From Gammaproteobacteria bacterium (GTDB lineage: Bacteria > Pseudomonadota > Gammaproteobacteria > Steroidobacterales > Steroidobacteraceae): a DNA stretch of 35,125 nt. The stretch covers positions 1 to 35,125 of the forward strand of contig JAOUGW010000008.1 in assembly GCA_029865465.1 (NCBI GenBank), read 5' to 3'. This document shows positions 1-35,125 of the stretch, piece by piece. Within the stretch, counting starts at the first letter, position 1. Each line of letters begins with the position of its first letter. The translations under genes were made by a program, and so were the position numbers. The notes under the pieces are model-generated. The model did not search any database and was not told the DNA's origin. It worked only from the letters and a program-made list of their open reading frames with translations.

Positions 1-34
1 TGTGCCGCAGCAAGGCGTGATACTGCCGCATGGA

Positions 35-832
35 TCAGGCCGCGCGGTAATTGCCGGACGGCTGGCGCTGCCGGTAGGCAAAAGCCAGCATCGCGAGTCC
101 GGCCACGATCATGGGCAAGGAGAGCACCTGCCCCATCGTCACCCAGTCGAACAACAGGTAGCCACGGTTCGCATCGGGCACGCGCACGAACTCGATCATG
201 AAGCGGAACACGCCATAGCAGACGAGGAACAGGCCCGACGGCGCCCAGCGGAAACGGGGCTTGGACGTGAACCACCACAGGATCAGGAACAGGGCCAGCC
301 CTTCGAGCGCGGCTTCATACAGCTGCGAGGCGTGCAAAGGCACGCCGTCGACGATCACGGCCCAGGGCACGTCCGTCGGCTTGCCCCAGAGCTCGCCGTT
401 GATGAAATTGCCGATGCGACCCGCGCCAAAGCCGATCGCCGGCAGCGGTGCGGTGAAGTCGAACACGTCGACCAACTGCTTCTTGCGGCTGCGCGCAAAG
501 AACGCGAGCGCGACCAGCACGCCGACCAGGCCGCCGTGAAACGACATCCCGCCTTCCCAGATGCGGAACACGCTGAGCGGCTCGCTCAGGATCCGCTCCG
601 TGCCGTAGAACAGCATCCAGCCCAGGCGTCCGCCGAGGATCACGCCGACGGCGGAAAAGAAGATGAGGTCGTCGACATCGACCGGCTGCCAGGTGGACTC
701 GGGCCGCCCTGCGCGGCGACGCGCGAGCCACCAGGCCGACAGGAAGCCCACCAGGTACATGAGGCCGTACCAGCGGACGTGCAGCGGTCCTAACGACAGC
801 GCGATTGGATCGGGTTGCGGATAGACGAACAT
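35..832 (-). CDS. lgt: Prolipoprotein diacylglyceryl transferase
   Basis: Transfers diacylglycerol from phosphatidylglycerol to the lipobox cysteine of prolipoproteins at the inner membrane, the first step of lipoprotein maturation. The 265-residue product has the normal family length and several hydrophobic segments. It contains the family hallmarks GGRLGWMLFYG (about 67-77), the SFHGG motif with His99, and the Lgt signature GRIGNFINGELWG (138-150) with Arg139 and Asn142. These match the essential His103/Arg143/Asn146 region of the E. coli enzyme. A late FRFMIEFVR-PD motif is also present. It lies 45 bp downstream of rlmI on the same strand and may be cotranscribed. The 34 bases to the window's left edge hold nothing recognisable. 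Confidence 0.97.
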   Translation of the reverse strand: MFVYPQPDPIALSLGPLHVRWYGLMYLVGFLSAWWLARRRAGRPESTWQPVDVDDLIFFSAVGVILGGRLGWMLFYGTERILSEPLSVFRIWEGGMSFHGGLVGVLVALAFFARSRKKQLVDVFDFTAPLPAIGFGAGRIGNFINGELWGKPTDVPWAVIVDGVPLHASQLYEAALEGLALFLILWWFTSKPRFRWAPSGLFLVCYGVFRFMIEFVRVPDANRGYLLFDWVTMGQVLSLPMIVAGLAMLAFAYRQRQPSGNYRAA

Positions 833-877
833 CGGCCGCGTATCTTACCTTCCAGAACGCTCAACCGCCCATCCGTC

Positions 878-2104
878 TCAGTCCTGCACGACCCGGCAGA
901 ACAGCGACTTCAGGTAGCGAGTCTCGGCGATCGCCGGGTGGATCGGGTGATCGGCAGCGTGCCCGCCCACCTCCACGACCTGCGCGAAGCGGTCGACGTG
1001 GCGCGCCGCCTGCTGGATCGTGACCATGAGGTCGTCGAGACCGAGGTGGTGCGAACACGAGCACGAGACCAGGAAGCCGTCGCGCCCCAGTACCTGCATG
1101 GCCTGCTGGTTGAGCTTGCGGTAGGCCGCCTGCCCCTTCGGGATGTCCTTGCGCCGCTTGATGAAGGCCGGCGGGTCGATGATGACCACGTCGAACCTCT
1201 CGCCCGCCTCACGCAGCGCCGCCAGGGCGTCGAACGCATCCGCGCGCTCGGTCCGGACGTCGTGCAGGCCGTTGGCGGCAGCGCTACGCTGCAGCAGCTC
1301 GAGCGCTGGTGCCGACGAGTCCACGCACAGTACGTCGCTGGCACCGGCGGCCGCGGCCGCGAGACCCCACGCGCCGAGGTAGCTGAACACGTCGAGAACG
1401 CGCGCGCCCTTGACGTACTTGAGCAGCGCGCGCCGGTTGTACGCCTGGTCGTAGAACCAGCCGGTCTTCTGGCCATGACCCATCGGCACGAAAAAGCGGA
1501 CGCCGTTCTCCTCGACGACCGTTTCTTCGATGTCGGGCCCGAGCGCCGTTTCGACGTAGCTCGGCAGGCCTTCGAGTTCGCGGGCGCCCGAGTCGTTCTT
1601 CCAGATCAGCGCCTTCGGGCCGAGCACCTTGACGACCGCATCGACGATCGCCGGCTTCATCGCTTCCATGCCCGCCGTGCCGATCTGGCCGACGACGATG
1701 TCGCCGAAACGATCGAGCACCAGCCCGGGCAGGCCGTCGGATTCGCCGTATGCGAGACGGTAAAAAGGCCGCGAATGGAGCTTTTCGCGCAGCGCGAGCG
1801 CCACCTGCAGCCGGTGGACGAGCAGCGACTTGCCGGGAGCGAACGCCGGATCGCGGCCGAGGATGCGCGCGCAGATCAGCGCGTGCGGGTTGACGTAGGC
1901 ATAGCCGAGGAAGCGGTCGTTGCTCGCCACGACGCGGCAATGGGCGCCGGTTGCGAACGCCGTGAGAGGCGTGCGTGCCGTGTCGACCTCGTTGCTGAAG
2001 ATCCACAGGTGCCCGCCCGCAATGCGGCGCTCCTCGCGCGGCTTGAGCCGCAGCTCGGGGAGGTCGCTGGACGAAGTCGAGAGTGCCGGGGGCGGCGTTG
2101 ACAT
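878..2104 (-). CDS. rlmI: 23S rRNA m5C methyltransferase RlmI-like (PUA + SAM methyltransferase)
   Basis: Predicted SAM-dependent methyltransferase making 5-methylcytosine in 23S rRNA (C1962 in E. coli). The 408-residue protein has an N-terminal PUA domain (about 18-95, with [10 protein letters not shown]) and a central RlmI-type segment with [10 protein letters not shown] at 211-220. The Rossmann core carries [13 protein letters not shown] (motif I, about 236-248), DPPAF (310-314) and SCSC (347-350), the last supplying the cysteine expected of m5C enzymes. The N-terminal 15 residues are Ser/Pro-rich and may be untranslated or disordered. It is divergent from the DUF255 gene across 78 bp that must hold both promoters. 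RlmK/L-like or other COG1092 specificity cannot be excluded from sequence alone. Confidence 0.9.
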
Positions 2105-2182
2105 GCGCGTTTCCGCCGGCGAGCGGCAGCCTTCCGTTATAGTTCACGCATTCTAGTCGATCGAACCCCGCCAGGTTCCGCC

Positions 2183-4264
2183 ATGACTTCGCCCAGCCCA
2201 TCCGGCCACCAGAATGCCCTGGCTGCCGAGACCAGTCCTTACCTGCGCCAGCACGCCTCGAACCCCGTCGACTGGCATCCCTGGGGGCCCGACGCACTCG
2301 AACTCGCGCGTAAGCTCGACAAGCCGATATTGCTGTCGATCGGGTATTCGGCCTGCCACTGGTGCCACGTGATGGCCCACGAATCCTTCGAAGATCCGGC
2401 GACCGCCGCGCTCATGAACGAACTGTTCGTGAACATCAAGGTGGACCGCGAGGAACGCCCCGACATCGACCGCATCTACCAGACCGCACACCAGGTGATG
2501 AACCAGGCGGGCGGCGGCTGGCCGCTCACGATGTTCCTGGCGCCCGATTCGCACCGGCCGTTCTTTTCGGGCACGTATTTCCCGCCCGAGCAGCGCTACG
2601 GCATGCCTGGCTTTCGCGCCGTGCTCGAGAAAGTGGCCGATTTCTACCAGACGCGCCGCGGCGACCTCAAGGAGTACGGCGACAAGCTGGTCGACGTGCT
2701 CGGGCAGCTGCAGCCACCCACGGATTCGTCGGGCGGCGGGCTGTCGAGCGAACCCCTGCTGACGGCCCGTGCGACGCTGCAGCGCGAATTCGACGGCAGT
2801 TTCGGTGGCTTCGGCGAAGCTCCGAAGTTTCCGCACCCGGCCAACCTCGAATTCCTGCTGCGCACCTGGCGCGCCTCGGCCGCGAGCGACGAACCCGACC
2901 TGCAGGCGCTCTACATGGTGACGCTTACGCTCACGCGCATGGCCGAAGGCGGCCTGTACGATCAGCTCGGCGGCGGCTTCTGCCGCTACTCCGTCGATCA
3001 GTACTGGATGATTCCGCACTTCGAGAAGATGCTGTACGACAACGCGCAGCTGCTCGGCGTGTACGCCCAGGCTGCCATCGCCACCGGCGAGCCGCTGTTC
3101 CGTCGCGTCACCGCAGAAACGGCCGAGTGGCTGCTGCGCGACCTGCGCTCGCCCGAGGGCGGTTTCTACTCGACGCTGGATGCGGATTCCGAAGGCCACG
3201 AGGGCAAGTTCTACGTCTGGACGCCGGACGAGGTGCGCGACCTGCTCGATGTCGAGCAGTATGAGCCTTTCGCCCAGCGCTTCGGCCTCGACCGCGACGC
3301 GAATTTCGAAGGCCAGTGGCACCTGCACACGTTCAAGTCGATCGCCGACATCGCGGCCGAACTGCGGCTCGATGAAGCCACGGTCGAAGCGCGCATCGAC
3401 GAAGCGCGTGCGCGACTGCTCGACGTTCGCAATGCGCGCGTCTGGCCGGGCCGCGACCAGAAGATCCTCACGTCCTGGAACGGCATGGTGATCGGCGGGC
3501 TGGCACGCGCCAGCCGTGCGCTCGAACGCGACGACCTGGCAGGCGCCGCCGTGCAGGTCATGCATTTCCTGCGGGCACGCTGCTGGAAGGATGGCCGACT
3601 GCTGGCCGTGCACACGGACGGCGAGTCCCGCTTCGCTGCCTACCTCGACGATTACGCCATGCTCGCGTGGGGCCTGCTCGAACTCGTCGAAGCGCGCTGG
3701 GATGCCGACGCCCTGGCCTGGGCCGTCGAGCTCGTCGACGTGATGCTCGAGCACTTCACCGATCACGAGGCCGGCGGATTCTTCTTCACAGCCGACGACC
3801 ACGAGTCGCTGATCCTGCGGCCAAAGACGTTCTCGGACGATGCCACGCCCGCCGGCAATGGCGTGGCCGCGCGTGTCCTGATCCGGCTCGGTTACCTGCT
3901 CGGCGAAACGCGCTACATCGACGCGGCGGAAGCGACGCTGCGTTCGGCGCACGCGGCCATCGAGCGCTACCCGCACGGGCACGGCACGCTGCTGATGGCG
4001 CTCGAGGAATTCACGTCGCCGCCGTGGATACTGGTACTGCGCGGTGAGAGTGACGAGCTCGACGTGTGGCGCAGCGAAGTCGACAAGCTTTACGACCCGC
4101 ATCGCATGATCGTGGCGGTACCCGCCGATGCCCGGAATCTGCCGGCCGCTCTGGCCAGCAAGCGAGCCCTGGGTGGTGCGGTCGCTTACGTGTGCCGCGG
4201 CATGACGTGTTCACCGCCGGTGCCTACACTCGCGCAGCTGGTGCGCGAATTGCGAGGTCAGTAA
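2183..4264 (+). CDS. DUF255/YyaL-family thioredoxin-fold protein (spermatogenesis-associated protein 20 homologue)
   Basis: A 693-residue protein typical in length and order for the YyaL/SPATA20 family. The N-terminal thioredoxin-like DUF255 domain (about 10-170) carries the diagnostic SACHWCHVM motif with Cys58 and Cys61. A long alpha-helical (alpha/alpha)6-toroid region resembling GlcNAc 2-epimerase/glycosidase folds follows. The C-terminus keeps the conserved [10 protein letters not shown] segment. There is no signal peptide, so a cytoplasmic location is expected. The family's biochemical function is not settled; the fold suggests redox or sugar-related chemistry, which is inference. It is transcribed alone, divergent from rlmI, and ends just before the large inverted-repeat element. 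The start at 2183 follows a modest AGG-type ribosome site and precedes the conserved N-terminal [21 protein letters not shown] block. Confidence 0.93.
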
Positions 4265-4542
4265 GGCGTCAGGTCATGAGCGTGGGCCTCACGGCCCGCG
4301 GCAGGGGCTCCGGTCTTCCTCTGCGCTCCGTGTCGAACGCCGCAGTTTGAACGCAGGTGCGAGGCGGCGCTGCCGGTTATGTTGCTTCTCTGACACCATC
4401 GCCTCGCACCCGTTCGAGCAAGGCTCGCCGTGAATCGTGCGGTTCCTCCGCGCGATTCACGATGCGCGTGAGACCCCGGAGCGCAGAGGAAGACCGGAGC
4501 CCCTGCCGCGGGCCCCTGCGATCTCCCTCTCCCGACCGGCGC
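4265..4542. other. 278-bp convergent intergenic region
   Basis: Between the DUF255 and M23 peptidase stops. Nearly all of it is the structured inverted-repeat element at 4293-4514. A further small hairpin GGGCC-TCAC-GGCCC (4284-4297) overlaps its left end. I see no gene and no T-tract terminator here. Confidence 0.8.
4293..4514. repeat. 222-bp structured element with perfect 38-bp terminal inverted repeats
   Basis: The left arm at 4293-4330 and the right arm at 4477-4514 are exact reverse complements over 38 bases. Inside are further nested inverted repeats. GGTGCGAGGCG (4356-4366) pairs with its complement at 4400-4410 and is extended by GAACG/CGTTC with a two-base bulge. A small CGAGC-AAG-GCTCG hairpin lies at 4415-4427. 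A 14-bp stem (one G-T pair) with a five-base loop joins 4430-4443 to 4449-4462. The whole could fold as a multi-branched cruciform or RNA. It sits between the convergent stops at 4264 and 4543, filling most of the only gene-free stretch here, and has no open frame that looks coding. There is no T-tract, so it is not a classical terminator. It may be a small non-autonomous mobile element, a REP/BIME-like unit or a bidirectional processing/termination structure; I cannot tell which. Confidence 0.9.
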
Positions 4543-5484
4543 TCAATACGCCGTCAGCGGCTGCCCGCTCCGCGGCGTCACGCTCGCGCCGCCGGGCCCT
4601 GCAAACGCGATCGGGACCGACTCGCTGCGCAGGCCGACGTTGCGCAGCACCACGAAATGCAGGTGCGGTCCGCTCGAAAACCCCGTATTGCCTGAATTGG
4701 CGATGTATTCGCCTCGCGCGATCCGCTGGCCGGCCCTCACCCGCACCGTGTCGAGCTGCAGGTGTGCATAGATCGCGTTGGTGCCGTCGTCGTGCATGAT
4801 CTGCACGAAGTTGGCCTCGTCCATGTTCTGCGGACTGAGGCCGGTCTTGAAGTGCCGTGCGGCCACGTTGATTACCAGCCCGTCGCGCGCCGCGTGAACG
4901 GCCGTGCCGACAGGCATGGCGATATCGACGGCATTGCGGCTCGACGGGTCGACGTGCGTGACGGCGTCGGGCGGTGCCTGTGTCACCCGGAACCGCTGCG
5001 CCAGCGCAAACGGCGCGCGATAAGGTTGCGCTGGCCGGTGCTGCGCACCGGGTTCGCCGACCACGTAGCCGTATTCGTAGCGGATTTCCGCGGGCGCAGC
5101 GGCCGCCGCAACGTCGAGCAGGACTCTTTCCGATCGCGGCGACACCGTCCCGCGCCCAAGTTTCTGGCCAGCGGGGGTTTGCGCCTTGACGGCGAACTCC
5201 ACGATGCACTGGCACTCATTGATCGCCACCAGCGCGACACCCGCGTCGGTGGACCGCGGCTCCACGACCATCCTCAGCGCCGCTCCGCCGCCGCGCCCCA
5301 GCGCCACGCTCTGTGACGCCTGGCCGGGCGGTGGGGGCCGATCGGTGTAGACCCACTGGCCGCTCGAATCCTTGTAGCGGTAGGCTGCACCGGGCGACAC
5401 GCTCCAGACGGACAGGACGCCGACGAGCACCCAGGCGATCCCGAAGATCGGCCGGAATCCCGCGGGGCTGTGACTGGGACGCAT
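4543..5484 (-). CDS. Secreted M23 (LytM-type) peptidase with N-terminal DUF4124
   Basis: Predicted exported zinc endopeptidase or LytM-type factor acting on peptidoglycan. From the ATG at 5484 the product has a hydrophobic segment (FRPIFGIAWVLVGVLSVWSV) serving as signal peptide or anchor. A DUF4124 motif (AYRYKDSSGQWVYTDRPPPPGQ-like) follows, then a beta-rich linker and a C-terminal M23 domain. The metal-site pattern is present: THVDPSSRNAVDIAMPVGT supplies His and Asp, and SSGPHLHFVV supplies HxH, so it may be catalytically competent. An upstream in-frame GTG at 5505 would add seven residues; neither start has a good ribosome site. It is the last gene of the long minus-strand run, 50 bp after the HIT gene, and ends near the inverted-repeat element. 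Confidence 0.88.
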   Translation of the reverse strand: MRPSHSPAGFRPIFGIAWVLVGVLSVWSVSPGAAYRYKDSSGQWVYTDRPPPPGQASQSVALGRGGGAALRMVVEPRSTDAGVALVAINECQCIVEFAVKAQTPAGQKLGRGTVSPRSERVLLDVAAAAAPAEIRYEYGYVVGEPGAQHRPAQPYRAPFALAQRFRVTQAPPDAVTHVDPSSRNAVDIAMPVGTAVHAARDGLVINVAARHFKTGLSPQNMDEANFVQIMHDDGTNAIYAHLQLDTVRVRAGQRIARGEYIANSGNTGFSSGPHLHFVVLRNVGLRSESVPIAFAGPGGASVTPRSGQPLTAY

Positions 5485-5555
5485 GGCCGGAGAGTAACGC
5501 AACACGGGCCGCCAGCCAGCAGCACTACCGCGGAAAAGCGGCAGAAATCACGTTA

Positions 5556-6023
5556 TCAGGGTGTGCGCTCGAGCCGTGCGCGGAGCGCCTGCAGCAGGTC
5601 GCCGTCCGCCTCCGCATCGAACCGCGGTGCGGCGTTCCAGTCATAGCCCCAGGGGTTGGCCCTGGCCAGGTCGGCGGGCTCGTCCTGGTAGCGGGGGATC
5701 ACGTGGGCGTGCAGCGCGGGTTCGACGTTGCCGAAAATCGCGTAGTTGATGCGCACCGCACCCGTGATGTCCTGCACGGCCTGCCCGATCCGCGCCATGT
5801 CGGCGAGGAAAGCCTGCTGCACGGCCGGCTCCAGCGTGTTCAGGTGCGCCACCACGGGGTCAGGCAGCAGCAGGCAATAGCCAGGGAGCACCTGCGGATC
5901 CCCGAGCACGGCCCAGCCGGAGCGCAAGCGCGCGATCATCGTCGGGTCCGCGCCCGCACGGCAGGCTGCGACACGTCGGTGGATGGCGGTGTCGGTCACG
6001 TGGAGGTTCGCCGGGTCGGCCAT
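5556..6023 (-). CDS. HIT-like nucleotide-binding protein
   Basis: A small (about 155-residue) protein of the histidine-triad superfamily, whose members hydrolyse or transfer nucleoside phosphates. The C-terminal half carries NVEPALHAHVIPRYQDE. The last two histidines of the HxHxHxx triad are present (HAH), but the first position is alanine, a pattern seen in divergent HIT/GalT-like proteins. The central, usually nucleophilic histidine appears to be kept. An upstream GTG at 6029 is in frame, but the AGGA ribosome site is spaced for the ATG at 6023, so I chose that. It begins two bases after the stop of the shrunken DUF486 gene, indicating translational coupling. Its substrate is unknown. Confidence 0.82.
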   Translation of the reverse strand: MADPANLHVTDTAIHRRVAACRAGADPTMIARLRSGWAVLGDPQVLPGYCLLLPDPVVAHLNTLEPAVQQAFLADMARIGQAVQDITGAVRINYAIFGNVEPALHAHVIPRYQDEPADLARANPWGYDWNAAPRFDAEADGDLLQALRARLERTP

Positions 6024-6025
6024 GG

Positions 6026-6187
6026 TCACTTCCTGAACATGAAATAGACGGCGCCCAGCATGCAGAGCGACGCCCAGAGGTAATCGAGCTTGAGCGGCTG
6101 CCGCATGTAGAGCAGCACGAACGGCACGAACACGTTCGAGGCCGCGAGCAGCACGATCATCGTCGGCACGGCAGGCAACGCGTTCAT
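6026..6187 (-). CDS. Shrunken DUF486 (DMT-family) membrane protein, apparently internally deleted
   Basis: A 53-residue reading frame. Its C-terminal part (VFVPFVLLYMRQPLKLDYLWASLCML followed by GAVYFMFR) reads like the end of DUF486 small multidrug/DMT-like membrane proteins, normally about 110-120 residues. Its N-terminal part (PTMIVLLAASNVF) resembles the family's own N-terminus. The central portion, including the expected FAWYGHL and second and third helices, is missing. The frame is intact with no stops, and it keeps a strong ribosome site (GGAGG, spaced 7 from the ATG at 6187). It sits 13 bases after the HAD gene and two bases before the HIT start. It may be a degenerate relic or a surviving two-helix mini-protein. 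The family assignment is from remembered consensus, not a search. Confidence 0.65.
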   Translation of the reverse strand: MNALPAVPTMIVLLAASNVFVPFVLLYMRQPLKLDYLWASLCMLGAVYFMFRK

Positions 6188-6200
6188 GGCGGAACCTCCG

Positions 6201-6812
6201 TCACGTGAACGGCGCGGGCAACCTCACGCCAAGGGCCCGCAGCTGCGAGCGCGCGACGCCCGCGTTGGTGTGGTGGATCGCGTGCCAGCCGCATTCGCGC
6301 GCAGCAGTGACGTTGGGCAGCAGGTCGTCCAGGAAGACGGTCGCTGCCGGGTCGAGGTCGAACATCGACTCGGCCTTGCGATAGATGTCCGGGTGGGGCT
6401 TGATCGCGCCCACGCGGAACGACGCGCACGCGCCGTGCACCAGCGTGTCCAGTCCGTACAGCGAATCGAGGTGCGCCCAGTGCATGTCGCCGATATTGGA
6501 CAGCAGGTAGACGCGGTAATCCGCCATCAGGCCCGACGCGAGCGCGAACATCTCGTCCCAGCGCTCGAACATCGAGAGCCACTGGGTGCGCAGTTCGGCC
6601 GGATCCATCGGGCGCGCGGCCATGGCCGCGATGCGATCGAGCAGTGCCTCGCCGGGAACGTCGCCGCGCTCGTGGCCCTCGAGGTCCACCGACTTGAGCC
6701 AGCTCTGCAGGTCCGACATGTCGACGCCGGACTTCACCAGGTAGCCGACGAAGGACTGGTAATGCAGCTTCACCAGCACGTTGCCGACGTCGAACACCAC
6801 GTTGCGGATCAT
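6201..6812 (-). CDS. HAD-superfamily (HAD-IA, YihX-like) phosphatase
   Basis: Predicted cytosolic haloacid dehalogenase-fold phosphatase of 203 residues. Visible motifs are FDVGNVL (motif I, nucleophile Asp8), LLSN (motif II, Ser105-Asn106), GAIKP with Lys138 (motif III) and FLDDLLPN (motif IV, Asp162-Asp163). The helical cap lies between motifs I and II, as in the HAD-IA subfamily. The DxGN form of motif I, lacking the second aspartate, resembles YihX, an alpha-glucose-1-phosphate phosphatase. The true substrate is unknown and family members are promiscuous. Its ATG overlaps the antiporter stop by ATGA, implying coupled translation within the sua5-to-M23 gene run. Confidence 0.9.
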   Translation of the reverse strand: MIRNVVFDVGNVLVKLHYQSFVGYLVKSGVDMSDLQSWLKSVDLEGHERGDVPGEALLDRIAAMAARPMDPAELRTQWLSMFERWDEMFALASGLMADYRVYLLSNIGDMHWAHLDSLYGLDTLVHGACASFRVGAIKPHPDIYRKAESMFDLDPAATVFLDDLLPNVTAARECGWHAIHHTNAGVARSQLRALGVRLPAPFT

Positions 6813-8089
6813 CGCCGGTCCACCCCGGCCACCGCAGGGGCGGTGACGTCACCCTTGTGCGGTGCGTGCGGATGCCACCCCATGACCAGCATGACGGCGG
6901 CAAAGCCCGCGACATAGGCCAGTGCGACGTGCCAGCCGCCGCGCAGCCAGGCACCCACCGAGCGTGCATCGGGGAAGAGGTTGGTGATGGCGACGCCCGC
7001 AGACGAACCGAACCAGATCATGGAACCGCCGAAACCCACTGCGTAGGCCAGCACGCCCCAATCGTAGCCGCCCTGCTCCAGCGCGAGCTTGGTGAGCGGG
7101 ATGTTGTCGAACACTGCCGAGACGAGGCCGAGCCCGAACGCCGTGGGCCACGAAGCCATGGGTAATCGCTCGACGGGCATCATCGAAGCAGAAAGTACCA
7201 GGCTGAGCAGGAAGATCGAGCCCTTGAGCGTCGCCGGCAACACGGACCAGTCGGGCCGGCGCCAGGCGGCCGTAATGACAATCGCGACCCAGACCGCCGC
7301 GCCCAGGAAAGGGAACCGGTCCGCGTACTCCGGATACTCGACGTTGGTCAGGACGTTCACGGTGATGGCCGCGAGCAGGATCGTCGCGACGATGCCGACG
7401 CGTCCCCAGTCGACCTGCATCCGCTGACTGCTCTGCTGCACGATCGGCGAGTACGCGTGCTGTTGCAGCGCCGCCGGGATGCCGCAGACGACGAGCGCGA
7501 CGCCGGCAGCCACGTAGGCATGCAGCACGTCGAGCGGGCTGATTCCGTCGATCCACATCATCGTGGTCGTCGTGTCGCCGACCACGCTGCCCGAGCCGCC
7601 CGCGTTGGACGCGGCCACGAGCGCGGCGATGTACCCGATGTGCACCTTGTGACGGAACACCGTGGCTGCGACGGTACCGCCAATCAGGGCAGCCGCGATG
7701 TTGTCGAGGAAGCTCGACAGCACGAACACCATCACCAGCAGCAGGAAGGCGCCGCGCCAGTCGTCCGGCAGGTAGTCCGGCAACTTTGCCGGCACGTGGC
7801 TTTGCTCGAAGTGCTGCGACAGCAGCGCGAAACCCATCAGCAGGCCGAACAGGTTGGCGAGCACCACCCACTCTGCATCGAGGTGGCCGGCGAGACCCGC
7901 GAGCCCGGCGCCTTCACGGAATCCGGTGATCGCAACCTTGTACAGCACGATCGCGGCAAGACCGCAGACCGCCACTGCGAGCGTGCGGTGATGGAACAGA
8001 GCGATGCCGAGCAGCGTCGCCGCGAACAGGACGAACTCGAAGGGGATGCCGAAAGGCTGGAAGCCAGCCGCAGCGAGCGGTTCGGTCAC
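6809..8089 (-). CDS. NhaD-type sodium/proton antiporter (ion transporter superfamily)
   Basis: A 426-residue polytopic inner-membrane protein with about a dozen hydrophobic segments. The inverted halves of the IT/ArsB-NhaD fold each show their signature: SSFLDNIAAALIGG and SAVFDNIPLTKLAL (paired DNI motifs), plus GSGSVVGDTTTTMMWIDG, close to the GDxTTTMLW motif of NhaD, and FGGSMIWFGSSAGVAITN. I expect Na+/H+ exchange, but anion transport cannot be excluded. The frame stays open upstream inside comB, yet that extension is Arg-rich and non-native. The GTG at 8089 overlaps the comB stop (8086) by four bases and gives a normal N-terminus (VTEPLAAAGFQPFGIPFEFVLF). Confidence 0.87.
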   Translation of the reverse strand: MTEPLAAAGFQPFGIPFEFVLFAATLLGIALFHHRTLAVAVCGLAAIVLYKVAITGFREGAGLAGLAGHLDAEWVVLANLFGLLMGFALLSQHFEQSHVPAKLPDYLPDDWRGAFLLLVMVFVLSSFLDNIAAALIGGTVAATVFRHKVHIGYIAALVAASNAGGSGSVVGDTTTTMMWIDGISPLDVLHAYVAAGVALVVCGIPAALQQHAYSPIVQQSSQRMQVDWGRVGIVATILLAAITVNVLTNVEYPEYADRFPFLGAAVWVAIVITAAWRRPDWSVLPATLKGSIFLLSLVLSASMMPVERLPMASWPTAFGLGLVSAVFDNIPLTKLALEQGGYDWGVLAYAVGFGGSMIWFGSSAGVAITNLFPDARSVGAWLRGGWHVALAYVAGFAAVMLVMGWHPHAPHKGDVTAPAVAGVDRR

Positions 8090-8796
8090 GCTTTCGTCCC
8101 GGGCACGTCGATGCGCTCCAGCTCGCGCCGGCCATCCGCGCCCGTGCGCAGGCGCAGCACGAAGTCGAAGCGGTCCACCTCGGTGCAGTAATCGAAATCG
8201 GTGAGCGGGGCCCAGTCGGCTTCCGGGTCGAAGAACTTCACGGCGGCGGGCGCGTCGCGCAGCCGTGCGCGGGCTTCGGCCGTGGTCAGCGCCTTGCCGC
8301 CATTGAGCAGCGTGACCAGCGCTTCCGCGCAAAGATCATCCTCGGCGCAACGCTCGCGGGCTTCGTGGCCCATGCGCACGATCGTGACGTGCCGCGGGTT
8401 GCGCGATTTCACGTAGCGCGCCAGCGCCGAGACGTTGACGAGGCTGGCGGTCAGCACTTCGTCCGCTCCCGTCGCATTCACGAGGCCCTGCGTGCCGGCA
8501 TGCGTCGTGTGAACCACCGGTCGCCCCGCTACGCCGATCGCGAGAATCTCCGTCGGTGAATTACCGGCGTCGAACCCGGGCAGGCGTCGCGCGTGCCGCT
8601 CACCGACGAGCACGGCGTCCGGCATCACGTCGCGTAAGGCAAGAGCGTCTTCGATCGCGCCGACCGGCATGACCCGGCTCGCGCCCGCAGCCACCGCGTG
8701 CGGCGCAACCGTGAAGGCACGGAACACGTCGATGACCAGCGCGATGCCGCGCGCACGGGAGGCGCCCGCCACGTGATCGACCACTTCAATCTGCAC
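8086..8796 (-). CDS. comB: ComB-like 2-phosphosulfolactate phosphatase family protein
   Basis: A 236-residue protein matching the ComB family, which in methanogens dephosphorylates 2-phosphosulfolactate in coenzyme M synthesis; bacterial members have poorly known roles. Family motifs are IDVFRAFTVA (about 22-31, with acidic Asp23 and Arg26), VLVGERHARRLPGFDAGNSPTEI and VVHTTHAGTQGLVNA. No other coenzyme M genes are visible, so a different phosphate ester is likely. The GTG at 8796 has a GAGG site about eight bases upstream and gives the canonical VQIEVVDHV start. It overlaps the decarboxylase stop by 11 bases and the antiporter start by four, so it is firmly inside an operon. Confidence 0.85.
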   Translation of the reverse strand: MQIEVVDHVAGASRARGIALVIDVFRAFTVAPHAVAAGASRVMPVGAIEDALALRDVMPDAVLVGERHARRLPGFDAGNSPTEILAIGVAGRPVVHTTHAGTQGLVNATGADEVLTASLVNVSALARYVKSRNPRHVTIVRMGHEARERCAEDDLCAEALVTLLNGGKALTTAEARARLRDAPAAVKFFDPEADWAPLTDFDYCTEVDRFDFVLRLRTGADGRRELERIDVPGTKA

Positions 8797-9922
8797 GCCG
8801 CGACCTCGCCTGCACGTTGAGCGCGACGATCTTCGCGCGCGGGATGAAGTTGAAATCCGTCGCCGAGCACGCCGTGTACGCACCCATCATGCGGCCGACG
8901 ACCAGGTCGCCGAGCTGCAGTTCCGGCAGCGGGATGTCCTCGCGCACGACGTCGATGCTGTCGCACGTGGGCCCGGCGAGCACGCTGGGATGGGCCGGAC
9001 CCCTGCGGCCGGGCACGTCGATCGGATAGCGGGCGTGATCGTACAGCTGGCCGTTGTAGGAGCCGTACAGGCCGTCGTCGAGGTAATACCACCAGCGGCC
9101 TTCGCGCTGGGCGCGGCCGATGACCGTCGAGACCGAGGTTCCGGACGGCCCCGCGATGAATCGCCCCGGTTCGGCGATCACGCGCACGCCGCGCGGCAGC
9201 TGCTTCAGGGCCTGCCGGATCGGCCGGCAGAATTCGCGGATCGGCTGCATCGTGCCGCCATAAGCGATAGGAAACCCGCCGCCGATGTCGAGCAGATCCA
9301 GGTCGGCGAGACCGGACGCGCGCGCATGCTCGATCAACTCGGCGCAGACCCCGATGGCCTCGACATACTTCTTGGGCTCGGCCACCTGCGAACCCACGTG
9401 GAACGACAGCCCTCGAATCGTGACCCCGAGGTCCCGCGCGAGCTCGAGCATCGGCGCGACAGCCGCCGGCTCGCAACCGAATTTGCGCGAAAGATCGACG
9501 ACTGCCGTCGGATCGCGAAAGGACAGGCGCAGCAGTACTTCCGCGCGGGTACGGTGCCGGCGGAACTTGCGCAGTTCGTCGGGATTGTCGGCCACGAAAG
9601 TGCGGATGCCGAAGCGCAGCCCTGCGCGGATCTCGGCGTCGGACTTGATCGGATGCGTGTGGATACAGCGGTCGGGCGCCACGCCCTCCGCCTTGACGAG
9701 CCTGATCTCGCCGGACGTCGCCACGTCGAAGCAACCGCCGAGATCGCGCAGTTCGGCGACCACTGCCGGATGCGGCAGAGGTTTCAGCGCATAGCACAGC
9801 GCGACGCCGGGCAGCGCGGCCTGCAGGCTGCGGTACTGGCGGCGCACGACGTCGCAGTCGAGCAGGAGCAGCGGCGAACCGTGTTGCGCGACGACCGCCT
9901 TGAAGTCGGGTCCCCGGCTCAC
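8786..9922 (-). CDS. Type III PLP-dependent ornithine (lysine/ornithine) decarboxylase
   Basis: Predicted to decarboxylate ornithine, possibly also lysine, to putrescine (or cadaverine) for polyamine synthesis. The 378-residue alanine-racemase-fold enzyme has every expected landmark: PLP-lysine Lys47 in CYALKPLPH, His175 in LSFHVGSQ, glycine loop 214-216 in DIGGGFP, Glu251 in AEPGR, Cys320-Asp321 in GPTCDSID, and Tyr349 in MGAYTACSATDFN. GPTCDSID with the following YT motif favours ornithine decarboxylase over diaminopimelate or carboxynorspermidine decarboxylases. The start is GTG at 9922 with a GAGG site a few bases upstream, six bases after the sua5 stop. No other polyamine gene lies in the window. 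Confidence 0.92.
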   Translation of the reverse strand: MSRGPDFKAVVAQHGSPLLLLDCDVVRRQYRSLQAALPGVALCYALKPLPHPAVVAELRDLGGCFDVATSGEIRLVKAEGVAPDRCIHTHPIKSDAEIRAGLRFGIRTFVADNPDELRKFRRHRTRAEVLLRLSFRDPTAVVDLSRKFGCEPAAVAPMLELARDLGVTIRGLSFHVGSQVAEPKKYVEAIGVCAELIEHARASGLADLDLLDIGGGFPIAYGGTMQPIREFCRPIRQALKQLPRGVRVIAEPGRFIAGPSGTSVSTVIGRAQREGRWWYYLDDGLYGSYNGQLYDHARYPIDVPGRRGPAHPSVLAGPTCDSIDVVREDIPLPELQLGDLVVGRMMGAYTACSATDFNFIPRAKIVALNVQARSRRAD

Positions 9923-9928
9923 GCGGCC

Positions 9929-10960
9929 TCAGTCCTGTCCGAGGTCGGCGCGCAGCGCCGCGATGTCAGGATCGCCGGACACGACGTTCTCCGCCGAGGC
10001 GGCACGGTGCAGTCGATCGCGCACGGCATCCCACGCCTCGCCCGCCGGCACTTCCTCGACCAGTATCTCCTTCGCACCCGACTTGTCGAGCGTGCGCAGA
10101 TTCACGTACAGCTCGCGGCCATAGACGTCGGCGCGACGGCCGGCGTTGATCCACGTCAGGTACTTGTTGGCCACGCGCGGCGTGCGCATCGCAAGGACCG
10201 CGATCTTTTCGCGATGCTCGGTGAGCTGGGCCACGACTTCCTCGAGCGTGCGGCTCGGGACGATGCTGAGCGACGTGCGGGGGGCGTAATGCTTGGCATC
10301 GCTGCCGGGGACGCGCGGAGCGCCACTGTCGGGCCCCGCCTGGAGTTCGGGCACGACCGTGCGCAGTTGCGTCAGCGTGAGCGCGCCCGGCCGCAGGATG
10401 CGCGGCACGGTATCGACACAGGAGACGATGGTCGATTCGAGGCCGATCTTGCAGTCGCCGCCGTCGAGCACGATCTGGACTTCGGCGCCGAACTCGTCGC
10501 GCACGTGCTCGGGGCGCGTGGGACTGATGCGGCCATACCGGTTGGCGGAAGGCGCCGCGATGCCGCTGCCGAAAGCGCGGAGCAGCTGCTGCGCCACGGG
10601 GTGACCCGGTACACGAACGGCGACGGTGTCCTGCCCGCCCGTGATGGCGAGATCGACGGCCGGAGCGCGGCGCAGGACCAGCGTCAGCGGGCCTGGCCAG
10701 AACTTTTCGGCGAGCGCAGCCGCGGTGGGCGGTACGTTCAACGCCCAGCGTTCGAGCGCCCGCGGGTGGTCGATGTGGACGATCAGCGGGTGGGTTGCCG
10801 GGCGCCCTTTCAACTCGAAGATCTTCCGGACAGCGTCGGGGTTCGACGCGTCGGCGCCGAGGCCGTACACCGTTTCAGTCGGGAATGCGACGACCTCGCC
10901 TGCGCGCAAGGCCTCGACGGCCTGGTCGATCTCGTCCTGGGGGAGTCTCGCGGTCACCAT
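9929..10960 (-). CDS. sua5: L-threonylcarbamoyladenylate synthase, Sua5 type
   Basis: Makes threonylcarbamoyl-AMP from threonine, bicarbonate and ATP, the first step of tRNA t6A37 synthesis. At 343 residues it is the long Sua5 form: a YrdC/TsaC catalytic domain (about 8-200) with FPTETVYGLGADA, IFELKGRP, WPGPLTLVL and APSANRYGRISPT, then the linker GSDAKHYAPRT and a C-terminal Sua5 domain. The linker closes over the active site in characterised Sua5 proteins. The start at 10960 is ATG. It leads a tight gene run (next gene six bases away), while 48 bp separate it from the preceding HtrA-like gene. Confidence 0.96.
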   Translation of the reverse strand: MVTARLPQDEIDQAVEALRAGEVVAFPTETVYGLGADASNPDAVRKIFELKGRPATHPLIVHIDHPRALERWALNVPPTAAALAEKFWPGPLTLVLRRAPAVDLAITGGQDTVAVRVPGHPVAQQLLRAFGSGIAAPSANRYGRISPTRPEHVRDEFGAEVQIVLDGGDCKIGLESTIVSCVDTVPRILRPGALTLTQLRTVVPELQAGPDSGAPRVPGSDAKHYAPRTSLSIVPSRTLEEVVAQLTEHREKIAVLAMRTPRVANKYLTWINAGRRADVYGRELYVNLRTLDKSGAKEILVEEVPAGEAWDAVRDRLHRAASAENVVSGDPDIAALRADLGQD

Positions 10961-11008
10961 AGGACGCGAATGATAGCGTCAAACCCAGGGCGCCGCGCAG
11001 ACGCGGAC

Positions 11009-13849
11009 TCAGGGAATCGCCTTGCGCTCCCACTCGCCGCCCGGGTTGCGACGCAGGTCATACGCCGGCCAGTAGTTCTGGTCGAGCTTCAGCGTCGTCA
11101 CGCCGGTCGAGCCGTTCCAGGTGACCGTCTTGAGACGCACCGATGAACGATCCGCACGCCCGCGCACGGCCGCAATGAACGCGTCGAGGTCGGGCGTCGA
11201 CCGCCCGTCGACCTCGACGATGCGGCGTCCGGCGAACAAGCCGTAGCGAGTCGATGGCGAACCGTAGGCGAAGTACGCGACGAAAACGCCCTCGGGCGGA
11301 ATCGAGCGCTGGATCGTCATCGCGCGGTGAGGCGCGTGGAGCACGGCCCCTGCCCAGAGCAGCAGGCGATCGATGTCCTCGCCACGAAGCGCCGCGGTAT
11401 CGACGTCGACGACCTGCTCCGCACCATCGCGCAGCAGCGTGACCTGCACGCGGGGCGACTGCGTCGCCTCCTCGACCTCGCGAAAGCGGTTGACCGTCAC
11501 GCCATTCACTGCCAGCAGCAGGTCGCCCTCCCGCAGCACCCTGGCGGCGCCGGATCCCGCCGCGACTCTCGAAACCGCGAGCACCTGGCGATGCGCCGCA
11601 TTGCGCCGTTCCAGTCTGTCGACCCACCCGGCCGGCAGTCCCAGCTTGCGTGCAGCAGCGATCGGCAGCGCCTCGAACTCGGCTTCGAGCGAGTAGAGGG
11701 GCTTGCCGTCGCGAGCAGCTGCAACGGCCTCGAGCACGACCGCAGCCGGCATGCCCCGGTTGACCTGCACGGTGTCGCGCGCGCCTTCGGTGGCGAAACT
11801 CGACCACAGCGCGCGTACGCGACCGTCCTTGCCGGAGATTACGCCGTCGAAATCCGTGGGGGAATTCACCAGCGAGACCACTTCGAGGTTGGCGTCGCGG
11901 AACTGCAGCGTGCGGGACAGCGGGAAAGTCACGTCGTCCATCGTCGCGACGTAGGTCGCCAGCGACCGCAGCCGCGAATCGCCGGCGAGGCCGACGACCG
12001 TCACCGGTTCGCCCGATTCGAGTTCGCGCGTATCGAACTTCACGGCGCGGATCGGCGTGCCGTCGAGCGCCCTGGGATCGAATGAAACGACCGACAGATT
12101 GTGCAACGGGTGGACGTATTCGACCTTGCCCGGCACTTCGATCGAGCCGCCGATCGTGATGCGCACGTCGCCAGCCGCGACGGGCACCGTGTTGCGGTCG
12201 ACAACCACCAGGCCGCGCTCGGCGTCGACGATGACACCGGTGCCGTGGTAGTTGCGCTCGGTGATGCCCGCGACGGAAAACGGCATGTCGAACGTGACGA
12301 GCACCAGCGAGGCCGCGAGCTCATTCGAGCGCTTGTCGTTACCCCCGGCGAAACTGGTACGGGCAGGCTGCACGGTTGCCGCGGCGGGGGGCGCCGGCAG
12401 CTCTGCGCAAGGCCAGAGACCGGTCTGGTCGTCGCGACGGCACACCCTTGCCGGGAACCAGGCGCGGTCCATGCGCATCACGCGCGTCTCCGTACCCTTG
12501 GGGTCGTCGAGCGTGGAATAGCGCAGAGCCGCGCGCTCGCCGTGCGGCAGCGTGACGATGATGTCGCGGAACTCCGCCAGGCTGGCGACCGGCTTGCCGT
12601 TCACGCTGGATATCAGGGCACCGCGCGGCACGCCTGCCGCATTCAGCACGTAGCCCGGGTTGGCGACGAACACGCCGCGCACCGGCGCGTTGAAGTGTCG
12701 CGCCATCTGGTAGGAGAGCGTGTGCACCACGGAATCGCCGAACTCGAGGAACTCCGCGGGCGTGATCGCGTGCAGGTCGCCCACGGGCAGCGTCTGCTGC
12801 ACTTTTTCGCCGCCGCGCTCGACGACGATGTCGACCTTGCCGCCGACAGACCCGTCGAGCACTTCCTCGAGCGGCTGGAACGTGGTTACGAGCTGGCCAT
12901 TCACGTGCGTGAGGATGTCGCCTGGCTGCAGGTTGCCCTCGGTCGGCGAGCCCGGCAGCACCTCGTCCACGACCAGCATGCCGGTCAGGTCGGCGTGCGC
13001 CTTGCGCGCGGCCTCCTGCGTGGCGGCCTGCAATCCGAGGCGCACGAGTTCGTCGTAGGGCGTGTAGTTGAAGACCGTCTGCAGCGTGCCGCGCGTAACG
13101 GGCTCGCCGCGCTGGATCAGCCGCAGTGCACGCTGCACGCGCCCGAGTGGCAGGTAGAAACTCGACTGTGCGCCGCTGCTGCCGCCGGCATTGAGCGCGA
13201 CGACGCGACCCTGGATGTCGATGACCGGCGAACCCGACGAGCCGCCCGACGTGCCGGATGCGGCCTGCACGTAGAACGTGTTGAAGTCGTTGTACTTGCC
13301 GACGCCGTATTCGGGGGCTGCGCGGTCGAGCCGCGCGAGCGTGCCGGCGAGGATGGACAACTGCTCGCCGGCGTCATTGCCGACGACGCGGATCTCGGTG
13401 CCGACGCGCGCGCCTTCCGGATACAGAGGCAGCGCGACCGGCTGGACATACCGGAGCCGGGCCGGATCGTAGCGATAGATGCCGAAGTCGTGCACCGGGT
13501 CGCGATAGACGGCGTGCAGTTCGACTTCCTCGCGGTTCTGGAATACCGCGGTCGCCACCACCGGTCCGGGTGTGACGACATGCCGGTTGGTCAGGATGAG
13601 GCCGCGCACGGCGTCGACCACGAAACCCGTCGCCTGGCTCGACTGGTTCCACTCCGTGTCGAAGGCGCGGGTCTGGTCGATCTCGATCGTGACGACCGAC
13701 GGCGCGATGCGCTCGATCGTGCGGTCCCAGGCCGGACTCTCGGCGGCCGATGCGCCACCGGCGAGGCCGACGGCCAGCCACGGCAACAGCAGCAACCGGA
13801 CGAGTTGCCGGCCCGCGCCGGCGCGGGTATCCGCCAGCCAGGGGGTCAC
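11009..13849 (-). CDS. Deg7/Nma111-like double trypsin-domain HtrA protein with PDZ domains
   Basis: A 946-residue S1C (HtrA/DegP) family protein, about twice usual DegP length. The order is a hydrophobic N-terminal signal segment (18-36), protease domain 1 (about 40-240), PDZ domains (about 285-355 and 385-460), a degenerate protease-like domain 2 (about 505-690), then C-terminal PDZ-like repeats (about 700-930). Domain 1 has a complete triad: His90 (LTNRHVV), Asp121 (VHDFGIYRYDP) and Ser205 (GGSSGSP). In domain 2 the equivalents are Asn553 (VDRNTVPV), Asn584 (LHNLSVVSFDP) and a lost serine (SPTDFDGVIS), so it should be inactive. This layout is known from plant Deg7 and yeast Nma111. It probably acts in the periplasm in quality control. 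Start is GTG, overlapping the PfkB stop by four bases. Confidence 0.9.
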   Translation of the reverse strand: MTPWLADTRAGAGRQLVRLLLLPWLAVGLAGGASAAESPAWDRTIERIAPSVVTIEIDQTRAFDTEWNQSSQATGFVVDAVRGLILTNRHVVTPGPVVATAVFQNREEVELHAVYRDPVHDFGIYRYDPARLRYVQPVALPLYPEGARVGTEIRVVGNDAGEQLSILAGTLARLDRAAPEYGVGKYNDFNTFYVQAASGTSGGSSGSPVIDIQGRVVALNAGGSSGAQSSFYLPLGRVQRALRLIQRGEPVTRGTLQTVFNYTPYDELVRLGLQAATQEAARKAHADLTGMLVVDEVLPGSPTEGNLQPGDILTHVNGQLVTTFQPLEEVLDGSVGGKVDIVVERGGEKVQQTLPVGDLHAITPAEFLEFGDSVVHTLSYQMARHFNAPVRGVFVANPGYVLNAAGVPRGALISSVNGKPVASLAEFRDIIVTLPHGERAALRYSTLDDPKGTETRVMRMDRAWFPARVCRRDDQTGLWPCAELPAPPAAATVQPARTSFAGGNDKRSNELAASLVLVTFDMPFSVAGITERNYHGTGVIVDAERGLVVVDRNTVPVAAGDVRITIGGSIEVPGKVEYVHPLHNLSVVSFDPRALDGTPIRAVKFDTRELESGEPVTVVGLAGDSRLRSLATYVATMDDVTFPLSRTLQFRDANLEVVSLVNSPTDFDGVISGKDGRVRALWSSFATEGARDTVQVNRGMPAAVVLEAVAAARDGKPLYSLEAEFEALPIAAARKLGLPAGWVDRLERRNAAHRQVLAVSRVAAGSGAARVLREGDLLLAVNGVTVNRFREVEEATQSPRVQVTLLRDGAEQVVDVDTAALRGEDIDRLLLWAGAVLHAPHRAMTIQRSIPPEGVFVAYFAYGSPSTRYGLFAGRRIVEVDGRSTPDLDAFIAAVRGRADRSSVRLKTVTWNGSTGVTTLKLDQNYWPAYDLRRNPGGEWERKAIP

Positions 13850-14778
13850 AGTTCGCGGCCGTACGCCGCGCTGAAGCGCTGCTTGAATTCGTTCATGTCG
13901 AAGCGGTGGTTCTGCGTGCCGGAGTGGGCGATCTTGATGGAGCCCAGCAATGAAGCGATTCGACCCGTGGTGTCCCAGTCAAGTTCATTCATGAGGCCGA
14001 ATATCAGCCCGGCACGGTAAGCGTCGCCGCACCCGGTCGGATCCCTGACCACCTCCGGCTTCACCGTCGGGATCACGTACTGCTCGCCGTCGGCGTGGAT
14101 GACGCTGCCCTCGGCGCCCCGGGTGACGATGTAGGCACGCACCTTATTCGCGATCATTGCGGCCGTCCAGCCGGTCCGCTCCTGCAGCATCTGGCCTTCG
14201 TAGTCGTTGACGGCGACCCAGGTGGCCTTGTCGACCAGTTCGCGCAGCGCCTGGCCGTCGAACATCGGCAGGCCCTGGCCCGGGTCGAACAGCCACGGAA
14301 TGCCCGCGGCCGCGAACTGCGACGCATGCGCGATCATGCCGTCGCGGCCATCCGGCGCCACGACGCCGAGCGTGATGCCCGCGGTGGTCGGCACGGCGTT
14401 GAGGTGCGACTGCGACATTGCGCCCGGGTGGAATGCCGTGATCTGGTTGTCGTCGAGGTCCGTCGTGATGAACGCCTGCGCCGTGAATTCGTCGTCGAGT
14501 TCGCGCACGAAGTCGAGACTGACGCCGCAAGCCTTGAGCCAGCGACGGTACGGTTCGAAGTCGTGGCCCACCGTTCCCATCGGCGCACCCTTCTCGCCAA
14601 GCAACTGCAGGTTGTAGGTGATGTTGCCGGCGCAGCCGCCGAAATTCCGCCGCATGCTCGGCACCAGGAAAGACACGTTCAGCATGTGGATGCGGTCGGC
14701 GAGGATCTGCTCGCGGAAGCGCCCCTGGAAGACCATGACGGTGTCGAATGCCAGGGAGCCGCAGACTAGTGCTGTCAT
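13846..14778 (-). CDS. PfkB-family carbohydrate/nucleoside kinase (adenosine kinase-like)
   Basis: A 310-residue ribokinase-fold kinase. It shows the N-terminal PfkB glycine motif NFGGCAGNITYNLQLLG (about 45-61), an NxxE motif at Asn191-Glu194 (NDYEGQML) and the C-terminal PfkB signature DPTGCGDAYRAGLIFG with catalytic base Asp252. The N-terminus and GGCAGNITYNL motif resemble bacterial proteins annotated as adenosine kinase, so phosphorylation of adenosine or a similar nucleoside or sugar is likely but unproven. The ATG at 14778 is preceded by a pyrimidine-rich heptad repeat on the coding strand rather than a visible Shine-Dalgarno sequence. It overlaps the HtrA-like gene at 13846-13849. Confidence 0.87.
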   Translation of the reverse strand: MTALVCGSLAFDTVMVFQGRFREQILADRIHMLNVSFLVPSMRRNFGGCAGNITYNLQLLGEKGAPMGTVGHDFEPYRRWLKACGVSLDFVRELDDEFTAQAFITTDLDDNQITAFHPGAMSQSHLNAVPTTAGITLGVVAPDGRDGMIAHASQFAAAGIPWLFDPGQGLPMFDGQALRELVDKATWVAVNDYEGQMLQERTGWTAAMIANKVRAYIVTRGAEGSVIHADGEQYVIPTVKPEVVRDPTGCGDAYRAGLIFGLMNELDWDTTGRIASLLGSIKIAHSGTQNHRFDMNEFKQRFSAAYGREL

Positions 14779-14783
14779 AAGAA

Positions 14784-14804
14784 GGGGTCAGGGGATAGGG
14801 GTTA
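14784..14804 (+). repeat. Three tandem G-rich heptads just upstream of the PfkB gene
   Basis: On the plus strand three units GGGGTCA, GGGGATA and GGGGTTA follow each other exactly in register, ending 19 bases before further G-containing sequence. They lie 5 bases upstream of the minus-strand start codon at 14778, where a ribosome site would be expected. The 14779-14857 gap otherwise holds only a weak GGCGC hairpin (about 14830-14845). The three G4 runs could take part in a quadruplex in the template strand, but a fourth long run is missing. Confidence 0.6.
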
Positions 14805-14857
14805 GTCGGAAGCAGAACCGGAAACGGAGGCGCGCCGGTGCGCCCATTTGATGCGGA

Positions 14858-15244
14858 TCAGGAGAGGCGGTCCCAGAGGACCAGCGCCCAGGTCGAGAAT
14901 AGCAGCACCAGCGCGAAGAATACCGCGGCGGAACCGAGGTCCTTGGCGTATCCCGACAGCGGATGCCGCTCCGTCGAGAGCCGGTCCACGATCGCCTCGA
15001 CGGCGGAGTTCAGTAGCTCGACGAGCATGAGCAGCAGCACCGCACCGACCAGCAGCAGACGCTCGATCCCCGTCTGGCCGAGCCAGAGGCCCGCCGGAAT
15101 CAGGACACACGCGGCCCAGGCTTCCTGCCTGAAGGCCGACTCGTTCCGGTAACAGTTGGCGATGCCCCGGAACGAGTTCTGCGTTGCCAGCACGAGGCGG
15201 TTCAGCCCGGTCGGGCGGCCCCCTTCGCGCAGCTCCGCTGTCAT
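14858..15244 (-). CDS. dgkA: Diacylglycerol kinase
   Basis: Small inner-membrane enzyme that phosphorylates diacylglycerol to phosphatidate, recycling lipid left by membrane-derived oligosaccharide synthesis. The 128-residue product (E. coli 122) has an amphipathic N-terminus with the NESAFRQE motif (Glu35), three transmembrane helices and the signature [15 protein letters not shown]. Glu76, Asn79 and Glu83 of that signature match E. coli Glu69, Asn72 and Glu76. AKDLGSAAV supplies Lys101 and Asp102. I used the ATG at 15244, which overlaps the gcvPB stop (ATGA) and gives the usual N-terminus; an upstream frame extension lies inside gcvPB and is not convincing. It is the distal gene of the gcv operon. 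Confidence 0.95.
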
Positions 15245-16695
15245 GCAGCCTTCCACGTCAGGTCGAGCTGTTTCGCCGCACGGACGTCGTCGAGGCGACG
15301 CACCGGCAGGGTCCACGGCGCGCCCTTGAGCTTGTCAGGCTCGGTCTCGGCCTCGCGCCGGATCGCGATCATGGCGTCGACGAAGGCGTCCAGTTCTTCC
15401 TTCGACTCGGTTTCGGTCGGCTCGATCAGCAGGCACTCGGGCACCAGCAGCGGGAAGTAGGTCGTCGGCGCGTGGAAGCCGTAATCCAGCAGGCGCTTGG
15501 CGAAATCCATCGCGTTCGTGCCCCACTCGTGGGCCTCTCGCCGCAACGTGACGATGAACTCGTGGCTCGCCCGGCGCTCCGGATACGCGAGTTCGAATCC
15601 GGCGGCCCGCAGTCTTGCCGCCAGGTAATTCGAGTTGAGCGTCGCGAACTCCGACACGCGCTGCATGCCGTCGCGGCCGAGCATGCGCATGTAGATATAG
15701 GCGCGCAGCAGCACGCCGGTGTTGCCCATGAAACCCGACAGCCGGCCGATGGTCTGCGGCAGGTCCTTTTCGTCGAGCCAGCGGTAGCGGTCGCCGTCGC
15801 TGCCGACGATCGGCACCGGCATGAACGGCAGCAGCCGCTCACTGACGCCCACCGCGCCCGAACCCGGACCGCCGCCGCCGTGCGGCGTCGAGAAAGTCTT
15901 GTGCAGGTTCATGTGGATGACGTCGAACCCCATGTCGCCCGGACGCACCTTGCCCAGGATCGCGTTGAGGTTGGCACCGTCGTAATAGAGCAGGCCGCCG
16001 GCTTCGTGCACGATCCGCCGCAAGTCGTCGATGTGGCGCTCGAAGACGCCGATCGTCGACGGGTTGGTCAGCATGATGCCGGCGGTCTGCGGACCGACCG
16101 CCGCCCGCAGCGAGTCGAGGTCGATGTCGCCGTTCGGCAGCGTCGGGATTTCCTTCACCGTGCAGCCGCACATCGTCGCGGTCGCGGGGTTCGTGCCGTG
16201 CGCGGCGTCCGGCACGATGATCTCGACGCGGGCGAGGTCCTTGCGGGCCTTGTGGTACGCACGGATCATGGCCACCCCGGCGAACTCGCCTTGCGCGCCT
16301 GCCATCGGCGTGAGCGACACACCGCGCATGCCGGTCACCTCCTTCAGCATCTCCTGCAGCTCGTACAGGATCTGCAGGATGCCCTGCCCCGTCGATTCGG
16401 GCGCCAGTGGATGCCGGTTGAGCAACTCGGGCAGCATCGCGTACTGGTTACACGCCTTCGGGTTGTACTTCATCGTGCACGACCCGAGCGGATAGAAGTG
16501 CGTGTCGATGGAGAAGTTGAGTTGCGACAGGCGCGTGAAATGGCGCACGGCCTGCAGCTCCGACACCTCGGGCAGCAGCGGCGCGCCGGCACGGCGCAGC
16601 GCGGCAGGGATCGGGGCTTCGACGGGCACCTGCGGGTACTGCGCCTCGGCGCTGCGGCCGGGTGCGGAGTGCTCGAAGATCAGCTTTTCGTGCAT
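15241..16695 (-). CDS. gcvPB: Glycine dehydrogenase (decarboxylating) subunit 2
   Basis: PLP-binding half of the two-subunit P protein of the glycine cleavage system, which decarboxylates glycine and passes the aminomethyl group to lipoyl-GcvH. The 484-residue product carries [42 protein letters not shown] and the PLP-lysine motif [18 protein letters not shown] with Lys266. An in-frame ATG at 16704 lies only two bases after a GAGGA site, whereas the ATG at 16695 is nine bases away, so 16695 is the better start. It begins about 20 bases after gcvPA stops (16715). E. coli has a single fused GcvP; this organism has the split form. Confidence 0.96.
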
Positions 16696-16714
16696 GGCTT
16701 TCATTCCTCGGGCC

Positions 16715-18091
16715 TCAGGCTGCAGCCGCGGAGTTCCGCATCGTCTCGGCGAGCGCCTGCGCATAGGTGTCGATGTCGGCGAGCGTGCGGGTCTCGGTGG
16801 CGCAGACCAGCAGCGCATTCCCCAGCGACGGATACCGCGCTGAAATGTCGGCGCCGCCGACGATGCCGCGACGCGCGAGCGCCTCGAGCACCGGCTTGAC
16901 CGGACGGTCCAGCAGCAGCACCGCCTCGTGGAACCGCGGGCGATCGAAGGCGAGTCGCACGCCGGGCACGCGCGTGAGGGCATCCACCAGCTGCTGCGTG
17001 CGCTGCATCGACGTGCCCGCCACCTGTGCCAGGCCCCTGGCCCCGAGCAGCGACATGTAGATCGTCGCCGCCGTCACCAGCAGTCCCTGGTTGGTGCAGA
17101 TGTTGGACGTCGCCTTGCTGCGACGGATGTGCTGCTCGCGCGCCTGCAGCGTGAGAGTGAAACCGGGCTTGCCGTCGAGATCGAGCGTGCGGCCGATGAT
17201 GCGGCCCGGCATCTGGCGGACGTGTTCGGTGCGCGTCGCCATGAAGCCGAAGTAGGGGCCGCCCGACGACAGCGGCACCCCGAGTGGCTGGCCGTCGCCC
17301 ACGGCAATGTCGGCACCGAGCCTGCCCCACTGTCCCGGCGGCTTCAGTACTGCAAGCGAAGTGGGATTGACCACGCCGATCAGCAGCGCGTTGTTCGCAT
17401 GCGCCCAGTCGGTTGCGGCGTCGGCGTCTTCGAGCGTGCCGAAGAAGTTCGGCTGCTGCAGCACCACGGCCGTGATGTCCTGACCGCTGTAGGGTTCGAG
17501 TGCGGAAACGAGCGTCTGCCCGCCCTTCTGGTCGTACGGCAGCAGCTCGAACGCGATGTTCTGGTTGCCGGCGATCACCTGCACCACGTCGCGGTAGGTC
17601 GGATTGAGCGCCGCCGGCAACAGGATTCGTTGCGACTTCGACTTGCGATTGGCGCGCACCGCCATGAGGCACGCTTCGGCGAGTCCCGAAGCGCCGTCGT
17701 AGAGCGACGCGTTCGAGATGTCGAGCGCCGTCAGGCTCGCCATCATCGTCTGGTACTCGTACAGCAACTGCAGCGTGCCCTGGCTCGCTTCGGCCTGGTA
17801 CGGCGTGTAGGCGCTGTAGAACTCGCCACGCGTCACGATCGCCCACACCGCCGACGGGATGTGGTGCTCGTACGCACCCGCGCCGATGAAGTTGAGCGGG
17901 CGGCCGTCGCGCGTCGCGAAGCCGGCCAGCAGCCGGCCGACCTCCATCTCGTTGAGCGCCGGCGGCACGCCCGGCAGGCCGGGGGCGCGGAGATTCGCGG
18001 GAATCTCGTCGAACAGCGCGTCGATGTCCGGCGCGCCGATCGCTTCGAGCATCGTACGGATGTCGTCTTCCGTGTGCGGGATGAAAGGCAT
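16715..18091 (-). CDS. gcvPA: Glycine dehydrogenase (decarboxylating) subunit 1
   Basis: N-terminal-type half of the split glycine cleavage P protein, pairing with the PLP-bearing subunit 2 encoded next. The 458-residue length is normal. Landmarks are the [19 protein letters not shown] start, a [32 protein letters not shown]-type block near residue 70-100 (GAYEHHIP visible), [17 protein letters not shown], and [10 protein letters not shown] near residue 335. It lacks the HKTF PLP-lysine site, as expected for subunit 1. A strong GGAGG site lies seven bases before the ATG at 18091. It follows gcvH by 18 bases, so the order is gcvT-gcvH-gcvPA-gcvPB. Confidence 0.97.
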
Positions 18092-18109
18092 GGCGCCCCT
18101 CCGTGGTGC

Positions 18110-18505
18110 TTAGTGCGTCTCGGCAGCGAGTGCGGCCGCGTAGGCCTTGGCGTCGAGCATCGACGCGAACTGTGCCTTGTCGTCTGGGCGCACGCGCATG
18201 ATCCAGCCGGCGCCGTACGGGTCCTGGTTGATCAGTTCGGGCTGGCCGCCGAGGTCGGCATTGCTGGCCACGACCTCACCGCTGACCGGGCTGAACACGT
18301 CCGACGCAGCCTTCACCGACTCGACGACCGCGGCGGCTTCGCCCGCGTTCACGTGACGGCCCGGCTCCGGCGCCTCGACGAACACGAGGTCGCCCAGGGC
18401 CTGTTGCGCGTGGTCGGAGATGCCGACGGTGATCGTGCCGTCAGCCTCGAGGCGCGCCCACTCGTGGGACTTGAGGAAGCGGAGATCGGCGGGTACGTTG
18501 CTCAT
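18110..18505 (-). CDS. gcvH: Glycine cleavage system H protein
   Basis: Lipoyl carrier that shuttles the aminomethyl intermediate between the P, T and L proteins. The 131-residue protein begins MSNVPADLRFLKSHEWAR and has the family core VGISDHAQQALGDLVFVEAP. The lipoylation site is Lys65 in VVESVKAASDVFSPVSGEVV. The C-terminal GAGWIMRV segment is conserved. The gap to gcvT is 69 bp, in which I see no obvious regulatory structure. Lipoate attachment would need LipA/LipB or LplA encoded elsewhere. Confidence 0.98.
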   Translation of the reverse strand: MSNVPADLRFLKSHEWARLEADGTITVGISDHAQQALGDLVFVEAPEPGRHVNAGEAAAVVESVKAASDVFSPVSGEVVASNADLGGQPELINQDPYGAGWIMRVRPDDKAQFASMLDAKAYAAALAAETH

Positions 18506-18574
18506 GACGGAATCCTTGGCGAGTTCTGCAGGGTGGATTGAAAGCCCGGGAATTCAGTGTCGCTATCGGGTCGT

Positions 18575-19666
18575 CTACAGGGCGATGGCGACCTTGCCGT
18601 TGCGAACGAACGGCGGGCGCACGACACGCGCCGCCACCAGTCTGCCGCGGATCTCGACCTCGCAGCGGTCGCCGGTCTTCGCCGGCACGCGCGCAAACCC
18701 GATCGATCGCTGCAGCGTCGGCGAGAACGTGCCGCTGGTGATCTCACCCTCGCCGACGGCGGGGACCATGACCTTCTGGTGCGAACGCAGTACCGCGCGG
18801 CCCTCGACCAGCAGGCCGACGAGCTTGCGCGTGTCGCCGCTCGCTTTCTGCGCCGCCAGCGCGCCGCGGCCGATGAAATCACGGTCCTGCGGCTCCCACG
18901 CGACGGTCCAGCCGAGGCCCGACTCGAGCGGAGAGGTGGTCTCGTCCATGTCGTTGCCGTAGAGGTTCATGCCGGCTTCCAGGCGCAGCGTGTCGCGTGC
19001 CCCGAGACCGCACGGCGCGACGCCTGCCTCGCGCAGCTTCTGCCACATCGCCACGGCCTGGTCGGCGTGCAGCATGATCTCGAAGCCGTCTTCGCCCGTG
19101 TAGCCGGTGCGCGCGATGAACAGGCTGCCTGCGTCAATGCCGAAGAACGGCTCGATCTCGAGCGCACGCTGCGCGATCGCCGGATCGATGACGCTTGCGG
19201 CCTTCTGCCGTGCGTCAGGACCCTGCACGGCAATCATCGCGAGGTCGGTACGCGGCTCGACGGCGACGCCGTAGCCGGCGGCAACCTCGCGCAGCCACTC
19301 GAGGTCCTTGTCGCGCGTACCGGCGTTGACCACCATGCGATACCAGTGGTCGTCCATGTAGTAGACGATCAGGTCGTCGATCACGCCGCCGTGATCCCTC
19401 AGCATGCAGGAATAGAGCGCCTTGCCGGGCTGCGTGAGCTTCGCGACGTCGTTCGCCAGCAGGCGGCGCAGGAATTCGCGCACGCGATCGCCGCGCAGGT
19501 CGACCACGCACATGTGCGAGACGTCGAACATGCCGGCGGCGCGACGGACGGCGTGGTGCTCCTCGATCTGCGAGCCGTAGTTGACGGGCATGTCCCAGCC
19601 GCCGAAGTCGACGGTGCGGGCCCCGGCCGCGACGTGGGTGTCGAAAAGCGGTGTGCGCAATCCCAT
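18575..19666 (-). CDS. gcvT: Glycine cleavage system T protein (aminomethyltransferase)
   Basis: Transfers the aminomethyl carbon to tetrahydrofolate, giving 5,10-methylene-THF and ammonia. The 363-residue product begins [24 protein letters not shown] and carries [14 protein letters not shown] and the conserved [23 protein letters not shown] block involved in folate binding. The frame stays open to 19801, but that extension runs through the leader terminator and riboswitch. I therefore placed the start at ATG 19666, 41 bases after the terminator T-tract. It is the first gene of gcvT-H-PA-PB-dgkA and is expected to be induced by glycine through its leader. Confidence 0.97.
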
Positions 19667-19707
19667 GACTTCAGTTTCCCGTCCCGGCCCAGCCGGGTGT
19701 CGCGACC

Positions 19708-19748
19708 AAAAAAAAAGGCGGCAAGCCGCTCGAAAACGACCTGCCGCC
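19708..19748 (-). terminator. Intrinsic terminator in the gcvT leader
   Basis: On the minus strand, 19748-19737 (GGCGGCAGGTCG) pairs with 19728-19717 (CGGCTTGCCGCC) over 12 base pairs, two of them G-T. Nine consecutive T residues follow (19716-19708). This is a textbook Rho-independent terminator placed directly after the glycine riboswitch and 41 bases before gcvT. It is presumably the expression platform that glycine binding disrupts. Confidence 0.9.
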
Positions 19749-19930
19749 CCTCTGTCCATTGACCTGAGAGATCGGGAGCCGGCCCCAGGCCGACGCCGCA
19801 CCCCTTCGGTGGGTCCGCAACGAGGCGGACCGCTCTCCAGAGCCCATCAGGTGCTGCCGTTGTTTTGCCTGAGCGTTTCCGGGCGGGTTGCGCCTTCGGC
19901 GGGCCATTTTCCGGCCACTCTTCGGACAGA
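19747..19930 (-). ncRNA. Tandem glycine riboswitch (gcvT leader)
   Basis: Two glycine aptamers in tandem on the minus strand. Aptamer I (about 19930-19843) contains CGCCGAAGGCGCAA (19901-19888) and CTCAGGCAAAAC (19873-19862). Aptamer II (about 19842-19747) contains CTGGAGAGCGG (19840-19830), CACCGAAGGGGTG (19812-19800) and the pattern CTCTCAGG followed by GGACAGAGGGG (19770-19747). The closing helix CTCTG/CAGAG joins 19842-19838 with 19754-19750. These are the diagnostic conserved blocks of the class. The second aptamer abuts the intrinsic terminator, so transcription of gcvT-H-PA-PB-dgkA is expected to rise when glycine is abundant. The exact 5' end is not determined. Confidence 0.95.
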
Positions 19931-19939
19931 CCTTGCGAT

Positions 19940-19958
19940 GGGTAAACCGACTTTACCC
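19940..19958. promoter_or_regulatory. Perfect 7-bp inverted repeat upstream of the glycine riboswitch
   Basis: GGGTAAA (19940-19946) and TTTACCC (19952-19958) flank a five-base spacer. The repeat sits just upstream of aptamer I, where the core promoter of the gcv leader should lie; TAAAGT on the minus strand (19955-19950) is a possible -10. Its symmetry fits a transcription-factor operator, but no factor can be named from sequence. Confidence 0.4.
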
Positions 19959-20004
19959 CACCCGGCATGCCCGGACCACAGTGCAGTTGCCGCAATCCTC
20001 CCTG

Positions 20005-20036
20005 TCCCGCCGAGCGGGAGGGGACCGGGGCGAGGG
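20005..20036. repeat. REP-like palindromic intergenic motif
   Basis: TCCCGC-CGA-GCGGGA forms a short hairpin followed by GGGGACCGGGGCGAGGG. This resembles the GC-rich extragenic palindromes of Xanthomonadales-type genomes and the copy near 24833-24877. The rest of the 19959-20139 stretch has C-rich sequence and an AT-rich island (CCTATATATAGAGG, about 20119-20132) that may be a -10 region for the following gene; I see nothing else there. Confidence 0.45.
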
Positions 20037-20139
20037 CATCGGCTTGCCAACGCCGCGCCGGAACCGGAACATCACGCCCCTCTCACCCACCGCTCCACCC
20101 GGGCAGGGGCTGAGTCCTCCTATATATAGAGGTCACCGC

Positions 20140-21908
<1,769 letters not shown>

Positions 21909-21912
<4 letters not shown>

Positions 21913-23132
21913 GCAGCCACTCTGCCCGCCGCCAGAGCACGCCCGTCCGCATCGGCCCGGTGACGGTCGGCGGCGATCACCCGATCGTCGTGCAGTCGAT
22001 GACCAACACCGACACGGCCGACGTCGAAGGCACCGCACTGCAGGTCCGTGCGCTCGCCATCGCGGGTTCCGAACTCGTGCGTGTCACCGTCAACACCGAC
22101 GAGGCGGCGGCGGCCGTGCCGCACATCGTCGAGCGGCTGGCGCAACTCGGCGTGTCGGTGCCGATCGTGGGCGATTTCCACTTCAACGGGCACAAGCTGC
22201 TGCGCGAGCATCCTGCGTGTGCCGAGGCGCTCGCGAAATACCGCATCAACCCGGGCAACGTCGGGCGCGGAGCCAAGCGCGATCCGCAGTTCACCGAGAT
22301 GGTCGAGACGGCCTGCCGCCACGACAAGCCGGTGCGCATCGGCGTCAACTGGGGCAGCCTCGACCAGGACCTGCTCACGCGCCTGATGGACGAGAACTCG
22401 AAGCAGGCGCAGCCGCTCGAGGCGAGCGACGTCGTGCGTGAAGCGCTGGTCGTCTCCGCGCTCGAAAGCGCTGCCCGCGCCGAAGAGATCGGCCTGCCGC
22501 ACGACCGCATCGTGATCTCGTGCAAGGTCAGCGGCGTGCAGGACCTGATCGGCGTCTATCGCAACATCGCGCGCCGCTGCGACTACGCGCTGCACCTCGG
22601 CCTGACCGAGGCCGGCATGGGCTCGAAGGGTATCGTCGCGTCGACGGCTGCCATCGGCGTGCTGCTGCAGGAAGGCATCGGCGACACGATCCGCGTGTCG
22701 CTCACGCCCGAACCGAACGGCGACCGCACGCAGGAAGTGATCGTCGCGCAGGAGATCCTGCAGACGATGGGCCTGCGCTCGTTCACACCAATGGTGATCG
22801 CGTGCCCCGGTTGCGGTCGCACCACCTCGACGTATTTCCAGCAGCTGGCGCAGGACATCCAGTCGCACCTGCGGCAGCGCATGCCCGAGTGGCGAAAACG
22901 TTACGCGGGCGTCGAGCAGATGACCGTCGCGGTCATGGGCTGCGTGGTGAACGGCCCGGGCGAGAGCAAGCACGCGAACCTCGGCATCAGCCTGCCCGGA
23001 ACGGGCGAGCGCCCGGTGGCACCGGTCTACATCGACGGCGAGAAAGGCCCGACGCTCAAGGGCGAACGCATCGCCGAAGAGTTCCAGCAACTGGTCGAGG
23101 ACTACGTCGAACGGACTTACGGCCGCGCCTGA
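21909..23132 (+). CDS. ispG: 4-hydroxy-3-methylbut-2-enyl diphosphate synthase (flavodoxin/ferredoxin)
   Basis: Iron-sulfur enzyme of the non-mevalonate (MEP) isoprenoid pathway converting MEcPP to HMBPP. The 407-residue product shows [20 protein letters not shown] (22-40), the FHFNGH and RINPGNVG motifs, and the [4Fe-4S] ligands Cys299 and Cys302 (ACPGCGRT), Cys345 (GCVVNGPGE) and Glu352. These match the Cys270/273/305-Glu312 set of E. coli. It is translationally coupled to the DUF885 gene and followed 13 bp later by a membrane-protein gene with a strong ribosome site. The functional link between ispG and its exported upstream neighbour is not obvious. Confidence 0.98.
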
Positions 23133-23145
23133 CCGGAGGTCGACC

Positions 23146-23886
23146 ATGTCAGCGCTGGGCTCACTGCGGACGACGGCTGGCGCTGAGCGCCGGTTCTACG
23201 GCGGCATGGCCGTCGCCATCCTCGCGGTCGCCATCCTGGGTTTCGCGCGGACGTACTTCCTGCGCCCGATCCTGCCGGTGCCGACGCCTGCTCCGCCGGC
23301 ACTCACGCACCTGGTGCACCTGCATGCGGTCCTGTTCACCGCCTGGGTCGTGCTGCTGTTCATCCAGACGCGGCTCGTGGCTGCCCGCCGCATCGACCTG
23401 CACCGTCGGCTTGGTGTCACCGCCGCAGGCGTGGCAATGGCGATGGTGGTGGTCGGCGTGCTCGTCGCACTGCACGCCGTTCACCGTGGCATTGCTCCGT
23501 TCGGCATGGATCCACATCGCTTCCTGATCGTGCCGCTGGTCGCGATCACGCTGTTTGCCGCGTTCGTCGTCGCCGGGATTCGTGCCCGCCAGCGCGATCC
23601 GCAGGCGCACAAGCGCTGCATGCTGCTCGGCACGATCGCGCTGCTGCCGCCCGCGGTGGCGCGGTGGGCGCTGCTGTTCGGCCTGGGTCCACCGGTGGTA
23701 CTGGGAGTGGCCACGTTGTTCGTCGCGCCGCTCTTCGTCTGGGACTGGAAAACGCTCGGGCGCATCCACCCGGTGACGTTATGGGGCGGCCTGATCCTCG
23801 CGGTATCCGCGCCGCTGCGGATTCTGGTCTCCCGGACCGACGAGTGGGTCGTGGTCGCCAACTGGCTCGCGGACCTGGTGCAGTAA
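23146..23886 (+). CDS. Uncharacterised polytopic membrane protein
   Basis: I do not recognise a named function. The 246-residue product has about seven hydrophobic segments with histidines near their ends, for example THLVHLHAVLFTAWVVLLFIQT (about 53-75), DLHRRLGVTAAGVAMAMV and DPHRFLIVPLVAITLF. Regularly placed helix-end histidines recall small heme- or metal-binding membrane proteins, but this is inference. A GGAGG site six bases before the ATG suggests good translation. It follows ispG by 13 bp and so ends the DUF885-ispG operon. It converges with the DUF2189 gene over a 34-bp gap with no obvious terminator. Confidence 0.85.
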   Translation: MSALGSLRTTAGAERRFYGGMAVAILAVAILGFARTYFLRPILPVPTPAPPALTHLVHLHAVLFTAWVVLLFIQTRLVAARRIDLHRRLGVTAAGVAMAMVVVGVLVALHAVHRGIAPFGMDPHRFLIVPLVAITLFAAFVVAGIRARQRDPQAHKRCMLLGTIALLPPAVARWALLFGLGPPVVLGVATLFVAPLFVWDWKTLGRIHPVTLWGGLILAVSAPLRILVSRTDEWVVVANWLADLVQ

Positions 23887-23920
23887 TTCGCACGGCGCAG
23901 TCGATGCTCGCCCGCCTCCG

Positions 23921-24793
23921 TTAGCCTTCGAGGTGTTCGTTCCGCGGCCACCCCGATGCATCGATCGTGGCGCGGTACGCGTGCCACGTCGCGTGCCCGA
24001 TCAAGGGCAGCGTGATCCCGAGCAGGGCCATCACCAGCGCAAACCCGGCGCCCTTCTCGCGCCCGATCAGCAGCATCGCGAAACCCGGCGCCACGGCGAG
24101 CACGATCAGTGCCGCCCACACGGCCATCGCCGGCTTGTTGCGCAGCACGGCGTTGATGCTGGTCACGACCGCCGTGATCGAATCGGCCTCGCGATCCATC
24201 AGCATCGGCAGCGAGAAGGCAGCCGCGGAGAACACGATGACCGCGAAGATCGAGCCGATCGCGCTGCCGATGCCCAGGAACTGGACGTAGTCGGTCCAGT
24301 CGGGCGTGGTCATGTCGACCGGGAAGAAGATGTGGACGGCGGAGGCGGCACGCCACCAGACCAGGAACACGATCATCAGCATCAGCGCGAAGACCATGAG
24401 GTTGCCGAACACGCGTCGTTCCTCGATGAAGCAGCGGCGCAGCGATGGCTCGAGCCCACGCTCGATCTGCTCGCTGATGGAATACGTGCCGACGGCAAGC
24501 AGCGGCGCGACCAGGATGAATCCCGAAACCAGTGCGAGCAGTTCGAAGTAGCCGCCGAACCGGATCGCGATGAAGGCGAGCGCCCAGCTCAGCAGCACGA
24601 CGATCGCGCCGTAGGTCAGGCTCTGGCGCGGCGCAGCCTTGAAGTCGGCCCAGGCGTGCCCGAGCCAGCCGATGGGCTCCCACGTGCCGAGCGTGCGGCA
24701 GGGCGCGACGAAGGGCAGCGCACCTGGATCTTCGGAAGCTACGGTCGCCGCAGCGGACTTTCGCGGCGCCTCGTGCGAGGTCTCGGTCATCAT
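23921..24793 (-). CDS. DUF2189 family integral membrane protein
   Basis: A 290-residue inner-membrane protein of the DUF2189 family, whose function is unknown. After a Ser/Ala-rich cytoplasmic N-terminus of about 35 residues comes the family segment WLGHAWADFKAAPRQSLTYGAIVVLL, then about six transmembrane helices (LSWALAFIAIRFGGYFELL, GFILVAPLLAVGTY, LMVFALMLMIVFLVWW, SIFAVIVFSAAAFSLPML, VWAALIVLAVAPGFAMLLIG, LVMALLGITLPLIGHATWHAY). The conserved GHATWHAYR motif lies near the C-terminus. Two adjacent ATGs (24793 and 24790) could start it. It follows the acyl-CoA dehydrogenase gene by about 90 bp that contains a palindromic repeat. Confidence 0.88.
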   Translation of the reverse strand: MMTETSHEAPRKSAAATVASEDPGALPFVAPCRTLGTWEPIGWLGHAWADFKAAPRQSLTYGAIVVLLSWALAFIAIRFGGYFELLALVSGFILVAPLLAVGTYSISEQIERGLEPSLRRCFIEERRVFGNLMVFALMLMIVFLVWWRAASAVHIFFPVDMTTPDWTDYVQFLGIGSAIGSIFAVIVFSAAAFSLPMLMDREADSITAVVTSINAVLRNKPAMAVWAALIVLAVAPGFAMLLIGREKGAGFALVMALLGITLPLIGHATWHAYRATIDASGWPRNEHLEG

Positions 24794-24832
24794 TGGCTGC
24801 TTCCCCCGAATCAGCGTGCTGCCCTTTTACAC

Positions 24833-24877
24833 CCTCGCCCGCCCTGCGCGCGACCTCTCCCGCTGCAGCGGGCGAGG
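24833..24877. repeat. GC-rich extragenic palindrome
   Basis: CCTCGCCCGC (24833-24842) is the exact reverse complement of GCGGGCGAGG (24868-24877). A second, competing hairpin is centred on the perfect 14-bp palindrome CCCGCTGCAGCGGG (24859-24872), extended by CCTC/GAGG. Together with the preceding TTTTACAC run it resembles the short repetitive palindromes scattered between genes in Xanthomonadales-type genomes. It separates the acyl-CoA dehydrogenase stop from the DUF2189 start. Confidence 0.65.
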
Positions 24878-24883
24878 CGGCGA

Positions 24884-26569
24884 TCAGCCGAGCAGGAGCC
24901 GGTCGGCCTCTGGATCCACTTCCGTCATCAGGTCGACCGGTTGCCGCGCAAACCGCATCGCGGCCGCATAACCGCGCCGGTCGCCGCCATGATCGATCAT
25001 CCATTGCGCGTGTTCGCACAGCAGCGTCAGCTGCAGGGCCCGCGCCAGCGTCATCGCGAGCCGCCGCGCGCCGGCCTGCAGCACTTCGGGCTCCTGCCCG
25101 CTCTCGAGCACGAGTGCGACACGCTCCAGCGCGCCGAGTGCCTGGCGCGTCGCGGCGACCATCCGCGGCTCCGAGACGGTGCGCAGGCAGCCCGAAGCCC
25201 GCGCCATCAGCGCCGCCAGTCCAGAGTGCAGGTCGCTGCGCAGGAGCGCGTCGAGCGCCAGGACGTTGGTGGTGCCTTCCCAGATCGGCAGCACGTGCGT
25301 GTCGCGCAGCAACTGCGGCAGGCCAGTGTTCTCGACGTAACCCGCCCCGCCGAAGCTCTCGATCACCTCGGTCACGACCGCTACCGCCTGCTTGCCGGTG
25401 ATCAGCTTGGTCAGCGGGGTCATGAGCCGCAGCAGGGCGCGTTGCTGGTCGTCGATCTCGTTGCGCTCGAGCCGGCCGTTCAGTTCGACCAGCAGGAAGG
25501 TCATCAGGAACGCGCCCCAAGTCTCGGCTTCGAGACCGGCGAGCGTGTCGGCATGCAGGGGCAGTTGCTCGAGCCGCTGGCCGAAGGCACTGCGTTCCCT
25601 GGCGTAGGAGCGGGCCAACGACAGGCCGCGGCGCATGGACGAAACTGCGCAGACGCTGTTCCACATCCGCGTGACGCCGAGCATCGGCTCGATCGAGCGC
25701 GTGCCATTCAGCGGCGGGCCGACCAGGGCCGCGCGCGTGCCATCGAGCAGCAGCTCCGCCGTCGGCACCTTGCGCGTGCCGAGCTTGTCCTTGAGCCGGT
25801 CGACACGGATGCCGTTCAGCCTGCCGTCGAGGTCGCGGATCTCGATGTAGAACATCGCCAGGCCCTTGCCGCCGGGCGGGTTCCCCTCCGGGCGCGCGAG
25901 CGTAAGCGTCATCTGCGAGGTGACGGCAGACGTGAACCACTTGCGACCATACAGACGCCAGCCGCCCTCGTCGTCCGGCACCGCCCGCGTCTCGGAACGG
26001 CCGACGTCGGAACCGCCGGTGGTCTCGGTCATCCACTGGCCGCTGGTCCAGAACGTCGCGGGGTCACGCGAGGTGAGGTGCGGCAGCGCGCGATCGATCA
26101 GCTCGTGGTTGCCGGAATCCAGCAGGCAGCGCGCCGCGCCATCGGTCATCGCGAGCGGGCACGTGTACACGTCCGACGATGGGTGGAACAGGTAGACCTT
26201 GAGGAACTGTGCGATGCGGGCGTGACGACCCATGGCCGGCTCGTAGCCGGTCGCGACCAGGCCGTGCCTCGCAGCGAGACGCTCGGCTTCACGCCACAAC
26301 GGCGACACCACGACCTGGTCGATGCGCTTGCCCCAGGCGTCCCATTGCGTCAGCACGGGTTCGTTCGCGAGATCTGCCTGCTGCATCCGGTACAGGTCGC
26401 CGCCGGCGAGCGCGCCCAGCTCATGCAGCTCAGGGCGCAGTTCTGCTGCGATGGCCGCGGGCAGCACGCGCCTGATCCACGACCCCAGCAGCGGGTCGTC
26501 GTCGAATTGATTGCCTAGGCCCGGCGGGGACTGCGTGAAGAGCGTGTCCGGCCAGTCTTGATTCTGCAT
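24884..26569 (-). CDS. AidB-like acyl-CoA dehydrogenase family protein
   Basis: A 561-residue flavoprotein of the acyl-CoA dehydrogenase superfamily, AidB-type in length and order. The N-terminal domain has the AidB-like QSPPGLGNQFDDDPLLGSWI region and GYEPAMGRHARIAQFLKVYLF. The FAD-binding middle domain has QWMTETTGGSDVGRSET and GRKWFTSA. The C-terminal helical domain has IESFGGAGYVENTGLPQLLRD and IWEGTTNVLALD. AidB of E. coli belongs to the adaptive response to alkylation damage, but most homologues are of unknown substrate, and true acyl-CoA dehydrogenase activity is uncertain. The ATG at 26569 has a GGAG site about nine bases upstream. It follows ubiI by 33 bp, so it probably belongs to the ygfB-pepP-ubi transcript. 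Confidence 0.88.
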   Translation of the reverse strand: MQNQDWPDTLFTQSPPGLGNQFDDDPLLGSWIRRVLPAAIAAELRPELHELGALAGGDLYRMQQADLANEPVLTQWDAWGKRIDQVVVSPLWREAERLAARHGLVATGYEPAMGRHARIAQFLKVYLFHPSSDVYTCPLAMTDGAARCLLDSGNHELIDRALPHLTSRDPATFWTSGQWMTETTGGSDVGRSETRAVPDDEGGWRLYGRKWFTSAVTSQMTLTLARPEGNPPGGKGLAMFYIEIRDLDGRLNGIRVDRLKDKLGTRKVPTAELLLDGTRAALVGPPLNGTRSIEPMLGVTRMWNSVCAVSSMRRGLSLARSYARERSAFGQRLEQLPLHADTLAGLEAETWGAFLMTFLLVELNGRLERNEIDDQQRALLRLMTPLTKLITGKQAVAVVTEVIESFGGAGYVENTGLPQLLRDTHVLPIWEGTTNVLALDALLRSDLHSGLAALMARASGCLRTVSEPRMVAATRQALGALERVALVLESGQEPEVLQAGARRLAMTLARALQLTLLCEHAQWMIDHGGDRRGYAAAMRFARQPVDLMTEVDPEADRLLLG

Positions 26570-26602
26570 CGCGAGACTCCGCAGGCTGTCGGCCTGCCCG
26601 TG

Positions 26603-27853
26603 TTAATTCGTCGCGGCCGTCCGCCGTGCAAGTTGCGGTGCATCGCCGCCCACGCCAAGCGCGCGCTCGACCAGCTTGCGGCGGAGGTACGGCTGGCTCG
26701 TCACGAGCGACATGCCGAGGCGCCGCAGCCCGGCGACCGCCACGCTCTTCTCGGTGAAGAGCCGGTTGAGCGTATCGCAGATCCCCAGGACAACGGCGTT
26801 CTCGCTCCGGCGCCAGCGTTCGTAGCGGCGCAGCACGCGCAGGCCATGCAGCTCTTCGCCCTTGGCGGACGCCTCGGCAAACACCTGCACGAGGCTCGCG
26901 CAATCGAGGAACCCGAGGTTCACGCCCTGCCCCGCCAGCGGATGGATCGTGTGGGCCGCATCGCCGACCAGCGCGAGTCGGGGCTGCACGTAGGTGCGCG
27001 CATGCCACAGCGCGAGCGGGTACCCTGCGCGTCCGCTCGCGAGCGTCGCCTGGCCGAGCACGTGGTCGCTGGCGATCGAGACCCGTTCACTGAATTCCGC
27101 CTCGCTCGCGGCCTGCAGTGACGCGGCTTCGTCCGGCGTCGTGCTCCACACGAGCGAAACGCGCCCGTCCTTGAGCGGCAGGAACGCGAGCGGACCGTGC
27201 GGCAGGAAACGCTGCCAGGCGGTCTCGCGGTGCGGCTTCTCGGTCTGCAGGTGAGCGACCACCGCCGTCTGGTCATAAGCCCGACCCGAGCGGCCGATAC
27301 CGGCAAGCTGGCGCGCGACCGACTGGCTGCCGTCCGCGCCGATCACGAGCTGGCACGTGAGCCGCCGGCCATCCTCGAGTGTGACGCGTGCCGAGCCTGC
27401 ATCGAATTCCAGGCCGGCGAGCGCACTGCGGACTGCGGTCACCCCGCGCAGCAGCGGTGATTCGTGCAGCGCCCACTGCACGCGCAGGTTCTCGACGATG
27501 TGGCCGAGGTTGGGTTCCGCGGTCTCAGCCGCGGAGAATTTCAGCGCATCCGGGCGGTCCGGCGTGCTCGCCGCGTCCCAGACGACCATGTCGCCGTACG
27601 GCGAGGCATACGGAACGATTGCGTCCCAGGCGCGGGCCGCCGTCAGGATGCGCTCCGAAGCTCGCGACAACGCCGACACGCGCAGGTCCATCGCGCGATC
27701 GTCCGGCTGGCGCGGCGGAACCGGGTCGACCAGTGCGATCTTCCAGCCGGAAAGCGCGTCTTCGCGCGCCATCAGCGCGGCGAGGCAGGTGCCGACCATG
27801 CCACTGCCGATGATGACGACGTCGAAATCGAATTTGCGGCGCGGCGTGGCCAT
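26603..27853 (-). CDS. ubiI: UbiI/VisC-like FAD-dependent ubiquinone biosynthesis monooxygenase
   Basis: Predicted aromatic hydroxylase of ubiquinone synthesis (C5 hydroxylation in E. coli UbiI). The 416-residue product has an N-terminal dinucleotide motif IIGSGMVG (15-22), the class A monooxygenase VIGADGSQSVAR motif, and GDAAHTIHPLAGQGVNLGFLD near residue 300. Position directly after ubiH, as in the E. coli pepP-ubiH-ubiI cluster, supports UbiI; UbiF-type or broader regioselectivity is possible because organisms differ in which hydroxylases they carry. The ubiH stop at 27856 is two bases upstream of its ATG. Confidence 0.88.
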   Translation of the reverse strand: MATPRRKFDFDVVIIGSGMVGTCLAALMAREDALSGWKIALVDPVPPRQPDDRAMDLRVSALSRASERILTAARAWDAIVPYASPYGDMVVWDAASTPDRPDALKFSAAETAEPNLGHIVENLRVQWALHESPLLRGVTAVRSALAGLEFDAGSARVTLEDGRRLTCQLVIGADGSQSVARQLAGIGRSGRAYDQTAVVAHLQTEKPHRETAWQRFLPHGPLAFLPLKDGRVSLVWSTTPDEAASLQAASEAEFSERVSIASDHVLGQATLASGRAGYPLALWHARTYVQPRLALVGDAAHTIHPLAGQGVNLGFLDCASLVQVFAEASAKGEELHGLRVLRRYERWRRSENAVVLGICDTLNRLFTEKSVAVAGLRRLGMSLVTSQPYLRRKLVERALGVGGDAPQLARRTAATN

Positions 27854-27855
27854 GC

Positions 27856-29109
27856 TCAGCGGGTTCCGGCGAGGGGGACGCCGCGGGCGAGTCGCGGCAC
27901 GCGCTCAGCCGCACCCACGCTCAATCGTGCGAGGGCGGACTTGGCGGGCGGCAGCACCTCGAAAGCGAGGATGCCGAGACTGCGCAGGCTCCGCAGCACG
28001 CCGAGCGGCGTGGCGAACAGGCGCACGAGGCCATCGGTGAAGGCGACGATGCGGCGGCGGTCGGTCTCGCGCCAGTCGGCATAGTCCTGCAGCAGGCCGG
28101 CATCGCCCGGATCCATGGTGCCGGCCACGCGCCGGTCGGCGATGACTTCGGCGAGGCTCATCGCGTCGCGCAATCCGAGATTGAAACCCTGCCCTGCTAT
28201 CGGGTGCAGGCCCTGCGCGGCGTTACCCACCACCGCCAGGCGCTGCGCGACGTGCCGGTCGGCCCGCGACAGCATCAAGTTGTACGACGAGCGCTGGCCG
28301 ACGCGCAGGAAGCGGCCGAGCCGGAACCCGAACGCAGCCTGGAACTCGCGCAGGAACTCGTCGTCCGGCAACGCCAGCATCCGCTCGACTGCGGCGGGCT
28401 TGCGCGTCCAGACCATGCCGCAGCGACCATCGGTCAGCGGCAGGATCGCGATCGGGCCTTCCGCGGTGAAACGCTCGTACGCGACGTGGTCGTGGAAACG
28501 CTGCGTGGTCATGACGGCCGTGATTGCGACCTGCTCGTAGCCGACGTGATCGGCATCGATGCCCGCCTGGTCGCGGACCAGCGAGTGAATCCCATCGGCG
28601 GCCGCGACCAGCCTGGCGCCGAGCGCGCGAGGCTCACCTGCCACCTCGTAGTGGACGACACGGCGCACGCCTTCCAGCTCGCTGCCCGTCACCCTCGCCG
28701 GCGCAATCACTTCGACCGCAGGCGTCCGTGACAGGCCTTGCCACAGCGCCGCGCCGATCGCGCGGTTCGGCACGACGTAGCCCAGGGCTTCGAGCCCCTG
28801 CTCCGCGGCGTCGATGCGCGCGGTGCCGAAGCGGCCCTGGTCGGAAACGTGAATCCTGCGGATGGGCGCGGCCTCGCGCTCCATGCCGGCCCAGACACCC
28901 AGCGTCTTGAAGGCACGGACGGTGCCATTGGCGAGCGCGGTCGTGCGTTCGTCGAAACTCGGGTGCTGCTCGCCGTGCACGGGCGGCACGGCTTCGACCA
29001 GGGCGATGCGGATTCCGAGCGGCGCGAGCGACAAGGCCAGCGAGGCACCGACCAATCCGCCTCCGACGATGGCGAGGTCGTATTCGGCAGGCGTCGTGCT
29101 CAACGGCAT
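27856..29109 (-). CDS. ubiH: 2-octaprenyl-6-methoxyphenol hydroxylase UbiH
   Basis: FAD-dependent monooxygenase of ubiquinone synthesis (C1 hydroxylation in E. coli). The 417-residue product carries the dinucleotide-binding motif IVGGGLVGASLAL near its N-terminus and DERTTAL, typical of UbiH/COQ6. The second FAD motif reads GNAAQGLHPIAGQGFNLGLRDAM, with the GNAAQ form that characterises UbiH rather than UbiI (GDAAH). I used ATG 29109, which leaves eight bases after pepP; an upstream frame extension lies within pepP. It is cotranscribed with pepP and ubiI. Confidence 0.93.
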   Translation of the reverse strand: MPLSTTPAEYDLAIVGGGLVGASLALSLAPLGIRIALVEAVPPVHGEQHPSFDERTTALANGTVRAFKTLGVWAGMEREAAPIRRIHVSDQGRFGTARIDAAEQGLEALGYVVPNRAIGAALWQGLSRTPAVEVIAPARVTGSELEGVRRVVHYEVAGEPRALGARLVAAADGIHSLVRDQAGIDADHVGYEQVAITAVMTTQRFHDHVAYERFTAEGPIAILPLTDGRCGMVWTRKPAAVERMLALPDDEFLREFQAAFGFRLGRFLRVGQRSSYNLMLSRADRHVAQRLAVVGNAAQGLHPIAGQGFNLGLRDAMSLAEVIADRRVAGTMDPGDAGLLQDYADWRETDRRRIVAFTDGLVRLFATPLGVLRSLRSLGILAFEVLPPAKSALARLSVGAAERVPRLARGVPLAGTR

Positions 29110-29117
29110 TCCCCCTG

Positions 29118-30434
29118 TCAGGCGGCCGACGCCATCACGCGCTCGATCTCGGCCGTGGTGCGCGGCAGGCCCGCTGTCAGCAGTTCGTAGCCGCTGGCGG
29201 TGACGAGCACGTCGTCCTCGATCCGCACGCCGATGTTCCACCAGCGTTTCGGCACGCCCCTGGTGCCGGCCGGGATGTAGATGCCCGGTTCGACCGTCAG
29301 CGCCATCCCCGGCTCTAAGACGCGCCATTCGGTGCCGACCTTGTATTCGCCGACGTCGTGCACGTCCATGCCGAGCCAGTGCCCCGTGCGGTGCATGTAG
29401 AACTTGCGGTAGGCCTCTTCCTTGATCAGCGCGGGCACGCGGCCCTTGAGCAGGCCGAGCCTGACCAGGCCCTGCGTGATCGACCGGACCGCCGCGTCGT
29501 GCGGTTCATTCCAGTGGTTGCCGGGCTTGATGCAGGCAAACGCGGCCTCCTGGGCCTCGAGCACCACGTCGTAGATCGCCTTCTGCGCGGGCGAGAAGCG
29601 GCCATTGACCGGGAAGGTGCGCGTGATGTCCGACGCGTACAGGCCGTATTCGCAGCCGGCGTCGATCAGCAGCAGGTCGCCGTCGCGCAGCGTGTCCGCG
29701 TTCTCGTGGTAATGGAGGATGCAACCGTTCGCGCCGCCACCGACGATCGGGTGGTAGGAGATGTCGGCCTGGTGCCGGTGGAACTCGTGCAGCAGTTCGG
29801 CCATGACCTCGTATTCGGTGACGCCGGGCCGGGTGGTCCGCATCGCCCGCACGTGCGCGCCCACCGCGATCTGCGCAGAACGCTTCATGACCCTTGCCTC
29901 GGCGCGGCTCTTGTAGAGCCGCATGTCGTGCAGCGGGTGCTCGAGCGCGACGAACTCCTGCGGGCTGTGGATGCCGAGCTTGGCCCGGCCGCGCAGCGTA
30001 TTCACCCAACCGACCACGCGCTGGTCGAACTCGAGGTTGACGCCCATCGAGTAATAGACGCGCTCGCAGCGCTCGAGCAGGCCCGGGAGGATGTCGTCGA
30101 TGTCGCCGACCGGGAAGGCATCGTCCGCGCCGTAATCGCGCACCGCCCCGTCGGGACCGGCGCGACGGCCGTCCCAGGTTTCGCGCGTGGGATCACGGTC
30201 GCGCACGAACAGGATGTATTCGGCCTGCTCGCGACCGGGAATCAGCACCGCCACCGCCTCGGGCTCGTTGAAGCCCGTGAGGTAGTGGAAATCGCTGTCG
30301 GGCCGATAGTGGTAATGGACGTCGCTGTTGCGCTGACGCTCGGGCGCCGCGGGGATGATGGCGATGGCGCCCTTGCCCATGAGCTTCATGAGCTGTCTGC
30401 GGCGGCGCGCGTATTCGTCTTTACGCAGGGTCAT
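29118..30434 (-). CDS. pepP: Xaa-Pro aminopeptidase II
   Basis: Cytosolic dimanganese aminopeptidase releasing N-terminal residues before proline. The 438-residue length is close to the E. coli enzyme (441). The pita-bread metal ligands are Asp258 (LIDAGCEYGLYASDITRTF), Asp269, His352 (RTGHWLGMDVHD), Glu382 (TVEPGIYIP) and Glu406 (VRIEDDVLV), essentially at E. coli positions. The N-terminal domain contains the HYHYRPDSDFHYLTGF block. The product starts MTLRKDEYARRR at 30434, 41 bp after ygfB stops. It sits in the conserved ygfB-pepP-ubiH-ubiI order. Confidence 0.97.
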   Translation of the reverse strand: MTLRKDEYARRRRQLMKLMGKGAIAIIPAAPERQRNSDVHYHYRPDSDFHYLTGFNEPEAVAVLIPGREQAEYILFVRDRDPTRETWDGRRAGPDGAVRDYGADDAFPVGDIDDILPGLLERCERVYYSMGVNLEFDQRVVGWVNTLRGRAKLGIHSPQEFVALEHPLHDMRLYKSRAEARVMKRSAQIAVGAHVRAMRTTRPGVTEYEVMAELLHEFHRHQADISYHPIVGGGANGCILHYHENADTLRDGDLLLIDAGCEYGLYASDITRTFPVNGRFSPAQKAIYDVVLEAQEAAFACIKPGNHWNEPHDAAVRSITQGLVRLGLLKGRVPALIKEEAYRKFYMHRTGHWLGMDVHDVGEYKVGTEWRVLEPGMALTVEPGIYIPAGTRGVPKRWWNIGVRIEDDVLVTASGYELLTAGLPRTTAEIERVMASAA

Positions 30435-30475
30435 GGGCGGTCGGGATCCTCTTCGGCGATACCAGCGGACCGGGT

Positions 30476-31048
30476 TCAGTGACGCGCGGTCGAGGTCGTC
30501 TGGGCGGCACGCAGGTCGATGAGTTCGTCATAGACGAGCTGCACGCCGATGCGGATGAACTCGACCAGTTCGGCGAGCGCGCCCTCTTCGACTTCGCCGC
30601 TTTCCGAGCCGACCGCGCCGGCGCGCGCGACTTCGGCGAAATCCGTGAGGACCTCGGCAACGGCCGTGGACAGCGTGCCCGGCTTGAACGGACCGGCCGC
30701 GCCGAACCCGTACAGGAACCCCTGCGCCCAGGCGCCGAGTGCCTCGACCCGCTCGTCGAGCGCGGCGTCATCGGGAGGCAGCAGCGGCTCGAATTCCATC
30801 TCTCGCGCCTCCAGCACGGCGCGGCTCCGGTCGAACAGCGACTTCAGGGGACCGGCCGTGGCAACGGCGACGTTCGCGCCGGGGGCGGGGCCGTCGGGCA
30901 GCAATTCCTCGAGCCATTCCGCGGGCAGGTAGACGCGCCGCGCGCACAGGGCGCCGCACAGACAGCCGTGCGCCTCGGCAGCGTGGACAGTGGAACCGCC
31001 GGCCGCCAGGGCCCGCGCAACATCGTCGAAAGCAATCGGTGCCGGCAT
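30476..31048 (-). CDS. ygfB: UPF0149 family protein YgfB
   Basis: A 190-residue all-helical protein of the YgfB/YecA (UPF0149) family. Landmarks are AEAHGCLCGALCARR (about 24-38) near the N-terminus and ALGAWAQGFLYGFGAAG in the middle. An acidic C-terminal part has FAEVARAG and IRIGVQLVYDELIDLRA. The family's biochemical role is not firmly established in most species; in Pseudomonas aeruginosa YgfB has been linked to beta-lactamase regulation. I used ATG 31048, which gives the conserved start and leaves a 91-bp divergent region with the ZapB-like gene. A minus-strand TACGAT lies only seven bases before the ATG and could be a -10. First gene of ygfB-pepP-ubiH-ubiI. Confidence 0.92.
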   Translation of the reverse strand: MPAPIAFDDVARALAAGGSTVHAAEAHGCLCGALCARRVYLPAEWLEELLPDGPAPGANVAVATAGPLKSLFDRSRAVLEAREMEFEPLLPPDDAALDERVEALGAWAQGFLYGFGAAGPFKPGTLSTAVAEVLTDFAEVARAGAVGSESGEVEEGALAELVEFIRIGVQLVYDELIDLRAAQTTSTARH

Positions 31049-31103
31049 TGCGCGTATCGTACCATCCGTACCGCGCATCCGGTCCCAGGCTGGCCAGTTC
31101 AAA

Positions 31104-31132
31104 TTGATTCCCCGGGGTGCGCCAACTATAGT
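31104..31132 (+). promoter_or_regulatory. Sigma70-type promoter of the ZapB-like/zapA genes
   Basis: TTGATT (31104-31109) and TATAGT (31127-31132) are separated by exactly 17 bp, close to the consensus -35/-10 pair. The expected transcription start is at about 31138-31140, coinciding with the ATG at 31140. No Shine-Dalgarno sequence is visible between them, so the mRNA may be leaderless. Confidence 0.7.
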
Positions 31133-31139
31133 GAATTCC

Positions 31140-31370
31140 ATGAACGAACCCGCTGCCCGATCCGCTGTCGACGTCGAACTCCGACGCATCGAACGCCGCC
31201 TCGAGGAGCTGGTGGCTACGGTCAACCAGCTCAAGGAAGAGAACCGTGCCCTGCGTCAGCGCCAGGACACGCTGATCAATGAGCGCGCCAACCTGCTGCA
31301 GAAGAACGAGCAGGTGCGCGCACGCGTCGAGGCAATGATCGGCCGCCTCAAGGCGATGGAGCAGGGTTGA
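31140..31370 (+). CDS. TIGR02449-family (ZapB-like) coiled-coil protein
   Basis: A 76-residue, almost wholly coiled-coil protein: heptad-rich RRIERRLEELVATVNQLKEENRALRQRQDTLINERANLL and on to the C-terminus. It resembles the short ZapB-like proteins (TIGR02449) that precede zapA in many gammaproteobacteria. A role with ZapA in stabilising the FtsZ ring is likely by context, not proven. The ATG at 31140 follows a near-consensus promoter so closely that the message may lack a 5' leader. Its TGA shares one base with the zapA ATG (TGATG), so the two are translationally coupled. Confidence 0.88.
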   Translation: MNEPAARSAVDVELRRIERRLEELVATVNQLKEENRALRQRQDTLINERANLLQKNEQVRARVEAMIGRLKAMEQG

Positions 31371-31687
31371 TGAGTGAAGACCGCGTTTCCCGCGTCAGCG
31401 TCCGCCTGCTCGATCGCGAATACCAGGTGGCCTGCCCTGCCGAAGAACGCTCCGACCTGCTCGACTCGGCGGAGTACCTCGACGGCAAGATGCGCGAGAT
31501 CCGCGATTCCGGGAAGGTCGTCGGCCTCGACCGCATCGCGGTCATCGCCGCGCTCAACCTGGCCAACGAACTGATCAAGGTGCGCAAGCACGGCACGGTG
31601 GTCGAGGGCGATCTCGGCGCGCGCCTTAAGTCCCTGCGCGAGCGCGTGGAATCCGCGCTCGCGAAAGGCCAGCAACTTGAACTCTGA
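31370..31687 (+). CDS. zapA: Cell division protein ZapA
   Basis: FtsZ-ring-associated protein that bundles FtsZ filaments at mid-cell. The 105-residue product is the usual size, with the N-terminal globular part VSVRLLDREYQVACPAEERSDLLDSAEYLDGKMREIRDSG and a C-terminal coiled coil. The conserved LDRIAVIAALNLANELI segment is clear. It overlaps the upstream ZapB-like gene by one base and is followed by the 6S RNA gene, the arrangement found in E. coli (zapA-ssrS-fau). Confidence 0.95.
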   Translation: MSEDRVSRVSVRLLDREYQVACPAEERSDLLDSAEYLDGKMREIRDSGKVVGLDRIAVIAALNLANELIKVRKHGTVVEGDLGARLKSLRERVESALAKGQQLEL

Positions 31688-31717
31688 GGGTTTGCAGCAG
31701 TCCGAACCCTCGACGAT

Positions 31718-31907
31718 TTGGCGCCGCCTGCGGTGTTCGACACGGGCCGGGTTACCTCTCGACCTTAATGTAAATACCCCGGGGAACGGTCAGTCGGCAA
31801 CATTGTGCAAGTCCGCCTCGAGCGGGAAGCCTTAAGTGCCGCGGCCCTCCCCAAATATTGCTCTTGTCGAGAGCAATGGTCTGTGACGGCACAGGCGGGT
31901 GGCGCCT
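31718..31907 (+). ncRNA. ssrS: 6S RNA
   Basis: A roughly 190-nt region between zapA and fau, the standard 6S locus; E. coli 6S is 184 nt. The closing stem pairs GGCGCC and GCCTG (31720-31730) with CAGGC (31892-31896) and GGCGCC (31901-31906). The conserved block GAAGCCTTAAG lies at 31826-31836, about 105 nt from the 5' end as in E. coli GAAGCCTTAAA. The 3' arm has the hairpin ATTGCTCT-loop-AGAGCAAT (31857-31877) followed by GGTCTGTGACGGC, matching the layout of the E. coli 3' arm. It regulates sigma70 RNA polymerase by mimicking an open promoter. The exact ends are estimated. Confidence 0.9.
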
Positions 31908-31925
31908 CTCCCTTCCACTGCGACG

Positions 31926-32528
31926 ATGACCCTCCGCGAGCTGCGCCGGCAGCTGCGCGCGGGGCGTCGCGCGATTCCCGACGCCGAACGCCGGGTCTAT
32001 GACCGGGCAATCCACACTGCGCTGCGCCGGCTCGGCATCTGGCAGCGCGGCCGCCGGGTCGCCGCGTTCCTCGGCATGCCGGGCGAAGTGGACCTGCGCC
32101 CCTGCTTCGGGACCGCATGGCAGCGCGGAGTCCGCCTCTATGTGCCGCACATCGTCAGTCGTCGTGACGGCCGGATGGTCTTCGTCCCGCTCGAGCCCGG
32201 CGCGCCGTTGCGCGGCAACATGTTCGGCATCGCCGAACCGCTGCATGGTTCACGCGGCCGCATCCCCGTCCGGCACCTCGACTCGATCCTCGTTCCGCTC
32301 GTCGGTTTCGATCCGTGCGGACACCGCCTCGGCATGGGCGCCGGCTTCTACGACCGCGCGCTGCGCCCGCGGCTCGATCGCACGCAACCCTTCCGCCGCC
32401 CGCGCCTGATCGGCATCGCGTACTCGATCCAGCAGGTCGATCGACTCGAACCTGCCGCCTGGGATGTCGCTCTCGACCTCGTCGTCACCGAGCGCGGCGT
32501 CCTCCGTTTCCCTCCACGCACCCCCTGA
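31926..32528 (+). CDS. fau: 5-formyltetrahydrofolate cyclo-ligase
   Basis: ATP-dependent enzyme (YgfA/Fau) converting 5-formyl-THF to 5,10-methenyl-THF, linking to the glycine-cleavage folate cycle. The 200-residue product begins MTLRELRRQLRAGRRAIPD, contains AAFLGMPGEVDLRP, LEPGAPLRGNMFGIAEP, and the ATP/folate motif LVGFDPCGHRLGMGAGFYDRAL. A GTG at 31899 is in frame but would place the N-terminus inside the 3' end of 6S RNA, so I prefer ATG 31926 even though no good ribosome site is visible. It may be cotranscribed with 6S RNA, as in E. coli. Confidence 0.93.
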   Translation: MTLRELRRQLRAGRRAIPDAERRVYDRAIHTALRRLGIWQRGRRVAAFLGMPGEVDLRPCFGTAWQRGVRLYVPHIVSRRDGRMVFVPLEPGAPLRGNMFGIAEPLHGSRGRIPVRHLDSILVPLVGFDPCGHRLGMGAGFYDRALRPRLDRTQPFRRPRLIGIAYSIQQVDRLEPAAWDVALDLVVTERGVLRFPPRTP

Positions 32529-32542
32529 GGAACCCGAATCGC

Positions 32543-33073
32543 ATGAAGCACTGGCTGCTGAAATCGGAGCCCGACGTGTTCGGAATCGACGCTCTCGCGA
32601 GCGCGCCAGGGCGCACGACGGGGTGGGAGGGCGTGCGCAACTACCAGGCGCGGAACATGCTGAGGGACGATTTCCGGAAGGGTGACTGCGCTTTTTTTTA
32701 TCACTCGAGCTGCGACGTTCCGGGCGTCGCGGGCGTCGTGAAGGTCGTGCGCGAGGCGTATCCGGACCCGACGCAGTTCGATGCGACGAGCGAGTACTAC
32801 GATGCCGGCAGCACGCGTGCGGCGCCGCGCTGGTTCAGCATCGACGTGCAGCTCGAAAGACGAATTGAGCCTGTAATTACGCTGCGGGAGCTGCGTGAGC
32901 ACGCAGCAGGCGCGTTACGCGAGCTGTTGATTCTGAAACGCGGCAATCGTCTTTCGGTGACGCCGCTCACTGCCGCAGAGTGGCGTTGCATCCTCGCATT
33001 GCGACCTGCCGCCGCGTCGTCGCGAGCGGTGCAGCCGGCTGCCGGTCCGAGAACTCGATCAAAAAAATCGTGA
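32543..33073 (+). CDS. EVE domain-containing protein
   Basis: A 176-residue protein dominated by a PUA-like EVE domain (residues 1 to about 150): MKHWLLKSEPDVFGIDAL, TTGWEGVRNYQARNMLRDDFRKGDCAFFYHSSC and the RWFSIDVQLER segment. EVE domains bind modified bases in DNA or RNA and occur both as housekeeping proteins and in restriction systems; this context looks housekeeping. The last 25 residues are a basic, low-complexity tail. The frame contains eight consecutive T residues (32692-32699) encoding Ala-Phe-Phe-Tyr. It starts 14 bases after fau and upstream extension of the frame lies within fau. Confidence 0.93.
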   Translation: MKHWLLKSEPDVFGIDALASAPGRTTGWEGVRNYQARNMLRDDFRKGDCAFFYHSSCDVPGVAGVVKVVREAYPDPTQFDATSEYYDAGSTRAAPRWFSIDVQLERRIEPVITLRELREHAAGALRELLILKRGNRLSVTPLTAAEWRCILALRPAAASSRAVQPAAGPRTRSKKS

Positions 33074-33081
33074 CGTGACTA

Positions 33082-33110
33082 TTGCATTTCTTTTTTTAAT
33101 TCTGTAAATA
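33082..33110 (+). promoter_or_regulatory. Candidate promoter of the Lys/Ala-rich micropeptide gene
   Basis: A strikingly AT-rich patch in a GC-rich window. TTGCAT (33082-33087) and TAAATA (33105-33110) are 17 bp apart, the spacer including seven T residues. The -35 is reasonable and the -10 only moderate. It lies just past the EVE stop and about 37 bases before the micropeptide ATG. Confidence 0.5.
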
Positions 33111-33146
33111 CTCGGCCCGGGACTAACCCGACATGGAGAATTGATC

Positions 33147-33215
33147 ATGGCAGCTAAGGCAAAGAAGGCGACCAAGAAGAAGGCCACCAAGAAAAAGGCC
33201 GCGAAGAAGAAGTAA
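33147..33215 (+). CDS. 22-residue Lys/Ala-rich (histone H1-tail-like) micropeptide
   Basis: A short frame encoding a 22-residue peptide made only of Met, Ala, Lys and Thr. It starts [12 protein letters not shown] and repeats the unit KATKKKA, with 13 lysines. It resembles the basic C-terminal tails of bacterial H1-like or HupB-type nucleoid proteins, without any globular domain. Support for expression is a GGAG site (33135-33138) eight bases before the ATG, a candidate promoter at 33082-33110, and a terminator-like hairpin at 33278-33303. It lies alone in a 255-bp gap between the EVE gene and rpiA. Nucleic-acid binding is inference from charge; it could also be a relic of a longer protein. 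Confidence 0.65.
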
Positions 33216-33277
33216 GGTCGCTTGAAGATGAGGCGGCGCTCTCTCGCAAGTTAGACGCCGCCGAATCCGAAACGACG

Positions 33278-33309
33278 ACTGTGCCCGCGAAAGCGGGCAC
33301 AGTTGTTTC
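33278..33309 (+). terminator. Hairpin terminator between the micropeptide gene and rpiA
   Basis: A perfect 11-bp stem ACTGTGCCCGC (33278-33288) and GCGGGCACAGT (33293-33303) closed by a GAAA tetraloop, followed by TGTTTC. The stem is strong but the T-tract is short, so termination may be partial. It lies 20 bases before the rpiA start and could also act in the rpiA leader. Confidence 0.7.
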
Positions 33310-33328
33310 AGGGGCCGGGAAGGCAACG

Positions 33329-33997
33329 ATGAACCAGGACCAGAAGAAGCAGCGAGCCGCCGCAGCCGCGCTCGAATACGTGCAGCCGGGAACCATCGTC
33401 GGCGTGGGCACCGGTTCCACCGTGAACTTCTTCATCGACGCGCTGGCCGGCATGCCCGGCCGCATCGCCGGCGCGGTCTCCAGTTCCGAGGCCAGCTCAC
33501 GCCGCCTCGCGGCTCACGGCATCCCGGTGCTCGACCTGAATTCGGTGGAAGGCCTCGAGGTCTACGTCGACGGCGCCGACGAGGCAACCCGCGGCATGCA
33601 CCTGATCAAGGGCGGCGGCGCAGCGCTCACGCGCGAAAAGATCGTCGCGGCGGCGGCACGCACCTTCGTCTGCATCGTGGACGAGGCGAAGCTGGTGGAG
33701 CGCCTGGGAAAGTTCCCGTTACCGGTCGAAGTCATCCCGATGGCGCGCGCCTACGTCGCCCGGGAACTGGTCCGGCTCGGCGGCCAGCCGGTCTGGCGCC
33801 AGGGCACCGTGACCGACAACGGCTGCGACATCCTCGACGTCCGCGGTCTCGACATCGTCGACCCGGTCAGCCTCGAGCGCGCGATCAACCAGATTCCCGG
33901 CGTCGTCACCAACGGCCTGTTCGCGCAGCGCGGCGCAGACGTGCTCCTGGTCGGCACGGACGCCGGCGTGCAGACCCTGCGGCCCAGTGGCCGTTGA
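33329..33997 (+). CDS. rpiA: Ribose-5-phosphate isomerase A
   Basis: Interconverts ribulose-5-phosphate and ribose-5-phosphate in the pentose phosphate pathway. The 222-residue product has [15 protein letters not shown] (25-39), SSSEAS, DGADE with Asp81 and Asp84, [13 protein letters not shown] with Lys94 and Glu103, and DNGCDILDV. These residues coincide with the E. coli active-site numbering. A GTG further upstream (33281) is in frame but lies within the terminator hairpin. The ATG at 33329 has a GGGAAGG site and gives the normal N-terminus. It overlaps glcD by 11 bases. Confidence 0.97.
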
Positions 33998-35125
33998 CGC
34001 CAGACTGTTGCAGGAACTCGGCGCGGTGCTCGGACCGGGCCTGCTCACCGCTCCCGCAGCCTGCGTCGCCTACGAGTGCGACGCCCTCACCGCCCACCGT
34101 CACCCGCCCGACCTGGTCGCGTTGCCGACGAGCGTCGAGCAGGTGCGGCAGATCGTCCGCGCCTGTCATCGGCACTCGGTGCCGGTGGTCGCACGCGGCT
34201 CCGGCACGGGACTCTCCGGCGGTGCGCTGCCCGTCGCAGGCGGGCTGCTGCTCGTGCTCTCGCGGCTCGACGCGATCCTGGCGGTCGATCCGCGCCGCGG
34301 TCTCGCACGCGTGCAGCCCGGCGTCACCAACCTCGCGGTGTCCGAGGCGGCCGCGCCTTACGGCATGTACTACGCGCCGGATCCTTCCTCGCAGGTCGCG
34401 TGCTCGGTCGGCGGCAACGTGGCCGAGAATTCGGGCGGCGTGCATTGCCTCAAGTACGGGCTGACCGTGCACAACGTCCTCGCCGTGAAGCTCGTCACCA
34501 TGGCAGGCGAACTGCTCACGTTCGGCAGCGAGACTGGCGAGGCGCCCGGCCTCAACCTGCTGGCCGCCGTGATCGGCTCGGAAGGTCTGCTGGGCGTCGT
34601 GGTCGAGGTGACCGTGCGGTTGCTGCCGCTGCCCCGCCGCGTCGAACTGCTGCTGGCCGCGTTCGACGACGTGAGCCGCTGCGCCGAGGCCGTCGGCCAG
34701 GTCATCGCTGCCGGCATCATCCCGGCCGGACTCGAAATGATGGACGCACCCGCGATCAAGGCAGCAGAGGCGTTCGCCGGTTGCGGCTACCCGCTGGACG
34801 CGCAGGCGCTGTTACTCTGCGAAGTCGACGGACCGCCTGCCGACGTCGATGACGAGCTCGGCCGCGCCCGTGCCGTGCTCGAAGCCGCCGGTGCGACCAG
34901 CGTGCGCGTAGCGAGGCACGCCGAGGAGCGGAGCCGGATGTGGTCGGGACGCAAAGCGGCCTTCCCCGCGGTGGGCCGGCTCGCGCCCGACTACTACTGC
35001 ATGGACGGCACCATCCCCCGCCGTCGCCTGGCGGACGTGCTGGCCCGGATCACGACGCTGTCGACGGCCTATCGCCTCGACGTGGCCAATGTCTTTCACG
35101 CGGGCGACGGCAACCTGCACCCGCT
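33987..35125 (+). CDS. glcD: Glycolate oxidase FAD-binding subunit GlcD (partial, cut by window end)
   Basis: The first about 379 residues of a flavoprotein of the FAD-linked oxidase (VAO/PCMH) family, the expected total being near 500. Visible are [16 protein letters not shown] (FAD pyrophosphate loop), [45 protein letters not shown], and [12 protein letters not shown] at the very edge. The [17 protein letters not shown] block is close to E. coli GlcD, so glycolate oxidation to glyoxylate is the best guess; D-lactate dehydrogenases of the same family remain possible. The GTG at 33987 overlaps the rpiA stop. glcE and glcF would be expected just beyond the window. Confidence 0.9.

Follow-up and report, generated by a model that had tools for sequence, protein, structure and literature searches.

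The element at positions 4293–4514 of the DNA analysed here (a stretch of 35 125 nucleotides, hereafter the window) is one copy of a dispersed mobile DNA repeat family that is apparently undescribed. It was tentatively interpreted as a non-autonomous mobile repeat, defined by its structure and settling where genes end (3′), with an outer stem that would be kept up by template switching between its two arms. Copying of one arm from the other is the preferred account of the stem, held at just under an even chance.

The outer stem, P1, consists of a 5′ arm (4293–4330, +) and a 3′ arm (4477–4514, +) of 38 nt each. The arms are 100% complementary, in agreement with an earlier note on this DNA that had described perfect 38-bp inverted ends; they were delimited by arm match, and the stem boundary by comparison of 40 copies. 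The convergent gap described in the same note was also recovered: the stop codons of the neighbouring genes end at 4264 (+) and 4543 (–), 28 bp from the element on either side. The upstream gene (2183–4264, +) was assigned by domain match to DUF255/Thioredox_DsbH (PF03190) and the convergent gene (4543–5484, –; start codon called by a simple script) to the M23 peptidases (PF01551). The RNA folding energy of the element was –174.1 kcal/mol, compared with a mean of –98.0 (sd 5.0) for 200 shuffled sequences, none of which was as low (z –15.3). The overall fold is predicted to be a T: P1 forms the outer stem, and within it lie hairpins P2 (whose loop is variable) and P3, the unpaired linker between them and two junction strands. 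The 5′ junction strand TGTCGAACGCCGCA (4331–4344, +) is the most conserved piece, conservation being counted on 4331–4343. It is followed by hairpin P2 (4345–4419, +), in which an imperfect stem (4345–4367 with 4399–4419) encloses the variable loop (4368–4398), as indicated by the fold and by covariation. The unpaired linker AAGGCTCGC (4420–4428, +) was read by eye from alignments of copies. Hairpin P3 (4429–4461, +), with the loop TTCCT at 4443–4447, was located as an inverted repeat and in the fold, and the 3′ junction strand ATGCGCGTGAGACCC (4462–4476, +) from alignments of copies. The interior is thus a three-way junction with two side-by-side hairpins, and the branched interior announced in the earlier note was retained while its three nested hairpins were not: the small middle hairpin GAGC-AAG-GCTC (about 4416–4426) lacks conservation, with one base that varies among copies and a left half that is paired within P2. 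On the minus strand, the tip of P3 (window 4440–4450 and relatives) reads GGAGGAACC, which by eye resembles a ribosome-binding sequence; this tip is retained in locus L057 despite a different P3 stem there (by eye). Elsewhere in the window, a 6S RNA was detected at 31722–31905 (+; 69.5 bits, above the gathering score) and a glycine riboswitch aptamer at 19848–19935 (–; 53.1 bits).

Copies were searched with two covariance models. Model R1 was built from 21 copies and omitted the degenerate L049:590, L055 and L042 and the copies found later. It gave 31 matches (E up to 0.01) in four of the nine genomes of the genus (G000, 6; G004, 14; G007, 10; G005, 1), the weakest of which were degenerate copies; a weak match in G008, cut off at a contig end, was set aside. 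The window's own genome carries several copies. Model R2, built from 34 copies, found five copies in G000 as against six by R1 and, at E up to 0.001, 15 in G012, 5 in G199 and 6 in G053. At the family level, 11 of 217 genomes had a match, including G211 and G181, whose loci (L093 and L094) were set aside as weak and without the T fold. With R2 and stricter filters, 8 of 396 genomes of the order had a match, all within the family of the window; in these scans of over 40 genomes few candidates were scored per genome, and misses are weak evidence. One of the eight genomes, G233, is doubtful: its match (L100:1426–1660) is a very long palindrome near the end of the fetched stretch and is likely an assembly artefact. 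Five genera were accepted as carriers, namely that of G000 and four others (those of G012, G053/G199/G200, G044 and G174), in which the copies are divergent. A pattern scan of a named collection, which may omit records near the window's own, yielded 14 stretches, 13 of them in metagenome-assembled genomes of uncultured Gammaproteobacteria or Proteobacteria. The 14th (L109, Alphaproteobacteria) was rejected as a chance match, having no T fold and at most 13.5 bits with R2. No match was obtained in plasmids, phages and E. coli genomes by similarity search, or in viral contigs with one exact pattern. Nothing in Rfam reached the gathering score within the element, the four weak matches being far below the cut-offs. 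Full copies span 204 to 267 bp (without degenerate rows and one row with a script-overextended stem). No description of the family was noticed in openly licensed papers, and as far as searched the family is new; stem-loop families have been surveyed elsewhere (PMC2267715, consulted in part). The search of the genome and its relatives with covariance modelling, which the earlier note had recommended, therefore revealed a multi-copy family with covarying stems and not a single-copy, non-conserved, non-covarying sequence.

Three members of the genus have the element at this gene pair and three others lack it. In the latter (G001, G006 and G008), the same two facing genes have 4, 6 and 34 bp, respectively, between their stop codons. 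The DUF255/thioredoxin-like gene is followed by a different gene in G003 and by another gene in G005, where the peptidase was matched only at the locus end; G002 yielded no more than the start of the gene. The element was either gained in the G000/G004/G007 clade or lost elsewhere, gain being the simpler reading. At the stem foot, a direct repeat of 4 was present in 2 of 25 copies (0.08, vs 0.06 with shuffled flanks) and one of at least 6 in none of the 25, in a test blind to any unit that extends past the foot. The lack of an obvious target duplication, remarked upon in the earlier note, hence extends to these 25 copies, with none above chance, and no conserved terminal sequence was found at their stem feet. 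The non-autonomous mobile element that the note had listed among the candidate roles is supported by the copy number and by the element-free sites in relatives, but neither a transposase nor a target duplication nor a conserved end came to light. Between one gene pair, the element lies in opposite orientations in G000 (L040:838–1057) and in G004/G007 (L044:297–518 and L050:943–1162). A spacer flip was considered for L040; given how different the arms and the P2 type are, an independent insertion in the gap is as likely. A composite transposon was also considered for the back-to-back pair of L110, which encloses 3.3 kb; no transposase was recognised there, and by eye the reading frames of the interval suggest a toxin–antitoxin pair together with an ankyrin protein. 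The two adjacent small reading frames that resemble a toxin–antitoxin pair lie at L110:1781–2427 (by eye). Short CTCTCCCGC...GCGGGAGAG palindromes recur in the flanks of L039, L045, L081 and others.

The end of P1 was tallied over 40 copies, three of them cut off and orthologues included. Watson–Crick pairing was found in 500 of 520 cells at pairs 1–13 (96%), 469 of 477 at pairs 14–25 (98%) and 404 of 467 at pairs 26–37 (87%); it fell to 75 of 151 at pairs 38–41 (50%) and to 76 of 222 at pairs 42–47, with shares of 28–34% beyond pair 41. Because the Watson–Crick share collapses there, P1 has a sharp end at about 37–38 bp in most copies, with differing letters; pairing is lost earlier in a few copies, including L057, L092 and L095. 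The arm letters differ among most copies. In G012 they are largely common: seven aligned copies share much of the arms as well as the core, which points to a recent spread that carried the arms along. The unusual feature of the element is that its arms are free in sequence yet fixed in length and complementarity. The non-Watson–Crick cells at pairs 1–37 of the 40 copies comprise 40 G–T, 19 A–C and 32 others; the G–T excess favours RNA pairing, though some G–T pairs are shared by descent. In an alignment of 21 copies made with no reference to structure, the 13 outermost pairs showed 57 both-sided and 4 one-sided changes and 12 broken or gapped cells. In the model-fitted alignment of 34 copies, which leans towards the structure, 300 both-sided cells were counted compared with 61.9 in shuffles, and covariation over the entire structure is well in excess of that in shuffles and slid controls. 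Both alignments strongly support the structured element that the note had proposed. Covariation alone cannot separate RNA structure, DNA structure and copying.

The mode of change of the arms was followed in eight comparisons of orthologous loci (W, the window copy, L043 and L052 as three; L044/L050; L053/L048 twice; L049/L054; L039/L046). The three comparisons among W, L043 and L052 are non-independent and the counts are small. Four-fold sites in the flanks of these loci differ by 0.18–0.27. Recency, suggested in the earlier note as a reason for the perfect arms, is insufficient alone, since orthologues with a divergence of about 18–27% at flanking four-fold sites still have perfect or almost perfect arms. 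Among 303 pair-sites, 253 were unchanged and 36 had changed on both sides to another Watson–Crick pair; 11 had changed on one side (4 to G–T and 7 to other mismatches) and 3 on both sides to a combination that is not Watson–Crick. The arms had thus changed at 50 of 303 pair-sites (0.165 per pair-site), compared with 615 of 2891 neutral four-fold sites (0.213). Transitions made up 15 of the 36 paired changes (0.42) and 285 of the 615 four-fold changes (0.46; Fisher p = 0.61). Compensation through G–U predicts more transitions and a slower pace; as neither was seen in the eight comparisons, copying by template switching, which predicts the observed pace and spectrum, fits better than stepwise compensation. 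Clustering of adjacent paired changes was not significant (6 seen vs 3.5 expected, p = 0.12). Two pairs of loci stand outside this count: L041/L086 (indels, contig end), with three changes in 36, one of them paired and two one-sided (by eye), and L056 with its collapsed orthologue L171 (found later), in which the shared arm has 0 changes in 37 bases and the flanks are 89–90% identical. Both pairs changed little and show that the arms evolve at an uneven pace, which counts against copying.

Several copies were rearranged or collapsed. L171 has retained a perfect arm of 37 bp and lost most of the core. In the collapsed second copy of L174 (G000), 3 G–T pairs and 1 mismatch persist in 34 pairs, so correction of the arms is not automatic. 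The orthologue of L045 (L172) has two different, new perfect hairpins, that of L078 (L173) has lost one arm, and in L042 and L175 the P3 stem is extended outward and P2 is gone (all by eye). L042, L175 and L172 look like template-switch products; perfect palindromes made in one step are an outcome of template switching (PMC8794818 and PMC8604942, both consulted in part). In five fetched copies (L052, L078, L084, L041 and L086), P3 was exchanged for a longer, unrelated palindrome. The AAATAGG type stands apart as a repeat in its own right, matched 38 times by a pattern in G007 when both strands are counted. These palindromic repeats, of the AAATAGGTGAGCG / AAATAGGGGACG type, often form close opposite pairs and also occur within P3 of L052, L078 and L084.

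Change was unevenly distributed over the core in the same eight comparisons. The 5′ junction strand differed at 2 of 104 sites (0.019, vs 0.21 neutral), the 3′ junction strand at 10 of 119 and the linker at 6 of 72. The corresponding counts were 20/360 for the P2 stem, 34/248 for the P2 loop, 8/168 for the P3 stem and 4/30 for the P3 loop (both without L052), and 23/208 for the inner 13 pairs of P1. These counts suggest that the 5′ junction strand is held by function or by conversion between copies, and the rest of the junction less so. Across genera, with G012 as an exception, the linker reads GCRAGG followed by CGCC or TGCC and is accompanied by unrelated stems (by eye).

The element favours gene 3′ ends. 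Both flanks could be resolved at 13 loci of the genus, of which 10 are convergent and the other three adjoin one 3′ end; this hand tally relies on gene calls made by a simple script, leaves out degenerate and collapsed copies, and scores L047 as convergent in spite of its partial orthologue L084, which is not convergent. The binomial p was 1.3e-4 against a generous background of 0.25; the window itself has 30 gene junctions, of which 2 are convergent, including the one that the element occupies. At loci that adjoin a single 3′ end, the element is oriented against the gene in L038, L051, L039/L046, L081 and L055/L083, and likewise in L084, L088 and both L110 copies. Copies L091, L095 and L096 of G012, more than 200 bp from any called gene, are exceptions to the 3′-end rule. 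At all seven paired loci seen (L053/L048, L049, L174, L098, L102, L089 and L110), the two copies are back-to-back; paired loci concern a minority of copies, some second members are weak, and L089 and L102 may be orthologous.

In the preferred reading, a mutation in one arm would soon be transferred to its partner when replication switches template between the two. The stem would thereby be kept perfect while its letters drifted at a pace not far below the neutral rate, and purifying selection, or conversion between copies, would preserve the 5′ junction strand. The element may act as a very stable 3′ UTR fold of the preceding gene, stopping 3′-to-5′ decay and read-through from the opposing gene, and may be spread by a putative enzyme that recognises the junction and not a terminal sequence. 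The constant stem length is unexplained by template switching. Selection against any mismatch (e.g. in a DNA cruciform), together with conversion from other copies, could produce the same pattern. A more specific proposal, possible if rather unlikely, is that the terminal inverted repeats are nearly free of sequence information: complementarity and a fixed distance of about 38 bp from the conserved three-way junction would matter, the arms being copied from each other, the element recognised and spread through its folded junction and the stem length set as by a ruler.

If the element were a functional 3′ UTR or small RNA, ordinary compensatory changes under selection on the RNA could maintain the stem without any copying between arms. 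The strong covariation, the conserved 5′ junction strand, the placement at 3′ ends, the surplus of G–T over A–C mismatches (40 to 19) and the unchanged arm of L056/L171 all agree with this. The near-neutral pace of the arms (0.165 vs 0.213 at four-fold sites) and the lack, in the eight comparisons, of the transition excess expected via G–U do not, nor do the rearranged palindromes at orthologous sites, and we consider this explanation unlikely. Both arms could also be altered at once if whole elements were overwritten from other copies by interlocus gene conversion. The family is indeed multi-copy and, in a tree of the cores in which most forks are weakly supported, the two L048 copies group together, apart from their L053 counterparts, L044 and L050 are ungrouped, and the window copy stands apart from L043/L052. 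Against such overwriting, L049/L054 (starred), L039/L046 and L043/L052 group by locus in the same tree, and most copies differ in arm letters; it was judged distinctly unlikely.

Two further explanations concern the nature of the element as a whole. It could be a giant REP mobilised by a Y1 (RAYT-type) transposase, since REPs are similarly placed at 3′ ends and in convergent gaps and similarly paired (PMC3733652, consulted in part), and here too the pairs are back-to-back and target duplications are lacking. However, of the REP tags sought at the palindrome foot, GTAG occurred in none of 25 copies and CGTC in 5 of 25, not regularly. A Y1_Tnp domain (PF01797) was present in six of the nine genomes of the genus and was not found in G001, G004 and G007; these are draft genomes, so absence is weak evidence, but G004 and G007 are the richest in copies. 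Mobilisation of this kind appears quite improbable. The bidirectional intrinsic terminator put forward in the earlier note is favoured by the perfect, GC-rich stem within a convergent gap, and both hairpin and position fit. The T-tract does not: none was seen at the stem foot at any of 50 strand ends (25 copies), and a terminator scan of 3900–4900 found none. A conserved junction and dispersal would moreover be superfluous for a terminator, and that the element is this and nothing more is hardly credible.

Whether perfect long stems are maintained by slow compensation through G–U or by one-step copying of an arm is posed as an open question in the part of PMC8794818 consulted. The family offers many natural replicates, orthologous and paralogous, with adjacent neutral yardsticks, and for the most part the pattern points to copying. 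Should this be confirmed, strong covariation could come largely from mutation; caution would then be due before RNA function is taken as proven by covariation, and conserved terminal sequence could be dispensable for a mobile element.

The element behaves like a giant repeat of REP or MITE type without REP tags, target duplications or a T-tract. REP, REPIN and BIME sequences associated with RAYT are palindromic and mostly extragenic; they are found at the 3′ ends of genes and in gaps that are either convergent or unidirectional, frequently as opposed pairs (PMC3733652, consulted in part). The element is placed likewise, mainly at 3′ ends and between convergent genes, and also forms opposed pairs; unlike REPs, which measure 20–40 bp, it is about 220 bp long and has a three-way junction and an outer stem free in sequence. 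MITEs keep conserved terminal repeats, usually together with a target duplication. The terminal sequence of the element, in contrast, varies between copies and no duplication was seen, while its dispersal, its copy number and its presence or absence at orthologous sites are those of a MITE. ERIC/RU and other bacterial MITEs are small dispersed inverted repeats, some of which lie at gene 3′ ends and affect the mRNA (PMC10969869, consulted in part). The element also resembles TIMEs in being short and non-autonomous with a terminal repeat of about 38 bp. The terminal repeat of TIMEs and Tn3 has about this length, and Tn3 makes a 5-bp duplication. The arms of the element vary from copy to copy and have no duplication at the foot, which sets it apart from TIMEs as they are generally described. 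TIMEs are miniature elements derived from Tn3 (PMC4133298, consulted in part). TIRtrons, the repeats of TIR-flanked Y1 transposases, carry the motif GGGGWSAS (PMC3733652, consulted in part), which AAATAGGGGACG in the palindromes replacing P3 (L052, L078 and L084) partly resembles; unlike TIRtron repeats, these palindromes are separate repeats inside some copies and not the element itself. The closest parallel for the behaviour of the arms is provided by template-switch hairpins (quasipalindrome correction), with homogenisation of arms, new perfect hairpins made in one event and inversion of the spacer (PMC8794818 and PMC8604942, both consulted in part). In the parts of these sources consulted, it is a mutation process, traced in genes for RNAs and in those of yeast; in the present family, it would keep up the ends of a bacterial element that is dispersed.
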